Source: Lentzea tibetensis (lineage in GTDB: Bacteria > Actinomycetota > Actinomycetes > Mycobacteriales > Pseudonocardiaceae). From it: a stretch of 64,000 nucleotides of DNA. The notes below the pieces were generated by a model that searched no databases, was not told where the DNA came from, and saw only the letters and a program-made list of their open reading frames with translations. The stretch spans positions 62,001-126,000 of the forward strand of contig NZ_VOBR01000019.1 in assembly GCF_007845675.1 (NCBI RefSeq), in the 5' to 3' direction. This document shows positions 1-64,000 of the stretch, in pieces (position 1 is the stretch's first letter; every line of letters starts with the position of its first letter). Made by a program: the position numbers and the translations under genes.

Positions 1-834
1 CGTGTAGAAGCGGAGCAGCAAACCGTTGTCGTACAACATCTTCTCGAAGTGCGGCACGGTCCACGACCCGTCGACGCTGTAGCGGGCGAAGCCGCCGCCC
101 AGCTGGTCGTACAGGCCGCCGTTGGCCATCGCGTCCGCGGTCACGGTGGCCATCGACAACGCCTCGACCGAGCCGGTGCGCTCGTGGTGGCGCAGCAGGA
201 ACTCCAGCGCCATCGACTGCGGGAACTTCGGTGCGCCGCCGAAACCGCCGTGCCTGCGGTCGAACTCGCCCAGCAGCGACACCACGGCGCCCGACAGGGC
301 GTCAGCGTCCACAGCGGACGGAGGCAGCGGCAGTGCGCGTTTGGCGACCTCGGAGACCACGGCCGACGCCGACGTGAGGATCTCGTCGTGCTGGGTGGTC
401 CACGCGGCGGTCACGGCCTCCAGCAGCTGCTGGAACGACGGCATGCCGCGCGAAGGCGCGGGCGGGTAGTAGGTGCCCGCGTGGAACGGCGAGGCGTCCG
501 GCGTGAGGAACACGGTCATCGGCCAGCCGCCGTGACCGGTCATCGCCTGGGTGACCTCCATGTACACGGCGTCGATGTCCGGGCGTTCCTCGCGGTCGAC
601 CTTGACCGACACGAAGTTCGAGTTCAGGTACGCGGCGACAGCTGGGTCCTCGAAGGACTCGTGCGCCATCACGTGACACCAGTGACACGCGGCGTACCCG
701 ACGGACAGCAGCACCGGCACGTTCCGCGCGCGGGCCTCGTCGAACGCCTCCGGGCACCACTCCCACCAGTGCACCGGGTTGTCGGCGTGCTGCTGCAGGT
801 ACGGGCTGGTCGCGGACGCGAGCCGGTTCGTCAT
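1..834 (-). CDS. DUF255 thioredoxin-domain protein (YyaL/SSP411 family), partial
   Basis: The gene starts at an ATG at 834 and runs off the left edge, leaving 278 codons of the N-terminal half. The protein opens MTNRLASATSPYLQQHADNP and carries HWCH within AACHWCHVMAHESF, then VKVDREERPDID, GGWPMTVFLTPD and FGGAPKFPQ. These are hallmarks of the YyaL/spermatogenesis-associated protein 20 family, a thioredoxin-like domain followed by an alpha/alpha-barrel region that lies mostly outside the window. The biochemical role of the family is not settled. It is divergent from hen1 with 54 bp between starts. The family call is secure. Confidence 0.92.
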   Translation of the reverse strand, partial: MTNRLASATSPYLQQHADNPVHWWEWCPEAFDEARARNVPVLLSVGYAACHWCHVMAHESFEDPAVAAYLNSNFVSVKVDREERPDIDAVYMEVTQAMTGHGGWPMTVFLTPDASPFHAGTYYPPAPSRGMPSFQQLLEAVTAAWTTQHDEILTSASAVVSEVAKRALPLPPSAVDADALSGAVVSLLGEFDRRHGGFGGAPKFPQSMALEFLLRHHERTGSVEALSMATVTADAMANGGLYDQLGGGFARYSVDGSWTVPHFEKMLYDNGLLLRFYT

Positions 835-888
835 GCCATCCACCCTAATTCGACGGCGAAGAGCCAACAGGTCAGTCAAACTCGGCGG

Positions 889-2241
889 GTGCTGCTGACC
901 TTGACCACCACCCACCAGCCGGCGACCGACCTCGGTCACCTGCTGCACAAACACCCCGACCGGGCTCAGTCCTTCTCGACGAGCTCGGGCACCGCGCACG
1001 TCTTCTACCCCAGGGCGGATCACGAGGAGTGCACGGTCGCGCTCCTGCTCGAGGTCGACCCCGTGGCGCTCGTGCGAGGTCCCGGCAGCACGCTCACCCA
1101 GTACGTCAACGACCGTCCGTACGCGGCCGGGTCGTTGCTCACGGTCGCGCTCGGCAGCGTGTTCCGCACCGCGATGAACGGCCGCAGCGAGAGCCGCGCC
1201 GAGCTGGCGGACACGCCGATCCCGCTGAAGATCAACCTGCCCGCGCTGCCGCACCGGCTGGTCGAGCGGCTGTTCACGCCGCTGGGCTGGGACGTCGAGA
1301 CCAGGCCGATCCCGCTCGACGAGCACGAGGAGTCGCGGTACGCCGACGTCACGCTCACCGGAACGGTGAAGCTGTCCGACGCGCTGAAGCACCTGTACGT
1401 CCTGCTGCCCGTGCTGGACGGCAGCAAGCACTACTGGGTCGCGGCGGACGAGGTCGACAAGCTGCTCAGGGCCGGTGAGGGCTGGCTCGCGCAGCACCCG
1501 GACCGCGAGCTGATCACCACGAGGTACCTGGCGCGCAAGCGTCCGCTCGTGGTGTCGGCGCTCGCGCGGCTGGCCGAGGTGGACGAGGTCGAGCCGGAGG
1601 AGCTGGACAACGCCCTCACCGAGCCGAAGATCTCGCTCGCCGTGCAGCGACGCGACGCGCTCGTGAAACAGCTCAAAGAAGCGCGGGCGAGCAAGGTGCT
1701 CGACCTCGGCTGCGGTGGCGGCGCGCTGCTCAAGGCACTCCTGGAGCAGCCGGAGTTCACCGAGATCCAGGGCGTCGACGTGTCCGCGCAGGCGCTGCAG
1801 GTCGCCGAGCGCAAGCTCCGGCTGGACCGGATGTCCGACCGGCAGCGCGAACGGCTCACGCTGCGCCAGTCGTCGCTCACCTACGCCGACCCCGCGCTGC
1901 AGGGCTACGACGCGGCCGTGCTGATGGAGGTCGTCGAGCACCTCGACCCGGACCGCCTGCCCGCGCTGGAGAACTGCGTGTTCGGCGTCGCCCGGCCGAG
2001 GACGGTGCTCGTGACGACGCCGAACGTCGAGTACAACGTGCTGTTCGAAACGTTGCCGGAGGGCCAGATGCGCCACTCCGACCACCGTTTCGAGTGGACG
2101 CGGGCGGAGTTCCGCGCGTGGGCCGACGGCGTCGCCGGACGTCGCGGCTACACCGTGCGGTACCTGCCGATCGGACCCGAGGACGCCGAGCGCGGCGCAC
2201 CCACCCAGCTCGCCGTTTTCACCGTGGGGGACACGAACTGA
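889..2241 (+). CDS. hen1: 3'-terminal RNA ribose 2'-O-methyltransferase Hen1
   Basis: Bacterial Hen1 methylates the 2'-OH at the 3' end of cleaved RNA so that the healed and sealed RNA resists a second cut. The 450-residue protein has the usual two parts: an N-terminal ligase-activating half, and a C-terminal methyltransferase with the SAM loop VLDLGCGGGALLK, the metal-ligand motif EVVEHLDPDRL and downstream RHSDHRFEW. The GTG at 889 gives the family's usual N-terminus (MLLTLTTTHQPATDLGHLL); the open frame continues upstream only as antisense of the DUF255 gene. Its TGA overlaps the pnkp ATG by one base, so the two are translationally coupled. No strong Shine-Dalgarno is visible, so the exact start is the weakest point. 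Confidence 0.93.
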   Translation: MLLTLTTTHQPATDLGHLLHKHPDRAQSFSTSSGTAHVFYPRADHEECTVALLLEVDPVALVRGPGSTLTQYVNDRPYAAGSLLTVALGSVFRTAMNGRSESRAELADTPIPLKINLPALPHRLVERLFTPLGWDVETRPIPLDEHEESRYADVTLTGTVKLSDALKHLYVLLPVLDGSKHYWVAADEVDKLLRAGEGWLAQHPDRELITTRYLARKRPLVVSALARLAEVDEVEPEELDNALTEPKISLAVQRRDALVKQLKEARASKVLDLGCGGGALLKALLEQPEFTEIQGVDVSAQALQVAERKLRLDRMSDRQRERLTLRQSSLTYADPALQGYDAAVLMEVVEHLDPDRLPALENCVFGVARPRTVLVTTPNVEYNVLFETLPEGQMRHSDHRFEWTRAEFRAWADGVAGRRGYTVRYLPIGPEDAERGAPTQLAVFTVGDTN

Positions 2242-4715
2242 TGGAGCTGAAGATCCCTGACCTGTGCCTGGTCGTGCTGGTCGGCGCGTCCGGGTCTGGC
2301 AAGTCGACGTTCGCGCGCAAGCACTTCCTGCCGACGCAGATCCTGTCGAGCGACTACTTCCGCGGCCTCGTCGCGGACGACGAGAACGACCAGTCGGCGT
2401 CGGGTGACGCGTTCGACGTGCTGCACTACGTGGCGGGCAAGCGGCTCGACGCGGGCCGCACGACGGTGATCGACGCGACGAACGTGCAGCCGGGCGACCG
2501 CGCGCAGCTGATCGAGATCGCGCGCAGGCACAACGTGCTGCCGGTCGCGATCGTGCTGGACACGCCGGAGGAGGTCTGCCTCGCGCGCAACGCGCGGCGC
2601 CCGGACCGCGACTTCGGCGCGCACGTCGTGCGCAGGCACCGCACCGCGCTGCGCAAGTCGTTGAAGTTCCTCGGCAAGGAGGGCTTCAAGAAGGTGCACG
2701 TGCTCCGTAGTCAGTCCGAAGTGGACGATGCGACCATCGGGTACGAGCGCCTGCTGAACGACCTGCGCCACGAGACCGGCCCGTTCGACGTGATCGGTGA
2801 CGTGCACGGCTGCCGCGCGGAGCTGGAGGACCTGCTCGTCGAGCTGGGCTACGAGCTCGTGCGCGACGACGAGGGCCGCGCCGTCGACGCCGTGCCACCG
2901 GGGAACCGGCGTGCGGCGTTCGTCGGCGACCTCGTCGACCGCGGCCCGGACACGCCCGGTGTGCTGCGACTCGTCATGGGCATGGTCGAGTCCGGGCACG
3001 CGTTCTGCGTGTGCGGCAACCACGAGCAGAAGCTGGTGCGCGCGCTGCGCGGCCGCAACGTGCAGGTCAAGCACGGCCTGGCGGAGTCGCTGGCGCAGCT
3101 CGCCGCCGAGCCGGAGGACTTCCGCAGGCGCGCCGAGCGGTTCTGCGACGGGCTGGTCGCGCACTACGTCCTGGACGGCGGCGACCTCGTGCTCGCGCAC
3201 GCCGGCCTGCCGGAGCGCTACCACGGCCGGGCGAGCGCGCGGGTGCGCAGCTTCGCGCTGTACGGCGACACGACCGGCGAGACCGACGAGTACGGGCTGC
3301 CGGTGCGCTACCCGTGGGCGAACGAGTACCGCGGCCAGGCGATGGTGCTCTACGGGCACACGCCGACGCCCGAGGCCGAGTGGGTCAACAACACCATGTG
3401 CCTCGACACCGGTGTCGTCTTCGGCGGCAAGCTGACCGCGCTGCGGTACCCGGAGCGCGAGGTCGTTTCCGTTGCCGCGCACAAGGTCTGGTACGAGCCG
3501 GTGCGCCCGCTGGTCGTTCCGGAGGTGGAGCGCGAGCCGGACGTGCTGGCGCTGACCGACGTGCTCGGCCGCCGCACGATCGAGACCGCGCACCGCGGCC
3601 GCGTCACGGTGCGCCCCGAGCAGGCCGCGTCGGCGCTGGAGGTGATGAGCCGCTTCGCGATCGACCCGCACGAGCTGCTGTACCTGCCGCCGACGATGGC
3701 GCCGACGGCGACGTCGCGCCGCCCGGACGTGCTGGAGCACCCCGAGGACGCCTTCGCCGAGTACCGGTCCGCCGGTGTGCGCGAGGTGATCTGCGAGGAG
3801 AAGCACATGGGCTCGCGCGCGGTCGTGCTGGTGCGCCGCGAGGGCGGCGCGATCCACACCCGGACGGGCCGCGCGTTCTTCGCCGAGCCGCTGGGCTCGG
3901 AGCTGCTCTCGCGGGTCCGCGACGCGGTGACCGGCGCCGGGCTGTGGGACGAGCTCGACACGGACTGGCTGCTGTTCGACGCCGAGCTGCTGCCGTGGAA
4001 CGCCAAAGCGACCGGGCTGATCAAGGAGCAGTACGCGTCCGTCGGCGCGGCCGCGCTCGGCGTGCTGCCACCGGCCGTCGCCGCGCTGACGGCCGCCCGC
4101 GACCGCGGCGTCGACGTCGGGGCCCTGCTCGAGCGCACGACGTCGAGGCTCGCGAACGCGCACGGGTACTCGGCGGCCTACCAGCGGTACTGCTGGCCGA
4201 CCTCCGGCCTCGACGGCGTGCGGATCGCGCCGTTCCAGCTGCTCGCCGCGGCGGGCCGGACGTTCCACGACCGGCCGCACACCTGGCACCTCGACCTGGT
4301 CGCGCGGCTCACCGGCGACGTGTTCACGCAGACCAGGCACCTCGTGGTCGACACGGCCGACGAGGCGCAGGTGGCGGCGGGCATCAGGTGGTGGGAGGAG
4401 CTCACCGCCGGCGGCGGCGAGGGCATGGTGGTGAAGCCGCTGGCCAACCTGGTGCCGAACGTGCAGCCGGGCGTGAAGGTGCGCGGACGCGAGTACCTGC
4501 GGATCATCTACGGCCCGGACTACACCGAGCCCGCCAACCTCGAGCGGCTGCGGCAGCGCGGGCTCGGGAAGAAGCGGTCGCTGGCGCTGCGGGAGTACGC
4601 GCTCGGGCTGGAGGCGCTGGAGCGGGTCGCGCGCGGTGAGCCGCTGTGGCGCGTGCACGAGTGCGTGTTCGCCGTGCTGGCGCTCGAGTCGGAGCCGGTG
4701 GACCCGAGGCTGTGA
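2241..4715 (+). CDS. pnkp: Polynucleotide kinase-phosphatase-ligase Pnkp
   Basis: This 824-residue enzyme heals and seals broken RNA in complex with Hen1. Three modules are visible in order: a 5'-kinase with P-loop GASGSGKS at about residues 15-22; a 2',3'-phosphatase of the calcineurin type with IGDVHGC near residue 184, FVGDLVDRGPD and GNHE; and an adenylyltransferase/ligase domain with EEKHMGSR near residue 519, whose Lys would carry AMP. The length is close to the 870-residue Clostridium thermocellum enzyme. The family needs Hen1 to activate the ligase, which fits the TGATG overlap with hen1. All three active sites look intact. Confidence 0.95.
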   Translation: MELKIPDLCLVVLVGASGSGKSTFARKHFLPTQILSSDYFRGLVADDENDQSASGDAFDVLHYVAGKRLDAGRTTVIDATNVQPGDRAQLIEIARRHNVLPVAIVLDTPEEVCLARNARRPDRDFGAHVVRRHRTALRKSLKFLGKEGFKKVHVLRSQSEVDDATIGYERLLNDLRHETGPFDVIGDVHGCRAELEDLLVELGYELVRDDEGRAVDAVPPGNRRAAFVGDLVDRGPDTPGVLRLVMGMVESGHAFCVCGNHEQKLVRALRGRNVQVKHGLAESLAQLAAEPEDFRRRAERFCDGLVAHYVLDGGDLVLAHAGLPERYHGRASARVRSFALYGDTTGETDEYGLPVRYPWANEYRGQAMVLYGHTPTPEAEWVNNTMCLDTGVVFGGKLTALRYPEREVVSVAAHKVWYEPVRPLVVPEVEREPDVLALTDVLGRRTIETAHRGRVTVRPEQAASALEVMSRFAIDPHELLYLPPTMAPTATSRRPDVLEHPEDAFAEYRSAGVREVICEEKHMGSRAVVLVRREGGAIHTRTGRAFFAEPLGSELLSRVRDAVTGAGLWDELDTDWLLFDAELLPWNAKATGLIKEQYASVGAAALGVLPPAVAALTAARDRGVDVGALLERTTSRLANAHGYSAAYQRYCWPTSGLDGVRIAPFQLLAAAGRTFHDRPHTWHLDLVARLTGDVFTQTRHLVVDTADEAQVAAGIRWWEELTAGGGEGMVVKPLANLVPNVQPGVKVRGREYLRIIYGPDYTEPANLERLRQRGLGKKRSLALREYALGLEALERVARGEPLWRVHECVFAVLALESEPVDPRL

Positions 4716-4794
4716 GCACGCCGTCTCAAGTGGACGGCGTTCCAGGTCCACGCGAGGAGGAATCAAGGGGAGAACAGGACCGTTAATGATCCGT

Positions 4795-4828
4795 TTGCGC
4801 ACGATGTGCCCGGAAATGTTGCGCACGA
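4795..4828. promoter_or_regulatory. Paired direct repeat TTGCGCACGA upstream of rlaP
   Basis: The decamer TTGCGCACGA occurs at 4795-4804 and again, unchanged, at 4819-4828, 24 bp apart start to start. It lies in the 165-bp gap between pnkp and rlaP, 53 bp before the rlaP GTG. Tandem identical decamers on about the same helix face could be an operator. This is pattern only; no regulator is known. Confidence 0.35.
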
Positions 4829-4880
4829 GCATGTAACGCAACGACGCTGATCGGGAACGCGTCTGAGGGAGGGAGGTGTC

Positions 4881-5651
4881 GTGAGCTACGAGATACCAGA
4901 CCTGAGCGAGGTGGTGCGGGAGCAGCCGACACCGCTGCTCTTCGCGACCGTCTCCGGCGCGCACCTGTACGGGTTCCCGAGCCGTGACTCCGATGTGGAC
5001 CTGCGCGGCGTGCACATCCTGCCGGTCGAGGACGTCGTCGGCCTGCGTCCCGGCCCGGAGACGCTCCAGCGCATGTGGGTGCGCGACGGCGTCGAGCTGG
5101 ACCTGGTGACGCACGACCTGCTCAAGTTCTGCCGGTTGCTGTTGCGTCCCAACGGGTACGTGCTCGAACAGCTGCTGAGCCCGATCGTCGCGCACACGAC
5201 GCCGGGTCACCAGAAGCTGATCGGCCTGGCGCAGGACTGCGTCACGAGCAGGCACGCGCACCACTACCGGGGCTTCGCGCACACCCAGTGGCGGCTGTTC
5301 GAGCGGACCGGCGAGCTCAAGCCGTTGCTGTACACGTTCCGCGCGCTGCTCACCGGGGTGCACCTGATGCGCACCGGTGAGGTCGTCGCGCACCTGCCTA
5401 CGTTGCTCGACAAGCTGGACGGGCCCGGCTACCTGCAGCCGCTCATCGAGGCCAAGGAGCTGGGCGAGCACCGCGGGCTCGCCGGGGTGCCCTACCGGCC
5501 GGTGAAGTCACGCCTCGAGCAGGACGTGCGGGAGTGGCACGAGGAGCTGCGGCTCGCGCAGGAGGCCAGCGAGCTGCCGGAACGGCCCAGCGCGGACGAG
5601 GCCGTGAACGACCTCGTCATCGAGCTGCGCATCGCGACCCGGAAGACCTGA
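4881..5651 (+). CDS. RlaP-type nucleotidyltransferase (YcgL/COG3541 family)
   Basis: This 256-residue protein belongs to the DNA polymerase beta-like nucleotidyltransferases that accompany RNA ligases (RlaP, RNA-ligase-associated pol-beta). It shows ATVSGAHLYGFPSRDSDVDLRG near residues 25-45, with the G-S/A-x-x-x-G and D-x-D catalytic pattern, and an LDLVTHDLLKF strand. The start is a GTG preceded by GGGAGG. Its neighbours Hen1 and Pnkp are the published context of this family, where it is thought to act on the ends of damaged RNA. The gap and repeats upstream suggest it may have its own promoter. Substrate is not known. Confidence 0.85.
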   Translation: MSYEIPDLSEVVREQPTPLLFATVSGAHLYGFPSRDSDVDLRGVHILPVEDVVGLRPGPETLQRMWVRDGVELDLVTHDLLKFCRLLLRPNGYVLEQLLSPIVAHTTPGHQKLIGLAQDCVTSRHAHHYRGFAHTQWRLFERTGELKPLLYTFRALLTGVHLMRTGEVVAHLPTLLDKLDGPGYLQPLIEAKELGEHRGLAGVPYRPVKSRLEQDVREWHEELRLAQEASELPERPSADEAVNDLVIELRIATRKT

Positions 5652-5663
5652 CGACCAGTAGAG

Positions 5664-6128
5664 CTAGACCAGGTCCAGCCAGGCGTGACCGGGGTGCACG
5701 CGCTCCAGCAGCTCGGCCAGCCGTTCGCGGGCGGACGCGCGCAGCCACGGCAGCGTCGACTCGAGGTCCGCCGTCGCCTTCTGCTCGGCCTTGAACAGCA
5801 GCACGAACTCGGGCCGCAGGTAGCGGACACCGCCGCTCTCCCACGTCACGTCGTCCAGCGGCAGCACGACGGACGGGTCGAGCGGGAACACCCAGTTCCC
5901 GTCGGCCGAGCTGTTCAGCCACACGTCCAGCGAGCCCGCTGCCAGCCGATCGGGCGACACCCGTGTGAGGCCGGGCAGCGCCGCGGCCAGTGAGGGCAGG
6001 TCGTCGGCGAACAGGGTGAGATCGGTGTCCGGGTGCGGCCTGCGCACGGCCGTGAACTGCGCCAACGCTCGGCTACCCCCGATCCACCACGGGACGGGCA
6101 GGTCGAGCAGCTGATCCGGTAGGTCCAC
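5664..6128 (-). CDS. Nucleotidyltransferase-like protein (aminoglycoside adenylyltransferase fold)
   Basis: This 154-residue protein begins MDLPDQLLDLPVPWWIGGSR and continues with RRPHPDTDLTLFADDLPSL, matching the WW-x-x-GG-x-A...DxDL pattern of small nucleotidyltransferases related to aminoglycoside 2''-adenylyltransferases. The later block YLRPEFVLLFKAEQK is also typical of that group. Members with this length are widespread in actinomycetes and most have no known substrate, so a resistance function should not be assumed. It converges with rlaP, the stops being 12 bp apart. Confidence 0.7.
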   Translation of the reverse strand: MDLPDQLLDLPVPWWIGGSRALAQFTAVRRPHPDTDLTLFADDLPSLAAALPGLTRVSPDRLAAGSLDVWLNSSADGNWVFPLDPSVVLPLDDVTWESGGVRYLRPEFVLLFKAEQKATADLESTLPWLRASARERLAELLERVHPGHAWLDLV

Positions 6129-6139
6129 GGCGGACCAGG

Positions 6140-6364
6140 CTAGTCCTCGTCCTTCTCAGTCGGCTCTTCGAACGACGCGGGCAGCTTCTTCAGGTGCTTG
6201 GTCATCGAGCGCACCAGGAAGAAGACGGCGACGAAGAACAGCACCAGCACGAGCAGGCCCAGCGGCGAGGACTTGCCGAAGTCCTCACCCTGGCCGCCCT
6301 TGTCCTTGTCCGGAGCCGGGGATGGCTGCCCGACCAGGGCGACCGTGTCGGTCCAGGCGTTCAC
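6140..6364 (-). CDS. Small membrane protein downstream of mca
   Basis: This 74-residue protein has a charged, Pro/Gly-rich N-terminus, one hydrophobic span (about residues 34-52) and a basic then acidic tail ending EEPTEKDED. Its GTG start lies inside the mca stop region (GTGA, 4-nt overlap), so it is translated with mca. Small membrane proteins in this position next to mca recur in actinomycetes; their function is unknown. Confidence 0.8.
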
Positions 6365-7242
6365 GCGTCCACCTTCTCATGCACGCCCGCGAACAGGTCG
6401 TCCTCGGGCAACGTGCTGTCGACCAGCGACCGCGCCAGCTCGTACTCCTCGGTCGGCCACACCTCGCGCTGCACGTCGAGCGGCACGATGAACCACCGGC
6501 TGTTCGGGTCGATCTGGGTCGCGTGCGCCTTCAGCGCGTCGTCGCGCTGCGGGAAGTAGTCCGCGCACTCGACGCGCGTCGTCACCCGGTCGATCACGTC
6601 CGGGCGGTCCGGATCCCAGTTCGCGAGCCACTCGGTGTACGGCGACTCGATGCCGCGGGCCTCCAGCGCCTCGTGGAACGCGGTCAGCTTCGCGCGCGAG
6701 AACCCGTGCGAGTAGTAGAGCTTCAGCGGCTGCCACGGCTCGCCAGCCTCGGGGAAGCGGTCCGGGTCGCCCGCGGCGTCGAACGCCTCGATCGACACCT
6801 CGTGGGTGCGGATGTGGTCCGGGTGCGGGTAGCCGCCGTTCTCGTCGTAGGTGACGATCACGTGCGGGCGGAACTCGCGGATGACCTCCACCAGCGGCGG
6901 GACGGACTCCTCGAGCGGGACCACCGCGAAGCAACCCTCGGGGAGCGGCGGCAGCGGGTCGCCCTCGGGCAGGCCCGAGTCGACGAACCCGAGCCAGCGG
7001 TGCTGGATGCCGAGGATCTCGGCGGCACGCGCCATCTCGTCCCTGCGGACCTCGGCCATGTTCTCCAGCACCTCGGGCCGGTCCATGGCCGGGTTGAGGA
7101 CGCTGCCGGCCTCTCCACCGGTACAGGTCACGACCATCACCTCGTGACCTTCGGCAACGTAGCGGGCCATCGTGGCCGCTCCCTTGCTCGACTCGTCATC
7201 GGGGTGCGCGTGCACCGCCATCAGGCGCAGCTTCTCGACCAT
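6361..7242 (-). CDS. mca: Mycothiol S-conjugate amidase
   Basis: Mca cleaves mycothiol S-conjugates to release a mercapturic acid for export, a detoxification step specific to actinomycetes. The 293-residue protein shows the zinc-binding AHPDDE near the N-terminus, [20 protein letters not shown] and the C-terminal WPTEEYEL typical of Mca. The ATG at 7242 is preferred over a TTG seven codons upstream because GAGGAGG overlaps that TTG's next codons and is well spaced for the ATG. MshB is the close relative, but the length and C-terminus fit Mca better. Confidence 0.93.
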
Positions 7243-7354
7243 GACCCCCGCGGTCCTCCTCAACCCTGAACCCTGCTGGTCGGAGCCGGACAGGCTCCTG
7301 CGACACTCACAACCGAACGTCGTACATCATTGTTCCCCACGGGTAGGAGGGCGC

Positions 7355-7777
7355 GTGAAAGTGGCAGAACGCGCACTCCCCGAGGGGCGGTACGGCACGA
7401 AGAAGGCACCGCGGCCGTGGCTCCGCTGGTCGTTACTCGGCGTAGCGCTGCTCGTCGGGCTCGCCGTCACCTTCATCGGCTATCGAAATCTCGGCACCAA
7501 ACCGATCGAGTCGAAGCAGACGTCCTTCGTGATCGTCGACGACGGATCGGTGAAGGTCACATTCGAGGTTTCCCGGGACACTCCGGAACGACCCGCGGTT
7601 TGCATCATTCGGGCCCGCTCGAAGGACGGCGACGAAGCCGGTAGACGCGAAGTTCTCGTACCGCCGGGGAATTCGATCGTCCGCGAGACAACTCTTTTGC
7701 ACACGTCGAAGCCCCCGGTCACCGGCGAGGTGTTCGGGTGCTCCTACCAGGTTCCCGCATATTTGTCCACGACCTAG
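7355..7777 (+). CDS. DUF4307 domain membrane protein
   Basis: This 140-residue protein has a basic N-terminus (RYGTKKAPRPWLRW), one transmembrane helix near residues 26-46 and an extracytoplasmic beta-rich domain (VKVTFEVSRDTPERPAVCIIRARSKDGDEAGR). The pattern is that of DUF4307, a family commonly found between mca and greA in actinomycetes. The GTG start follows GTAGGAGG with four bases spacing; in-frame codons further upstream are antisense to mca. Function is unknown. Confidence 0.85.
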   Translation: MKVAERALPEGRYGTKKAPRPWLRWSLLGVALLVGLAVTFIGYRNLGTKPIESKQTSFVIVDDGSVKVTFEVSRDTPERPAVCIIRARSKDGDEAGRREVLVPPGNSIVRETTLLHTSKPPVTGEVFGCSYQVPAYLSTT

Positions 7778-7970
7778 CGGCCAAGCGGGTGATCTGCGGG
7801 TTTAACGGCGAGATCGGGAACAATTGATCTCCGCTGATCGTTGTGTGCGTGTTACTCTTGACGCTCAGCACGGCCCCGGCGCGGGCCGTGTTTTTCCGTT
7901 CCGGGCGCACGCGCCCGGGAACTGCCGGCCCGTACACGCGGGCTTGGAGCAAGACGAGGAGTTGGTGACC

Positions 7971-8459
7971 GTGAGCGACACCCAGGTGACCTGGTTGACC
8001 CAGGAGGCCTACGACCGGCTCAAGCACGAGCTGGACGAGCTGATCAACAATCGCCCGGTCATTGCTGCCGAGATCAACGCCCGCCGTGAAGAGGGCGACC
8101 TCCGCGAGAACGGCGGCTACCACGCCGCTCGCGAGGAGCAGGGCAAGCAGGAGGGGCGAATTCGTCAGCTCCAGGAGCTCCTGCAGGCCGCCAAGGTCGG
8201 CGAGGCCCCCACCACCAAGGGCGTTGCGGCACCAGGGACCGTGCTCACAGTTCGCTACGAGGGTGACGACGAGACCGAGGACTTCCTGCTGGCCACTCGC
8301 GAGGAAGGCACTGAGGGCGGGATCGAGGTCTACTCCCCCGCGTCCCCGCTCGGCAAGGCGCTGCTCGGCGCCAAGGACGGCGAGACCGTCTCGTACGAGC
8401 TGCCCAACGGCAGCACGCAGAAGGTCACGCTGATCAAGGCAGTTCCGTACTCGGGCTGA
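7971..8459 (+). CDS. greA: Transcription elongation factor GreA
   Basis: GreA rescues backtracked RNA polymerase by stimulating cleavage of the nascent transcript. The 162-residue protein has the coiled-coil N-terminal domain with the acidic tip [20 protein letters not shown], and a C-terminal FKBP-like domain ending [21 protein letters not shown]. The GTG at 7971 gives [17 protein letters not shown], matching mycobacterial GreA, and lies about 9 nt from GAGGAG; the GTG at 7965 would be too close. A perfect hairpin follows the gene. Confidence 0.96.
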
Positions 8460-8471
8460 CCCCACAGACAC

Positions 8472-8508
8472 CGAAGGGGCGGCCACCAGCGAGGTGGCCG
8501 CCCCTTCG
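8472..8508. terminator. Perfect hairpin between greA and the Lrp gene
   Basis: A 16-bp perfect stem (8472-8487 with 8493-8508) and a 5-nt loop AGCGA sit between the convergent greA and lrp-like genes. It has no long T-tract, but its symmetry would let it end transcription in both directions. Confidence 0.8.
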
Positions 8509-8526
8509 TCTTGTGCGCTGCCGATT

Positions 8527-10276
<1,750 letters not shown>

Positions 10277-10371
10277 CGCCGAGGCGCCATCGAACTCGCG
10301 AGGCAACCTCTGACAGACCCCGGCGTCCTGGAACACGAAAGCTAGAACATCGTGTTCCTGGGGGGAACGTC

Positions 10372-10884
10372 ATGAAGTTCGTCAAGGGTTCTCTGCTGCT
10401 CGCAGGCGCTGCCGTGCTCCTGACCGCGTGTTCGGTCACGGCGGCGCCGCCGGCGGCCAAGGACGTCCCGGTCGGCGTGCCGACGGTGTCGGTCGGGCCC
10501 GTGCCCACCTCGTCCGCGCCGGATCCGACCGACGCCAAGCCCAACGGGGCTCGGACGGTCGACGTCGCGATCATCAAGGGGATCCACAAGGGCGCCAGGG
10601 TCACCTGGGTGGCGGGCAAGATCGTCAAGGCCGAGGTCAACAACGTGAACGTGGTGCCGGTCGATGGCGCGCAGGAGGAGACCGCGGAGATCTCGGCGGA
10701 CGCGACGTTCTTCGACCCGCTTGAGTGCGAGAAGGGCCAGGGCCTGAAGCTCGACGCGGAGGGCCTGGGCGCGCTGGAGTGCTCGAGCGAGGAGTACCAG
10801 AACCTGTCCGGCCACTACGGCACGCGGATCGTCATCAACGAACGGGGCCAGGTCGTCAAGATGGCTGACCGTTACCACCCGTAG
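10372..10884 (+). CDS. Putative lipoprotein
   Basis: This 170-residue protein has a lipoprotein signal peptide (MKFVKGSLLLAGAAVLLTAC; lipobox LTAC, lipidated Cys20), a Pro/Ala-rich linker and a small domain with two further Cys (LECEKGQG and LECSSEEY). The start follows GGGGGGAA. No family was recognised. It is followed 49 bp later by another small exported protein, so the two may be co-transcribed. Confidence 0.8.
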   Translation: MKFVKGSLLLAGAAVLLTACSVTAAPPAAKDVPVGVPTVSVGPVPTSSAPDPTDAKPNGARTVDVAIIKGIHKGARVTWVAGKIVKAEVNNVNVVPVDGAQEETAEISADATFFDPLECEKGQGLKLDAEGLGALECSSEEYQNLSGHYGTRIVINERGQVVKMADRYHP

Positions 10885-10933
10885 GGTCACGGGTACCCTG
10901 CACAGCGGGGGCCCATCGTCTTGGGGAGGTGGC

Positions 10934-11179
10934 ATGGCACTCGCGCGACGCGTTGCCGCGGTTGTACCGCTGGTCGGAGCCGTGACCACGGCTGCGGCGC
11001 TGACCGGCGCGGCGTTCTTGACCGTGGCGCACGCGGGTTGCGACGAGGCAGGCGGCTTCGTCAGGACCAGCACCGGGCTCGAGCTCGTCGGCGGCTGCGT
11101 CAGCGGCCGCGACCTGCCACCGGCTCCGGTGGCCGAGGTCGACAACATCAACCGCTTCGGCGGCGCTACACAGCCTTAG
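10934..11179 (+). CDS. Small secreted protein
   Basis: This 81-residue protein has a strong Shine-Dalgarno (GGGAGGT) and an N-terminal signal sequence ending at about AHA (residue 33). The mature part is short with two Cys (GCDEAGG and GGCVSGRD), which could form a disulfide. No family was recognised. A hairpin terminator begins three bases after its stop. Confidence 0.7.
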   Translation: MALARRVAAVVPLVGAVTTAAALTGAAFLTVAHAGCDEAGGFVRTSTGLELVGGCVSGRDLPPAPVAEVDNINRFGGATQP

Positions 11180-11181
11180 CG

Positions 11182-11211
11182 GAAGGGCCCCTCCAGCCGG
11201 AGGGGCCCTTC
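11182..11211. terminator. Bidirectional hairpin terminator
   Basis: A 13-bp perfect stem (11182-11194 with 11199-11211) with loop AGCC lies between the convergent secreted-protein and metB genes, and ends in CTTC, giving weak T content on the + strand. Confidence 0.8.
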
Positions 11212-11233
11212 TTCGCTGCCGGCCCGGCAGCGG

Positions 11234-12388
11234 TCAGCCCAGTGCTTCGAGCAGGTCCGCGACCAGGTCGTCGCCGGACTCGATGCCGACGGAGATCCGC
11301 ACGAGGTCGGACGGCACCTCCAGCATCGAACCCGCGGTCGACGCGTGGGTCATCTTGCCGGGGTGCTCGATCAGCGACTCGACGCCGCCGAGCGACTCGG
11401 CCAGCGTGAACAGCTTCGTCCGCGAGCACACGGCCAGCGCCGCCTCCTCGCCGCCGTCGACGATGAACGAGATCATGCCGCCGAACCGGCGCATCTGCTT
11501 CGCCGCGACCTCGTGACCGGGGTGCGTCGGCAGGCCGGGGTACAGCACCTTCTTGACCTTCGGGTGCTTGACCAGCGCCTCGACGACCAGCTCGGCGTTG
11601 TCCGAGTGCTTGTCCATGCGCAGCTCGAGCGTCTTCAGGCCGCGCAGCGTCAGCCACGCGTCGAACGGGCCGGGCACCGCGCCCGCACCGTTCTGCAGGA
11701 AGCCGAACGCCGCGTCGAGCTCGCTGTCGGACGTGATCAGCGCGCCGCCGACGACGTCGGAGTGGCCGCCGACGTACTTGGTGGTCGAGTGCAGCACGAC
11801 GTCCGCACCCAGCTCCAGCGGAGTCTGCAACGCCGGGGAGGCGAAGGTGTTGTCGACGACGAACTTCGCGCCCGCGTGGTGCGCGACCTCGGCGATCGCC
11901 GCGATGTCCGCGATGTTGAGCAGCGGGTTCGTCGGCGTCTCGACCCACACGACCTTCGTGTTGGGGCGGATTGCGGCGCGCACGGCGTCGACGTCCGACA
12001 GCGCGACCGGCGTGTGCTCGACACCCCAGTGGCTGAGCACCTTGTCGATCAGGCGGAACGTGCCGCCGTACGCGTCGTTCGGGATGACGACGTGGTCGCC
12101 GGGGCGGCACATGGCGCGCAGTGCCGTGTCCGTCGCGCCCATGCCGGACGAGAACGCGCGCCCGTGCTTGCCGCGCTCCAGTGAGGCGAGACACTGCTCC
12201 AGCGCGGTCCGCGTGGGGTTCCCGGTGCGGGAGTACTCGTAGCCCTGGCGCAGCCCGCCCACGCCGTCCTGCGCGTAGGTCGAGGTCGCGTGGATGGGCA
12301 CGATGACGGAGCCGGTCGTCGGGTCAGGTTCCTGACCCGCGTGAATGGCCCTGGTCGCGAAGCCGTACGGAGTAGTGCTGTCTGTCAT
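11234..12388 (-). CDS. metB: Cystathionine gamma-synthase (PLP-dependent transsulfuration enzyme)
   Basis: This 384-residue Cys/Met metabolism enzyme shows SRTGNPTR, SSGMGATDTAL, VDNTFASP and the PLP lysine Lys204 in LHSTTKYVGGHSDV. The C-terminal SLGGVESLIEHP and RISVGIE are typical of the family. Actinobacterial genes of this type act as cystathionine gamma-synthase or gamma-lyase; sequence alone does not separate them. The ATG at 12388 gives the usual N-terminus, although no clear Shine-Dalgarno precedes it. It lies 13 bp after a membrane-protein gene and on the same strand as cbs, so both halves of transsulfuration are encoded within 5.4 kb. Confidence 0.9.
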   Translation of the reverse strand: MTDSTTPYGFATRAIHAGQEPDPTTGSVIVPIHATSTYAQDGVGGLRQGYEYSRTGNPTRTALEQCLASLERGKHGRAFSSGMGATDTALRAMCRPGDHVVIPNDAYGGTFRLIDKVLSHWGVEHTPVALSDVDAVRAAIRPNTKVVWVETPTNPLLNIADIAAIAEVAHHAGAKFVVDNTFASPALQTPLELGADVVLHSTTKYVGGHSDVVGGALITSDSELDAAFGFLQNGAGAVPGPFDAWLTLRGLKTLELRMDKHSDNAELVVEALVKHPKVKKVLYPGLPTHPGHEVAAKQMRRFGGMISFIVDGGEEAALAVCSRTKLFTLAESLGGVESLIEHPGKMTHASTAGSMLEVPSDLVRISVGIESGDDLVADLLEALG

Positions 12389-12401
12389 GGAACGAGAGTA
12401 C

Positions 12402-12926
12402 TCACTGATGCTTGGCGGCGAGCCAGACGGCCGTGGAGGGCAGCGCGGCGAGTACCGCGGCCACGGCGGGCAGCACGAACTTCCACAGCAGGAACACGAT
12501 GCCGAAGGCGCCGGGGCCGACACCGACGAAGGCCAGTTCGGACGCCGCCACGATCACGAACGTCTGCACCACCTCGACACCGATGAGCAGGAACGCGCCG
12601 GCGATCGTGAGGTACCTGCCCGCGTTGAAGCGGGCGAACAGCAGAATCGCGCCCGCCAGCAGGAGCACCGCGCCGAACGCCGCCACGACGTACGGGACGA
12701 GGAACCACGTCATGACGGGATGAGCGGCCGGCGACAACTCCGTTCCGGGCGCCGATCCGGGCATGAGGCCGCCGCTGAAGATGTAGGCCATGGTCAGCGC
12801 CTGCGACCCGGCACCCAGTGCCACGAACAACCCGACCGCGCCCGACGCGACCGCCGTCGCCGGGCTCGGAGATCTCGGTGCGGGCGACGGTGCCTCGGGC
12901 GCCTGTTCCGGCTGCGGCGTGGTCAT
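12402..12926 (-). CDS. Four-helix membrane protein, paralogue 3 of 3
   Basis: This 174-residue protein starts with a Pro/Ala-rich stretch (TTPQPEQAPEAPSPAPRSP), followed by four predicted membrane helices and the terminal signature AALPSTAVWLAAKHQ. That signature recurs in the next two genes, which share helix layout and the motif AGAILLFARFNAGRYL/VGAIMLFARAGAGRFL. The three are therefore tandem duplicates. It ends 13 bp before metB. Function is unknown. Confidence 0.8.
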   Translation of the reverse strand: MTTPQPEQAPEAPSPAPRSPSPATAVASGAVGLFVALGAGSQALTMAYIFSGGLMPGSAPGTELSPAAHPVMTWFLVPYVVAAFGAVLLLAGAILLFARFNAGRYLTIAGAFLLIGVEVVQTFVIVAASELAFVGVGPGAFGIVFLLWKFVLPAVAAVLAALPSTAVWLAAKHQ

Positions 12927-12940
12927 CCGCGGAGTATCAC

Positions 12941-13597
12941 TCAGCCCGGTGGCGGTCCGTACCCCGTTTGCGGATATCCCTGAGGCGGCATGCCTTGTGG
13001 CGGCATTCCCTGCGGGGGCATCCCCTGCTGCGGAGGCATCCCGTACGGGGGCGGGCCCTGCGGCGGGAAGCCGGGCGGCGGTCCCTGCGGCGGGAAGCCT
13101 TGTGGGCCCTTCTTCTTCGCCGCGATGTGCGCCGCGGTCGAGGGCAGGATCGCGAGCACCGCCGCGATGATCCCCAGCAGCAGGGTGATCAGCCCGATCA
13201 GCGGCAGCCGGGCGACGACGATGCCGGAGACCCCGATGAACGACCACACCACGAGGCCCAGCTTGATCACCACGCCCGCGACGACCAGGAACCGCCCGGC
13301 CCCCGCGCGAGCGAACAGCATGATCGCGCCGACCAGCAGCAGGAGCACCGCGATGCCCTGGCCACCGAAGGAGATCCAGAAGACCGGGTGGTCGACGGCG
13401 ATGCCGACGTAGCCGCTGATCGCGATCAGCGACGACACGAGGAAGAAGCCGGAGATCAGGCCGGACAGCAGTGCGAGGATCGCGGCGGCGGTCGTCGTGC
13501 CTCCGGACGCCTGCTTCGGCGGGAACCCAGGACCGGGCCCCTGCCCCTGCCAGTGCGGCTGGGGCTGCTGCGGGTAGGGCTGCTGGGGATAGCTCAC
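12941..13597 (-). CDS. Four-helix membrane protein with Pro/Gly-rich tails, paralogue 2 of 3
   Basis: This 218-residue protein begins with a PQQP-rich head, has four hydrophobic spans and the shared signature AILPSTAAHIAAKKKGP, then a C-terminal tail of about 50 residues made of GFPPQGPPP and QGMPPQGMPP repeats. Such tails are low-complexity and probably unstructured. The start is GTG. It sits 14 bp before paralogue 3 and 10 bp after paralogue 1, so all three read as one transcript. Confidence 0.8.
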   Translation of the reverse strand: MSYPQQPYPQQPQPHWQGQGPGPGFPPKQASGGTTTAAAILALLSGLISGFFLVSSLIAISGYVGIAVDHPVFWISFGGQGIAVLLLLVGAIMLFARAGAGRFLVVAGVVIKLGLVVWSFIGVSGIVVARLPLIGLITLLLGIIAAVLAILPSTAAHIAAKKKGPQGFPPQGPPPGFPPQGPPPYGMPPQQGMPPQGMPPQGMPPQGYPQTGYGPPPG

Positions 13598-13607
13598 GAA
13601 CCGAGTA

Positions 13608-14150
13608 TTACCACTGCTGGGGCGGGTGGTATCCCGTTTGCGGATTTACCGGTTGCCGCGCCCGGCGCGTCGCGATGTACGCCGCCGTCGACGGCAGGAC
13701 CGCGAGTGCGGCGGACAGGAGCGAGGCGGCGAGGCAGCCGATCACGACGTCCTGCAGGACGCCGACGTGGAAGAGCAGCGGCTGGCCGAAGAACCCGGTG
13801 AACTTCGTGAGCGTCATCGCCAGCTGGAGCAGCACCGCCAGCGCGCCGGCCACGACCAGCACCCGGCCCGCGCCGACGCGCGCGATGAGCAGGACGCCAC
13901 CGATGCCGAGCAGCAGCGTCTCCAGCGACTGGAGCACGAGCGCGGTGATCACCGGTCCGTGGTCGAGCTTCACGCTGAACAGGTTGGCGTTGACGACCGT
14001 CTCCAGGACGCCCATGGCGAAGAACGCCGCGGCGACGAGGCCCGCCATGCCCGCGAGCGACGCGGTCAGCGGGCTCGGTTTTCCGTTCTCACCGGCACCA
14101 GCCCCCGGCCACTGGGCCGGGGGCTGGTGCGGTGGGTGCTGAAAGCTCAC
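13608..14150 (-). CDS. Four-helix membrane protein, paralogue 1 of 3
   Basis: This 180-residue protein starts at a GTG five bases after the RDD gene stop and begins MSFQHPPHQPPAQWPG. It has four hydrophobic spans, the shared GGVLLIARVGAGRVL motif and the signature AVLPSTAAYIATRRARQ, then a short tail NPQTGYHPPQQW like the tail of the RDD protein upstream (GYGQPPQW). The common tails suggest the group evolved and works together. Function is unknown. Confidence 0.8.
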   Translation of the reverse strand: MSFQHPPHQPPAQWPGAGAGENGKPSPLTASLAGMAGLVAAAFFAMGVLETVVNANLFSVKLDHGPVITALVLQSLETLLLGIGGVLLIARVGAGRVLVVAGALAVLLQLAMTLTKFTGFFGQPLLFHVGVLQDVVIGCLAASLLSAALAVLPSTAAYIATRRARQPVNPQTGYHPPQQW

Positions 14151-14154
14151 CGAG

Positions 14155-15210
14155 TTACCACTGCGGCGGCTGGCCGTAGCCCTGCTGCGGCTGCTGCTGG
14201 CCGTACGGGTTCTGCTGCGGCGGCTGGCCGTAGCCGGGCTGACCGCCGTACGGCGGCTGGCCGTAGCCACCCGGCGTCTCCGGGGCGTTGACCACGATGG
14301 TGCCCATGATCTTGTCGGCCCAGGTCTGCTTCTTCGGCTCCCACAGCGGCGCGAAGTAACCCGCGTAGCACGGGAGACCGTCGACGATGTGGCAGAGGGC
14401 GCGGACGAACGCGTTGCCGAAGCCGATCGGCTGGTTCGTCTCCTCCTTCAGCAGCTTGATCTTGGCGATCTTCTTGCCGAAGGACTGACCGGTCGTGCCC
14501 GCCAGGTACCAGGAGTTGTAGACCTGGAAACCGATGAGGCCGAGGTACCCGATCGCGGTGAGGATGAAGAACACCGTCGGGTCACCGGCCGCGCTGCCGA
14601 CACCGAGCAGGATGCCGAGAACGACACCCGGCGCGACGTAGTCGACGAGACCGGCGATCAGTCGCGAGCCCCACTCGGCGTAGCCGGTGGGCGGCGGCGG
14701 GTAGGCACCCGGCATCGCGTAACCCGGCTGACCGCCGTACGGGGCCTGCTGGCCGTAGCCCTGCTGGGGCTGGCCGTACGGCTGCTGCGGCTGACCGTAG
14801 GGCTGCTGCGGCTGTGCGGGCTGGCCGTAGGGGTTCGACTGCGGCTGGCCGTACGGCTGCTGGGGCTGCTGCGGGTAGCCCTGCGGCTGCCCGTAGGCCG
14901 GCGGCTGCTGGGCGGGGAACCCGCCCGAGCCCGGCTGTGCCGGGAAGCCACCGGAACCCGGCTGCTGAGGGGCCTGACCGTATGCGGGCGGAGCGGCGGG
15001 AGGTACCTGACCGGGGCTGACGACCTGGGTGGCGTCGGCGTTCGGCTGGCCAGGCTGCTGCCCGCCGGGCACGACCTGGGTGGCGTCCGGCGGCGCTGCC
15101 TGCGGCTGGCCACCACCTGGCACCACCTGGGTCGCGTCGGCGTTAGGCACCTGCTCCTGCGGCTGCTGACCGCCGAAATGCTGGTTTCCTGGCGGCTGCG
15201 GAGCGTTCAT
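14155..15210 (-). CDS. RDD family membrane protein with repetitive Pro/Gln-rich N-terminus
   Basis: This 351-residue protein has about 160 residues of low-complexity sequence, an RDD domain ([23 protein letters not shown] near residue 190, then [16 protein letters not shown]) and a YGQPP-rich tail. The head contains the motif DATQVV three times (residues 25-30, 42-47 and 59-64), followed by many QPYGQPQ units. RDD proteins are three-helix membrane proteins of mostly unknown role. The repeated Thr in an acidic context could be a kinase target (inference). It heads the gene run that ends at metB, 78 bp after cbs. Confidence 0.85.
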
Positions 15211-15288
15211 CCGGTTTCCAACCCCCTTGGCTGGGCCGTTGTGGCTAGTGAGTCGGGGTCACGCTACTGGACGCACCAGTAGCCACGC

Positions 15289-16659
15289 TCAGCGACCAGC
15301 CAAGAAGCCGAGAATGTCCTGGCGCGTGACGACTCCGGCGGGCTTTCCGTCCTCGAGCACGAGCGCACCGTCCGCATGGGACAGTGCGCTCATCGCGGCA
15401 CCGACGGCCTCGCCGGCGCCGATCGTCGGCAGCGGCGGGGACATGTGCTTGTCCAGCCGGTCGGACAGCTGCGCCTTGCCGGTGAACAACGCGTCGAGCA
15501 GATCGCGCTCGTTGACCGCGCCGGACACCTCGGCCGCCATCACCGGCGGCTCGGCGTTCACTACGGGCATCTGCGAGACGCCGAACTCGCGCAGGATCGC
15601 GACCGCGTCGCCGACCGTCTCGTGCGGGTGCGTGTGCACCAGGTCGGGGAGCTTGCCCTCCTTGCGCCGCAACACATCGCCGACGGTCGCGCCGGTCGAG
15701 TCCGGCGGCAGGAAGCCGTAGCTGGACATCCACTGGTCGTTGAAGACCTTCGACAGGTAGCCGCGGCCGCCGTCCGGCAGCAGCACGACGACGACGTCGT
15801 CCGGGCCGAGCTTCCCGGCGATGCGCAGCGCGGCCGCGGCGGCCATGCCGCACGAGCCGCCGACGAGCAGGCCCTCCTCGCGGGCGAGCCTGCGGGTGAC
15901 GTCGAACGAGTCCGCATCGGACACCTCGACGATCTCGTCGCAGATGTCGCGGTCGTAGGTCTCCGGCCAGAAGTCCTCACCGACGCCCTCGACGAGGTAC
16001 GGCCGGCCGGTGCCACCGGAGTAGACGGAGCCCTCCGGGTCCGCGCCGATGATCTTGACCTTGCCGTTCGAGACTTCCTTGAGGTACCTGCCGGTGCCGC
16101 TGATCGTGCCGCCGGTGCCGACGCCCGCGACGAAGTGCGTGATCCTGCCCTCGGTCTGCTTCCAGATCTCCGGGCCGGTCTGGTGGTAATGGCTCGCCGG
16201 GTTCTCCGGGTTCGCGTACTGGTTCGGCTTCCAGGCGCCGGGGATCTCGCGGACGAGCCGGTCGCTCACGTTGTAGTACGAGTTCGGGTGCTCCGGCGCG
16301 ACGGCCGTCGGGCACACCACGACCTCGGCGCCGTAGGCCTTGAGGACGTTGCGCTTGTCCTCGCTCACCTTGTCCGGGCAGACGAACACGCACTTGTAGC
16401 CCTTGCGCTGCGCCACGAGCGCCAGGCCGACGCCGGTGTTGCCCGACGTGGGCTCGACGATCGTGCCGCCCGGCTTGAGCTCACCGGAGCGCTCGGCGGC
16501 CTCGACCATGCGCAGCGCGATGCGGTCCTTCACGCTCCCGCCGGGGTTGAGGTACTCCACCTTCGCCAGCACCAGCGGCTTGATGTCCCTGGTCAGGGAG
16601 TTGAGCTTCACCAGCGGCGTGTTGCCGACCAGGTCCACGACGTGCTCGACGTACTCCAC
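15289..16659 (-). CDS. cbs: Cystathionine beta-synthase with C-terminal CBS domains
   Basis: CBS condenses homocysteine and serine to cystathionine. The 456-residue protein has a PLP fold with Lys44 in GGSVKDR, the phosphate loop SGNTG, GTGGT and GGSCGMAAAA, followed by two CBS domains from about residue 335 (TVGDVLRRKEGKLPDLVHTH and KHMSPPLPTIGAGEAVGAAM). The two-domain C-terminus distinguishes it from cysteine synthases and usually gives regulation by adenosyl compounds. It precedes the RDD/membrane/metB genes on the same strand. Confidence 0.93.
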   Translation of the reverse strand: MEYVEHVVDLVGNTPLVKLNSLTRDIKPLVLAKVEYLNPGGSVKDRIALRMVEAAERSGELKPGGTIVEPTSGNTGVGLALVAQRKGYKCVFVCPDKVSEDKRNVLKAYGAEVVVCPTAVAPEHPNSYYNVSDRLVREIPGAWKPNQYANPENPASHYHQTGPEIWKQTEGRITHFVAGVGTGGTISGTGRYLKEVSNGKVKIIGADPEGSVYSGGTGRPYLVEGVGEDFWPETYDRDICDEIVEVSDADSFDVTRRLAREEGLLVGGSCGMAAAAALRIAGKLGPDDVVVVLLPDGGRGYLSKVFNDQWMSSYGFLPPDSTGATVGDVLRRKEGKLPDLVHTHPHETVGDAVAILREFGVSQMPVVNAEPPVMAAEVSGAVNERDLLDALFTGKAQLSDRLDKHMSPPLPTIGAGEAVGAAMSALSHADGALVLEDGKPAGVVTRQDILGFLAGR

Positions 16660-16771
16660 CGGACTTCCTTCCCACTCCCCGAGATAACAAAACGAAGCCT
16701 AACCCTAGTGAAGTCGGAGGTTAACTCGAACGACCTGCCGGACGATTGACTGGTCAAAGGGGGTGGTTCGG

Positions 16772-17635
16772 ATGATCGGGTTAACGCGGGTGGGCCTGGC
16801 CGTCGGCGCGCTGGGCGGACTGTCCGGAGCCCTGTACGGCTTGCTGGTGGAGCAGGGGCGGCGCGCTCGCGTGGCGATCGGCGTGCTGGAGCACCTCGCA
16901 CCGTCGGCCGATGGGCTGTTCGGTTCGTCGCGCGGCGGCACGCCGCTGCGGTTCGCGGTGCTCGGCGACTCGATGGCCGTCGGCGTCGGCGCGCTGACGT
17001 TCGAGGACCTGCCGGGCGTGCGGCTGGCGCGCGCACTGTCCGAAGAGGCCGAACGACCGGTGCGGCTGGAGACGTTCGCGATCAGCGGGTCGACGACGCT
17101 GGACCTGCCTGGGCAGGTGGACAAGGCGATGGTGGAGCCGCCGGACGTGGCGCTGATCATCATCGGCGCGAACGACGTGACGTCGAAGGTGTCGTTCACC
17201 TACGCGGCGAGCCTGCTGGGTGAGCAGGTGGCGCGGTTGCACGAGGCGGGCATCGGCGTGGTGGTCGGCACGTGCCCCGACCTCGGGTCCGTGCTGCCGA
17301 TCGCGCAGCCGCTGCGCTCGGTCGCGCGCGGGCTGAGCCTGCGGCTGGCTCGGGTGCAGCGGATGGCCGTCGCGCACGCGGGCGGGGTGCCGGTGGCGCT
17401 GGCCGACCTGCTGTCGCCGGAGTTCCTGGCGCGTCCCGGTGACTACTTCAGCGCGGACCGCTTCCACCCCAGTTCGACCGGTTACGAGGCCGCCGCGGCC
17501 GTCCTGCTGGCGCCGCTGTGCGCGGTCGCGGGAGTCTGGCACGGCGGGCCGCTGCCCCGTCGTCCGTCGCGCTCCGCCGCCGCCGAGGCGCGGCGACCGA
17601 CGTCACGTGTGGTGGCCTGGCTGAACCGGCGTTAA
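16772..17635 (+). CDS. SGNH/GDSL hydrolase
   Basis: This 287-residue hydrolase shows block I AVLGDSMAVGVG (catalytic Ser), block II SGSTTLDLPGQ, block III IIIGANDVTS and block V SADRFHPSSTGYE (catalytic Asp/His). A hydrophobic N-terminus (MIGLTRVGLAVGALGGLSGALYG) suggests a signal anchor. The ATG follows AAAGGGGG with about 8 nt spacing, better than the GTG nine bases upstream. Substrate, probably an acyl ester in the envelope, cannot be read from sequence. It is divergent from cbs and 46 bp before the thiolase. Confidence 0.88.
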   Translation: MIGLTRVGLAVGALGGLSGALYGLLVEQGRRARVAIGVLEHLAPSADGLFGSSRGGTPLRFAVLGDSMAVGVGALTFEDLPGVRLARALSEEAERPVRLETFAISGSTTLDLPGQVDKAMVEPPDVALIIIGANDVTSKVSFTYAASLLGEQVARLHEAGIGVVVGTCPDLGSVLPIAQPLRSVARGLSLRLARVQRMAVAHAGGVPVALADLLSPEFLARPGDYFSADRFHPSSTGYEAAAAVLLAPLCAVAGVWHGGPLPRRPSRSAAAEARRPTSRVVAWLNRR

Positions 17636-17681
17636 CTAGGGTGCGCACACACGTTGCGGCGAAACGAAGGGGTTCCGCAAA

Positions 17682-18902
17682 ATGCCTGAGGCTGTGATCG
17701 TCTCTGTCGCCCGTTCTCCGATCGGGCGTGCGGGCAAGGGTTCGCTCAAGGACATCCGTCCGGACGACTTGGCCGCGCAGATGGTCAAGGCGGCGCTGGA
17801 CAAGGTGCCCCAGCTCGACCCGGCGCTGATCGACGACCTGATGCTCGGCTGCGGCCTGCCCGGCGGCGAGCAGGGGTTCAACATGGCCCGCGTGGTGTCG
17901 GTGCTGCTGGGCCACGACGAGCTGCCGGGCACCACGGTGACCCGCTACTGCGCGTCCAGCCTGCAGACGACCCGCATGGCGCTGCACGCCATCAAGGCCG
18001 GTGAGGGCGACGTCTTCATCAGCGCGGGCGTGGAGACGGTGTCCCGGTTCGCGAAGGGCTCGTCCGACTCGTGGCCGGACACCCACAACCCGCTCTTCGC
18101 CGAGGCGGAGGCCCGCAGCGCGGGCGTCGCCGAGGCGGGCGCGGTGTCGTGGGAGGACCCGCGCACCTCCGGCAACGTCCCGGACATCTACATCTCGATG
18201 GGCCAGACCGCCGAGAACCTGGCTCTGGCCAAGGGCATCTCGCGCGAGGAGATGGACCAGTTCGGCGTCCGCTCGCAGAACCTGGCCGAGAAGGCCATCG
18301 CGAACGGCTTCTGGGCCCGCGAGATCACCCCGGTGACCCTGCCGGACGGCACCGTGGTGTCGGCCGACGACGGCCCCCGCCCCGGCGTCACCTACGAGGC
18401 GGTCTCCGGCCTGAAGCCGGTGTTCCGCCCCGACGGCCGCGTCAACGCGGGCAACTGCTGCCCCCTGAACGACGGCGCGGCAGCCCTCGTGATCATGAGC
18501 GACGTGAAGGCCCGCGAACTGGGCATCACGCCACTCGCACGAGTCGTGTCGACCGGCGTCTCCGGCCTCTCGCCGGAGATCATGGGCCTCGGCCCCGTCG
18601 AGGCCTCGAAGCGCGCACTCGCGCTGGCCGGCCTGTCGATCAACGACATCGACCTGGTCGAGATCAACGAGGCCTTCGCGGCCCAGGTGATCCCGTCTTA
18701 CCAGGACCTCGGCATCGACCTGGACAAGCTGAACGTGAACGGCGGCGCAATCGCCGTCGGCCACCCGTTCGGCATGACCGGCGCGCGCATCACGAACACG
18801 CTCATCAACTCCCTGCAGTTCCACGACAAGCAGTTCGGTCTCGAGACCATGTGCGTCGGCGGAGGCCAGGGCATGGCAATGGTTCTGGAACGTCTCAGCT
18901 GA
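17682..18902 (+). CDS. Acetyl-CoA C-acetyltransferase (thiolase)
   Basis: This 406-residue thiolase has all three catalytic residues: Cys90 in [11 protein letters not shown], His361 in [14 protein letters not shown] and Cys391 in [24 protein letters not shown] is the family's NEAF motif. It could work in either beta-oxidation or acetoacetyl-CoA formation; nothing adjacent decides. A strong hairpin follows. Confidence 0.94.
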
Positions 18903-18927
18903 CGTACGGCTGACTGCAATTGGCCGT

Positions 18928-18967
18928 GTGCAAGTACCTCCAACCACCCGATTGGAGGTACTTGCAC
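18928..18967 (+). terminator. Hairpin after the thiolase gene
   Basis: A 16-bp perfect stem (18928-18943 with 18952-18967) and an 8-nt loop lie 25 bp past the thiolase stop. There is no T-tract, as is common for actinomycete terminators. Confidence 0.75.
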
Positions 18968-19059
18968 TCACACCACATGCCGATGACGTTATTCGCCGCT
19001 AAATGGCGTCATCACACGAGTGGGAGACCGTCCCTACCGGTGAGCAAGGAGGGTCGGAC

Positions 19060-19275
19060 ATGCCATACGTGTGGTGGCACAGCGGATACGACCTGCGATG
19101 CCACGCCTTCGCCGTAGAGCAGGCGAACGACGGGCAACGCGGCTTCTACGAAGCGGTGTGCGAACACTCGGTACCTCTGGAACGGGTCGAGCGCGAGCAA
19201 CACGGACAACTCTGCACCGCCTGCCTGATCAAGGTAGGAACGGAACTACCGGAAAACGTCCGCTGGACGACGTGA
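19060..19275 (+). CDS. Small Cys-containing protein (possible metal-binding)
   Basis: This 71-residue protein starts at an ATG seven bases after GGAGG. It reads MPYVWWHSGYDLRCHAFAVE and later has VCEHSVP and QLCTACLIK, that is four Cys and three His in a layout that could hold a metal. The open frame extends 19 codons upstream, but without a ribosome site. It has a strong intrinsic terminator immediately after its stop, so it is probably a real single-gene unit. No family was recognised. Confidence 0.7.
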   Translation: MPYVWWHSGYDLRCHAFAVEQANDGQRGFYEAVCEHSVPLERVEREQHGQLCTACLIKVGTELPENVRWTT

Positions 19276-19306
19276 GGGGCGCCCCTTTGGGGGTCGCCCC
19301 TTTTTT
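19276..19306 (+). terminator. Intrinsic terminator with T6 tract
   Basis: GGGGCGCCCC pairs with GGGGtCGCCCC (one bulged T) across the loop TTTG, followed by TTTTTT at 19301-19306. It starts one base after the stop of the small Cys protein. Confidence 0.88.
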
Positions 19307-19499
19307 GATCAATGCCAGGCCGCGCCGCCAGGAATTGTCGGTGTCGCGTGGGATGGTTGATTCAGGGGTTCCCCTGGGAGGGGGACGGCTGCGAAGCGCG
19401 TCCTTTGCGGTGGCGCGCACACCTCGCCCTTGATCGGGGCTCGCCGGGTTGATTCGGCGGGCCCGGTGGGCGAGCCGTGCGCGCTGGCCGGGACTACTC

Positions 19500-19705
19500 G
19501 CGCGTGTCGACGCACCCGGTCGCCAGCCGGGCCGCACCGCGCGCGCCGAAGCACTGCCTTGCGCACGTCGACGCGCCCGGTCGCTCGTCGGGCCGCACTG
19601 CGCGCCGAAGCGCTGCCTTGCGCATGTCGACGTGCCCGGTCACTCGTCGGGCCGCTCAGCCTTTGCCGAGCCGCCTTGCGCGCGTCGACGTGCCGATCCA
19701 GTTGA
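19500..19705. repeat. Degenerate tandem array, ~60-bp unit, 3.4 copies
   Basis: Units begin GCGCGTGTCGAC (19500), GCGCACGTCGAC (19561), GCGCATGTCGAC (19620) and GCGCGCGTCGAC (19678, partial) and each of the first three ends in GCCTT. Unit lengths are 61, 59 and 58 bp. Since these are not multiples of three, the array does not encode a repeated peptide, and the open frames crossing it are accidental. Each unit carries the palindrome GTCGAC. Confidence 0.75.
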
Positions 19706-20000
19706 GTCCGGGTTCCTTGCGTGCTGCCGTTGGGCTTGGCTGCCGGTGAGCGCGGCCGCGCTCACGCAGGCGTCCCCCGGTGCGGAGAACCCCCCGAATC
19801 CATGCTCGCAGCCAGCACCGACAATCCCCGGCTCCACAACCACGTCAACCGCGAAGCCGGGGTGCGGCAACCTGCAACTTCTGCGGCGCGGCGTCGCCCC
19901 GCGAGCGAAGCGAAGCCAGCACCTGCGACCACCACGAACCGCAGGAACGAAGGCGGGCCACGCCCCGGTCGGCACGAACCAACCGAGCATCAGCCCCTGC

Positions 20001-20110
20001 CAGATACCAAGGGAGCGCCGCCACACCTCCAGGTACCAAGAGAGCCCGACGAAACCGGCAGGCACCAAGGGACCACAGCGAAAACCGGCAGGTGCCAAAA
20101 GAAAGGAGCG
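20001..20110. repeat. Second degenerate array, 29-30-bp unit, 4 copies
   Basis: The core CAGRYRCCAARRG recurs at 20001, 20030, 20059 and 20089, a spacing of 29, 29 and 30 bp, and a weaker copy may start near 19970. The rest of each unit is only loosely conserved. No gene is supported here: frames on both strands give low-complexity Pro/Arg or Trp/Gly-rich translations. Confidence 0.55.
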
Positions 20111-20206
20111 CCCGCCGCACCAGCAACCCCCGCACTGCCAACCGGGCGCGGCCCCCGAGCCAAAACCGGCAGCCGAATGATCAGGACAAACTTTCCCGGA
20201 GGGCAG

Positions 20207-20340
20207 GGGGTGGGGAGGTCCTCGCTGATCAGGCGCAGCCTTGCTACATCGAAAAGCCCTTGTCAAGGCAGCTTTTCCGCCTTGACAAGGGCTTTTCGAT
20301 GTAGCGACCGTGAGGTGATCAGCGAGGACCTCCCCACCCC
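20207..20340. repeat. 134-bp nested perfect palindrome (possible miniature element)
   Basis: Two nested inverted repeats share one centre. The outer arms, 25 bp each, are 20207-20231 and 20316-20340 with no mismatch. The inner arms, 27 bp each, are 20243-20269 and 20279-20305 with no mismatch, around a 9-nt loop AGCTTTTCC. Unpaired spacers of 11 and 10 nt separate the two levels. A transcript of either strand would fold into a long rod. There is no transposase nearby. The perfect arms inside a decayed region suggest a recent insertion or selection on structure. It could be a MITE-like repeat or, less likely, a large terminator for the Bax-inhibitor gene. Confidence 0.8.
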
Positions 20341-20368
20341 ACCACCACAATCTCAACCCCCACAACAA

Positions 20369-20404
20369 GAACGGGGCCGCCCCAACCAAGGAGCGACCCC
20401 GTTC
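20369..20404 (-). terminator. Terminator of the Bax inhibitor-1 family gene
   Basis: On the minus strand GAACGGGG (20397-20404) pairs with CCCCGTTC (20369-20376), with further partial pairing inside, then TTGTTGTGG. It begins 15 bp after the gene's stop. Confidence 0.65.
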
Positions 20405-20418
20405 CCACAGCAGAGAGA

Positions 20419-21222
20419 TCAGTCGGAGTTGAAGTACGACAGCAGTCGCAGGATCTCGGTGTACAGCCACACCAACGTGACGGTGAGACCGAACGCGACC
20501 TGCCACGCGTACTTGGAGGGAACCCCGGCCCGGATGGCCTGGTCAGCGGCATCGAAGTCGATCAGGAAGCTGAACGCCGCCAGCCCGATGCACACCAGGG
20601 AGAAGATGATCGCGATCGGACCACCGGTGCGGAGGCCGAAGCCGCCGTCCATGAAGAACGACGCGATCAGGTTGAAGAGCATCAGGACGCCGACACCGAT
20701 GATGGCGCCGGTGATCCACTTCGTGAACTTCGGCGTGACTCGGACGGCGCCCGTCTTGTAGACGACGAGCATGCCGGCGAACACGCCGAGGGTGCCGATG
20801 ATGGCCTGGCCGATCACGGCGATGCCGGTGCCCGGACCGGTGACCCGGTCGAGCGCGCCGCCGATGATGCCGCTGATGCCGCCGAGGAAGATGCCCTCGG
20901 CCGCCGCGTAGGCGATGACCAGGGCGGGGCTCGGCGAGCGCTTGAAGATGATGATCAACGCGAGCACGAGACCGACGATGGCCGCCGGAATCGCGAGCAC
21001 GAACGCGCCCGTCAAGTAGGTGGCGACGGCGCCGACCGCGACCACGCCGAGCGTGATCGCCGTCTTGGTGACGACGTCGTCGATGGTCATCGGCCGCTCG
21101 CTGGTCAGCGGCGGTCCCTGTTGGTAACCGGCCGCGTCCTGCGGCTGACCGAAGCCTGCGTAGCTCCCGTACCCGCCGCCCGTGGGCAGGTTCCGGAATG
21201 CCGGGTTGCTGGTGGAACGCAC
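20419..21222 (-). CDS. Bax inhibitor-1/YccA family membrane protein
   Basis: This 267-residue protein has a Gly/Tyr/Gln-rich cytoplasmic head (NLPTGGGYGSYAGFGQPQ), then seven hydrophobic spans. EGIFLGGISGI, GVFAGMLVVYKTGAVRVTPKF and FLIDFDAADQAI match the actinobacterial Bax inhibitor-1-like family. Family members are thought to act as pH-sensitive calcium leak channels; that has not been shown for this branch. It is divergent from the surface-protein operon across 317 bp. Confidence 0.9.
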   Translation of the reverse strand: MRSTSNPAFRNLPTGGGYGSYAGFGQPQDAAGYQQGPPLTSERPMTIDDVVTKTAITLGVVAVGAVATYLTGAFVLAIPAAIVGLVLALIIIFKRSPSPALVIAYAAAEGIFLGGISGIIGGALDRVTGPGTGIAVIGQAIIGTLGVFAGMLVVYKTGAVRVTPKFTKWITGAIIGVGVLMLFNLIASFFMDGGFGLRTGGPIAIIFSLVCIGLAAFSFLIDFDAADQAIRAGVPSKYAWQVAFGLTVTLVWLYTEILRLLSYFNSD

Positions 21223-21539
21223 CTCGTCCTCCTGGGTGGCGTATCTGACGCCGTCACGGGTTCAACGAACGTGCCTTGTGCTCGGTTCCCCCGTCGGTAA
21301 AAGGGACTTTACCCTCCGGGTCGATCACATGTACGCCAACATGCGATAACTCCGCAGCGTAGTGAGACGACGGCGTGTCGCGGCGAGTCGACCCCAATGT
21401 GAGTAAGCCTCGTCACATTCCGATCACGTTCACACCCTGAGTGACCACACACTTCCCCCCTGTGGCGGCTTGTCCCACATGTGGGGGAGGGCCAGTCTCG
21501 CACCCGGAAATCCACAGGTCAGAGGGGATCAAGATCCAG
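21223..21539. promoter_or_regulatory. Divergent intergenic region with a 12-bp palindrome
   Basis: This 317-bp gap holds no gene. It separates the Bax-inhibitor gene from the surface-protein operon and so must carry promoters in both directions. A perfect palindrome CCCACATGTGGG is at 21474-21485, 54 bp before the ATG at 21540. The overlapping + strand frame through 21441 lacks a ribosome site. Confidence 0.45.
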
Positions 21540-22928
21540 ATGAGCTGGAAGAGACTTGCCGGCGCGGCGGTGGTGGCGGGGCTCACCCTGCTGACCGTCC
21601 CCGCGACGGCGGACGCGGTGGGCGTCAAGGGCATCGGCTTCAACGCCGGGCAGCTGCAACCGAACGCCCCGACCGGCTCCGAGTGGCACGGCTCCTACAT
21701 CTGGCAGGGCAAGCAGGTCTGGTGCGTGCAGTACGCGCTCCCGGCCCCGGACAGCTCCGTTCCCTACAAGAACGGCGACGAACTGCTCACCAAGGGCGGC
21801 GCGAAGCTGTCCGCCGAGACCGCCGCCAACATCTCCTACCTCCTCCTCCGCTACTCCACGACCAAAGCGCCCGAAGAAGCCGCGGCGCTGGCGCACCTGC
21901 TGCACAGCTGGACCGCGTTCCCGCACGCGCAGCTGCGCTACGACACGACCGACCCGAAGTTCCTGGCGTACAACGCGGACTTCTACTTCAACAACCTGCC
22001 GCAGTCCGTTCGCGACGCGGTGGTGCGGCTCAAGAACGACGCCGCGGCCAACCGCGGCCCGTGGTCGCTCGAGGCCAAGGCGCCGACCGGCCCGCAGGTC
22101 ATCGGCACGCCCGACGAGTGGGTCGTGCAGCTGCTGAAGGCGGACAAGAAGGGCGTCCCGAGCGCGCCGATCCAGTTCACGCTGACCGACGCCAAGCTCG
22201 AGGACGGCTCGACGACGGGCACGCTCACCACGCCCGCCGACGGCTCGCCGCTGAAGTTCAAGGCGATCCCGACCGGCACGAAGCCCGCGCTCGCGATCGT
22301 CGCGGACAGCCCGGCCGACAAGCCGGTCGTGCAAGTCCCCGAGACGACCGACAACATGCAGCGCATCGTCACGACCGGCGGCGAGAAGAAGCTGCCCGCG
22401 AACGCCGAGACGACGGCCAAGACGGCGCCCGGCGCGGTGAAGATCACGAAGATCGACTCCGAGACGAAGAAGCCGATCGCGGGCGTCGCGCTGCGCGTCA
22501 CCGCGGGCGACAAGATCGCTCCCGCGCTGAAGCAGGACGACACGCAGCTCGTCGGCACCGACGGCAAGCCCGTCGTGCTGCAGACCGGTGACGACGGCAC
22601 CGTCGCCATCCCGGACCTGCGCACCCCGCAGGACATCTGCATCATCGAGGTCGCGGCACCCAAGGGCTACGAGGAGTTCTTCGACCCGAAGGCGCCTCCG
22701 GCCGCGTGCGGCAAGATCGAGCCGGGCCAGACGCTCGCGCTCGAGGTGCTGAACAAGCCGAACAAGCCGGTCGTGCCGAGCACGATCCCGGCGGGCGCCG
22801 ACGGCAAGACGCCGGTGGCGACGGCCTCGTTCGACACCGAGCTGCGCGGCGGCCTGGTGCTCGGCGTCGGCGGTCTGGTGCTGTTCGGTGCGGCACTGGC
22901 AGGCTTCCTGGTGTGGCGCAGGCAGTGA
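21540..22928 (+). CDS. SpaA-like surface protein without a canonical sorting motif
   Basis: This 462-residue exported protein has a signal peptide (MSWKRLAGAAVVAGLTLLTVPATADA), an N-terminal domain of about 180 residues with VWCVQYALPAPDS, and a SpaA-type prealbumin-like domain (GAVKITKIDSETKKPIAGVALRVT ... EVAAPKGYEEFF). A C-terminal membrane helix ends in VWRRQ. This is the layout of sortase substrates, but no LPxTG or LAxTG precedes the helix (the region reads TPVATASFDTELRGG). The ATG follows GAGGGGAT. It overlaps the sortase gene by four bases (GTGA), so the two proteins surely work together. Confidence 0.82.
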   Translation: MSWKRLAGAAVVAGLTLLTVPATADAVGVKGIGFNAGQLQPNAPTGSEWHGSYIWQGKQVWCVQYALPAPDSSVPYKNGDELLTKGGAKLSAETAANISYLLLRYSTTKAPEEAAALAHLLHSWTAFPHAQLRYDTTDPKFLAYNADFYFNNLPQSVRDAVVRLKNDAAANRGPWSLEAKAPTGPQVIGTPDEWVVQLLKADKKGVPSAPIQFTLTDAKLEDGSTTGTLTTPADGSPLKFKAIPTGTKPALAIVADSPADKPVVQVPETTDNMQRIVTTGGEKKLPANAETTAKTAPGAVKITKIDSETKKPIAGVALRVTAGDKIAPALKQDDTQLVGTDGKPVVLQTGDDGTVAIPDLRTPQDICIIEVAAPKGYEEFFDPKAPPAACGKIEPGQTLALEVLNKPNKPVVPSTIPAGADGKTPVATASFDTELRGGLVLGVGGLVLFGAALAGFLVWRRQ

Positions 22929-23608
22929 GCTCCAAGGCGTTTCTGACCGGCGTGCTGGTGGCGGGCATCCTCGCCACCGGCACGCTGGTCACCACGTCAC
23001 GACCCGAGGTGCTGGCGGGCTCGGCGACCGCGGACGAGATCCCGGTCGTCCCCGCGGGCCCCATCGGTGACAGCCTCCGCACCGGGCGCGGCCCCGACCT
23101 CACCGGACTGCCCGGCGGCGCGAGCTCCGCGCTGCCCGAGCAGCCGAAGCAGGCACCGCCACCGGACAAGCCTGAGCCCGGCACGGTCCGGCTGCCCGAG
23201 GGCGGCGCGGCGACGCTGGTGCGCAAGGAGGTCGTGGACGGCGTGCTGCCCGTTCCCGACGGCATCGGCGAGGCCACCTGGTGGGGCGCCGAGCTGACCG
23301 GCAGCGAGGGCGCGACCGTCCTCGCCGGACACGTCGACTGGAAGGGCGCGAAGGGCCCGTTCGCCGAGCTGTGGCGCGCGGCGACCGGACGCGAGGTCGG
23401 CATCACGGACAGCGCGGGTACCCAGTACCGGTTCAAGGTGTCCCAGGTGCTCACCATCAACAAGAACGACCTGCCGAGCCGCGCGCTCGAACTCTTCGGA
23501 CCCCGCGGCACGCACCGGCTGGTGCTCGTGACCTGCGGCGGACAGTGGGTCGGCGGCCAGAGCGGCTACGAGGCGAACCGCGTTGTGATCGCGGATCCCA
23601 TCACCTGA
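22925..23608 (+). CDS. Class F-like sortase
   Basis: This 227-residue transpeptidase has an N-terminal signal anchor, a Pro-rich linker and a sortase domain with His in LAGHVDWKGAKGPF, catalytic Cys in LVLVTCGGQW and Arg in SGYEANRVVIADP. TCGG rather than TLxTC points to the actinobacterial class F group. Its GTG start overlaps the surface-protein stop, implying coupling. The natural substrate is presumably the upstream protein, although that lacks a standard motif. Confidence 0.87.
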   Translation: MSSKAFLTGVLVAGILATGTLVTTSRPEVLAGSATADEIPVVPAGPIGDSLRTGRGPDLTGLPGGASSALPEQPKQAPPPDKPEPGTVRLPEGGAATLVRKEVVDGVLPVPDGIGEATWWGAELTGSEGATVLAGHVDWKGAKGPFAELWRAATGREVGITDSAGTQYRFKVSQVLTINKNDLPSRALELFGPRGTHRLVLVTCGGQWVGGQSGYEANRVVIADPIT

Positions 23609-23645
23609 AGCAACCCATTCGGGTGACGGCGAGTCTTCTCCCTAT

Positions 23646-24791
23646 GTGAAGCGCTGGGCATGGTTGAGCACAGGGGTCGCGCTCTCATTGACCCTCGTCC
23701 TGCTGGTGTTCTCCGGAGGAACACCGGAGGACCGGAATCCTGAGAGCGCTCCCTTAGGCCTGGCCCCACGTCTGCCGGTGCCGAAGAACACGGGTCCGAC
23801 GCCGGTGGTGCCGACGCCGTCCGGCAACCAGCCGCGGATGCGCAAGCTCGCGCCCGGCGAGAAGCCGCCGCAGTTCGTGCTGTTCTCGTTCGACGGCGCC
23901 GCGTCCAAGGAGCACTGGGACCGCGTGCTGCCGATCACGAGGCAGAACAACGCACACGTCACCGGTCTGCTGTCCGGTGTGTACCTGGTCGCGGACCAGG
24001 ACAAGATGCAGTACACCGGTCCCGGCCACGAGCGCGGCTACTCGTCCATCGGGTTCGGCGGCAGCAGGCAGGACGTCGCGAACCGCATCACCTACCTCAA
24101 CGAGGTGATCGGCGCGGGGCACGAGCTCGGCACGCACTACAACGGCCACTTCTGCACCGGCGACGAGCCGGCGGTCGGCAAGTGGGACGCCAAGGCGTGG
24201 AACGACGAGCTCGACGCGTTCGGCCGGATCCTCGACAATGCCCGCGCGCAGGGGCTGAAGCTGCCGAAGGAAGCCGTGCGCGGCGGGCGCACGCCGTGCC
24301 TCGAAGGCGACTGGAAGCAGGCGTTCCCCGCGATGCTCGGCCACGGGCTCGCCTACGACACCAGCCACGTGAGCCTCGGCGTCGTGTGGCCGTCCGTTGT
24401 GGACGGCATGTGGGAGTTCCCGATGCCGGAGGTGAAGGTTCCCGCGCTGGGCAAGCAGGTCGTGATGATGGACTTCAACCTCTGGTTCGCGCTCAACGGC
24501 GCCAAGGAGGACGCCTCGCGCAGCGCGGAGTTCACCCAGATCGTCGTCGACACGTACCGGTCGGTGCACCGGGCCGCGTTCAACGGCAACCGCGCGCCCA
24601 TCGTGATCGGCAACCACTTCAACGAGTGGGCCGGTGGCGCGTTCTCGAAAGCCGTCGAGCAGTACATGGGTGAGGTGTGCGCACAGCAGGAAACCGTGTG
24701 CGCCACCTACACCGAGGTCATCCAGTGGATGCAGCTGCAGGATCCGGCGGTGCTGGAGCAGCTCCGCCGGATGCCCGCAGCAGTCAACTAG
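23646..24791 (+). CDS. Exported polysaccharide deacetylase-like protein
   Basis: This 381-residue protein has an N-terminal membrane anchor (residues 5-24), a Pro-rich linker and a NodB-like deacetylase fold: FVLFSFDGAASKEHWDRV (Asp motif), GHELGTHYNGHFC (zinc His pair) and VIGNHFNEWAGG. The motif is the divergent FDG type rather than the classical TFDDG, so enzymatic activity should be tested. It starts 37 bp after the sortase and may belong to its operon. Its stop abuts the stop of the facing gene with no gap. Confidence 0.85.
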   Translation: MKRWAWLSTGVALSLTLVLLVFSGGTPEDRNPESAPLGLAPRLPVPKNTGPTPVVPTPSGNQPRMRKLAPGEKPPQFVLFSFDGAASKEHWDRVLPITRQNNAHVTGLLSGVYLVADQDKMQYTGPGHERGYSSIGFGGSRQDVANRITYLNEVIGAGHELGTHYNGHFCTGDEPAVGKWDAKAWNDELDAFGRILDNARAQGLKLPKEAVRGGRTPCLEGDWKQAFPAMLGHGLAYDTSHVSLGVVWPSVVDGMWEFPMPEVKVPALGKQVVMMDFNLWFALNGAKEDASRSAEFTQIVVDTYRSVHRAAFNGNRAPIVIGNHFNEWAGGAFSKAVEQYMGEVCAQQETVCATYTEVIQWMQLQDPAVLEQLRRMPAAVN

Positions 24792-25823
24792 CTAGCCGTC
24801 GGTCGACAGGATTCGGTCGTCCTGCGCGCCCGGCGAGCCGTTGGCGTCCTGGTTGGACGTGCCCAGCCACAGCGTGCCGTCCGGCGCCGGGGCGACGGAG
24901 CGGATCCGGCCGTACCCGGTGAACACGGACTGCGGGGTGCCGAGCGAGGTGCCGGTCACCGGGATCTTCCACACGCGCTTGCCGGTCACGGCACCGATGT
25001 AGAGGGCGTTCTTGTAGAACGCGATGCCCGACGGGCCCGCGGTGTTCTTGTCCCACGACTTCGCCGGGTTGGTGAAACCGGGCGTGCTGCAGGGACCCTC
25101 GCAGTCCGGCCAGCCGTAGTTCTTGCCGGACTCGATCTTGTTGAGCTCGTCGGTCTTGCCGTCACCGAACTCGGTGGCGTACAAGGTGTTCCCGACCCAC
25201 GCGAGACCCTGCGGGTTGCGGTGGCCGTAGGTGAAGACGACGGTGCCGAACGGGTTGCCCGGCGCGGGCTTGCCGTTGGTGTCGAACTTCAGGATCTTGC
25301 CGCCGAGCGACTTCTTGTCCTGCGCGTTCGGCTTCACCTGACCGTCGCCGGTGGACGCGTAGAGGAAGCCGTCCGGGCCGAACTCGAGTCCACCACCGTT
25401 GTGGTACTTGTTCTTCGGGATCCCGGTGACGATCGGCTGGGGCTTCCCGCCGAGCTTGAGCTTCGCCACCCGGTTGTCCGAGGACGTCGAGTAGTAGATG
25501 TAGACCGTGTTGTCGGCCGCGAAGGTCTTCGACACGGCGAGGCCGAGCAGTCCGCCCTCACCGCCGGTCAGCACGACCTCGTTGACGGTCTGGACGTCGG
25601 ACACCGCGGTGCCCTTGATCTTCCGGATCTTCTTGGTGTCCCGCTCGGTGAAGAGGGCACTGCCGTCCGGAAGGAACTCGATGTCCCAGGGGATGTCGAG
25701 CTTGGACGCGATGGTCCGCACTGCTTGAGCCGTCGGCTCGTCCTGCGCGAGTGCAGGGTTCGCGCAGAGCGAGATGGCGACGGCTGCGGCGAATGCCGCG
25801 GTCGCGTAACGACGAGCACGCAT
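24792..25823 (-). CDS. Secreted PQQ-dependent sugar dehydrogenase-like protein (GSDH family), copy 1
   Basis: This 343-residue protein has a signal peptide (MRARRYATAAFAAAVAISLC...ALAQ) and a six-bladed beta-propeller of the soluble glucose/sorbosone dehydrogenase family: PWDIEFLPDGSALFTER, GLLGLAVSKTF, GLEFGPDGFLYASTGDG, TYGHRNPQGLAW and ELNKIESGKNYGWPDCEG. At the active-site strand it has HNGGGLEF, with Gly where copy 2 has Arg (HHGGRLEF). A strong AGGAAGAG sits before the ATG. Adjacent pqq genes make the PQQ cofactor assignment persuasive. Sugar specificity is unknown. Confidence 0.88.
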   Translation of the reverse strand: MRARRYATAAFAAAVAISLCANPALAQDEPTAQAVRTIASKLDIPWDIEFLPDGSALFTERDTKKIRKIKGTAVSDVQTVNEVVLTGGEGGLLGLAVSKTFAADNTVYIYYSTSSDNRVAKLKLGGKPQPIVTGIPKNKYHNGGGLEFGPDGFLYASTGDGQVKPNAQDKKSLGGKILKFDTNGKPAPGNPFGTVVFTYGHRNPQGLAWVGNTLYATEFGDGKTDELNKIESGKNYGWPDCEGPCSTPGFTNPAKSWDKNTAGPSGIAFYKNALYIGAVTGKRVWKIPVTGTSLGTPQSVFTGYGRIRSVAPAPDGTLWLGTSNQDANGSPGAQDDRILSTDG

Positions 25824-25930
25824 GTGCTCTTCCTCCAGGTCCGCTCGTGGTGGGCGGCGGCGGATCTTGGCGGAGGTGATGGAATCACAATCGTGAACGG
25901 TTACACAACAGTCATCGGAGGGGTTGCGGC

Positions 25931-25963
25931 GCCCCGTGCCTACGAGCGGGTGAGACACGGGGC
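25931..25963 (-). terminator. Hairpin between the two sugar dehydrogenase genes
   Basis: GCCCCGTG (25931-25938) pairs with CACGGGGC (25956-25963) 14 bp after the stop of copy 2, so the two copies probably have separate transcripts. Confidence 0.5.
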
Positions 25964-25977
25964 ACCGCAGGCTACTT

Positions 25978-26967
25978 TCAGTTACCGTCGGCGATGTAGA
26001 TGCCGCCCGGGGTGACTACCCAGAGTGAGTTGTCCGGGCCGTCTTCTTCCGCACGGGTGCGGCCGAGGTTGGTGTAGATCTTTCCGCCGTTGCCGCTGGC
26101 GTCCAGCTTGTAGGTGCCGCCCTTGAGCGACGCCATGTACAGCTTGCCGCCGAACGACGCGAGGCCGCTCGGGGTCGCCGACGAGGTCGGCCACTGCTTG
26201 ACCGGGTTCACGAAGCCCGCGTTGTTGCAGGAGCCCTCACAGGTCGGCCAGCCGTAGTTCTTGCCGGACTCGATCTTGTTGAGCTCGTCGACCTTGCTGG
26301 CACCGATGTCCGAGACGTACAGCGTGCTGCCGAGCCACGCGAGGCCCTGGACGTTGCGGTGGCCGTAGGAGTAGACGAGCGAGTTGAACGGGTTGCCCGG
26401 CGCGGGCTTGCCGTCCTTGGTCATGCGCAGGACCTTGCCGCCCAGCGAGTTCTTGTTCTGCGCGTTGCCACCGTTCTGGCCGTCGCCGGTACCCGCGTAC
26501 AGGTAGCCGTCGGGGCCGAACTCGAGGCGTCCGCCGTGGTGGAACTGCGAACCACGCGGGATGCCGGTCACGATCGGCTGCGGCGTCGAGGTGCCGAACG
26601 GGAGCTTCGCGATCCGGTTGTCGTTGCCGGTCGTGTAGTAGATGTAGAGGAGCTTGTCGGTCGCGAAGTCCGGGGACACGGCGACCCCTAGGAGGCCGGC
26701 CTCCTTGGTGACGCTGACACCGGGGATGTCAGCGATCTTGGTGACCTTGCCGTCCTTGGTGATCGTGCTGACGGTCTTGGCGTCCTTCTGCGTGAAGACA
26801 CCGGTCCCGTCAGGCAGGAAGTCCAGACCCCAGGCTTGCTTCAGTCCGCTGGCGATCTGCTTGATGGCCATCGGCTCGACGTCGTCCGCGGCCTGCGCCG
26901 TCGGTCCGACGAAAGTGCCGACCGCCAGCGCTAGGACGCTTGCGAACGCAATACGACGAGCACTCAT
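25978..26967 (-). CDS. Secreted PQQ-dependent sugar dehydrogenase-like protein (GSDH family), copy 2
   Basis: This 329-residue tandem paralogue of copy 1 has its own signal peptide (MSARRIAFASVLALAVGTFVG...AQA) and the same propeller motifs: GLDFLPDGTGVFTQKD, GLLGVAVSPDF, HHGGRLEFGPDGYLYAGTGDG, SYGHRNVQGLAW and ELNKIESGKNYGWPTCEG. It keeps the His-His-x-x-Arg form of the active-site strand. The duplication includes the 5' leader. It is divergent from pqqA with 262 bp between starts, so cofactor synthesis and enzyme can share control. Confidence 0.88.
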   Translation of the reverse strand: MSARRIAFASVLALAVGTFVGPTAQAADDVEPMAIKQIASGLKQAWGLDFLPDGTGVFTQKDAKTVSTITKDGKVTKIADIPGVSVTKEAGLLGVAVSPDFATDKLLYIYYTTGNDNRIAKLPFGTSTPQPIVTGIPRGSQFHHGGRLEFGPDGYLYAGTGDGQNGGNAQNKNSLGGKVLRMTKDGKPAPGNPFNSLVYSYGHRNVQGLAWLGSTLYVSDIGASKVDELNKIESGKNYGWPTCEGSCNNAGFVNPVKQWPTSSATPSGLASFGGKLYMASLKGGTYKLDASGNGGKIYTNLGRTRAEEDGPDNSLWVVTPGGIYIADGN

Positions 26968-27010
26968 GTGCTCACCCTCCAACTCCGCGTCGGTCGGCGG
27001 CGGATCTCCC

Positions 27011-27026
27011 TGTAACCGTGGTCACA
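27011..27026. promoter_or_regulatory. CRP/GlxR-like site between the sugar dehydrogenase and pqqA
   Basis: TGTAACCGTGGTCACA matches the CRP-family pattern TGTGA-N6-TCACA at nine of ten positions and sits inside a longer dyad CCCTGT...ACAGGG (27008-27029). It is 44 bp upstream of the copy 2 start and about 200 bp upstream of pqqA. A related string, TGTAACCGTTCAC on the minus strand, lies upstream of copy 1 near 25893-25906. A CRP-type regulator is inferred only from the motif. Confidence 0.5.
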
Positions 27027-27229
27027 GGGTGGGGGCACTAAGGATGCAAGCACAGTGCGTAGTTGCTCCCGTACCTGCCAACGGGTTAATCACCCGATGA
27101 CTTTAGGTAACTTTATGTACGGTCTAGCGCTGCGAACTGAGAAGACATAACGTGTGTTTCGCCGCCGCGCCCCACGGAGTACTGAGGGTTCCTCACGAGA
27201 GCCCTGCACACGACCCGAGGAGTTGCGCA

Positions 27230-27334
27230 ATGCCTGTTACCGAGACTGTCACTGAGAAGCGCACGTGGGTGAAGCCGGACTTCCGCGACTTCGAGACGCC
27301 CATGGAGGTCACGGCTTACGCAGCGCGCAGCTGA
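27230..27334 (+). CDS. pqqA: PQQ precursor peptide PqqA
   Basis: This 34-residue peptide ends DFETPMEVTAYAARS. The Glu26-V-T-A-Tyr30 spacing is the conserved E-x-x-x-Y pair whose side chains are cross-linked by PqqE and become PQQ. A Shine-Dalgarno CGAGGAG precedes the ATG. A hairpin separates it from pqqC, as expected for a peptide needed in excess of the enzymes. Confidence 0.96.
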   Translation: MPVTETVTEKRTWVKPDFRDFETPMEVTAYAARS

Positions 27335-27346
27335 CGCGAGCCTCAG

Positions 27347-27378
27347 CCGGGGTTCCTGCCGATCGGCAGGAACCCCGG
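27347..27378 (+). promoter_or_regulatory. Hairpin between pqqA and pqqC
   Basis: A 32-bp perfect palindrome centred on CCGATCGG gives a GC-rich stem with a GATC loop. It starts 13 bases after the pqqA stop and ends 36 bases before pqqC. No T-tract follows. It could be a partial terminator or a 3' stabiliser raising PqqA mRNA over the enzyme mRNAs. Confidence 0.75.
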
Positions 27379-27414
27379 TTCAGCCTTGAGCCCTTCCCTG
27401 CCGAGGAGTCCGCC

Positions 27415-28110
27415 ATGACCCTTGCAGCTCCCGACGTGTTCGTCGCCGAACTGCGCGCCCTTGCCCCCCGGTACTGGGACAGCCACCCGTTCCACCTGAG
27501 GATGCACGAAGGCAGCCTCAGCAAGCACGAACTTCAGGCGTGGGCGGCGAACCGCTGGTACTACCAGCGTTGCATCGCCCAGAAGGACGCCGCGATCCTC
27601 TCCAACTGCCCGCTGCCGGACGTCCGGCGGCAGTGGCGGGAGCGGATCATCTGGCACGACGGCACGCAACCCGGCGAGGGTGGCGCGGAGAACTGGATCC
27701 GCTTGGCCGAGGCCGTCGGCCTGACCCGTGAAGAAGTGCTCGACGAGCGGCACGTGCTGCCTGGCACGCGATTCGCCGTCGACGCCTACGTGACGTTCGC
27801 CCGCACCAAGCCGTGGGTCGAGGCGGTCGCCTCCGGCCTCACCGAGATGTTCTCCGGCGCGCTCATGCGCAAGCGGCTCGCGGCACTGCGGGAGCAGTAC
27901 CCGTGGATCGCCGAGGAGGGCTTCGCCTACTTCACCTCGCGCATCAAGGCCGTCGCGGGGGAAGGACGGTCCACAGTGGACCTCGTCGTGGAGCACTGCA
28001 CCACACGTGAGCAGCAGGAAGCCGCGGTCGCGGCCCTGTCGTTCAAGTGCGACGTGCTGCGCGCCGTGCTCGACGCGGTCGACTACTACTCGGGCAAGGG
28101 CAGGCCGTGA
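27415..28110 (+). CDS. pqqC: Pyrroloquinoline-quinone synthase PqqC
   Basis: PqqC catalyses the last step, an eight-electron oxidation and ring closure to PQQ. The 231-residue helical-bundle protein shows HPFHLRMHEGSLSKHELQAWAANRWYYQ, IIWHDGTQPGEGG and YFTSRIKAVAGEG, matching the family closely. The ATG follows CGAGGAG. It overlaps pqqD by four bases. Confidence 0.95.
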   Translation: MTLAAPDVFVAELRALAPRYWDSHPFHLRMHEGSLSKHELQAWAANRWYYQRCIAQKDAAILSNCPLPDVRRQWRERIIWHDGTQPGEGGAENWIRLAEAVGLTREEVLDERHVLPGTRFAVDAYVTFARTKPWVEAVASGLTEMFSGALMRKRLAALREQYPWIAEEGFAYFTSRIKAVAGEGRSTVDLVVEHCTTREQQEAAVAALSFKCDVLRAVLDAVDYYSGKGRP

Positions 28111-28385
28111 CGTCACTCGAGGCCGTTCCCCGGATCCGGCGAGGTGTGAAGTGCACCTACGACCAGATCCGGGGCAGCCACGTCGTCCTGTTCCCCGAGG
28201 GCGTGCTGGTGCTGAACGAGACAGCCGCCATGGTGGTCGAACGCTGCGACGGAAACACGACCGTCGGCGACATCGCGTTGCGCCTGGCGGAGGAGTTCGA
28301 TGGCGTTGAACCGCAGGACATAGCCGAGCTCGTCTCGCGGCTCGTCGCCCGGAGGGTGGTTGACATCGATGTCACCGACGGCTGA
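28107..28385 (+). CDS. pqqD: PqqA-binding chaperone PqqD
   Basis: PqqD binds PqqA and presents it to PqqE. The 92-residue winged-helix protein reads AVPRIRRGVKCTYDQIRGSH, LFPEGVLVLNETAAMVVERCDG and DIALRLAEEFDGV, the standard RiPP recognition element. The GTG start overlaps the pqqC stop (GTGA) and its 3' end overlaps pqqE by 17 bases, so the three are tightly coupled. Confidence 0.94.
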   Translation: MTSLEAVPRIRRGVKCTYDQIRGSHVVLFPEGVLVLNETAAMVVERCDGNTTVGDIALRLAEEFDGVEPQDIAELVSRLVARRVVDIDVTDG

Positions 28386-29460
28386 GGCTCCTTTCGGCCT
28401 GCTCGCCGAGCTGACCCACCGGTGCCCGCTGCAGTGCGGGTACTGCTCGAACCCCATCGAGCTGGTGAAGCGCGACGCCGAGCTGTCCACAGAGGACTGG
28501 ATGCGGGTGTTCGACCAGGCGCGGGCACTCGGCGCGCTGCAGATCCACATGTCGGGCGGCGAGCCGCTCGGCAGGCGTGACCTGCCGGAGCTGGTCGAGC
28601 ACGCCAACAGCCTCGGCACCTACGTCAACCTGGTGACCTCCGGCGTCGGCCTCACCCGCGAACGCCTGCGCGACCTCGCGAAGCGCGGCGTCGACCACGT
28701 GCAGCTCTCGCTGCAGGACGCCACCCGCGAGGGCAACGACCGGATCGCGGGCATCAAGGCGTTCGACCGCAAGATCGAGGCCGCCGCGCACATCCGCGAC
28801 GAAGGCCTGCCGTTGACCGTCAACACGGTGCTGCACCGGCAGAACCTCGACAACGTCGCCGGCCTCATCGCGATGGCCGAGGAGATGGGCGCCGAACGGC
28901 TCGAGCTCGCCAACACCCAGTACTACGGCTGGGCGCTGCGCAACCGCGCGGTCCTGCTGCCCACCAAGGAGCAGCTCGCGCGCGCGGACGCCGTCGTCGA
29001 GGCGGCGCAGGAGCGGCTGCGCGGCAAGATCGAGATCGTGTACGTGATCGCCGACTACCACGAGGCGCACCCCAAACCGTGCATGTACGGGTGGGGCGCC
29101 CGGCAGCTGACCGTCGCGCCGAACGGCGACGTGCTGCCGTGCCCGGCGGCCACCGTGATCACGTCGCTGAAGATCGAGAACGTCCAGAACTCGTCGTTGC
29201 ACGACATCTGGTACCACTCGGAGTCGTTCAACGCGTACCGCGGTTTCGAGTGGATGAGCGACCCGTGCCGCAGCTGCCCGCGCAAGGAGATCGACTTCGG
29301 CGGGTGCCGTTGCCAGGCGTTCCAGCTGACCGGTGACGCCGCGAACACGGACCCCGTGTGCTCGCTCTCGCCGAACCGGCAGACCGTAGACTTGATCTTG
29401 GACACGGAGATGCGCCCCGCCGTCGAGCCGGCGATGGCGATGCGGAAGATCAGCCAGTGA
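28369..29460 (+). CDS. pqqE: PqqA peptide cyclase PqqE (radical SAM)
   Basis: PqqE makes the Glu-Tyr carbon-carbon bond in PqqA. The 363-residue protein has the radical SAM cluster C19-x3-C23-x2-C26 (HRCPLQCGYC), SGGEPLGRRD for SAM binding, and a C-terminal SPASM region with PNGDVLPCPAA, DPCRSCPRKEIDFGGCRCQAF and a final C. The ATG at 28369 is preferred over a TTG nine bases upstream. Confidence 0.95.
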   Translation: MSPTAEAPFGLLAELTHRCPLQCGYCSNPIELVKRDAELSTEDWMRVFDQARALGALQIHMSGGEPLGRRDLPELVEHANSLGTYVNLVTSGVGLTRERLRDLAKRGVDHVQLSLQDATREGNDRIAGIKAFDRKIEAAAHIRDEGLPLTVNTVLHRQNLDNVAGLIAMAEEMGAERLELANTQYYGWALRNRAVLLPTKEQLARADAVVEAAQERLRGKIEIVYVIADYHEAHPKPCMYGWGARQLTVAPNGDVLPCPAATVITSLKIENVQNSSLHDIWYHSESFNAYRGFEWMSDPCRSCPRKEIDFGGCRCQAFQLTGDAANTDPVCSLSPNRQTVDLILDTEMRPAVEPAMAMRKISQ

Positions 29461-29473
29461 AGATGACCAGCCG

Positions 29474-30358
29474 ATGAAGGCGGTACTGCTCGGCACGACC
29501 GCCGGCGGTGGTTTCCCGCAGTGGAACTGCGCCTGCGCCCTGTGCGCGGAGGTCCACTCGGGACGACTGTCCCCGCGCAGTCAGGACTGCCTCGCGGTCA
29601 GCGGCAACGGCGCGGACTGGTGGCTGGTCAACGCCTCCCCGGACATCCGCACGCAGATCACGTCCACACCGCTGCTCAACCCGGGACCGGGCCCGCGGGA
29701 GACCCCGCTGCGCGGCGTCCTGTTCACCGACGCCGAGCTGGACCACACGCTCGGCCTGCTGACGCTGCGCGGCGGCGCGGACCTGTCGGTCTACGCGCCC
29801 GCCACCGTGCAGCACGCGCTGAGCGAGTCGTTCGACCTGCGCACCGTGCTCGACGGGTACTCGCCGTGGAGCTGGCGGCAGGTCGACCCGGACCAGCCGT
29901 TCACGCTCACCGGCGGGCTGACCGTCACGGCGATCCCGATCAGCGGCAAGCGGCCGAAGTACACGCGCGGGTCCGCCGTGGACGGGCACTGGGTGGTGGC
30001 GTACCGGATCGAGGACCCGGCGACCGGCGGGGTGCTGGTGTACGCGCCGTGCCTCGCGTCGTGGCCCGCCGGGTTCGACGACGTCGTCGCCGGGGCGGAC
30101 TGCGTGCTGCTCGACGGCACGTTCTACGCCGCCTCGGAGATGGGGTCGGCGACCGGCAGCTCGTCCGGGCAGGCCGCGATGGGCCACCTGCCGATCACGC
30201 TGAGCCTGCCCGAGCTGCGCAGGCACCCGCACGTGCGGCGGATCTACACGCACCTGAACAACACGAACCCGGTGCTCGACCCGGAGTCCGCCGAGTCCGC
30301 GAAGCTCCGCGAGGCCGGTGTCGAGGTGCCGCCGGACGGCACCGTCATCGAGCTATAG
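29474..30358 (+). CDS. pqqB: PqqB metallo-beta-lactamase-fold protein
   Basis: PqqB is a metallo-beta-lactamase-fold enzyme thought to hydroxylate the PQQ intermediate. The 294-residue protein begins MKAVLLGTTAGGGFPQWNC, has CALC (structural zinc), LFTDAELDHTLGLLTLRGG, and THLNNTNPVLDPES near the end. Here it is the last gene of the cluster; the common order places it second. Confidence 0.95.
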   Translation: MKAVLLGTTAGGGFPQWNCACALCAEVHSGRLSPRSQDCLAVSGNGADWWLVNASPDIRTQITSTPLLNPGPGPRETPLRGVLFTDAELDHTLGLLTLRGGADLSVYAPATVQHALSESFDLRTVLDGYSPWSWRQVDPDQPFTLTGGLTVTAIPISGKRPKYTRGSAVDGHWVVAYRIEDPATGGVLVYAPCLASWPAGFDDVVAGADCVLLDGTFYAASEMGSATGSSSGQAAMGHLPITLSLPELRRHPHVRRIYTHLNNTNPVLDPESAESAKLREAGVEVPPDGTVIEL

Positions 30359-30628
30359 AGTGATCACAGAGGGTAGTTGAGGGTCCTTATACCGGAGCAT
30401 GTTGGCAACGGACAGGGAACAAAGTCCCCTTAACGGGTTTAAGACAAAACCCTCGGAAGAGTGGTGTTCAGGCGTAGCCCGTGACGTTACGACCACGCTA
30501 AGTGTTAATTAGCAACGTATATGTCTCAACTGGGTTACAGCCTGCCCAGCGGTCACTCCCGGTGATAACAACCGCGTCCTTCTCGTCGAATCACGAACCA
30601 ATTGGTTCGACGAGAGGGGACTGGCGGC
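30359..30628. promoter_or_regulatory. Gap after pqqB with a 14-bp palindrome in the next gene's leader
   Basis: This 270-bp region holds no gene. GGGTTT/AAACCC (30435-30452) is a weak hairpin that may end the pqq operon. TCTCGTCGAA (30581-30590) pairs with TTCGACGAGA (30606-30615), and overlapping its centre is the perfect palindrome GAACCAATTGGTTC (30595-30608). The latter is 20 bp upstream of the next ATG, a good place for a repressor. Confidence 0.5.
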
Positions 30629-31681
30629 ATGGCAGAGGAATACCGACCACTCTCCCGGCGCACGCTCCTGACGGCCGCCGCGGGAGGGGTCGCCGCTGGG
30701 ATTGTCAGCACGAGCTTGCTCACGGGAACGGCGGGCGCCGCGGCGCTGCCGGGTCGGAAGCGGCTGCTGATCGGCAACGTCGACGCACTGGGGAACGGCA
30801 GCATCGCGGTCGCGGATCCGAGCCTGACGGGGACGCCGTCGAGCATCGCGGTCAGCGGTCAGCCCAACAGCATCGCGGGGGCGCCGGACGGCATCAGGGC
30901 GTGGGTGGCGACGCAGTTCACGCCGGGACTGGCGCTGGTGGATCTGGACAAGGGCAAGGTCGAGACCGAGGTCATGGTCGGCGGCTTCGCCAACAACACC
31001 GTGGTCTCATCCGACGGCAAGCGCGCCTACGTGTCAGTGGGGTCCAGCGGTGGCGGTGGCTCGCGCGGCCACGTCGCGGTGGTGGACACGGCGAACGGTG
31101 AGGTGCGCGCCCGGATCAAGGTGGGTTTCCTGCCGAGCCAGCTGGCGCTGACGCCGGACGGCAAGCGGCTCTACGTGGCGGACGCGACGGCGACCGGTGT
31201 CTCGATCATCGACACCGCCAAGAACGAGGTCGCCGGTGCGGTGAAGACGGCGAAGACGCCGTTCCGCATCGCGATCGACGCCAGGGGAACGAAGCTCTAC
31301 GTCGCCTCCTTCCGCGAGCTGACCACGTTCGACCTGGGGACCGGACAGCAGAACGGCACGACCGCGCTCACCGGGCGCCCCTGCGGCCTCGCCGTGGGAC
31401 CCGCCGGGACGTTCGCCGCCGTCAGCCTCTTCACCGGAAGAACCACACCGTCGTTGCTCGCACTGGTGAACACCCAGACGAACAAGGTGAGGAACCAGTC
31501 CGAGAACGGCCGCGCGCACGGCCCGCTGGTGCTCAGCCGGGACGGCGGCAAGGCGTTCGTGCTGGACAAGGAGAACCGCAAGGCGACCGCGTCGAACACG
31601 ACGGACGCGAAGCCCGAGAACGCACTGTCGTCGCCCAACTCCTCGAAGCCGACCTGCGTCGCCTTCGTCGAGACCGCCTGA
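30629..31681 (+). CDS. Exported YVTN-type beta-propeller protein (Tat signal)
   Basis: This 350-residue protein has a twin-arginine signal (LSRRTLLTAAAGG) followed by repeated propeller blades with YVTN-like cores: GIRAWVATQFTPGLALVDLDKGK, KRAYVSVGSSGGGG, KRLYVADATATGVSIIDTAKNEV and TKLYVASFRELTTFDLG. Such proteins are extracellular scaffolds or enzymes of unknown substrate. The ATG follows GAGAGGGG. It is 19 bp upstream of the ceramidase-like gene and likely co-transcribed. Confidence 0.85.
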   Translation: MAEEYRPLSRRTLLTAAAGGVAAGIVSTSLLTGTAGAAALPGRKRLLIGNVDALGNGSIAVADPSLTGTPSSIAVSGQPNSIAGAPDGIRAWVATQFTPGLALVDLDKGKVETEVMVGGFANNTVVSSDGKRAYVSVGSSGGGGSRGHVAVVDTANGEVRARIKVGFLPSQLALTPDGKRLYVADATATGVSIIDTAKNEVAGAVKTAKTPFRIAIDARGTKLYVASFRELTTFDLGTGQQNGTTALTGRPCGLAVGPAGTFAAVSLFTGRTTPSLLALVNTQTNKVRNQSENGRAHGPLVLSRDGGKAFVLDKENRKATASNTTDAKPENALSSPNSSKPTCVAFVETA

Positions 31682-31700
31682 GTTCGGGGAGGAACTTCCA

Positions 31701-33083
31701 ATGGCTTTTTCCATGTCCGTCAAGACCCTGGACTACACCCCGGCGTACCCGCCGTACCCGAGCCTGTGGATGGGTGGGTACGGCGGTGCCCCGCGCGGCA
31801 ACGCGGGTCAGGTCGGCAAGCGGCTGCGCGCGCAGTGCGTCGTGATCGACGACGGCGTGTCCACGAAGGTGATGCTGCGCGTCGACGTGGTCAGCATCCC
31901 CAGAGAAGTGCACCAGGAGATCAGATCTCTGGTCGACCCCATGATCGGCGACACGGCCGACTTCATGATGATCGCGAGCCACACCCACTCCGGGCCGTTC
32001 ATCGGCACCACCCGGCCGGACCCGTACATCCTGATGGGCCTGACTGCTGCCGACATCAACGCGGTCGCGGCCACCACGGACGTCTTCATCGGCCAGCTGG
32101 TCGCGCTCGTGCAGCAGACCATCAACATGGCCCGCACGCCGGTGACGCTCTGGTACGCCGAGGGCGACGTCGTGATCGGCTACAACCGCGCGGACGGCTC
32201 CGCGGTGCTCGACACGGTTCCCGTGATGGTGGCCCGCAGGACGAACAACAACGCGCTGTTCGCGGTGCTGTTCGGCTACGCGTGCCACGCCGTCGCGCGC
32301 GGCAACGACAAAGTCTTCTGCAGCGACTACCCCGGTGCGGCGACGGACCGGATCACCGCCCAGCTCGGCGTGCCCGCGTTCTTCTTCCAGGGCGCGGCGG
32401 GCGACCAGGACCCGCTCGACCCGCACCAGCCGAGCCAGGTCGACACGCTGGGCAACCAGCTGGGCAACGAGGTCATCGCGGTCGTCAACAACACCGGCCT
32501 GTTCTCCGAGGTGACCGGCCCGATCGTCACCGCGTACACCGAGGTGGACCTGCCGCTGAGCGTCGACCTAGGCGACCCGGCCGCGCTGATCAACCAGTCC
32601 AACCGGTACTACGGGTTGATGGGCGAGTACGAACCGGGCAGCTTCGGCTCGAAGCACGCGGAGGTCATGACTCAGCAGATGGAGCACGGCTCGGTCGGCG
32701 TGCCGACGGCGATGCCGATGCCGATCCAGCGCTGGCGCATGGGCGGTCTGACGATCCTGGCGCTCGCGCACGAGGTGCTGAGCCCGTACGCGATCAAGCT
32801 CAGGAACCAGTACCAGGGCGGCGACCTCTGGGTCATGGCCTACGCCAACGAGACCGAGGGCTACGTGGCGGCCAACTACATCCTGCAGGCCGGCGGTTCC
32901 GAGCACCTCGGCTACGAGGCGGGCTGGATCGACGACGACACGATCTCGGGTGAGGGGACGTGGACGACGTTCTACGCCTACCCCGCGCCGCTGAAGGCCT
33001 CGCCGGACGGCGTGTCGCAGGCGGTGCCCGGCACGGCCGAGCACCTGGTGATCCAGACCTGCATGAACCTGCTGAACAGCTGA
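31701..33083 (+). CDS. Neutral ceramidase-like amidohydrolase
   Basis: This 460-residue protein resembles the neutral/alkaline non-lysosomal ceramidase family in its N-terminal catalytic part: MRVDVVSIPREV, MMIASHTHSGP (metal-binding His pair), LFGYACHAVARGN and FFFQGAAGDQDPLDP. No signal peptide is seen, and it is shorter than typical secreted ceramidases (about 650 residues), lacking the C-terminal Ig-like domain. Substrate may be another N-acyl amide. It lies between propeller and lectin genes. Confidence 0.8.
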   Translation: MAFSMSVKTLDYTPAYPPYPSLWMGGYGGAPRGNAGQVGKRLRAQCVVIDDGVSTKVMLRVDVVSIPREVHQEIRSLVDPMIGDTADFMMIASHTHSGPFIGTTRPDPYILMGLTAADINAVAATTDVFIGQLVALVQQTINMARTPVTLWYAEGDVVIGYNRADGSAVLDTVPVMVARRTNNNALFAVLFGYACHAVARGNDKVFCSDYPGAATDRITAQLGVPAFFFQGAAGDQDPLDPHQPSQVDTLGNQLGNEVIAVVNNTGLFSEVTGPIVTAYTEVDLPLSVDLGDPAALINQSNRYYGLMGEYEPGSFGSKHAEVMTQQMEHGSVGVPTAMPMPIQRWRMGGLTILALAHEVLSPYAIKLRNQYQGGDLWVMAYANETEGYVAANYILQAGGSEHLGYEAGWIDDDTISGEGTWTTFYAYPAPLKASPDGVSQAVPGTAEHLVIQTCMNLLNS

Positions 33084-33099
33084 CCTGGGGAGCGAGAGA

Positions 33100-33963
33100 A
33101 TGCCAGCACCGAGCACGACTTTGAAGGCCCGCTACAACATCGCTCCGATCTACCCGGTGGACCCCACCGGCCCGATCTGGCTGTTCGAGCACGAGGCGTC
33201 GACGACCGGCGGCTACACGTGGGGTGACGGCTACGAGATCGGCAGCGGGTGGGCCGGCCGCACCCTGGCGGGCCCGAGCGGGTGGATGTACAGCATCACG
33301 CCCACCGGCGAGCTGAGGTTGTTGCACTACAACGGGACCAACTGGGACACCGTCAACGGCGCGGGCTACGCGGTGCTCGGCCAGGGCTGGTCGTACACGG
33401 CCGCCGCGCAGCGCCCGCGGATCTCGGTCGACGAGGACGGCGTCATCTGGACGCTGGACGTCGCGGGCAACCTGAAGGCCAGCTTCTACGACGTGCAGAC
33501 GAACCAGTGGCTGGTGCAGAACGCGCTGATCGACACCGGGCTGACGCAGTACAACGCGATCATCGCGTGCAGCCGCGGCGTCGTGTTCGCCCGCACTCCG
33601 GCGGGCGCGTTGTGGCGCTACTACATCGACTTCTGGACGAGCCCGAACCTGCCTTCGTGGAAGAAGCCCACCGCCGCAGTCGTCGCCACCGGCTGGACGG
33701 GGCTGAAGAACTTCAGCTCCGCGGGCGGCGAGACGATCTACGCGGTGAAGTCCAACGGCGACCTGGTCTGGTACTCGTACAACCCGGTGACCAAGAAGCT
33801 GTCGGCCGCGAAGGTGATCGGCAACGGCTGGGGCGGCGACGTGGACGTGGTGGCGCAGTCCAACGCGTGCAGCCGCTTCGACTTCGGCACCGCGCACCTG
33901 AGCACGCACCACCCGGACAAGGTCGCGGTCGCGGCCCGGTTGAACGCGGTCAAGAAGAACTGA
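33100..33963 (+). CDS. Tachylectin-like beta-propeller lectin
   Basis: This 287-residue protein has repeated blades with LRLLHYNGTNWDT, GQGWSYTAAAQRPRISVDEDG, GVVFARTPAGALWRYYID, TIYAVKSNGDLVWYSYN and GNGWGGDVDVVAQSN. This W/Y-rich GxxW pattern matches tachylectin 2-like GlcNAc-binding propellers. No signal peptide is visible. It is 16 bp downstream of the ceramidase-like gene, so binding and hydrolysis of glycoconjugates may be linked. Confidence 0.8.
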   Translation: MPAPSTTLKARYNIAPIYPVDPTGPIWLFEHEASTTGGYTWGDGYEIGSGWAGRTLAGPSGWMYSITPTGELRLLHYNGTNWDTVNGAGYAVLGQGWSYTAAAQRPRISVDEDGVIWTLDVAGNLKASFYDVQTNQWLVQNALIDTGLTQYNAIIACSRGVVFARTPAGALWRYYIDFWTSPNLPSWKKPTAAVVATGWTGLKNFSSAGGETIYAVKSNGDLVWYSYNPVTKKLSAAKVIGNGWGGDVDVVAQSNACSRFDFGTAHLSTHHPDKVAVAARLNAVKKN

Positions 33964-33982
33964 AAACGGGTATGCCGGTGCG

Positions 33983-34582
33983 GTGACGTCACTCAGCACC
34001 GCACTGGCCGCCCAGCTCGAGAACCAGCGCGCCGCGCTCCGCCGCGGCGCGTGGCGCGTCGGCTGGAAGATCGGCGCCGGGGACCGGGAACGCATGGACG
34101 GCGGTTTCGTCGTCGGGCACCTGACCTCCGAGACCCAGCTGACCTCCGGCCAGAACCACGTCGAGCGGCGGGGCGAGCAGCTGCACGCCCACGCCGCGAT
34201 CGCCGTGACGGTCGGCCCGGACCTGTCCTTCTCCCCCGCACTGGAGATCGTCGACCTCAGCGGGACGGATGAGGCCGGGAAGATCGTGGCGGACAACGTG
34301 TTCCACCGGGCTTTCGTGCTCGGCGCGCCCGCTCCCCAGACAGCCGAGGACGCCCGCATCCTCGTCAACGGCCAGTGCCTGGCGAGCGCGCCGGTGCCGT
34401 CCGACCTCGTCGAGCGGGTGGCTTCGGTCGGCTGGATCCTGGAGTCCGTCGGGGAACGGCTGCGCGAGGGCGACCGGGTGCTCACCGGCGCTGTCGTGCA
34501 GGTGCCCGTTCGGGCGGGCGACGACGTCGTCGCCGAGTTCGGGCGGCTCGGACGGGTCAGTCTGACGGTGTCAGCTGCCTGA
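33983..34582 (+). CDS. FAH-fold hydratase-like protein (2-keto-4-pentenoate hydratase type)
   Basis: This 199-residue protein shows RRGAWRVGWKIGAGDRERM (the GWKIG signature of hydratase/decarboxylases), AHAAIAVTVGPDL, ALEIVDLSGTDEA and a C-terminal GDRVLTGAVVQVPVRAGDDV. It is shorter than the roughly 260-residue MhpD-type enzymes, so it may be a trimmed relative. It converges with the CNNM gene and the two coding ends overlap by 26 bp. Confidence 0.7.
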   Translation: MTSLSTALAAQLENQRAALRRGAWRVGWKIGAGDRERMDGGFVVGHLTSETQLTSGQNHVERRGEQLHAHAAIAVTVGPDLSFSPALEIVDLSGTDEAGKIVADNVFHRAFVLGAPAPQTAEDARILVNGQCLASAPVPSDLVERVASVGWILESVGERLREGDRVLTGAVVQVPVRAGDDVVAEFGRLGRVSLTVSAA

Positions 34583-35828
34583 GCCGCACCCTGGTGATCG
34601 CGTGGTGCTCGACCTCCAGCACCTCGACGCACCACCCGGACACCTCGACCTCGTCGCCCGGTTTCTCGGGGATGCGGCCGAGCAGTGCGAGCACGAGCCC
34701 GGCGATCGTGGTGAAGTCGACGTCGGGCAGATCGCGCAGCTCGACACCGAGGTCGACCAGGTCGTGCATCGGGAACGTGCCTGGCAGCGCCATCGAGCCG
34801 TCGCTCTCCCTGCGCACGCTGATGATGTCGTCGTCGGTCTCGTCGTAGATCTCGCCGACGATCTCCTCCAGTAGGTCCTCCAGCGTGACGATGCCCTCGA
34901 TCGCGCCGTGCTCGTCGACGACGAGCGCGAACTGCTCGCGCTCGGACTTGAAGCGGCGCAACGCGTCCGTGACGCGCAGCGAGTCCGGGAACAGCACGGC
35001 GGGACGGGACTGCGCGACGAGGTCGAACCCGTCGTCGAGCAGGTCGCGGACGTGCACGACGCCCAGCACGTCGTCCAGGTGGGTGTCGCGGACGACGGGT
35101 GCGCGCGAGTGGCCGGACTCGACCATCACCCGCCGCACGGTGGCCAGGTCGGAGCCTGCGGGCAGCGTGACGACCTGCCTGCGCGGGATCATGACCTCCC
35201 GCAGCCTGCGCTCGTGGATCTCCAGCGCGCCGCTGATGATCGTGCGCTGCTCGGCGTTCAGGCCGCGCTGGCTGGCGACCAGCTCGCGCAGCTCGTCCGG
35301 TGACATCTGCCCGGAGTCGGCGTCCGGGTTGCCGCCCAGCATCTTGACGACGAAGGTCGTCGACGCGCTCAGCAGCCACACGACGGGTCGCGAGATCGTG
35401 GACAGCAGGTCCAGCGGCTTGGCGACGATCAACGACCACCGCAGCGCGTACTGCATGGCGAGCCGCTTCGGCGCCAGCTCGCCGAACACGAGCGTGAGGA
35501 ACGTCAGCACGACGGTCACCGCCGCGATGGCGGCGGCGTTCGCGGCACCGCCGAGGAAACCCAGCAGCGGCACCAGCGGCGCGGAGAGCGACACGGCGGC
35601 GGCCGCGGACGCGAGGAAGCCGGCGAGCGTGATGCCGATCTGGATGGTCGCCAGGAACCGGTTGGGGTCGTGGGCGAGCTTCACGAGCGTGGTGGCCTTC
35701 CCTTCGCGCTCCAACGCGCGCAGCTGACCCCTGCGCAACGAGATCAGCGCCATCTCGCTGCCCGCGAAGATCGCGTTCAGCAGGACGAGCACACCGACGA
35801 GCACCAGGTTGAAGCCGAAGCCCTCCAT
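34557..35828 (-). CDS. CNNM/CorC (hemolysin C-type) membrane transporter
   Basis: This 423-residue protein has a DUF21 membrane domain (residues 1-180: LLNAIFAGSEMALISLRRGQL, VFGELAPKRLAMQYA), a CBS pair (VMIPRRQVVTLPAGSDLATVRRVM ... AVLFPDSLRVTDALRRFKSE) and a C-terminal CorC_HlyC domain. Family members move or sense Mg2+ and other divalent cations; it is not a toxin despite the old name. Confidence 0.92.
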   Translation of the reverse strand: MEGFGFNLVLVGVLVLLNAIFAGSEMALISLRRGQLRALEREGKATTLVKLAHDPNRFLATIQIGITLAGFLASAAAAVSLSAPLVPLLGFLGGAANAAAIAAVTVVLTFLTLVFGELAPKRLAMQYALRWSLIVAKPLDLLSTISRPVVWLLSASTTFVVKMLGGNPDADSGQMSPDELRELVASQRGLNAEQRTIISGALEIHERRLREVMIPRRQVVTLPAGSDLATVRRVMVESGHSRAPVVRDTHLDDVLGVVHVRDLLDDGFDLVAQSRPAVLFPDSLRVTDALRRFKSEREQFALVVDEHGAIEGIVTLEDLLEEIVGEIYDETDDDIISVRRESDGSMALPGTFPMHDLVDLGVELRDLPDVDFTTIAGLVLALLGRIPEKPGDEVEVSGWCVEVLEVEHHAITRVRLRQLTPSD

Positions 35829-35849
35829 CGCCCGAAGCTATCAGCGCGG

Positions 35850-36932
35850 TCAGAGATCCACGGGGAGCGAAGCCAGCCGGAGCGTCCCCGGATCGGGCGC
35901 CCGCAACGGGTCCCCAGCGGGCCTCAGGCGCGGGAAGCGGCGCAGCAGTCCCCCGATGGCCAGCTCGGTCTCCACGCGCGCCAGCGAGGCAGCCAGGCAG
36001 AAGTGCGGGCCGTGCGAGAAGCTCAGATGCCCGTTCGGGCCGCGGGTGACGTCGAAACGGGCCGCATCGGCGAACGCCCGCGGGTCGCGGTTGGCGGCGA
36101 TGATCGCGACCGTGACCGGGTCGCCCGCCCGGATCACCTCACCGGCGACCTCCACGTCCCCGGTCGCGTAGCGCGGCGTGGTCAGCAGCTGAGGTCCGCA
36201 CCAGCGCAGCAGCTCCTCGACCGCGCGCGCCGGATCCGCCGCCGCGGCGGCGAGCTGATCCGGGTGCCGGAGCAGCGCGTCGACGCCGTTGGCGATGAGG
36301 TTCGTCGGCGTCTGGCCGGCGAGCACAAGGTGCCACACCAGGGTCACCCGCTTGGTCTCGCTCAGCGCGACCGACAGGACGTGCTCGGCGTTCTTCGCGT
36401 CCTCGATGATGCGCGGGATCGCGGCGACGAACGCCTCACCCGCACCGGACGCGACGGCGGCGCCGTACTCGCGCCACCGCGGGCGCGCCTCGTCCGGGAT
36501 GCCGACCACCTCGCAGATGACCTCGATCGGCAACGGGCGCGCGAAGTCCCGCAGGAGGTCCACGTCGTGCGCGGGCAGTTCGTCCAGCAGCCGGTCGACG
36601 ATGCGCGCGATGCGCGGCCGCAGCTCGTTCGCGCGGCCGACGGTGAACGCGGGCGCCGCGGCTCTGCGCAGCCGGGTGTGCTCGGGGCCGTCGATCTCGG
36701 CCATCGTGCGCAGGTACGGCAGGCAGTGCTCGGGGATGCCGGGCGGGCGCACGAAGCTGCGCTGGTTCACCTCGAAGCGCGGGTCGGACAGCACCGCCCT
36801 GGCCTCGGCGTGCCTGGTGACGACCCACAGGTCGCCGATGCCGGGCACGGGCATGCGGGCCAGCGCCGACTCCTCCCTCGCCCGCTCGTACGCCGCGACG
36901 GGGTCACGCACCACCTCGGTGAGATCCAGCAT
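35850..36932 (-). CDS. Cytochrome P450
   Basis: This 360-residue P450 is slightly shorter than the usual 400. It has the heme loop FSHGPHFCLAASLARVE, EELLR (ExxR), an I-helix LVLAGQTPTNLI and EHTRLRRAAAPAF. The I-helix acid normally before the conserved Thr is replaced (AGQTPT), so oxygen activation may differ. No ferredoxin is adjacent. It is divergent from a TetR-type regulator across 58 bp holding a palindrome, so it is the probable target. Confidence 0.92.
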   Translation of the reverse strand: MLDLTEVVRDPVAAYERAREESALARMPVPGIGDLWVVTRHAEARAVLSDPRFEVNQRSFVRPPGIPEHCLPYLRTMAEIDGPEHTRLRRAAAPAFTVGRANELRPRIARIVDRLLDELPAHDVDLLRDFARPLPIEVICEVVGIPDEARPRWREYGAAVASGAGEAFVAAIPRIIEDAKNAEHVLSVALSETKRVTLVWHLVLAGQTPTNLIANGVDALLRHPDQLAAAAADPARAVEELLRWCGPQLLTTPRYATGDVEVAGEVIRAGDPVTVAIIAANRDPRAFADAARFDVTRGPNGHLSFSHGPHFCLAASLARVETELAIGGLLRRFPRLRPAGDPLRAPDPGTLRLASLPVDL

Positions 36933-36948
36933 GTTCGGATGCTAACAC

Positions 36949-36967
36949 CAGATGTTCATGACATCTG
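36949..36967. promoter_or_regulatory. 19-bp operator-like palindrome between P450 and TetR genes
   Basis: CAGATGT-tcatg-ACATCTG is a perfect dyad with a 5-bp spacer, 16 bp from the P450 start and 23 bp from the TetR start. Its size and place are those of a TetR autoregulatory operator. Confidence 0.75.
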
Positions 36968-36990
36968 AATGGTGACGGTACGTTGACGCG

Positions 36991-37992
36991 ATGGTCCGGC
37001 TCACGAGGGCAGAGACGCAGGAGCGCAATCGCGCGCGCGTGCTGGCTGCCGCCAGGGACGAGTTCACCGAGCGCGGTTTCCGCGACGCCAAGATCGACGC
37101 CATCGCGGAGCGGGCCGAGCTGACCCGCGGCGCGGTCTACTCGAACTTCCCCGGCAAGCGGGCGCTCTACTTCGCGGTGCTGGCGGCGGTGGCCGAGGAG
37201 ATGCCTCGCGGGACACCTGGCAGGACGCCGCGCGAGGCACTGGGTGCGTTCGCCCGCGCGTGGGTCGCCCGGCTGCCGCTCGCGACCGATCCGGCCGTGC
37301 TCGGCGCGGACCTGCTGGCGGAGATCATGTCCGACGAGCTGACGCGGACACCGTTCGCACAGCTGACGAAGCTCAACGCGCTGCTGCTCGGGCTGGCGCT
37401 GGAGGACCTGCGTCCGGGCGCGCCCATGGTGCGCGTCGCCGAGACCGCGCTGACCGTGCTGCACGGCGCCTCGCAGCTGGCCGCCGCGGCGCCCGGCTTC
37501 GTCGAGCCGTTCGACGTCGTGCGCGCGTGCGAGGAGCTGGCCGACCTGGAGTTCGACGAGCGGCCGCCCGTTCCCCCGATGGGGCCGCCGGTCCGCCCGG
37601 TCGACGAACCGTGGGCGCCACCGCCGTCGGTGGACCTGCTGGACGACGCCGGCCCGTTCACCGACGGCGTGATCACCGTGCTCGGACTGCACCGCGCGTC
37701 GGCGGTCGAGGACGCCGTGCGGACGGGTGAGGACGTGACGCTGGTGCTCGTGAGCGCGGCACCGGGCGAGCTGATGCCGTTGGCACGACTGGCGATCGCG
37801 GAGATGCGCGGCTACCTGCGCCAGTCGGTCGCGTGGTCACCGCGGCTGCGGATCGTGTGCGACCCGGCGTTCGCGGCCGCAGCGGGGGTGCCGTCGGTCA
37901 GCGACGCCACCGAGACCGCGGTCCGCGTGCGGGACGGCCGGATCGTCGCGCGGTCGGACGGCTGGGGCGCCTGCCAGTCGATCGGGGGCTGA
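36991..37992 (+). CDS. TetR-family regulator with an extra C-terminal domain
   Basis: This 333-residue protein, much longer than the usual 190-220, has an N-terminal TetR HTH ([38 protein letters not shown]), a ligand domain up to about residue 190, a Pro-rich linker ([19 protein letters not shown]) and a C-terminal domain of about 110 residues. The latter reads [35 protein letters not shown] and [16 protein letters not shown], which looks thioredoxin-like in layout but without a CxxC. It probably controls the divergent P450. Confidence 0.85.
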
Positions 37993-37993
37993 C

Positions 37994-38857
37994 GTGCGCG
38001 TCGTCTCGTTGCTGCCCGCCGCGACGGACATCGTCGCCTCGCTGGGCCACCTGTCGTCGTTGGTGGGACGCACCCACGAATGCGACTGGCCGCTCGAGGT
38101 CGCGTCCGTGCCTGTGGTCACCACCACCGCCGTCGACCAGAACTCGTTGAGCAGCAGGGAGATCTCGCTCGCCACCGCGCACCGGGGGTCGTCGCTGTAC
38201 GGGCTGGACGCGGAGCTGCTGGCGTCGCTGGCGCCGGATCTGGTGCTGACGCAGGACCTCTGCGACGTGTGCGCCGTGTCGTACCAGCGGGTGTCGGACG
38301 CCGTGCGCGAGCTGGACGCCGGGCCGCGGGTGCTCAGCCTCGAACCGCGCACGCTGCCCGAGGTGCTGTCGTGCCTCGACGTCGTCGCGTCCGCGCTGGG
38401 CACCTCGGCGGCACCGGTGATCGCGTCCCTGGAGGCGCGACTGGACCGGGTGCGGTCGGCGGTGGCCGGTCGGGCACGGCCGCGCGTCGCGGCGATCGAG
38501 TGGCTCGACCCGGTGTGGCCCGCCGGTCACTGGGTGCCGGAGCAGATCACCATCGCGGGCGGCGAGCCGCTGCTGGCCTCCCCCGGCGAGCACACGCGGC
38601 CGATCTCGTGGGACGCGGTCGTCGCGGTGCGGCCGGACGTCGTGCTGCTGCTGCCGTGCGGGTTCCCCCCGTCGCGGACGCTGGCCGAGCTGTCCGTGCT
38701 GCCGCTCCAGGACGTGCCCGAGGTGTGGGTGCTGGACGGTCCGGCGTACTTCAACCGGCCGGGCCCGCGCGTGGTGCGCGGGGTCGAGGTGCTGGCGCGC
38801 GTGCTGCACGGCGTGGGGTCGGTCGATGTGGCGGAGGCCGTCCGGCAAGAAAGTTGA
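37994..38857 (+). CDS. BtuF-like cobalamin/siderophore-binding protein without signal peptide
   Basis: This 287-residue protein has the type III periplasmic binding fold: [63 protein letters not shown] and [13 protein letters not shown]. There is no signal peptide or lipobox, so it is predicted cytoplasmic, as are several actinobacterial homologues annotated as cobalamin-binding. It starts one base after the TetR stop. No permease or ATPase is adjacent. Confidence 0.8.
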
Positions 38858-38867
38858 ACGCGTTCAA
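38854..38867. promoter_or_regulatory. 14-bp palindrome TTGAACGCGTTCAA
   Basis: This perfect palindrome overlaps the stop codon of the binding-protein gene and lies 21 bp before the epimerase ATG. Position and symmetry fit a repressor site in the epimerase promoter. Confidence 0.5.
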
Positions 38868-38888
38868 ATCTGGTGTTACGGTCGTGCC

Positions 38889-39848
38889 ATGGGGGAATCC
38901 AAGAAGATCGTCATTCCTGGCGGCAGCGGCCACATCGGCACGATCCTGAGCAGGTCACTGGTCTCGCGAGGGCACGAGGTGGTCGTGCTGGGCCGCGGCC
39001 GAGGGGGCGCCGGGGACGTGCGCCACGTCCAGTGGGACGGGTGCGCGCTCGGCGCGTGGGCCGCCGAGATCGACGGCTGCGACGCCGTCATCAACCTGGC
39101 CGGGCGCAGCGTCAGCTGCCGCTACACCAAGACCAACCTGACCGAGATGATGAGCTCGCGGGTCGACTCGGCACGGGTCATCGGCGAGGCCATTGCCAAA
39201 GCGGCTTCGCCACCGCGCGTGTGGCTGCAGATGAGCACCGCAACGATCTACGCGCACCGCTACGACGCGCCGAACGACGAGGCGACCGGTGTCATCGGCG
39301 GCCACGAGCCGGACGCGCCCGCGTACTGGCGGTTCAGCGTGGACATCGCGACGGCGTGGGAGGCGGCCCAGCGGGAGGCGCCGACGCCGGACACGCGCAA
39401 GGTCGCGCTGCGCACGGCGATGGTGATGGCGCCGGACCGGGGCGGCGCGTTCAACCACCTCTCGCGCATCGCTCGGCTCGGCGTCGGCGGCCCGGTCGCG
39501 GGCGGCGGGCAGTACATGTCGTGGATCCACGACGTGGACATGATCCGCGCGGTCGACTTCCTGCTGGCGCGCGACGACATCAGCGGCCCGGTCAACCTGG
39601 CCGCGCCCGCTCCCCTGCCGCACCGGGACTTCATGAGCGCGGTGCGCAGCGAGTGGGGTGTGCCGTTCGGGCTGCCCGCGACGCGGTGGATGACCGAGAT
39701 CGGGGCGCTCGCCATCGGCACGGACACCGAACTGCTGCTCAAGTCGCGCCGGGTCGTTCCAGGACGGCTGCTCGACGCCGGGTTCTCGTTCGAGTTCCCG
39801 CACTGGCCCGAGGCGGCCGCGGACCTGGTGGCGCGCAGCAGAAACTGA
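38889..39848 (+). CDS. TIGR01777-type NAD(P)-dependent epimerase (DUF1731)
   Basis: This 319-residue SDR protein has the Rossmann glycine motif IPGGSGHIGTILSRSL, INLAGRSVSCRYT, STATIYAHRYDAPNDE and the family's WIHDVDMIRAVDFLL, VNLAAPAPLPHRDFM and C-terminal GFSFEFPHWPEAAADL. Proteins of this family are often called epimerases or cell-division inhibitors, but their reaction is unknown. The start is an ATG after a probable short leader. Confidence 0.85.
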   Translation: MGESKKIVIPGGSGHIGTILSRSLVSRGHEVVVLGRGRGGAGDVRHVQWDGCALGAWAAEIDGCDAVINLAGRSVSCRYTKTNLTEMMSSRVDSARVIGEAIAKAASPPRVWLQMSTATIYAHRYDAPNDEATGVIGGHEPDAPAYWRFSVDIATAWEAAQREAPTPDTRKVALRTAMVMAPDRGGAFNHLSRIARLGVGGPVAGGGQYMSWIHDVDMIRAVDFLLARDDISGPVNLAAPAPLPHRDFMSAVRSEWGVPFGLPATRWMTEIGALAIGTDTELLLKSRRVVPGRLLDAGFSFEFPHWPEAAADLVARSRN

Positions 39849-39910
39849 GTCGCTCCCCGCCGGTTCGCCCCCGTCATCGGGCTCGAAGAGGCTACCCCTC
39901 CGGTGGTGAA

Positions 39911-39975
39911 AGTGCGGTGGCACCGCGAGTCCCTTCTCGCCCGCACTCCCAAGGGACACCTGGAGGGAGTGAGCA
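39911..39975 (+). promoter_or_regulatory. Translational T-box: antisequestrator and sequestrator helices
   Basis: AGTGCGG (39911-39917) pairs with CCGCACT (39941-39947); inside it GCGAG (39925-39929) pairs with CTCGC (39936-39940); and between the two helices lies the 7-nt bulge TGGCACC (39918-39924), the T-box UGGNACC that binds the tRNA acceptor end. N is C, which would pair with discriminator G73, as in tRNA-Asp and tRNA-Asn. The alternative helix pairs CACTCCC (39944-39950) with GGGAGTG (39965-39971), hiding the Shine-Dalgarno of the ATG at 39976. The 5' stem I with its specifier codon is not clear in the 62 bp left before it. Confidence 0.85.
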
Positions 39976-40384
39976 ATGTGCGTACTCGCCGCAGAACTGC
40001 CGCAGCACGTCGGATCGCACGTCGAGATCGCCGGCTGGGTCCACCGCTGCCGTGCGTTGAAGTCCGTCACGTTCCTGGTCGTCCGCGACCACTCGGGCCT
40101 GGACGCACTGGGCTTCACCGAGATCCACACGCCCAAGATCGTGGGTTCGGCGACCGAGAGCCGAGCCGCACGACACCGTCCGGCACCTGGCGCAGTACAC
40201 GAGCCTCGACGCGGGGCTCGGGTTCATCACCGACCACCGCGACGTGATGGCCGTGCTGCGGGACACCGTCGCCGCGATGGTGTCGTCGGTCGCTTCCCGT
40301 GCCGCGTCGGCGCTTTCCCTGCTCGACGTCGCGCTGCCCGTTGTCCCGCTGTTCCCGAGGGACCTGCACCGGTTGACCCCCTGA
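39976..40384 (+). pseudogene. Collapsed aspartyl-tRNA synthetase (AspRS/AsnRS type) gene
   Basis: The start encodes an anticodon-binding OB-fold (VLAAELPQHVGSHVEIAGWV, VTFLVVRDHSGL). At about 40106 it jumps to motif 1 (DALGFTEIHTPKIVGSATES), and after 40160 it changes frame and jumps to EPHDTVRHLAQYTSLDAGLG and DHRDVMAVLRDT, ending at TGA 40382-40384. A synthetase of about 430 residues is thus reduced to fragments by at least two deletions and a frameshift; motifs 2 and 3 are missing. The 174-residue open frame across it is not a functional protein. Its T-box leader is intact. Confidence 0.85.
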
Positions 40385-40532
40385 CGGGCGTCACCCGTAC
40401 GGACCCCACGCTGTCGGCGGCTACTGCGAATTTGTCCACCGGCGTAAGTTCAGCCCTGTGGCCGGCTCAACGCCGGTCATGTCGGCCCGGACCCCGCTGA
40501 CGCTCACGAGCTTCCGCGGTGAAGGGCACCCA

Positions 40533-42146
40533 ATGCCGGACGGCGCCGACCCGTCACGCATGTCACGCAACCGGTTCCCCGCGTTGCTGCGGGCCCACGC
40601 GGCCCTCACCGGTGAACTGGACCCGCAACGCGTGTTGCGGTACCTCGCGGACATCGCGCGTGAGCTGGTGCACGCCGAGTACGGAGCGGCCGCACTGGTC
40701 GGCGACGACGGCGGGATCGACGAGTTCGTCTACGCGGGCGTGGCGGCCGACGTCGCCCAGCAGATCGGGAATCCTCCGGCGGGGCACGGGATTCTCGGGC
40801 TGCTGACCAACCACCCCACGCCGATGAGGCTGCCCGACGCGGGCGCGCACCCCGCCGCCAAGGGTTTTCCGCAGCACCACCCGGAGATCGCCGGCTTCCT
40901 CGGCGTGCCCATCCGGGTGCGCAACCGCGTGGCGGGCAGCCTCTACGTCGCCGACCGGGCGCGGGGCCGGTTCAGCGCCGAGGACGAGCAGGTGGTCGTC
41001 GCACTGGCGGTCGTGGGCGGTGTCGCACTCGACAACGCGCGGCTGCACCACGAGTACGAACGGCACCGGCGGTGGCTGGCCGCGTCGACCGAGGTCGCGC
41101 GGCGGCTGTTCACCGGAACCGATCCCCGGCCGCTCGAGATGGTGCTGCACCACGCCCAGCTGGCCGCCGACGCCGACTTCGCGACGATCGCGCTGCCCGT
41201 CCGGCACGGACAGCTGGTCGTCGAAGCCGCTCTCGGCATGCTCGCCGCCCCGCTGGTCGGCACCGTCGTCGAGCTCAGCGGCAGCCTGGAGGAACGCGTC
41301 CTGCGGTCCGGCACACCGCTGCGGGCCGCGTACGCCGCGGCCGCGATGCCGCGGGAGGCGGGACCGGTCATGGCGGTACCGCTGTCGGCGGGCGACGGAG
41401 ACGTGGCTGTGCTCGGCCTCGGCAGGGCGCGCGGTCAGCGGTCGTTCACCGACGCGGACCTCGACCACCTCACGGCGTTCGCCCGGCACGCGGGCGAGGC
41501 GCTGGAGATCAACCAGGGGCACTTCGACCAGCAGACCCGGTTGCTGATCGAGGACAGCGACCGGATCCGGGCCGACCTGCACGACCACGTGATCCAGGAG
41601 CTGTTCGCCATCGGCATGGGCCTGCAGGGCCTCGCACCGTTGCAGGAGAAGGCCGACAGCCGCATGCGCATCAACGGGTACGTGGTGCGCCTGGACACCG
41701 CGATCCGCCGCATCCGCTCGACGATCTACGACACGCCGCTGCACCACCACGACGACGCCGGCCTCCAGCAGCGGCTGCTCGACGTCGTCGAGGACGAGTC
41801 CTCGGCGAACGGCCCGCCCGTCCAGCTCCGGTTCGCGGGCCAGCTGAACCAGTCCGTGCCACCCGCGCTGGTCGAGCACGTGGTGGCCGTCGCGCGGGAA
41901 GCGTTGTCGAACATCGTCCGCCACGCGCACGCCAGCCGCGCGAGCCTGAGCGTGGGCGTGCTCGACGGCCTCGTCACCGTCGAGATCGTGGACGACGGAC
42001 GCGGCATCGGCACCACCACTCGCGCCAACGGCCTGGCGAACATGCGCCGTCGCGCCGAGACGCACGGCGGCACGCTGAGCGTGGCTGCGCCGGAGGGCGG
42101 TGGCACGCACCTCATCTGGACGGCGCGCGTCACCCCTGCGACGTAG
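40533..42146 (+). CDS. GAF-GAF sensor histidine kinase (DevS/NarX-like HisKA_3)
   Basis: This 537-residue protein has two GAF domains (about residues 20-180: GILGLLTNHPTPMRL, FLGVPIRVRNRVAGSLYVAD; and 195-350), a HisKA_3 dimerisation segment with the phospho-acceptor in IRADLHDHVIQELFAIGMGLQ, and an HATPase domain with EALSNIVRHAHASRA, VDDGRGIG and GLANMRRRAE. This is the DevS/DosT layout. No response regulator is adjacent. The ATG follows GTGAAGGG. Its 3' end overlaps the facing ANTAR gene by 17 bp. Confidence 0.9.
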   Translation: MPDGADPSRMSRNRFPALLRAHAALTGELDPQRVLRYLADIARELVHAEYGAAALVGDDGGIDEFVYAGVAADVAQQIGNPPAGHGILGLLTNHPTPMRLPDAGAHPAAKGFPQHHPEIAGFLGVPIRVRNRVAGSLYVADRARGRFSAEDEQVVVALAVVGGVALDNARLHHEYERHRRWLAASTEVARRLFTGTDPRPLEMVLHHAQLAADADFATIALPVRHGQLVVEAALGMLAAPLVGTVVELSGSLEERVLRSGTPLRAAYAAAAMPREAGPVMAVPLSAGDGDVAVLGLGRARGQRSFTDADLDHLTAFARHAGEALEINQGHFDQQTRLLIEDSDRIRADLHDHVIQELFAIGMGLQGLAPLQEKADSRMRINGYVVRLDTAIRRIRSTIYDTPLHHHDDAGLQQRLLDVVEDESSANGPPVQLRFAGQLNQSVPPALVEHVVAVAREALSNIVRHAHASRASLSVGVLDGLVTVEIVDDGRGIGTTTRANGLANMRRRAETHGGTLSVAAPEGGGTHLIWTARVTPAT

Positions 42147-42846
42147 ACAGGTCGATCGTGCCGTCGATGACCGCCTCCGCGATCACGCTGATGTACTGGT
42201 TGTGGCTCCTCGCGTAGTGCCGCAGCATCTCGAACGCCTGGCCCATGTCGACCTGCAGGCGTTCGGCCAGCACGCCTTTCGCCTGTTCGATGAGCACCCT
42301 GCCCTGCAACGCGGTCTGCAACTGCTCCGCGAGCAGCTCCCGGTGGCTGATGACCCGCGCCTGCAACAGGCCGATGGTGGCGACGTCCGCCATCGCCTGC
42401 GCGATCCTGATGATCGCCGGATCCAGCGCACCCGGTCTCGCCGTGAACAGGTTCAGCGCGCCGATCGTCTCGGACCGCAGCCGCAACGGCAGCGCGTGCA
42501 CCGCGGCGAACCCCGCGTCCACCGCCATCGCGGAGAAGTCCGGCCACCGCTGCGGAACCGAGCCCAGGTCGGTCAGGCTGACCTGCGCACCGGTGACGTA
42601 GCACTCCATGCACGGCCCTCGGCGGTGTTGCAGCTCGAAGAGCTCGAGCAACCTGGTCCGCTCGGTCGAAGCACCGACCACCTGCAGCTCACCGTGGTGG
42701 TCGACGAGCAGGATGCCCGCGGCGTCGACCGCCAGCGTGTCGACGCATCGATCCGCTAACAGGTGCATGAACTCGACCGGGTCGAACTCGGCCACGAGCG
42801 TGTCGGCGAGCTCGACGAACGTCTCTGCCAGATTCTCCACTGACAT
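42130..42846 (-). CDS. GAF-ANTAR RNA-binding regulator, copy 1
   Basis: This 238-residue protein has a GAF domain (TLVAEFDPVEFMHLLADRCVDT, HRRGPCMECYVTGAQVSL, HALPLRLRSETIGALNLF) and a C-terminal ANTAR domain (QLQTALQGRVLIEQAKGVLAERL ... AFEMLRHYARSHNQ). ANTAR proteins bind paired hexaloop RNA hairpins and prevent termination. The ATG is chosen because AGAGGTGG precedes it at good spacing, rather than the GTG nine bases upstream. Confidence 0.9.
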   Translation of the reverse strand: MSVENLAETFVELADTLVAEFDPVEFMHLLADRCVDTLAVDAAGILLVDHHGELQVVGASTERTRLLELFELQHRRGPCMECYVTGAQVSLTDLGSVPQRWPDFSAMAVDAGFAAVHALPLRLRSETIGALNLFTARPGALDPAIIRIAQAMADVATIGLLQARVISHRELLAEQLQTALQGRVLIEQAKGVLAERLQVDMGQAFEMLRHYARSHNQYISVIAEAVIDGTIDLSTSQG

Positions 42847-42864
42847 GGGGGCCACCTCTGTTGG

Positions 42865-43596
42865 TCAGTCGCCGGACGATGGATCGGACGCGTCGGCCGG
42901 ATTCAGTCGCAGACGCCGGGCCACGACGTCCCGCGCGACGTCGATCACCGGCCGTTCATTGGCGAACGCGTGTGCGCGCAGCCGCACCAGCGCCTCTTCC
43001 ACGCCCACCCCCAGCTGCACGGACACCATGCCGGTGGCCTGGTGGATCTCACCCCGGCTCATCGGCACGCCGTCCACCGGCAGGCCGACCCGGACACGGG
43101 TCAGCTCGTCGAGCAGCAGGGACAGGATCACGTCGGCGATGACGAGCGAGTCGGCCACCTGCTCCGCGGTCAACGGGCCGATGCGCTTCCGGTGCAGCAC
43201 CAGCGCCCCCGTCCGGATCGCACCGCTGCGCAACGGGAACGCGAACACCGCCCGCGCACCCGCGTCGAGCGCGGCGGGCACGAACATGGGCCAGCGCCGG
43301 TGGTTCTGCCCGGAGTCCAGCTCCTCGACCAGCACCGGCACCCCCGAGCGGAACGCGTCCGCGCACGGGCCCTCGCCCAGCGCGAACCTCAGCTCCTCGA
43401 GCCGGCCACCGATCAGGTCCGTCGAGTAGCGCGACTCGCCCCGGTCCGGACTGTTCATGAGCGTCACCTGCGCGCCGCTCACGTCGATCAGCCGGACCGC
43501 CGCGTCACACGCCGTCTGGCTGGACACCGAGGCACCGCGGCCCGCAGCGTCGTCGGCGATGTACGCCAGCACACGGGCCAGCCGATCACCGCTCAC
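42865..43596 (-). CDS. GAF-ANTAR RNA-binding regulator, copy 2
   Basis: This 243-residue protein has a GAF domain (AQVTLMNSPDRGESRYSTD, LGEGPCADAFRSGVPVLVEEL, AVFAFPLRSGAIRTGALVLHR) and a C-terminal ANTAR-like region with EIHQATGMVSVQLGVGVEEALVRLRAHAFANERP. It is 18 bp upstream of copy 1, so both are one operon. The pair faces a GAF histidine kinase, a combination suggestive of a shared signal (inference). Confidence 0.88.
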   Translation of the reverse strand: MSGDRLARVLAYIADDAAGRGASVSSQTACDAAVRLIDVSGAQVTLMNSPDRGESRYSTDLIGGRLEELRFALGEGPCADAFRSGVPVLVEELDSGQNHRRWPMFVPAALDAGARAVFAFPLRSGAIRTGALVLHRKRIGPLTAEQVADSLVIADVILSLLLDELTRVRVGLPVDGVPMSRGEIHQATGMVSVQLGVGVEEALVRLRAHAFANERPVIDVARDVVARRLRLNPADASDPSSGD

Positions 43597-43617
43597 GCGC
43601 AGAACCCTACTCGCCGG

Positions 43618-43895
43618 TCAGAGATCGAACGCGGCGAGCGGAGCGCGGCGCGGATCCGGCCGCCGAGCGAGCACGCCGGCCACAGGTTCGCGGCCGCCGC
43701 GTCGAGACGGCGTCACCAGCGTTCCCCGTCGCGCATGGCCGAGACCAGCTCATCCGCGTCCGCTCCCGGCTCCGCGAGGGCACGATGCGCGCGATCGCTT
43801 TGCCCCGGTTGGTGATCTCAACGATCTCACCGCGCTCGACCAGCTCCAGCACACCTGCGGTGTTCTGCTTCCGTGCCAGACCGTGGCCCGGATGG
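43618..43895 (-). pseudogene. Decayed Phd/YefM antitoxin - PIN toxin pair
   Basis: Minus-strand translation gives NTAGVLELVERGEIVEITNR and GKAIARIVPS, the core of a Phd-type antitoxin. Then a frameshift is needed to continue into EPGADADELVSAMRDGERW followed by a stop. After that only VAGVLARRPDPRRAPLAAFDL and a stop remain, like the C-terminus of a PIN-domain toxin. The antitoxin N-terminus (near 43895) also requires a frame change. The 81-residue open frame over this stretch is read-through of the broken gene, not a product. Confidence 0.7.
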
Positions 43896-43996
43896 GGGTG
43901 AGCACATCGCGTCCACGACGCACGTCACTGCCAGTTACAAGATCATCTTTAGGCTATACTTCCACAGGTCAGCACCATGATCATTTGGGTGAACAC

Positions 43997-44073
43997 TGGT
44001 GCCCCCGACGGGATTCGAACCCGTACTGTGATCCTTTTAAGGGACCTGCCTCTACCGATTGGGCTACGGGGGC
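43997..44073 (-). tRNA. tRNA with UAA anticodon and short variable arm
   Basis: A 77-nt cloverleaf with encoded 3' ACCA. The acceptor is GCCCCCG/CGGGGGC; the D stem is 3 bp (GCC/GGC) with GG in the loop; the anticodon stem is GGTCC/GGATC with loop CTTAAAA; the variable loop is ACAGT (5 nt); the T arm is ACGGG-TTCGAAT-CCCGT. With C32 and T33 fixed, positions 34-36 are TAA, which would read codon UUA. Canonical tRNA-Leu has a long variable arm, absent here, so the amino acid identity is uncertain. Confidence 0.85.
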
Positions 44074-44183
44074 AGCGGGGAGCCTAGGCGTTGATCGACG
44101 GTTTGTGTGGGCGCTTGAGGTGAAGTCGCCCACCCGGCCCAGCAAGTTCCGCTATACCGCGCACCGGGGTAAGCCGTTGGCAG

Positions 44184-45299
44184 TCATGATCGGCCCCTCC
44201 CCGCTCCCAGCAGCTCCTTGAACCTGGTGGCGACCCAGTCGTGCACGGCCGCGGACACGGAGTTGTCCTGCGCGCGGTGCTCGAACCAGCGCCAGTCGCA
44301 GTTGACGTTGATCTCCAGGAACACGTGGTCCTTGCCCGTGACGAGGAGGTCGAACGCGGCGACCTGCACGCGCCAGTGCCGGGCCAGCGCCAGCAGTCGG
44401 TCGGCCAGCCCGTCCGGAACGGACGTGGGCGTCACGCGCACCGCATCAGGATCCACCCAGAGCTGCGCGGGGTCGAGCTTGTCGACCTGGTAGGCGATGC
44501 ACCGCTCGCCGACGACGAAGACGCGCAGCTCGGTGTCGGACGGCACGTACTCCTGCACGATCACCGGTGCGGGCTCGGCGACGCCGCCCGCCCGCGAGGT
44601 CTCCAGCGGGCGCGGGAACAGGCCGTGCTGCACGCCTGGGCGTGGCTCCAGCAGGTGCCGTCCGGCCGTCTTGACGATGCAGCGGCCGCCGCCGGGGCGG
44701 GTGCGGCCCGGACGCGTCGTGACGGCGGTGCGCGGGATGCGCAGGCCGAACGCGGCGGCGTCGGACAGCTGGGTCAGGCGGTCGAGGTGGGTCGTGGAGC
44801 GCGCCGGGTTCACGTGGGCCCAGTCGCTGCGCGAGGAGAGCCAGTTCGCGACCGAGTTCCACTGGTCGACGGCGTACGCGCCGGCCAGGGTGCCGGGCTC
44901 GACGGGGAGTGCGGAGAGCTCGAAGTGCCTGCGCCACACCAGCAGGGGCCTGAGCAGCCAGCGGTCCAGTTCGAGCAGCGGCTGGTCGGTGTAGACCGAG
45001 AGCGGGATGTCCAGGCAGCGGTCAGCGTCGATGCGGGCCATCCGGATGCCGCGTTCGGCCAGTGCGATGGAGAGCTCGTTCATCTCCATGTCGGCCGCGC
45101 GGGCGAGCACCAGGACGCACGGTTGGGGGCTGCCGTCACCCTCGTCGACCATGCCGAGGCGGTGGACCTGCTCCTGGAAGTCGAGACACTTCGGCGGGGA
45201 CCGGAAGAGGTAGTCCTGTCCCTGCAGCAACAACGGTCTGGCAGCTTCGGACGGGGCGTCGCCTCCGCTTGGTCCCCGCCCTTCAGCTGACCTGGTCAA
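44184..45299 (-). CDS. ATP-grasp ligase, candidate RiPP (graspetide-type) maturase
   Basis: This protein of up to 371 residues has a pre-ATP-grasp part (VLVLARAADMEMNELSIALAERG, RIDADRCLDIPLSVYTD, LLRPLLVWRRHFE), then an ATP-grasp fold: RCIVKTAGRHLLEPRPG, VIVQEYVPSDTELRVFVVG, VQVAAFDLLVTG and FLEINVNCDWRWFE with metal-binding residues. This resembles the MvdD/MdnC-like ligases that build ester or amide bonds between side chains. The start is uncertain: the TTG at 45299 overlaps the stop of the upstream peptide gene, a GTG lies at 45323 and an ATG at 45152. Codon use looks coding from about 45205 on. Confidence 0.8.
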   Translation of the reverse strand: MTRSAEGRGPSGGDAPSEAARPLLLQGQDYLFRSPPKCLDFQEQVHRLGMVDEGDGSPQPCVLVLARAADMEMNELSIALAERGIRMARIDADRCLDIPLSVYTDQPLLELDRWLLRPLLVWRRHFELSALPVEPGTLAGAYAVDQWNSVANWLSSRSDWAHVNPARSTTHLDRLTQLSDAAAFGLRIPRTAVTTRPGRTRPGGGRCIVKTAGRHLLEPRPGVQHGLFPRPLETSRAGGVAEPAPVIVQEYVPSDTELRVFVVGERCIAYQVDKLDPAQLWVDPDAVRVTPTSVPDGLADRLLALARHWRVQVAAFDLLVTGKDHVFLEINVNCDWRWFEHRAQDNSVSAAVHDWVATRFKELLGAGRGRS

Positions 45300-45418
45300 T
45301 CGTCCTTCTTGCTGCGGAAACACTTCCCTGCGTTGGCGTACTCGGCGGCGTACTGCGCCAACGCGGGGTCCTCGATCTCACCGCGACGAAGCTGTGCGGC
45401 CAGCTCCTCGAGAGACAT
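45296..45418 (-). CDS. 40-residue peptide, candidate precursor for the ATP-grasp ligase
   Basis: An ATG eight bases after GAGAGGTG opens a 40-residue peptide: MSLEELAAQLRRGEIEDPAL then AQYAAEYANAGKCFRSKKDD. It is highly charged, probably helical at first, and ends with a single Cys and the tail RSKKDD. It is too short for standard gene callers. It overlaps the likely start of the ATP-grasp gene, and a sigma-70-like promoter lies upstream. Precursor status is inferred from position and size; the cross-linking acceptors could be Ser, Lys, Asp or Glu in the last ten residues. Confidence 0.65.
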   Translation of the reverse strand: MSLEELAAQLRRGEIEDPALAQYAAEYANAGKCFRSKKDD

Positions 45419-45476
45419 CGGGATCACCTCTCTCCCCACACAGGCGGATCACGCATTCAGGTGATGCACCAGCGGT

Positions 45477-45505
45477 AGTCTCTGGTTCACGTTACGCAAT
45501 GTCAA
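45477..45505 (-). promoter_or_regulatory. Candidate promoter of the peptide/ATP-grasp unit
   Basis: On the minus strand TTGACA (45505-45500) and GAGACT (45482-45477) are separated by 17 bp, 59 bp upstream of the peptide ATG. The -35 is perfect; the -10 is weak. Confidence 0.5.
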
Positions 45506-45566
45506 GGCGAGCCCAGGAGGGTTACTCCTATTGGGGGCTCAAGTTACGGCACTGGGCCATAAGGGT

Positions 45567-45603
45567 GCCCCGCCGCTAGAGCCAAATGAGGCAGCGACGG
45601 GGC
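45567..45603 (-). terminator. Terminator of the NDH-2 gene
   Basis: An 11-bp stem with one G-U pair (45593-45603 with 45567-45577) encloses a second small stem GCC/GGC. It begins 16 bp after the ndh stop and isolates ndh from the peptide/ATP-grasp unit downstream. Confidence 0.7.
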
Positions 45604-45618
45604 CATCACCCGCAGTGA

Positions 45619-46944
45619 TCAGCTCTTGACCGCGCGGTCGAACTCATCCTTCGGGTCGTTGATCTGACCCAGAGCGACGACCTCACGACCGTAGAACAAC
45701 GCCTGCGTCCAGTCCATGAGCACGCGGAGCTTGCGGTTCACGGTCGGCACGAACGCCACGTGGTAGCTGCGGTGCATGAACCACGCGATCGCACCCTTGA
45801 AGCGCAGGCCGAACACGTCCGCGACGCCCTTGTAGAGGCCGAGGCCCGCGACCGAACCGAGGTACTTGTGGAAGTACTCCTTCGGCTCCTTGCCGCGCAG
45901 CGTCGCGATGATGTTCTTCGAGAGCAGCTTCGACTGGCGGATGGCGTGCTGCGCGTTCGGCACGCACGTCGCCGTCGGGTCCTCCTCGATGCGCGACAGG
46001 TCCGGCACGGCCGAGCAGTCACCGGCGGCCCAGACACCCGGCAGGCCCTGCACCTGCATCGCCGCGGTGCACCGGACGCGGCCGCGCTCGTCGAGCGGGA
46101 GGTCGGTGTTGCGCAGCATCGGGTTGGCCTTCATGCCGGCCGTCCAGATGATCGTGTCCGAGTCGAACTCGGTGCCGTCGTCGAGAACGACGTGGCCGCC
46201 CTCCATCGACTTCACGCGGGTGTCGAGGAAGCACTTGATGCCGCGCTCCTCGAGCCGCTCGACGGTGTACACGCCGAGCTTCGCGCTCACCTCGGGCATG
46301 ATCCGGCCGGTCGCCTCGACCAGCACCCAGTTCATGTCCTCGCGCTTGAGGCCCTCGTAGTAGCGCAGCGCGTAGCGCGCCATGTCCTCGAGCTCGGCCA
46401 GGGTCTCGATACCCGCGAAGCCGCCGCCGATGACCACGAAGCTCAGCAGCCGCTTGCGCAGGTCCGGGTCGTTCGTGCTCGCCGCCTGGTCGAGGCGCGA
46501 CAACACGTGGTTGCGCAGGTAGATCGCCTCGCCGATGGTCTTCATGCCGATGCCGACCTCGGGCAGGCCGGGAATGGGCAGTGTCCGCGAGATCGCACCC
46601 AGTGCGGACACGAGCACGTCGTACTCGTACTCCTCGATGTGGCCGTCCGCGAGCTCGACGGTCACGGCCTTGCGCGCGTGCTCGATGCGGGTCGCGCGGC
46701 CGGTGACGACGTGGCAGCGGTTCAGCACCTTGCGCAGCGGCACGACGACGTGGCGCGGCTCGATCGAACCAGCGGCCGCCTCGGGGAGGAAGGGCTGGTA
46801 GGTCATGTGCGGCTGCGGGTCGATGACAGTCACCGACGCCTCACCGGATCGCAGTTTCTTCTGCAACCCGAGCGCGGTGTACATGCCGACGTACCCACCG
46901 CCGACGATCACGATCCGAGTGGGTTGCGACTTCACAGCAGCCAT
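45619..46944 (-). CDS. ndh: Type II NADH dehydrogenase
   Basis: NDH-2 transfers electrons from NADH to the quinone pool without pumping protons. The 441-residue protein has the FAD motif IVIVGGGYVGMYTALGLQKKL, FVVIGGGFAGIETLAELED for NADH, IIWTAGMKANP, GVWAAGDCSAVPD and a C-terminal membrane-associating region (AIAWFMHRSYHVAFVPTVNRKLRVLMDW). The ATG at 46944 matches the usual N-terminus; the frame upstream is not supported. Confidence 0.93.
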   Translation of the reverse strand: MAAVKSQPTRIVIVGGGYVGMYTALGLQKKLRSGEASVTVIDPQPHMTYQPFLPEAAAGSIEPRHVVVPLRKVLNRCHVVTGRATRIEHARKAVTVELADGHIEEYEYDVLVSALGAISRTLPIPGLPEVGIGMKTIGEAIYLRNHVLSRLDQAASTNDPDLRKRLLSFVVIGGGFAGIETLAELEDMARYALRYYEGLKREDMNWVLVEATGRIMPEVSAKLGVYTVERLEERGIKCFLDTRVKSMEGGHVVLDDGTEFDSDTIIWTAGMKANPMLRNTDLPLDERGRVRCTAAMQVQGLPGVWAAGDCSAVPDLSRIEEDPTATCVPNAQHAIRQSKLLSKNIIATLRGKEPKEYFHKYLGSVAGLGLYKGVADVFGLRFKGAIAWFMHRSYHVAFVPTVNRKLRVLMDWTQALFYGREVVALGQINDPKDEFDRAVKS

Positions 46945-47086
46945 ACGCACATGGTCGCACCGAGACCCGCTTTCCCGCTCGCTCGCGAGGCCCGTTGTGA
47001 CCACGGTCGCCGCGTGATGCCGAACACCCATGCCAACGACCTGCGGCGCTCCTGAAACACCTAGTGAAGACGCTGAGAGGAGCGAT

Positions 47087-47548
47087 TCAGATCCTCAGCG
47101 CGACCAGGGCCGCGACGAGTGCCGCGGAGGCCAGTCCGGCGACTTCCAGCGGCACCGGAGTCGGGCCGGACGGCAGCAATGCGGCGATTCCTGCTAGTGC
47201 CAGCGCGACGGCCTGCACCGCCGCGAATCGGCGGGCCGGAGCGCGGAGCGCGGACATCTCCACACCGGCTTTTCGAGGAATGACCACGGCCAACGCGCTG
47301 GTGACGTGGACCAGGTGCAGCAGCGGGATCAGGACGAGCACGCCGATGCGCAGCGGGTTGCCGTCGGCGAAGGTCATCACGACCGCCGCGAACGCGATCA
47401 CCAGTGCCGGGGCCGCGCTCGCCGGCATGAGCACGGTGATCACGACCAGCGCGGCGAAGATCGCCAACTGCACCAGGCCCAGCCCGTTCGCGCGGAGCAC
47501 GACGCCGATCGCGAGGCACGCGACGGCCGTGACGATCCTGATCAGCAC
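47087..47548 (-). CDS. Multi-span membrane protein at the end of the MoxR operon
   Basis: This 153-residue protein is nearly all hydrophobic, with four or five predicted helices (IVTAVACLAIGVVLRANGLG, LVVITVLMPASAAPALVIAF, VAGLASAALVAALVAL). Its GTG start overlaps the DUF58 stop. No family was recognised. As part of the MoxR/DUF58 unit it may help membrane assembly. Confidence 0.75.
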   Translation of the reverse strand: MLIRIVTAVACLAIGVVLRANGLGLVQLAIFAALVVITVLMPASAAPALVIAFAAVVMTFADGNPLRIGVLVLIPLLHLVHVTSALAVVIPRKAGVEMSALRAPARRFAAVQAVALALAGIAALLPSGPTPVPLEVAGLASAALVAALVALRI

Positions 47549-48771
47549 GTCGTCACCACCACCCCGTGCCGCGCCATCAGCGCCAGCCGGGCCCGCTGCT
47601 CGGCGGCGATGAGCGCGGTCGCCGCCACGCCCCACGGCTCCTCGGCGTCCGGGAGCAGCGGCGACGGCAGGCTGTCGACGGCCAGCACCAGGTGCCCGCG
47701 CCGCGCCGCGTGCACGGCGATCTCGGCGACGGCGTTGTCGAGGAACGGCGAGAGCACCACGACGACCGCGCCGTACGAGATGTGCGGCAGGTACGGCCGC
47801 TGCGCCCACCCCGCGGCCCGCGCGCACACGACGAGCTGGTTGCGCAGCCGCAGCAGATGCCGCCTGCCGACGCCGGAGCGCACGTTGAGCTGCGGCCGTC
47901 CCAGGTCGACGAGCGCGACCCGGTCGCCCTGGCGCAGGTAGCTCGCCGCGAGCGACGCGGCCGTCCGCACCGCGCGGTCGAGGCTGCCGCCGGTCCGGGT
48001 GGTCGTGCCGTACTCGACGGCCGCCCACCCGGCGACGTCCTGCGCGACGTCGCTGCGCGTGTCGACCGCCAGCACGACCTCGGCGTCGGCCTCGGCGTGC
48101 CGCTCGCGGACGTGCAGGTTGCCGGTGCGCAGGCTGATCCGCCAGTCGATGCGGCGCAACCGGTCACCCGGCTGGAACGCGCGGATGTCGCGCAGCTCGG
48201 TCGAGTCGCCCGGACGCGGCGACCGGTGCGCGCCGACGAGCCCGGCGGCGCGCGGCGGCAGCGGTCCGGCCGGGAGGTACTGCAGCGGCGGCAGCACCGT
48301 GCGGCTGTGCTCGACGCCGACGACCGGCCCGTAGACGTGCAGCGCGTCCGGCCCGGCGAACAGGTGGTCCACGCGCAGGTCGACGCCGGGGCCCCAGGCA
48401 TCGCGGCGGACCTCGATCGGGATCGTCCCCGCGCCGGACGGGTAAGCGCGGGTCTCGTGCGGCAGCCGGACGACGACCAGCTCGGTGTCGGTGGCCGGGT
48501 CGATGTCCGCCGCGGTGTGCGCGCTTCCGGGTTCCGCCAGGCGCGGCAACGGCCGGACGGTCACGCCGGGCTCGCCGGACGGTTTGCGCGCGAAGAGGAG
48601 GCTGAGCAGCAGCGGCACGCCCATCAGCACGAGCTCCACCTCGTGCATCAGCGCGCCGGCGACCACGAAGCCGCCGCCGAGCAGCGCGGCGCGGATCAGC
48701 GCGTCGGTGGCGTGCCAGTGCGCGCCCCTGCTCGCGGCGATCGCGTCGCTGATCCGCGCATATCGACTCAT
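47542..48771 (-). CDS. DUF58 domain membrane protein
   Basis: This 409-residue protein has two N-terminal membrane helices (ALIRAALLGGGFVVAGALMHEVELVLMGVPLL), a beta domain and the DUF58 signature (DSTELRDIRAFQPGDRLRRIDWRISLRTGNLHVRE), followed by a von Willebrand A-like part with LAVDTRSD. Such proteins pair with MoxR ATPases and are thought to be their adaptors or clients. The ATG overlaps the MoxR stop by four bases. Confidence 0.9.
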   Translation of the reverse strand: MSRYARISDAIAASRGAHWHATDALIRAALLGGGFVVAGALMHEVELVLMGVPLLLSLLFARKPSGEPGVTVRPLPRLAEPGSAHTAADIDPATDTELVVVRLPHETRAYPSGAGTIPIEVRRDAWGPGVDLRVDHLFAGPDALHVYGPVVGVEHSRTVLPPLQYLPAGPLPPRAAGLVGAHRSPRPGDSTELRDIRAFQPGDRLRRIDWRISLRTGNLHVRERHAEADAEVVLAVDTRSDVAQDVAGWAAVEYGTTTRTGGSLDRAVRTAASLAASYLRQGDRVALVDLGRPQLNVRSGVGRRHLLRLRNQLVVCARAAGWAQRPYLPHISYGAVVVVLSPFLDNAVAEIAVHAARRGHLVLAVDSLPSPLLPDAEEPWGVAATALIAAEQRARLALMARHGVVVTTC

Positions 48772-49709
48772 GAGCTGGGCGGACCCGGTACCTGCCCGAG
48801 CAGCTCGGTGACGATCTCGACGCCGGTGACACCGGACGTCCACGTCTCCGGGCGGAGCGTCAGCCGGTGCGCGAGCGCCGGTACCGCGCATTCCTTGACG
48901 TCCTCGGGAAGCACGTACGAGCGTCCATCCATTGTGGCCAGAGCTCGCGAGACCAGCGTCAACGCCTGCGCACCCCGTGGCGACGCGCCGACCTCGACGG
49001 CCGGGTGCTTGCGGGTCGCAACGGCCAGGTCGACGCAGTAGCGCAGCACGTCGTCGTCCACTGTGGTCTGCTCGAGCTCCTGCTGGAGCTCGGCGAGCCG
49101 GTTCTCGGCCAGTACGGGCGGGACCTCGGTCTCCTCCTGCTGGCGGGCGATGCGCCTGCGGAGGACCTCGACCTCCTCGTCGGGCGGCGGGTAGCCGATG
49201 TCGAGCCGCAGCAGGAACCGGTCGAGCTGCGCCTCCGGCAGCGGGTAGGTGCCCTCGTACTCGATGGGGTTCGCGGTAGCCAGCACGTGGAACGGCCTGG
49301 CCAGCGGGAACGTGGTGCCCTCGACGGTGACCTGGCGTTCCTGCATGGCTTCCAGCAGCGCGGACTGGGTCTTCGGCGGCGTGCGGTTGATCTCGTCGGC
49401 GAGCAGCAGGCCGGTGAAGATCGGGCCGGGCCGGAACGTGAAGTCGCGGTCGCTCGGGTCGTAGAGGAACGAGCCCGTGACGTCCGACGGCAACAGGTCC
49501 GGCGTGCACTGCAGGCGGCGGAAGTCGAGCCGCAGCGCCTGGGCGAGGCTGCGCGCGATCAGCGTTTTTCCGAGGCCGGGCACGTCTTCCAGCAGCACGT
49601 GCCCGCCGGCGAGGATCGCGGCGAGCGCGAGCCGCAGCGACCGCTGGCGGCCGACGACGACCTTGCCGACCTCGTCGAGCACGGCCTTGGCTTCGACCTC
49701 GACACTCAC
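48768..49709 (-). CDS. MoxR family AAA+ ATPase
   Basis: This 313-residue ATPase has Walker A (LLEDVPGLGKTLIARSLAQAL), Walker B (LLLADEINRTPPKTQSALLEAMQE), sensor 1 (FHVLATANPIEYEGTYPLPEAQLDRF) and sensor 2 (GASPRGAQAL). MoxR proteins act as chaperones for assembly of partner complexes, often with DUF58 proteins, encoded next in this operon. Start GTG with four-base overlap on the preceding gene. Confidence 0.94.
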   Translation of the reverse strand: MSVEVEAKAVLDEVGKVVVGRQRSLRLALAAILAGGHVLLEDVPGLGKTLIARSLAQALRLDFRRLQCTPDLLPSDVTGSFLYDPSDRDFTFRPGPIFTGLLLADEINRTPPKTQSALLEAMQERQVTVEGTTFPLARPFHVLATANPIEYEGTYPLPEAQLDRFLLRLDIGYPPPDEEVEVLRRRIARQQEETEVPPVLAENRLAELQQELEQTTVDDDVLRYCVDLAVATRKHPAVEVGASPRGAQALTLVSRALATMDGRSYVLPEDVKECAVPALAHRLTLRPETWTSGVTGVEIVTELLGQVPGPPSS

Positions 49710-50056
49710 TCGGTTCTCCTCAGCATCTCGGTCAGCTCGTCGGGCGGCGGCAGCGCGTCGACGTCGATGCCGAGCTTGCGCAACCTCGGCTGGATCCGTT
49801 CGCGGAAGCGGACTTCGTCGTCCGCGGCCTGCGCGAGCCTGGTCGCGAGCGTGCTGGCCTGGACGCTCGCGATCGCGCTCGGCGGGTCCGGCGGCGGCTG
49901 CCACACGACGTCCGTCGCGCGCGGCAGGTAGCTCGCGAGCAGCGCCAGCGCGGCGGGTGGGACGGCGAGTGCGGTGGCCCACAAGGGATTCGCGCCGAAC
50001 CGCCACAGCACCAGCCCGGTGACCACGGCGGTGGCGAGCACGATGAGCGTTCTCAC
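49706..50056 (-). CDS. Small membrane protein of the MoxR operon
   Basis: This 116-residue protein has two hydrophobic spans at the N-terminus (LIVLATAVVTGLVLWRFG and LWATALAVPPAALALLASYL) and a charged soluble tail (RFRERIQPRLRKLGIDVDAL). The ends overlap both neighbours by four bases (GTGA/ATGA), so it is a fixed part of the operon. No named family recognised. Confidence 0.8.
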   Translation of the reverse strand: MRTLIVLATAVVTGLVLWRFGANPLWATALAVPPAALALLASYLPRATDVVWQPPPDPPSAIASVQASTLATRLAQAADDEVRFRERIQPRLRKLGIDVDALPPPDELTEMLRRTE

Positions 50057-50643
50057 GCGAGCTCCCCGATGATCCGCTCCAGCTCGCGCTCGGCCTTCTC
50101 GGCGTGCTGCTTCGTGATGGCTTCTTCGCTGAACCGCGCGCGTTGGTACAGCTCGCGCAGTGCCGTCGCGTCCGTCGGCAGGTTCGTCGTGAACTCGGTC
50201 GGCGTCAGGTGCGGCTCACGGGGCTGTGCTTCCTCGAGCTTCAGCCACGCCGCGATCACCGCGTCCTTCGGCTCCCGGTTGGCCCGCAGCTCGATCAGCG
50301 CGCGTTCGGCGTGCTGCCGGAAGCTCGGCGGCGCGGGCGTCTCCTGTTCGACGATCTCCACGCCCCGCTCCCCTTTGGCGCGCCCGCGGGTGAAGCTGAC
50401 GGCGAACGCCATGCCGATCAGTCCGAACAAGACGAACCCGATGAGCACGCTCATCAGGATCAGGAACGGGATGCCGCTGCCCTCGGTCGACACCTCGACC
50501 TGCCCGATCCCGGACGCCGGCGCCCCCGTGTCGCGGACGTCCGGCTCGACGGGCGGTGGCTGGAAGGTCACCGGCGACGTGCCGCGCGCGGCGATGACGA
50601 CGAGCAGCAGCGCCCCCACCACCACGACGGCCCGCGTCCTCAT
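50053..50643 (-). CDS. DUF4129 domain membrane protein
   Basis: This 196-residue protein has an N-terminal signal anchor, a periplasmic segment, a second membrane helix (IPFLILMSVLIGFVLFGLIGMAFAVSF) and a cytoplasmic DUF4129 helical domain (AERALIELRANREPKDAVIAAWLKLEEA ... TEFTTNLPTDATALRELYQRARFSEE). DUF4129 proteins belong to MoxR/DUF58 clusters in actinomycetes. The ATG at 50643 is preferred to a TTG five codons upstream. Confidence 0.85.
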   Translation of the reverse strand: MRTRAVVVVGALLLVVIAARGTSPVTFQPPPVEPDVRDTGAPASGIGQVEVSTEGSGIPFLILMSVLIGFVLFGLIGMAFAVSFTRGRAKGERGVEIVEQETPAPPSFRQHAERALIELRANREPKDAVIAAWLKLEEAQPREPHLTPTEFTTNLPTDATALRELYQRARFSEEAITKQHAEKAERELERIIGELA

Positions 50644-50658
50644 CGCACCAGCATGCAA

Positions 50659-51429
50659 CTACCAGGGGAACATCGGGAAGTCCTCGCCGCACCGGCGCGT
50701 CTGCTCTTCGTGCCGGTCCTCCCAGAACTCGAACCTCCACCCCGGCCAGCACGCCGCCAGCTCCTCGACCGTGCCGAGCAGTGGTGCGAGCGTCCAGACG
50801 CCGACCTCGCGTTCGTCCACGTCGATGTGCACGCCGGACTCCGGGCCCGTGTCGCTCTCGCCGTGCCTTTTGCGTCCGGGCGCGGGAGCGAGCCCGCCGG
50901 CCAGGTCGACCAGCTTCGGCCCCGCCCACGGCAGGTCGCAGTGCTGCGCGCTCACCAGGTACCCGCGCAGGGTGCCACCTGCGCGGATCGTGATCACGAA
51001 GTCGCCGTCGTCCGGGTACTCCAGCAGGTGCTCGTTGACCAGCCTCTCGATCGGCTCCCGCTCGGTCCGCACCCGCTTCCGATCGACACCGACGTACGCG
51101 GCCACGTCCTCGACGCCGCCGTACGCCCAGCGGATCTCCCAGCCCGGCCACGCTTCTGCCAGCTCGTGGAGCCAGGTCTTCCTGTTCGTGACGCCCCCGT
51201 GGTGCCAGGTGAAGAGAAGCAGGAACCTGCGCGGGACGTCGATCAGCACCGCACCCTCGCACCAGACGTCGTCCAGCCAGGCCGCGTCGGCGCGCTGCTC
51301 ACGAACGAACTCGATCGCGGAGTCCGGACCGTCCAGGAAGTTCCGGTCGATGGTCAACGCACCCCATTGGGAGTGGAAGAGCTCGTAGCCGTTCTCGCCG
51401 ACCAGCACGTAGTTCGCTCGGTCACCCAT
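50659..51429 (-). CDS. Conserved-looking hypothetical protein with internal duplication
   Basis: This 256-residue protein begins MGDRANYVLVGENGYELFHS. Two segments match each other: LHELAEAWPGWEIRWAYGG near residue 88 and VEELAACWPGWRFEFWEDR near residue 222, each about 30 residues and rich in Trp. There is no signal or membrane segment. No family was recognised. It lies 15 bp upstream of the DUF4129 gene on the same strand, so it may be the first gene of the MoxR operon. Confidence 0.7.
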   Translation of the reverse strand: MGDRANYVLVGENGYELFHSQWGALTIDRNFLDGPDSAIEFVREQRADAAWLDDVWCEGAVLIDVPRRFLLLFTWHHGGVTNRKTWLHELAEAWPGWEIRWAYGGVEDVAAYVGVDRKRVRTEREPIERLVNEHLLEYPDDGDFVITIRAGGTLRGYLVSAQHCDLPWAGPKLVDLAGGLAPAPGRKRHGESDTGPESGVHIDVDEREVGVWTLAPLLGTVEELAACWPGWRFEFWEDRHEEQTRRCGEDFPMFPW

Positions 51430-51484
51430 GGTCGGCCAATGTGGCCCTGCTCGGCGGCCCGGTCAACATCGGTAGGGTTCTCCG

Positions 51485-51916
51485 GTGGCTCTGACGATGG
51501 ACCTTGACGAGCACCAGCTCAGACAGCACGAATGCGGTTGCTGCCAGGAGGCGGTCGAGCGAACGTGGAACTTCGTCCGCCGCGACAACGTCGCGCACGC
51601 CGTGTACTTCGCGACCTGCTACCACCACCGCGACCAGCCGCACGAGGCGTGGATCGACGCCATCTTCGGTTCCTGGGGCGCGGACTCGTTCGACGACCAC
51701 GTGACGTTCGGCTGCCGGGTCGGCCCGGTGGCGAACAGCCCGGAGCCCGCGGCCACGCTGGTCCAGGCGTGCCAGGACGGGTCGGGCCGCGAGATCCACG
51801 GCGTGCTGCTGTCCCGCGAGGAGGGCCTGGTCCACCCGCGGCTGCCGGAGTTCTGGGACGTCGTCGACTTCGTGCTGGCCAACGACCCCGCGGTCAACGC
51901 CCACCTGCACCGCTGA
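51485..51916 (+). CDS. Hypothetical protein with CxCC motif
   Basis: This 143-residue protein has HECGCCQEAVERTWNFV near the N-terminus and ATCYHHRDQPHEAWIDAIFG in the middle; the Cys and His could bind a metal. It starts at a GTG after GGTAGGG; an ATG 12 bases later is an alternative. Divergent from the previous gene; its stop abuts the stop of the facing uracil-DNA glycosylase gene. Confidence 0.75.
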   Translation: MALTMDLDEHQLRQHECGCCQEAVERTWNFVRRDNVAHAVYFATCYHHRDQPHEAWIDAIFGSWGADSFDDHVTFGCRVGPVANSPEPAATLVQACQDGSGREIHGVLLSREEGLVHPRLPEFWDVVDFVLANDPAVNAHLHR

Positions 51917-52576
51917 CTACAGCCCAGCGCACTCCTTGGCCCTCGTCAGCACGTCCTGGAGCATCTCCTGGGTCAGCCGGCCGGTGAAGGTGTTCTGCTG
52001 GCTCACGTGGAAGCAGCCGAACACGCGCAACCCGGCGACCTCCACCTCGACGCCGTGCCCGAACTTGGGCCGCGGCCGCGGGTTCCCCAGCACGGGCAGG
52101 AACGCGTCCCACCCGAACGCCCCGAGCACGACCACGGCCTTCAGGGTGGGCCGCAGCAGCGCCAACTCCTGCTCCAGCCACGTCCGGCAGTTGTCGCGCT
52201 CTGAAGGGGTCGGCTTGTTGGCGGGCGGCGCGCAGTGCACGGGCGCGGTGATCCGCACCCCGGACAGCTCCAGCCCGTCGCCGATGTGCGTGGCCGTCGG
52301 CTGGGACGCGAGTCCGACCTCGAACAGAGCCCGGTACAGGAAGTCCCCCGATCGGTCACCGGTGAACATCCGCCCGGTCCGGTTGGCCCCGTGCGCGGCG
52401 GGCGCGAGGCCGACGATCAGCAGAGACGCGTCCATCGGGCCGAACCCCGGCACCGGACGGCCCCAGTAGGTCTCCGAGCGGAACGCCGCGCGCTTGACGC
52501 GGGCGACCTCCTCCCGCCACGCCACCAGGCGCGGGCAGGCGCGACACGCCGATATTCGTTCGTCGAGTTCCGTAAT
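51917..52576 (-). CDS. Uracil-DNA glycosylase, family 5-like (UdgB type)
   Basis: UDG removes uracil from DNA. The frame gives about 219 residues with CRACPRLVAWREEVARVKRAAF (cluster Cys), GLAPAAHGANRTGRMFTGDRSGD (active-site motif A of UdgB), VVVLGAFGWDAF and CFHVSQQNTFTGRLTQ (motif with catalytic His). The start is unclear: upstream of the first cluster Cys there is no in-frame ATG, GTG or TTG, only ATT at 52576, before the frame runs into the divergent peptidase gene. A rare ATT start, a sequencing frameshift or a mutation could explain this. Confidence 0.85.
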   Translation of the reverse strand: MTELDERISACRACPRLVAWREEVARVKRAAFRSETYWGRPVPGFGPMDASLLIVGLAPAAHGANRTGRMFTGDRSGDFLYRALFEVGLASQPTATHIGDGLELSGVRITAPVHCAPPANKPTPSERDNCRTWLEQELALLRPTLKAVVVLGAFGWDAFLPVLGNPRPRPKFGHGVEVEVAGLRVFGCFHVSQQNTFTGRLTQEMLQDVLTRAKECAGL

Positions 52577-52585
52577 GTCGCTCCC

Positions 52586-54040
52586 ATGTCCGAGGAAGAA
52601 AAGGCCGAGCCGACCCCTCCGCCCGCTGACGATCTCGTCACCACCCAGCACAGCATCACCGTCAAGCGCCGCAAGTTGAACTACACCGCGACGACCGGGC
52701 GCGTCGTGCTGCGCGAAGAGGTGCTGACCGACGGTGCGTTCGACGGGCACAAGCCGAAGGCCGAGGTGTTCGTCACCTCGTACACGCTCGACGGCGCGGA
52801 CCCGGCGAAGCGGCCGGTGACGTTCGCGTTCAACGGCGGGCCCGGCTCGTCCAGCGTGTGGCTGCACCTCGGGTTGCTGGGGCCGCGGCGGGTGCTGTCC
52901 GGCGACGTCGGCGACATGGTGCCGCCGCCGTACGGGATCGGCGACAACCCGGAGACGTTGCTCGCCGACAGCGACCTGGTGTTCATCGACCCGGTGTCCA
53001 CGGGGTACTCGCGTGCCGCGAAGGGCGAGAAACCCGGTGCGTACCACGGGTTCCAGGGCGACATCGAGTCCGTCGCCGAGGTGATCCGGCTGTGGACGTC
53101 GCGCAACGGCAGGTGGATGTCGCCGAAGTTCCTGTGCGGCGAGTCGTACGGCACGCTGCGCGCGGCCGGCCTCGCCGAGCACCTCCAGTCGCGGCACGGC
53201 ATGTTCCTCAACGGACTCATGCTCATCTCGTCCGTGCTGGACTTCGCGACGCTCGAGTTCAACGAGGGCCACGACCTCGGCTACTCGCTCTACCTGCCGA
53301 CGTACACCGCGATCGCGCACTACCACGGCAAGATCGACGGCACGCTGCCGGAAAGGCTCGCCGAGGCCGAGGAGTACGCGTCGCGCGACTACCCGTGGGC
53401 GCTCGGCCGCGGGTCGCGACTGTCCACTGAGGAACGACAGGAGGCGGTCGCCAAGGTAGCCGCGCTGACCGGCCTGTCCGAGGACTACGTGGACCGGGTC
53501 AACCTGCGCGTCGAGCACATCCGCTTCTACACCGAGCTGCTGCGCGCCGAGCGGCGGACGGTCGGCAGGCTCGACGGCCGTTTCTCGGGCTGGGACAACG
53601 ACTACGGCCGCGAGCAGCTGTCCGAGGACCCGTCGTTCTCCGCGATCATGGGTCCCTACACCGCCGCGCTCAACCACTACGTGCGCACCGAGCTGGAGTA
53701 CGAGAACGACCTGCCGTACGAGATCATCTCGCGCGCGGTGCACCCCTGGTCGTACAAGGAGTTCGAGGGCGCACACGTCACCGTGGCCGGCAAGCTCGCC
53801 GCCGCCATGCGGGCGAACCCGCACCTCAAGGTGCACGTGGCGTTCGGCCACTACGACGGCGCCACGCCGTACTTCGCGGCCGAGCACATGATCGCGCACC
53901 TCGCGATCCCCAAGGAACTGCACGAGAACATCGAGTCGGCCTACTACCCGGCAGGCCACATGATGTACGTGCACGAGCCGTCCAGGGTCCAGCAGTCCGC
54001 CGACCTCGCGAAGTTCGTCAAGGCGTCCTCGAACGTCTAG
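52586..54040 (+). CDS. Serine carboxypeptidase-like (S10) peptidase
   Basis: This 484-residue cytoplasmic S10-like protein shows FAFNGGPGSSSVWLHLGLLGP (oxyanion region), FIDPVSTGYSRA, LCGESYGTLRAAGLAEHL (catalytic Ser), HVAFGHYDGATPYFA (Asp) and YPAGHMMYVHEP (His). No signal peptide is visible, unlike eukaryotic homologues. No Shine-Dalgarno precedes the ATG, so a leaderless transcript is likely. It starts nine bases from the inferred start of the UDG gene. Confidence 0.9.
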   Translation: MSEEEKAEPTPPPADDLVTTQHSITVKRRKLNYTATTGRVVLREEVLTDGAFDGHKPKAEVFVTSYTLDGADPAKRPVTFAFNGGPGSSSVWLHLGLLGPRRVLSGDVGDMVPPPYGIGDNPETLLADSDLVFIDPVSTGYSRAAKGEKPGAYHGFQGDIESVAEVIRLWTSRNGRWMSPKFLCGESYGTLRAAGLAEHLQSRHGMFLNGLMLISSVLDFATLEFNEGHDLGYSLYLPTYTAIAHYHGKIDGTLPERLAEAEEYASRDYPWALGRGSRLSTEERQEAVAKVAALTGLSEDYVDRVNLRVEHIRFYTELLRAERRTVGRLDGRFSGWDNDYGREQLSEDPSFSAIMGPYTAALNHYVRTELEYENDLPYEIISRAVHPWSYKEFEGAHVTVAGKLAAAMRANPHLKVHVAFGHYDGATPYFAAEHMIAHLAIPKELHENIESAYYPAGHMMYVHEPSRVQQSADLAKFVKASSNV

Positions 54041-54048
54041 CGCGTCCA

Positions 54049-54103
54049 CTTGATGAGGGGAGCTTTCATCAAGCTGAGGTTGATGAAAGCTCCCCTCATC
54101 AAG
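54049..54103. repeat. 24-bp perfect palindrome arms, copy 1
   Basis: Arms 54049-54072 and 54080-54103 are perfect inverted repeats around the loop GCTGAGG. The arm carries TTGATGAGGGGAGCTTTCAT. It lies nine bases after the peptidase stop and 12 before the stop of the facing gene, so it can serve as a shared terminator. Confidence 0.8.
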
Positions 54104-54114
54104 GTTGGGCAGGC

Positions 54115-55080
54115 TTACGCAACGCCCGCGGCCCTCATTTGGACCGGTGGGCGCGGACGGTCGGACGCAACCCGATATCCGGCACGAATCTCCGCGACCA
54201 CCGCGTCTGGGTCGTCACGGAGCCGCGCGGGTGAGGTCTGCAGGACGACTACGCCCGACGCCATGTACCTGGCGTTGCGACTCAAGGTATTCGCGTACTC
54301 GTCGCGCCCGGAGTGGTACTGGTACGAGTCGATCTCCCAGGCGAATGCGACCTCATCGCACCAGAAGTCAGGCATCCCGATGAACTCACCGGTGGCGCTG
54401 AACAGCGGCACATTGCAGTGCGGCGAAGGCAGGCCGGTTCCGCGCCAGACCTGGAGCGCGTCGGCTTCCGCAACCGAGCGGACACCGAAGTCGATCTCGT
54501 TGAGAACTCGGCGAGGCAGCGCTGTCCCACGTTTGGTGCCCGTGTCCAGCTCACGACGAAGCTCGAACGGATCAGCCAGCTTCTTGTGCGCCGCCTCGAT
54601 CAGGATCGACCTGACCGTGTTCCGGTTGCGCACGCGTCGGACCCCGTCGAGTACCGCCCGCTCTGGCGGGGCCAGTGGGACGCCGTCTCGCATCCATGGT
54701 GTCGGGAAGGACTTCGTCCGCTCAACCACCGCGAACCCCGAGCTCAACACTTTGTAGTTGTGGGGCAGCAGCAGGTGGATGAAACCTACGTCTGGTGGGG
54801 TACGAAGGCCGTAGAGACGTGCAGCCTCGAATCCGGTGACGAGCGCGTCATGGCGGGCATGCAGGAGCGCGGCCTCGATGCGCTGCCGGACCGTCGGCTG
54901 TGACCTCGCGAGCAGGACGATGCCAGGCAACAGGTGCAGCCACCTCCCGCCTGGCTGGCACTGCTGGTAAGTCGTCGTCTGGGAAACGCCCAGTTGCTCC
55001 AGCGTGCTCGCTCTGATCACGCCGAAGCGGCTGTGCGCCCACAGCTCTTCCTGCTCGACCACCCAGCTCCCACGATCCAT
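54115..55080 (-). CDS. AbiEi-like/DUF559 domain protein
   Basis: This 321-residue protein has an N-terminal HTH-like part (FGVIRASTLEQLGVSQTTTYQQCQPG, then WLHLLPGIVLLAR), a middle part (ALVTGFEAARLYGLRTPP) and a C-terminal nuclease-like DUF559 region (GEFIGMPDFWCDEVAFAWEID, YQYHSGRDEYANTLSRNARY, VVVLQTSPARLRDDPD). Proteins of this kind are called type IV antitoxin AbiEi-like; they are common and mostly orphan in actinomycetes. No partner toxin is adjacent. The gene lies between two near-identical palindromes. Confidence 0.82.
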   Translation of the reverse strand: MDRGSWVVEQEELWAHSRFGVIRASTLEQLGVSQTTTYQQCQPGGRWLHLLPGIVLLARSQPTVRQRIEAALLHARHDALVTGFEAARLYGLRTPPDVGFIHLLLPHNYKVLSSGFAVVERTKSFPTPWMRDGVPLAPPERAVLDGVRRVRNRNTVRSILIEAAHKKLADPFELRRELDTGTKRGTALPRRVLNEIDFGVRSVAEADALQVWRGTGLPSPHCNVPLFSATGEFIGMPDFWCDEVAFAWEIDSYQYHSGRDEYANTLSRNARYMASGVVVLQTSPARLRDDPDAVVAEIRAGYRVASDRPRPPVQMRAAGVA

Positions 55081-55122
55081 GACACTGAGCATGCACCCGA
55101 CCACCGACAGTTTCGGGTTCGT

Positions 55123-55179
55123 GGTTGATGAGGGGAACTTTCATAAAGCTGAGGTTGATGAAAGCTCCCTTCATCAACC
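55123..55179. repeat. Palindrome copy 2, imperfect
   Basis: Arms 55123-55147 and 55155-55179 pair with three mismatches around the same loop GCTGAGG. The right arm differs from that of copy 1 by one base over the shared core. It lies between the start of the DUF559 gene and the stop of the lipoprotein gene. Confidence 0.75.
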
Positions 55180-55190
55180 ACGACCAGGGG

Positions 55191-55649
55191 CTAGGGCGTC
55201 CACTTCGTGTCGAAGCAGTTCGCCGAGACGTAGTCACGGGCCAGGTCGCCGTTGCCCGCGGCGGCCTGGCGCGCGGCGTCGCGCACGTACTCGCGGCCGG
55301 CCGCGTCGGCCTCGGGCGGGTACCGCGTCACCACGTCGGTCATCGCGGCCAGAGAAGCCGCGACAGCGGCCGCATCGCCGCGCTGGACGGCCAGGTCCCA
55401 CGAGCGGTACCAGGCGCAGGTGTTGACGACGGCCAGCGTCTGCCGCGACTGGCCGGGCGGTGCCTGCTCCCCGGCGGGCGGGCCGGTGAGCTTGATCAGC
55501 GCGTCCAGGTCGGGCGTCACGTCAGCAGGCCACTTCATCAACGGATACTGCGCCCGGATCTCAGCGGGGTAATCGAGAACGGGCGGTGCGGCCGACTGGG
55601 CGGTTCCGCACCCCGCCAGCAACAGCAGCAAGAAACAGAAATACCTCAT
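55191..55649 (-). CDS. Putative lipoprotein
   Basis: This 152-residue protein has a very short lipoprotein signal (MRYFCFLLLLLAGC, Cys14 lipidated). The mature part contains LIKLTGPPAGEQAPPG, NTCAWYRSWDLAVQRGDAA and ARDYVSANCFDTKW, with two Cys that could bond. No family was recognised. It follows the secreted-protein gene by 28 bp. Confidence 0.75.
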   Translation of the reverse strand: MRYFCFLLLLLAGCGTAQSAAPPVLDYPAEIRAQYPLMKWPADVTPDLDALIKLTGPPAGEQAPPGQSRQTLAVVNTCAWYRSWDLAVQRGDAAAVAASLAAMTDVVTRYPPEADAAGREYVRDAARQAAAGNGDLARDYVSANCFDTKWTP

Positions 55650-55677
55650 CGGCCGCACCCGTTCAGTCGAAGAGAAT

Positions 55678-56064
55678 TCAGTTGATGTTCCACCACACGT
55701 TGCCGTTCCACGTGTCCGTGGAATTGCTGCCGTAGCTCTTCGCGGAAAGGCAGAAAACGGTGCTCGCGCGGAAGTTGGACCCGATGCGGACGCGGGGCGT
55801 CGGGTCGGCGTTCTGCAGGCGCACCTCGGAGCCCTCGGCACCACCTGCGCAGCGGCGCCACTTCACGCCGATCTCAGGACCGTCGGTCTTGTTGACGTAG
55901 ATGTTGGTGCCACCAACGGTGACGGTCCGCTGTGTTGTGTAGTTGACCCACGCGCCCTTGCGCAGGTTTCCGGAAATACCGGACGACGACGCGCTTGCCG
56001 GAAGTGCGGTCGCGAACAGCGCCGCAATAACACCGAGCACCAGGAGAACGAGCTTCTTCTTCAT
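55678..56064 (-). CDS. Small secreted protein
   Basis: This 128-residue protein has a clear signal peptide (MKKKLVLLVLGVIAALFATA, cleaved after ASA) and a mature domain of about 100 residues rich in beta-forming residues, with two Cys (RRCAGG and STVFCLSAK). The end is WNGNVWWNIN. Lys and Asn content is higher than in most neighbours. No family was recognised. Confidence 0.75.
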   Translation of the reverse strand: MKKKLVLLVLGVIAALFATALPASASSSGISGNLRKGAWVNYTTQRTVTVGGTNIYVNKTDGPEIGVKWRRCAGGAEGSEVRLQNADPTPRVRIGSNFRASTVFCLSAKSYGSNSTDTWNGNVWWNIN

Positions 56065-56169
56065 CGCCTACCTCCCCAGGAATGGGTGATCGAACGCGAT
56101 GAAAGGTAGTCAGCGCGAAGAAGTGCGCATACCGCCGTAAGAGCAGCGACTAACAAGATCTAGAGCTAC

Positions 56170-56184
56170 TTGGTTAGTAACCAA
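56170..56184. promoter_or_regulatory. 15-bp palindrome TTGGTTAGTAACCAA
   Basis: A perfect dyad (TTGGTTA-g-TAACCAA) sits 106 bp upstream of the secreted-protein start and 35 bp beyond the opp terminator. It may be a repressor operator for the secreted-protein gene. Confidence 0.45.
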
Positions 56185-56218
56185 CTAGTCCGAAGGAGTG
56201 ACGGCAAGCCACCGAGAG

Positions 56219-56249
56219 AGTGGGGCCGCACACGGTGAACGGCCCCACT
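56219..56249 (-). terminator. Terminator of the oligopeptide ABC operon
   Basis: A 10-bp perfect stem (56219-56228 with 56240-56249) with an 11-nt loop starts 8 bp after the last ATPase gene. Confidence 0.8.
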
Positions 56250-56256
56250 GCATCAC

Positions 56257-57252
56257 TCAGACGACGGCGCGCTCCTCCGCGAAGTGACATGCCGACGGGT
56301 GGTCGGCCACGCGCACCTCGAGTGCGGGCACCTCCGTGGCGCAGATGTCCTGCGCCTTCCAGCACCTCGTGCGGAACCGGCAGCCCGACGGCGGGTTGAG
56401 CGGCGACGGCACGTCACCGGTCAGCCGGATCACGTCACGCCGCCCGCGCATCGTCGGGTCCGGCACGGGCACCGCGGACAGCAGCGCCTGCGTGTACGGG
56501 TGCGTCGGGTGCTCGTAGATCTGCTCCTCGGTGCCGATCTCGACCATCTTGCCGAGGTACATCACCGCGACGCGGTCGGACAGGTGCCGCACCACGGACA
56601 GGTCGTGCGCGATGAACACGTACGACAGCCCGAACTCGGTCTGGAGGTCACCGAGCAGGTTCATCACCTGCGCCTGGATGGAGACGTCCAGCGCCGACAC
56701 CGGCTCGTCGCACACGATCACCTTGGGCCGCAACGCCAGCGCACGCGCGATGCCGATGCGCTGCCGCTGGCCGCCGGAGAACTGGTGCGGGTAGCGGTTG
56801 ATGTGCTCCGGGTTCAGCCCGACGACGTCGAGCAGCTCCCGCACCTTCTGCGCCCGCGAGCCCTTCGGCGCCACCTCGGGGTGGATCTCGAACGGCTCGC
56901 CGATGATGTCGCCGACCGTCATGCGCGGGTTCAGCGACGTGTACGGGTCCTGCAGCACGATCTGGATGTTGCGCCGCAACCGCCGCAACGCCGGACCGCG
57001 CATCTTGAACATGTCCTCGCCCTCGAACAACGCGGCGCCGGACGTCGGTGGCTCCAGGCGCATCAGCACCTGGGCCAGGGTGGACTTGCCGCAGCCGGAC
57101 TCGCCGACCACGCCGAGGGTCTCGCCCTTCAGCAGGTCGAACGACACGCCGTCGACGGCGCGCACCTGACCGACCGTCGACTTGAACAGCACGCCTCGCG
57201 TGACCGGGAAGTGCTTGACCAGATCACGAACTTCCAGGATCGCCTCAGCCAC
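56257..57252 (-). CDS. Oligopeptide/dipeptide ABC transporter ATP-binding protein (OppF/DppF type)
   Basis: This 331-residue ATPase energises the importer. It has Walker [10 protein letters not shown], signature [15 protein letters not shown], Walker [13 protein letters not shown] and the C-terminal peptide-transporter extension with cluster-type Cys ([16 protein letters not shown]). The loading order is permease before ATPase, so this is the last gene. The start GTG overlaps the OppD stop by eight bases. Confidence 0.94.
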
Positions 57253-58222
57253 CGACGACCTCCTCAGCGAAGTGGCACGCGCTCGAATGGCCGAGCCCCA
57301 GGTTGTGCTGCCGCGGCACGTCGACCCGGCAGACGTCCTGCACCCGCGCGCACCGGGGGTGGAACGGGCAGCCGGACGGGATCCGCATCAGGTTCGGCGG
57401 CAGTCCCTTGATGGTGTTCAGCTCGGTGCCCTTCTGGTCCAGCCTGGGCATCGAGGCCATCAACGCCTCGGTGTACGGGTGGCCCGGCGAGCGGAACAAC
57501 GTCACCGCGTCCGCCTGCTCGACGATCCGGCCCGCGTACATGACCGCGATCCGGTCCGCGACCTCCGCGACGACACCGAGGTCGTGGGTGATCAGGATCA
57601 TGCCCATCTTGCGGTCCCGCTGGATCTCGGCCAGCAGGTCCATGATCTGCGCCTGCACCGTCACGTCGAGCGCGGTGGTCGGCTCGTCCGCGATGAGCAC
57701 CTCGGGGTCCAGCGCCAGCGACATCGCGATCATCGCGCGTTGCCGCATACCGCCGGAGAACTGGTGCGGGTACTCGCGAACCCGTTGCGCCGCATGCGGA
57801 ATCTTCACCAGGTCGAGCAGCTCGATGGCGCGCTTGCGCGCATCAGCCCTGCTCATGCCGCGGCGGACCCGCAGCTGCTCCTCGATCTGGAATCCCACCG
57901 TGAACACGGGGTTCAGCGCGGACAACGCGTCCTGGAAGACCATCGCGATGCCGGACGCGCGGGTCTCGCGACGCGCTTCGGCAGCCATCGTCAGCAGGTC
58001 CTCGTCGTGGAACCGCACCGCGCCCTTGGTGACGAACGCGGGCGGCGAGTCCAGGATGCCCATGACCGCCTGCGCGGTCACCGACTTGCCCGAACCCGAC
58101 TCACCCAGAACCGCGAGGGTCTCCCCGGCGTCGACGTGGTAGCTCACGCCGTTGAGCACGCGCGCGACGCCGTCACGCGTGCGGAACTCGACGTGCAGGT
58201 CCTCGACCTCGAGCAAAGCCAC
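57245..58222 (-). CDS. Oligopeptide/dipeptide ABC transporter ATP-binding protein (OppD/DppD type)
   Basis: This 325-residue ATPase has Walker [10 protein letters not shown], signature [15 protein letters not shown], Walker [13 protein letters not shown] and the C-terminal [16 protein letters not shown]. It forms the ATPase pair with the OppF-type protein. Start GTG, five bases after the permease stop. Confidence 0.94.
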
Positions 58223-58227
58223 TCAAC

Positions 58228-59160
58228 TCACCTGAGCTTCGGGTCGAGAGCCTCACGCACCGCGTCGCCCAGCATCACGAAGGCGAGCACGGTCACGGTG
58301 AGGAAGGCGGACGGGAACAGCAGGGCGTGCGGCGCGACGCGGATGTAGTCCTTCGCGTCGTTGATCATCACGCCCCACGAGACGACCGGGTTGCGCAGGC
58401 CGACGCCGAGGTACGACAGCGTCGCCTCCGCGCCGATGAACGCGCCGAGCGCGATCGTCGAGTACACCAGCACGGGCGCGAGGCAGTTGGGCAGCATGTG
58501 CCGCACGATGATCCGGGTGGGACTCGCACCCAGTGCCCGCGCGGCCTTGACGTAGTCCTGCTGCTTCGCGGTGATCGCGGCGGACCGCATGATCCGCATC
58601 GCCACCGGCCACGACAACGCCGCGATGGACAGCACCACCAGCGAGATGATGCGCACCGCGCCGCCCTGACCGGCCGTGTTGAGCGAGGTCAGGATGACGA
58701 TCGCGCCGAGCACGAACGGGATGCCGACGAAGATGTCCGACACGCGCGACAGGACCGCGTCGAGCCAGCCGCCGTAGAACCCGGACAGGATGCCCAGCAC
58801 CGAGCCCAGGATCACGACGCCGATCGTGGCGAGCAGGCCGACGAGCAGCGACGCCCGCGTGCCGTAGATCGCCCGCGCGTAGACGTCGTAGCCCTGCTGG
58901 TCGTAGCCGAACCACGCCTCGCCCGACGGTGGCTTGCGGCTGCGCGACAGCATGCCCAGGTTCGGGTCCGCGTGCGCGAACAGGCCGGGGAAGATCGCGA
59001 TCAGCAGCACCAGCGTGATGATCGCGATGGAGATCCAGAACAACGGGCGCACGCGCAGCTCGCGCCACGCGTCGCCCATGAGGCCGCGGGGCTTGCCCAG
59101 CGTGGCGCCGCCACCGGCCTCTGCGACCGCCTCAGAAGTCGCGGACGTGGGGTCACTCAT
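58228..59160 (-). CDS. Oligopeptide ABC transporter permease (OppC/DppC type)
   Basis: This 310-residue permease has an N-terminal soluble stretch, a first membrane helix (LFWISIAIITLVLLIAIFPGLF) and five further helices with the EAA loop (KAARALGASPTRIIVRHMLPN). The ATG at 59160 overlaps the OppB stop by eight bases; upstream frame codons belong to OppB. Confidence 0.93.
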   Translation of the reverse strand: MSDPTSATSEAVAEAGGGATLGKPRGLMGDAWRELRVRPLFWISIAIITLVLLIAIFPGLFAHADPNLGMLSRSRKPPSGEAWFGYDQQGYDVYARAIYGTRASLLVGLLATIGVVILGSVLGILSGFYGGWLDAVLSRVSDIFVGIPFVLGAIVILTSLNTAGQGGAVRIISLVVLSIAALSWPVAMRIMRSAAITAKQQDYVKAARALGASPTRIIVRHMLPNCLAPVLVYSTIALGAFIGAEATLSYLGVGLRNPVVSWGVMINDAKDYIRVAPHALLFPSAFLTVTVLAFVMLGDAVREALDPKLR

Positions 59161-60076
59161 AGCGAATCCTCGGGTCGAGCACGGCGTAGAGCATGTCAAC
59201 CAGCAGGGTCATCAGCAGGTACACCAGCACCAGCAGCGTGACCAGGCCGGTGACCATCACGCCTTCCTTGGTCTGGATGGACTTGTAGATGAGCCCGCCG
59301 ATGCCGGGCACGTTGAAGATGCCCTCGGTCACGATCGCGCCGCCCATGAAGGCGCCGAGGTCCGTGCCGAGGAAGGTGATCACCGGGATCAGCGAGTTGC
59401 GCAGCATGTGCACGCCGACGACGCGGCTCTGCGGAAGGCCCTTCGCGAACGCGGTGCGCACGTAGTCCGCCCGGCGGCTCTCCGAGATGCTCGCGCGTGT
59501 CAGTCGCGCGACGTAGGCCATCGAGAGCGACGCCAGCACGAAGCCGGGGACTATGAGGTCGGTGAACCCGGTGCCCTTGATCGTCGGCGAGATCCAGCCC
59601 AGCTGGATGCCGAACACGAGCTGCACCACCGAACCGGTGACGAACACCGGGATCGAGATGAGGAACAGCGTCGACACCAGCACCAGGCTGTCCAGGAAGC
59701 CCCGGTTGCGCAGGCCGCTCACGATGCCAGCGGAGATGCCGATGATCGCCTCGATGATCAGCGCGACGATGGCGAGCCGGACGGTGACCGGGAACGTCGC
59801 GGCGATGCGGTCCGCGACCTCGGTGCCGGAGAACGTCTTGCCGAAGTCGCCCTGCAGCAGGTTGAGGATGTACTTGCCGTACTGGACGAGTAGTGGATCG
59901 TCCATGTTGAACTGAGCGCGCATGGCCTGCACGTACTGTTCCGGGCACTCGCGCTCGCCGCACTTGCCGGCGAACGGGTCACCGGGTACGGCCCACACGA
60001 GGGCGTAGATCAGAAACGTCGTCCCGAGGAACACCGGGATCATTTGCAGCAGCCTGCGCAGCACGTAGCGGCCCAC
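59153..60076 (-). CDS. Oligopeptide ABC transporter permease (OppB/DppB type)
   Basis: This 307-residue permease begins MGRYVLRRLLQMIPVFLGTTFLIYAL, has six helices and the EAA loop (RTAFAKGLPQSRVVGVHMLRN). GTG start after AGGGAG. A long imperfect hairpin separates it from the binding-protein gene upstream. Confidence 0.93.
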   Translation of the reverse strand: MGRYVLRRLLQMIPVFLGTTFLIYALVWAVPGDPFAGKCGERECPEQYVQAMRAQFNMDDPLLVQYGKYILNLLQGDFGKTFSGTEVADRIAATFPVTVRLAIVALIIEAIIGISAGIVSGLRNRGFLDSLVLVSTLFLISIPVFVTGSVVQLVFGIQLGWISPTIKGTGFTDLIVPGFVLASLSMAYVARLTRASISESRRADYVRTAFAKGLPQSRVVGVHMLRNSLIPVITFLGTDLGAFMGGAIVTEGIFNVPGIGGLIYKSIQTKEGVMVTGLVTLLVLVYLLMTLLVDMLYAVLDPRIRYE

Positions 60077-60092
60077 AGAGAACTCCCTATCG

Positions 60093-60134
60093 CGCCGAGC
60101 CGGCCCGCGGCGGGAACTCCGCGGACCGGCCCGG
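60093..60134 (-). promoter_or_regulatory. Hairpin between the binding-protein and permease genes
   Basis: 17-nt arms (60093-60109 and 60118-60134) pair with two mismatches around an 8-nt loop. Located 14 bp after the binding-protein stop and 16 bp before OppB, it may lower expression of the membrane genes relative to the binding protein. Confidence 0.6.
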
Positions 60135-60148
60135 CTGAGCGCCGACTA

Positions 60149-61780
60149 TCAGCTGACCTCGACGGTCGCCATGTCCAGCCAGCGGAACGGGTCCATCTTG
60201 GCCACCTTCAGGCGCGACGACTTGCCCGCGATCGTCTTCTGGGTCCACAGCGGGATCACCGGCATGTCCTCGGCCATCAGCTTCTCGCCCTCCTGGTACA
60301 GGCGGTTGGCGTCTGCCGTGGACGTGGCCTTGTCCGCCTCGGCCCACTTCGCGTCGACGGCCGGGTTCGTGTAGAGGCCGTCGTTGGAAGAAGCGTCGGT
60401 CTTGTACAGCGGGTTGAGCCAGTTCTCGATCGACGGGTAGTCGGCGATCCAGCCCGCGCGGTACATGCCGGTCATCTCGTGCGCGTTGACCTTCTGGCGG
60501 AACTCCGCGAAGGAGGTCGACGGGGCGAAGGCGCACTCGAGGCCGATGGCGTTCTTGATGCTGTTGCAGGCCGCCTCGGCCCACTCCTTGTGCCCGCCGT
60601 CCGTGTTGGACTGCAGCGTGATCGCACCCTTGTAGCCCGACTTGGTCAGGTACTCCTTGGCCTTGGCCGGGTCGAACTTGCAGTACTCACCGCACTGGTC
60701 CTTCTTGTACCCGTCGGTCAGCGGGTGGACCCAGCCGTCGGCCGGGATGCGGGAGCCCTCGAAGATCTTCTGCGTGATCTCCTCGCGGTTGATCGACATG
60801 GAGATCGCCTTGCGCAGGTCCGCGTTCTTGTACGCGTCGACGTACAGCGGGAACGAGATCGTCTGCAGCTGCAGCGTCGACTTCTCGACCACGCGGTCAC
60901 CGAGGTCGCCCTCGTACTTCTTGCCCGCGAGCGCGGACGGCGGGAGCTCGTCGATGAAGTCCAGGCTGCCGGACACGATGTCGGCGTAGGCCGACTCACG
61001 GCTCTGGTAGACCTTGAACTTCAGGTCCTTGAACTTCGGCTTGTCGCGACCCTGGTAGTCGTCGTTGCGGGTCACGTTGATCTCGGTGCCGACCTGGCGC
61101 GAGGTCCACTTGAACGGGCCGTTGCCGACCGGGGCCTCTTCGTACTTCTTCTGGTCGGTGAAGAAGACCTCGGGCATCGGCGAGAAGACCTCGTAGCCCA
61201 GGGTCACCGGGAACACCGAGAACGCCTCGGAGAGCGTCACCTCGAAGGTGTTGTCGTCGACGACCTTGAGGCCGCTCATGTCCTTGACCGCGGGCTCCGG
61301 CGCCTTCTGCGGGCCGTCAGCGCCGTCCGGGTCCTTGGGGTGCACCTCGGCGTAGCCCTGGATCTGCGACATGAAGCTCGCGCCCTGGGTCGCGTTCGGG
61401 CCGTAGGCGGTCCAGTTCCACGCCTTCACGTAGCTCGACGCCGTCACCGGGGTGCCGTCGTGGAACTTCCAGCCCTTCTTGAGCTTGATCGTGAAGACCT
61501 TGGAGTCCTTGGTCTCGATCGACTCGGCCATCGCGTTCTCAGGCTTCGCGTCGTCGGCGCTGTACTCCACCAGACCGGTGAAGAGCGCGTCCAGGACGTG
61601 ACTACCGCCGACCTCGGTGGTGTTACCGGGGACCAGCGGGTTCTCGGGCTCGGTGTTGAACACCGTGATCGCGGCGTCGTTGTTGGTCGCGGCCTGATCG
61701 CCGCCACCGCCACAACCCGCCGCTACCACGGCCACCGCGGCCGAGAGGGCCACGACAGAAGCCGTGCGTGATCGCGACAT
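60149..61780 (-). CDS. Oligopeptide-binding lipoprotein (SBP family 5, OppA/DppA type)
   Basis: This 543-residue solute-binding protein has a lipobox (VVAAGC, Cys23) and SBP_bac_5 features: VSVFNTEPENPLVPGNT-like start, FTIKLKKGWKFHDGTPVTASSYVKAW, RQVGTEINVTRNDDYQGRDK, RKAISMSINREEI and WIADYPSIENWLNPLY. It brings oligopeptides to the permease pair. The ATG at 61780 is preferred over the GTG four codons upstream. It is the first gene of the ABCDF operon. Confidence 0.93.
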   Translation of the reverse strand: MSRSRTASVVALSAAVAVVAAGCGGGGDQAATNNDAAITVFNTEPENPLVPGNTTEVGGSHVLDALFTGLVEYSADDAKPENAMAESIETKDSKVFTIKLKKGWKFHDGTPVTASSYVKAWNWTAYGPNATQGASFMSQIQGYAEVHPKDPDGADGPQKAPEPAVKDMSGLKVVDDNTFEVTLSEAFSVFPVTLGYEVFSPMPEVFFTDQKKYEEAPVGNGPFKWTSRQVGTEINVTRNDDYQGRDKPKFKDLKFKVYQSRESAYADIVSGSLDFIDELPPSALAGKKYEGDLGDRVVEKSTLQLQTISFPLYVDAYKNADLRKAISMSINREEITQKIFEGSRIPADGWVHPLTDGYKKDQCGEYCKFDPAKAKEYLTKSGYKGAITLQSNTDGGHKEWAEAACNSIKNAIGLECAFAPSTSFAEFRQKVNAHEMTGMYRAGWIADYPSIENWLNPLYKTDASSNDGLYTNPAVDAKWAEADKATSTADANRLYQEGEKLMAEDMPVIPLWTQKTIAGKSSRLKVAKMDPFRWLDMATVEVS

Positions 61781-61832
61781 GCGTCCTCCCACCTCGTGGC
61801 GACGCCGCGGGTTCGCGAGCGCGCCCTAACCA

Positions 61833-61850
61833 GGGAGGGCAAACCCTCCC
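61833..61850. promoter_or_regulatory. Hairpin in the leader of the oligopeptide operon
   Basis: GGGAGGG and CCCTCCC pair around CAAA, 53 bp upstream of the binding-protein start. It may be part of the 5' leader, or simply a short dyad near the promoter. Confidence 0.35.
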
Positions 61851-61948
61851 AAAACGTGAGAGGACGTTAACCGGGTGCCACATGGAGCCACACGGCGAAC
61901 CGGGTTACAAAGTCGTCACGATCGGCTCAATTCAGCCTTAAGTGTCGC

Positions 61949-62905
61949 TCAGACCAGGGAAAACGCTATCCCGTCGAGGATGTCGTGCTCGCTCGCGACG
62001 AGGCCCGAAATGCTTGCGCGCGCAGCGAGTTCTTCTGCGAGTGTGCGCACGACTACGGCGCCGCCGCAGATGACGTCGACCCGGCCCGGATGCATCGAGC
62101 CGATCGCCATCCTTTCGTTGTGGGACATGTGCAGCAACCTGTCCACGACGTCGTGCACCTGGTCGAGTGACATCCGGGCGAGGTGGATGCGCTCCGAGTC
62201 GTACTCGGGGAGGTCCTGCGCGATCGCGGCGAGCGTGGTGATCGTGCCCGCGACACCGATCCAGGTGCTCGCCTTCGCGACCGGGACGGTCTCGAACGCC
62301 ACCGCCAGCGCGTCGCGCACGATGCTCGCCGCTTCGTCGATCTCCGCCGCGGACGGCGCGGTTCCGGCCTTTGTGGACTCGGCGAAGCAGCGCTCGGTCA
62401 GCCGGACGCAGCCGACGTCGACCGACCGGCCCGCCTCCATCTCGAGGCCGCTGCCGAGCACCAGCTCGGTCGAGCCGCCGCCGATGTCCGACACGAGGAA
62501 AGGGCCTTCCTCGGGCTCCATGTCCGCGACGGCGCCGACGTAGGACAGTCGCGCCTCCTCGTCGCCGGTGATCACCTCGGCGGGTGCACCGAGGATCTCC
62601 TCGGTCATCGAGAAGAAGTCGTCGCGGTTGCTCGCGTCGCGCGTCGCGGAGGTCGCGACCATGCGGGCGCGCTCAACTCCCTTGCGCCGCAACACGGTCG
62701 CGTACTCCAGCAGCGCGGTGCGGGTGCGCGCGATCGCCTCGGGCGCGAGCTGCCCCGTCGCGTCGACGCCCTGGCCGAGCCGGACGATCTTCATCTCGCG
62801 GTGCACGTCGCGCAGCCACGCGGTGCCGTCGTCGCGCGCGGTCACGTCCGCGACGAGCAGCCTGATCGAGTTCGTACCGCAGTCGATGGCGGCAACCCGC
62901 GCCAT
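61949..62905 (-). CDS. Ppx/GppA phosphatase
   Basis: This 318-residue protein has the actin-like ATPase fold of exopolyphosphatase / pppGpp phosphatase: ARVAAIDCGTNSIRLLVADV, LVSDIGGGSTELVLG and IGVAGTITTLAAIAQDL. It lacks the C-terminal HD domain of long Ppx and has the length of actinobacterial Ppx1/Ppx2. Which substrate it prefers (polyphosphate or pppGpp) cannot be told here. The ATG follows GGAGT. Confidence 0.9.
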   Translation of the reverse strand: MARVAAIDCGTNSIRLLVADVTARDDGTAWLRDVHREMKIVRLGQGVDATGQLAPEAIARTRTALLEYATVLRRKGVERARMVATSATRDASNRDDFFSMTEEILGAPAEVITGDEEARLSYVGAVADMEPEEGPFLVSDIGGGSTELVLGSGLEMEAGRSVDVGCVRLTERCFAESTKAGTAPSAAEIDEAASIVRDALAVAFETVPVAKASTWIGVAGTITTLAAIAQDLPEYDSERIHLARMSLDQVHDVVDRLLHMSHNERMAIGSMHPGRVDVICGGAVVVRTLAEELAARASISGLVASEHDILDGIAFSLV

Positions 62906-62968
62906 GATCACTCCGTACTTTCTTGGCCGCTCCTCCGGAGACGGCGGCGAGGGTCGGCCGGGCGGTGA

Positions 62969-64000
62969 CTAGCTCGGGGTCGTGGAGGTCAGCGAGCTCG
63001 GCGAACGCGACGAACTACCGGTCGACGAGGTGCTGCTCGACGTGTCGCCCGACGGGGTGTTCGTGGACGGCGTGTTGGCCGGCGGCGTGTTCGCGGGCGG
63101 GTTGCTGGTCGAGGCCGCGCTGCTCGACGACGAGGAGCTCGAGGTGCTCGACGAGGACGACGAGGACGGCGGCGTGCTCGTCGGGCAGGTCGGGATGACC
63201 GGGCCGGACGGGCTCGTCGTCGGGGTCGACGTGGTCGTCGAGGTGCTCGTGGAGGTCGGCGTCGACGTGGTCGTCGTCGGGCACAGCGGCGTGCTGGTCG
63301 ATGGCGGGGTGCTCGACGACGGAGGCGTCGAGCTGGGCGGCGTCGACGACGGAGGCGTGGTCGGCGTGGTGCTGGGCGGGGTCTGGCCCGGCGGCACGGT
63401 GTCGTCGTCGGTCGACGGCAGGCTCGGCAGCGCGTCCACGTTCTCCGCGTACGCCTCGGCCCACTCCAGCACCTCGCGGACGTACGCGTCCGAACGGTTG
63501 TAGCGGAACACGGCGGCCGCGCGCTGGGTCGGGTTGCGCATGTCGCCGCCCGCCGCGCACAGGTACTTGCCCGCGCCGACCGTGGCGTCGTAGATGTTGT
63601 TGGGGTTGGTCTCGCCGTCGTTGTTGGCGTCCGCGCCCGAGCCCGCCCAGGTGGACGGGAGGAACTGCATCGGGCCGACCGCGCGGTCCCAGGCCTTGTC
63701 GCCGTCGTACTTGCCCGCGTCGGTGTCCTTGACCGCGAGGAAGCCGAGCGAGCCGTCCAGCACCGGGCCGAGGATGGGTGACGTCGTGTCGCCCTTCGCG
63801 TTGACCTTGCCGCCGCGCGCGTGGCCGGACTCGATGCGGCCGATCGCGGCCAGCAGCGGCCAGTCGAGGTGGCAGTTCGGCTTGAGCTCGGCGAGCTGGT
63901 CCTCGGCCTGCATGTACGCGTCCAGCATCACGCCGGGGATGCCCAGCTTGCCGTCGGGGACGTTGTCGATGCCGTCGTCGAGGTCGTCGAGACCGCCCTC
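62969..64000 (-). CDS. Lytic transglycosylase-like protein with Ser/Thr/Pro tail, partial
   Basis: The gene enters from the right edge, leaving 343 residues. The N-terminal part seen is a transglycosylase domain: CHLDWPLLAAIGRIESGHAR (catalytic Glu), RAVGPMQFLPSTWAGSGADANNDGE, YDATVGAGKYLCAAGGD and RYNRSDAYVREVLEWAEAYA. From about residue 160 of this part it becomes a low-complexity tail of Ser, Thr and Pro of about 150 residues, likely a flexible wall-spanning or glycosylated linker. It acts in the cell wall. A signal peptide, if any, is outside the window. Confidence 0.88.
   Translation of the reverse strand, partial: EGGLDDLDDGIDNVPDGKLGIPGVMLDAYMQAEDQLAELKPNCHLDWPLLAAIGRIESGHARGGKVNAKGDTTSPILGPVLDGSLGFLAVKDTDAGKYDGDKAWDRAVGPMQFLPSTWAGSGADANNDGETNPNNIYDATVGAGKYLCAAGGDMRNPTQRAAAVFRYNRSDAYVREVLEWAEAYAENVDALPSLPSTDDDTVPPGQTPPSTTPTTPPSSTPPSSTPPSSSTPPSTSTPLCPTTTTSTPTSTSTSTTTSTPTTSPSGPVIPTCPTSTPPSSSSSSSTSSSSSSSSAASTSNPPANTPPANTPSTNTPSGDTSSSTSSTGSSSRSPSSLTSTTPS

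Follow-up and report, generated by a model that had tools for sequence, protein, structure and literature searches.

Graspetides are usually regarded as specialised products with variable cores. In the passages of Carter et al. (2026; PMC13097080) that deal with the enzymes, graspetide synthetases are described as phosphorylating a carboxylate and then guiding a nucleophile to the phosphorylated group; groups 27, 28 and 35 are given there as consisting of synthetase and precursor only, and corallotide as carrying a single Lys-Asp isopeptide per motif with KIVAD spacing (i+4). In the text of Makarova et al. (2022; PMC8939145), branch 6 of the ATP-grasp enzymes comes with two distantly related precursor clusters, 367 and 1115, which contain neither a GG nor a Phhx(1,2)h motif and most of whose loci encode a SagB-like nitroreductase, while the Phhx(1,2)h leader motif is present in about half of precursors.

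The locus analyzed here lies on the minus strand of a 64,000-nucleotide stretch of DNA from Lentzea tibetensis, in the following termed the window. According to open reading frames and tRNA annotation, the order is ndh, a small peptide gene, an ATP-grasp ligase gene and tRNA-Leu(TAA) (Table 1). A preliminary description of this DNA had noted a short peptide overlapping the start of an ATP-grasp gene, and both reading frames are indeed present at that place. The peptide gene starts with ATG at 45418 and ends with a stop codon at 45296–45298. The longest possible ligase reading frame would begin with GTG at 45323; however, since the plausible starts in the 73 relatives adjoin the peptide stop, the true ligase gene is probably 44184–45299, sharing 4 nt with the peptide gene. 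In Lentzea and Actinosynnema the ligase TTG overlaps the peptide stop as TTGA, in the other genera the start is mostly ATG or GTG and is located 1–6 nt past the stop, and in a single locus (L078) the first possible start is found at +56 nt. In several genera (loci L052, L074, L079, L095 and others), one stop codon parts peptide and ligase frames that are in phase. The ligase frame of Actinosynnema pretiosum (L064) contains an extra Pro/Ala-rich stretch of ~200 residues ahead of the conserved domain. For a further ORF of the window, at 43607–43852 on the minus strand, the Phd/YefM antitoxin family came up below threshold (E 0.027).

Table 1. Coordinates of the peptide-ligase pair, its control region and its borders in the window
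Feature	Position	Strand	Basis
ndh, type II NADH dehydrogenase, upstream border of the site	45619..47031	-	73/73 loci, 56/56 genomes; nearest solved relatives of NDH-2 type
Hairpin 3' of ndh, without T run, possible terminator	~45567..45603	-	Sequence
-35 box TTGACA, 17 nt from the -10-like box	45500..45505	-	TTGAC[A/T] in 72/73 loci
-10-like box GAGACT	45477..45482	-	Conserved upstream alignment
Conserved element TCACCTGAATGCGTGA in the interval between promoter and ribosome site; putative operator or leader signal	45449..45464	-	Alignment of 63 distinct upstream sequences
Peptide ribosome site AGAGGTG	45425..45431	-	Sequence; conserved block
Peptide gene, 40 aa, MSLEELAAQLRRGEIEDPALAQYAAEYANAGKCFRSKKDD	45296..45418 (stop included)	-	ORF; 73/73 complete loci; purifying selection
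KKDD-tail codons, most constrained part; contain AAGGA, possible ligase ribosome site	45299..45310	-	pN/pS; 73/73 loci
ATP-grasp ligase, 371 aa, graspetide-macrocyclase fold	44184..45299	-	Probable TTG start at 45299
tRNA-Leu (TAA), downstream border of the site	43997..44073	-	72/73 loci

Scanning genome contigs for the ligase yielded 74 loci, 73 of which contain the whole upstream part; L105 was dropped because its contig ends inside the ligase. In each of the 73, the peptide, taken as the ORF that best matches the one in the window, is encoded upstream of the ligase on the same strand. In addition, a peptide profile built from 28 rows was run on 150 genomes of the family, Pseudonocardiaceae, a set that overlaps with the contig set and is not independent of it. 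Matches were obtained in 56 genomes, one per genome. A ligase orthologue or fragment is present in 57 of the 150, and five more contain distant ATP-grasps only; the single ligase match that lacks a peptide is a fragment at the end of a contig, in a genome of 74% completeness. Each of the 56 peptides has both the ligase (median distance 68 nt, largest 1044 nt) and ndh (median 202 nt) on its contig. Conservation of the peptide upstream of homologous ligases, which the preliminary description had named as a check on its proposal, was thus found in 73/73 loci and 56/56 family genomes, and its chance recurrence at this place is excluded. The 56 genomes represent every sampled member of 18 genera (six of them with one genome each; genus labels compared by hand), and the sampled genomes of the other 28 genera of the family gave no peptide match.

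At the order level, 11 of 298 genomes contain the peptide, all of them from the family of the window, and a scan of 396 genomes at the phylum level returned the own genome plus one 23-residue match (E 0.007) that was taken as chance; a plasmid search gave no match. Among 394 genomes of the class, the strongest foreign ligases are 35–42% identical, and the best of these (L122 and L141, 42%) have as neighbours a gene of the SagB family, one that looks MFS-like by eye, and an unrelated ORF of 56 aa, which in L141 (~6871–9641, minus strand) ends with YYCKGCHGG. Peptides ending in DD or KD were not found in nine sister loci, and a 30-aa ORF upstream of four sister ligases, with differences at all codon positions alike, is not counted as coding.

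All 73 peptides end with KDD, preceded by Lys in 72 cases and by Arg at position 37 in one (L073). A filter picking KDD was used in several analyses; the claim of invariance rests on unfiltered local alignment and on the 56 profile matches, all of which extend to position 40. The pN/pS ratio of the 40-aa genes (36 distinct ones) amounts to 0.26 over the whole length, 0.21 in residues 2–27, 0.50 in residues 28–36 and 0.007 in the last four residues. The respective values for 23 distinct 39-aa genes are 0.35, 0.34, 0.56 and 0, the last of which says little, as silent changes are also few in the tail of this group (pS 0.13). Judged by these ratios, the peptide is under purifying selection, strongest on the [K/R]KDD end. 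The residue missing from the shorter peptides can be placed just before KKDD, so that the distance to the end is kept. Conserved Leu, Ala, Arg, Gly and Tyr are found in residues 1–27. Peptides with Pro at position 18 or 19 agree with the leader motif Phhx(1,2)h, but these are only 41 of 73. A conceivable cleavage doublet, Ala30-Gly31, is not general (Gly31 in 32 of 49 40-aa peptides and in none of the 39-aa ones).

The preliminary description had stated that the usual Thr/Ser...Glu/Asp core of graspetide precursors is missing, and the alignment agrees: no Thr or Ser is conserved near the tail, and Lys and Asp of the tail are nearly invariant but adjacent. Its emphasis on a single Cys had to be given up. 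The column contains C in 6 of 49 40-aa peptides, otherwise V, S, I or R, and C in 0 of 24 39-aa peptides; Cys was rejected as a reactive site on these grounds. When the peptide is modelled alone, helices are predicted for residues 3–11 and 18–35 (mean pLDDT 65; blocks 68, 70, 70 and 52). When it is tethered to the ligase, residues 1–30 reach pLDDT values of 87, 84 and 78, and those of residues 31–40 drop to 44. One of five tethered models arrived at a mean pLDDT of 73.5, and the alignments differ between the two kinds of run; the models lend weak support to a docked leader with a mobile tail.

The region between ndh and the peptide gene is conserved in several elements. The ribosome site that had been proposed for the peptide is confirmed as part of a conserved block. 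As for the proposed promoter, TTGAC[A/T] is present 82–98 nt ahead of the peptide start codon in 72 of 73 loci, and 52 of 73 contain it together with the -10-like box under one strict pattern, but a generic sigma-70 scan of the window reported no promoter for the pair. In the relatives, a TCACCTGAA-like conserved element comes after the promoter boxes. In Lentzea, the element at 45449–45464 and its counterparts form a TCAC...GTGA dyad and may be an operator. A structured RNA in the 5' region was rejected, as the element folds no better than shuffles (z -0.25), and an Rfam scan returned the tRNA plus a sub-threshold match over that tRNA and nothing else. As for the terminator said to isolate the pair from ndh, a hairpin exists, and a stretch that cuts three bases off it folds modestly better than shuffles (z -1.75), but it is not followed by a T run, and a generic terminator scan of the window found none between ndh and peptide. 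Hairpins after ndh in relatives are strong in L033 (z -5.8) and L052 (z -3.7) and modest in L080 (z -1.8). Taken from these sequence features, the pair probably forms its own transcript.

At the downstream border, tRNA-Leu(TAA) follows in 60/60 plus 12/13 loci, and the exception, L047, is due to a contig end. The same tRNA gene is found 3' of ndh in all 12 examined family genomes without the pair; these were chosen, because their strand and contig were convenient, among the 94 genomes that gave no peptide match. In 11 of these, the gap between ndh and the tRNA gene is at most ~350 nt (one tRNA on the other strand), and in one it is ~1.9 kb. By comparison of these gene orders, the position of the set, with ndh on one side and tRNA-Leu(TAA) on the other, is a fixed one, reached by ancient insertion or left over after later loss elsewhere. 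The adjacency persists without the pair, and ndh, present in 141 of the 150 family genomes, is therefore a border of a fixed site and no evidence for a respiratory role, a reading that was rejected. Further out, at least 38 of 73 loci have in common a MoxR-like gene (by eye), which lies close to where the 5-kb flanks end, and the downstream protein genes of the window are common to only 0–2 of 73.

The closest named relatives of the ligase stem from Lentzea (~90–96% identity). Its best curated model is TIGR04187 (GRASP_SAV_5884), for which it scores 84 bits against a cut-off of 350, and it stays below every curated cut-off. Among the matches listed, graspetide enzymes lead in sequence as well as in fold comparison, in keeping with the preliminary assignment as an MvdD/MdnC-like ligase with a cognate peptide. 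By these comparisons, the ligase is a divergent member of the MvdC/MvdD/GRASP type, closest to the graspetide macrocyclases. It diverges about as ndh does (slope 0.97; mean identity 74.5% versus 76.9%), and the distances of ndh, ligase and peptide correlate (Pearson 0.92–0.93), as expected for vertical inheritance. On the ligase tree, L103, labelled Nocardia sp. NRRL S-836, falls inside Lentzea, and its label is probably wrong. The own genome encodes a second, distant ATP-grasp (contig C69, locus L140, ~4371–6126, minus strand; 33% identity over part), which is followed by a PIMT-like methyltransferase (by eye) near a transposase-like ORF (by eye).

The suggestion of a minimal two-gene system is right for the window, where the site has no SagB-family gene and the own genome only distant partial matches (best E 5.5e-16), but not for all relatives. 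In 21 of 73 loci, a gene of ~356 aa is located directly 3' of the ligase, and the view that no further gene belongs beside the pair was dropped. It occurs in Saccharothrix, Umezawaea, Actinosynnema, Solihabitans, Streptoalloteichus, Longimycelium and Actinoalloteichus. Its overlap with the ligase match is 14–17 nt in 15 of the 56 family genomes; in a 16th (G061) the gene is split over contigs, as judged by eye. All four products scanned exceed the cut-off of TIGR03605, SagB family peptide dehydrogenase (104–120 bits versus 78.4); the protein matches Pfam PF00881 and stays below the cut-off of TIGR04511, putative peptide maturation dehydrogenase, and the nearest solved structures include SagB-type dehydrogenases and McbC. 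In a survey of downstream ORFs of at least 120 aa common to several loci, the 40 best-shared (at least 20 loci) all belong to the SagB-family stretch or to where it runs on into the ligase. On a quickly built ligase tree, with the sister L122 counted as having the gene, at least four presence changes are required, three of them forced by well-supported branches, and this count is compatible with gain as well as with loss. As distant genera agree in where the gene lies and in how it overlaps, and as a SagB-family gene lies beside the sister ligase in L141, loss is favoured, probably also in Lentzea, so that the two-gene form of the window would be a reduced one. Peptide tails do not differ systematically with and without the gene. 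SagB-like enzymes are described in PMC8939145 as making azoles from Cys, Ser or Thr, and all three residues are lacking from the last eight positions in 4 of the 21 SagB-bearing loci. The enzyme thus adds weight to peptide maturation but is puzzling where azole-forming residues are missing. A family genome without this ligase (L148, ~4786–6050, plus strand) has a 45%-identical SagB-family gene next to an ORF of 40 aa, MHDEDEDEFLYELEAEYKAQ..., and a large ORF that by eye resembles a regulator, possibly a separate peptide system.

With a probability of roughly 0.45, we tentatively prefer a graspetide-like system in which an Asp at the C-terminus is activated by the ligase and linked to a Lys close by, and whose fuller form consists of peptide, ligase and SagB-family dehydrogenase. 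The set, which in some of the Pseudonocardiaceae has its fixed site between ndh and tRNA-Leu(TAA), would be expressed from its own promoter with coupled translation, and the two-gene form in Lentzea probably arose by loss of the dehydrogenase. Residues 1 to ~33 would form helices and serve as recognition leader. The ligase would phosphorylate the side-chain carboxylate of Asp39 or Asp40, which would then be joined to the side-chain amine of Lys37 or Lys38 with a loss of 18 Da, and the dehydrogenase, where present, may further oxidise the peptide, as its family implies. A tail that is near invariant and a presence fixed by genus suggest that the system serves its producer in a constant role. 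As no reactive side chains other than those of Lys and Asp are conserved near the tail, the simplest reading is a Lys-Asp lactam at the very end. It has to contend with a spacing of i+1 to i+3, which would make the ring unusually small compared with the i+4 bond of corallotide, with the Arg at position 37 in L073 and with a poorly modelled tail; the graspetide-like reading as a whole is weakened by a ligase score so far under curated cut-offs.

The main rival is the coupling of the terminal Asp carboxylates to an outside amine (that of an amino acid, a polyamine or another protein), as in RimK/S6 or LysX/ArgX-LysW. Such a reaction would account for the constraint on the extreme C-terminus and for a length difference that leaves the distance to the end unchanged. 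Among the matches listed, ArgX with LysW and RimK (one entry with RpsF) are the next folds after the graspetide enzymes, and the RimK Pfam model weakly matches 22 of 27 ligase members. For the ligase itself, however, both RimK models stay below their cut-offs (TIGR00768, 17.8 versus 143.4 bits; PF08443, 12 versus 21 bits), graspetide enzymes rank first in both sequence and fold, the peptide has no LysW-type tail, and the SagB-family gene in 21/73 loci points to peptide maturation; we regard an outside amine as unlikely, albeit worth serious attention. That last gene could also belong to an ordinary secreted graspetide whose protease and transporter are encoded elsewhere. Leader peptidases are typically absent from ATP-grasp loci, as stated in the text of PMC8939145, and in the sister locus L141 a SagB-family gene occurs together with a different small ORF and a gene that is MFS-like by eye. 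Given a single-copy peptide whose tail is near invariant over 18 genera and which is present in all their sampled genomes, as well as a ligase diverging about as fast as ndh, a secreted product has a limited chance of being correct.

The peptide might also be a partner or regulator of the ligase instead of its substrate, since partner-dependent graspetide enzymes are published (PMC13097080, in the part dealing with them) and five kinds of residues are conserved in positions 1–27; but constraint is highest on Lys and Asp, which are of the types that act as donor and acceptor in this chemistry and lie in a tail that is disordered in the models, and we consider a mere partner quite improbable. 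Hardly credible is a small ORF that acts only as a leader for translational coupling, with its end kept as the ribosome site of the ligase. The ligase start does lie few nt from the peptide stop in most loci, with AAGGA just upstream, but the second Lys is encoded by AAA in 15 of 73 loci, which breaks AAGGA and keeps Lys, the last Asp is encoded by GAT in 25 of 73, L078 keeps the tail though its first possible ligase start is 56 nt away, and the remaining peptide is under amino-acid selection. On account of the silent changes to AAA and GAT codons, KKDD as a pure ribosome-site effect was rejected. A bolder proposal, in our estimate rather improbable, is that of a recruited ligase with a constant function in the cell itself, which at [K/R]KDD would form either a Lys-Asp crosslink shorter than any known or a new kind of C-terminal addition; in some genera, SagB-family oxidation of a peptide without conserved Cys, Ser or Thr near its end would follow and give a peptide-derived cofactor or signal.

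Under the preferred graspetide-like reading, ligase and substrate look genus-fixed at one chromosomal address, with a four-residue end that is nearly frozen. With only two genes and 40 residues, the pair is a very small system in which to test how such ligases choose donor and acceptor, and genera with and without the SagB-family dehydrogenase constitute a natural set for asking how it acts on a peptide without azole-forming residues.

Compared with MdnC, MdnB, AMdnB, PsnB, CdnC and PruB, the ligase is alike in fold, in aligned catalytic positions and in having a small peptide gene adjacent; it differs by an identity of only 17–22% and by its own conserved N-terminal extension (LLLQGQDY...LDFQE), and the peptide differs from the precursors of MdnC-type synthetases in lacking a conserved Thr/Ser donor, its core being reduced to [K/R]KDD. 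The actinobacterial maturases of TIGR04187 (GRASP_SAV_5884) provide the best-scoring curated model, yet no methyltransferase was recognised beside the pair. RimK-S6 and LysX/ArgX-LysW are alike in that an ATP-grasp enzyme modifies a small protein at its acidic C-terminus, but they match less well in sequence and fold. The LysW carrier ends with EDWGE, whereas the tail found here is [K/R]KDD. The bond proposed here is a single Lys-Asp one as in corallotide, whose KIVAD motif, however, is repeated in a large precursor, is accompanied by an oxygenase and is given for Corallococcus only in the relevant passages of PMC13097080.

The most similar group in print, on account of which the precursor can no longer be called a new class as initially suggested, is branch 6 in PMC8939145. 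As far as descriptions can be compared, the two are alike in a motif-less precursor, an ATP-grasp and a SagB-like enzyme, the latter being present in most loci there but in 21 of 73 here and not in the window. Although the main text of PMC8939145 contains neither 'KKDD' nor 'Saccharopolyspora' nor 'Pseudonocardi', branch 6 with its clusters 367 and 1115, described in that text without chemistry or function, very probably covers the present group. Among the entries listed in a literature search, no other study dealt with the peptide-ligase pair. What seems to be new compared with these systems is the [K/R]KDD end and the selection on it, the genus-fixed site between ndh and tRNA-Leu, and the occurrence of a two-gene beside a three-gene form.
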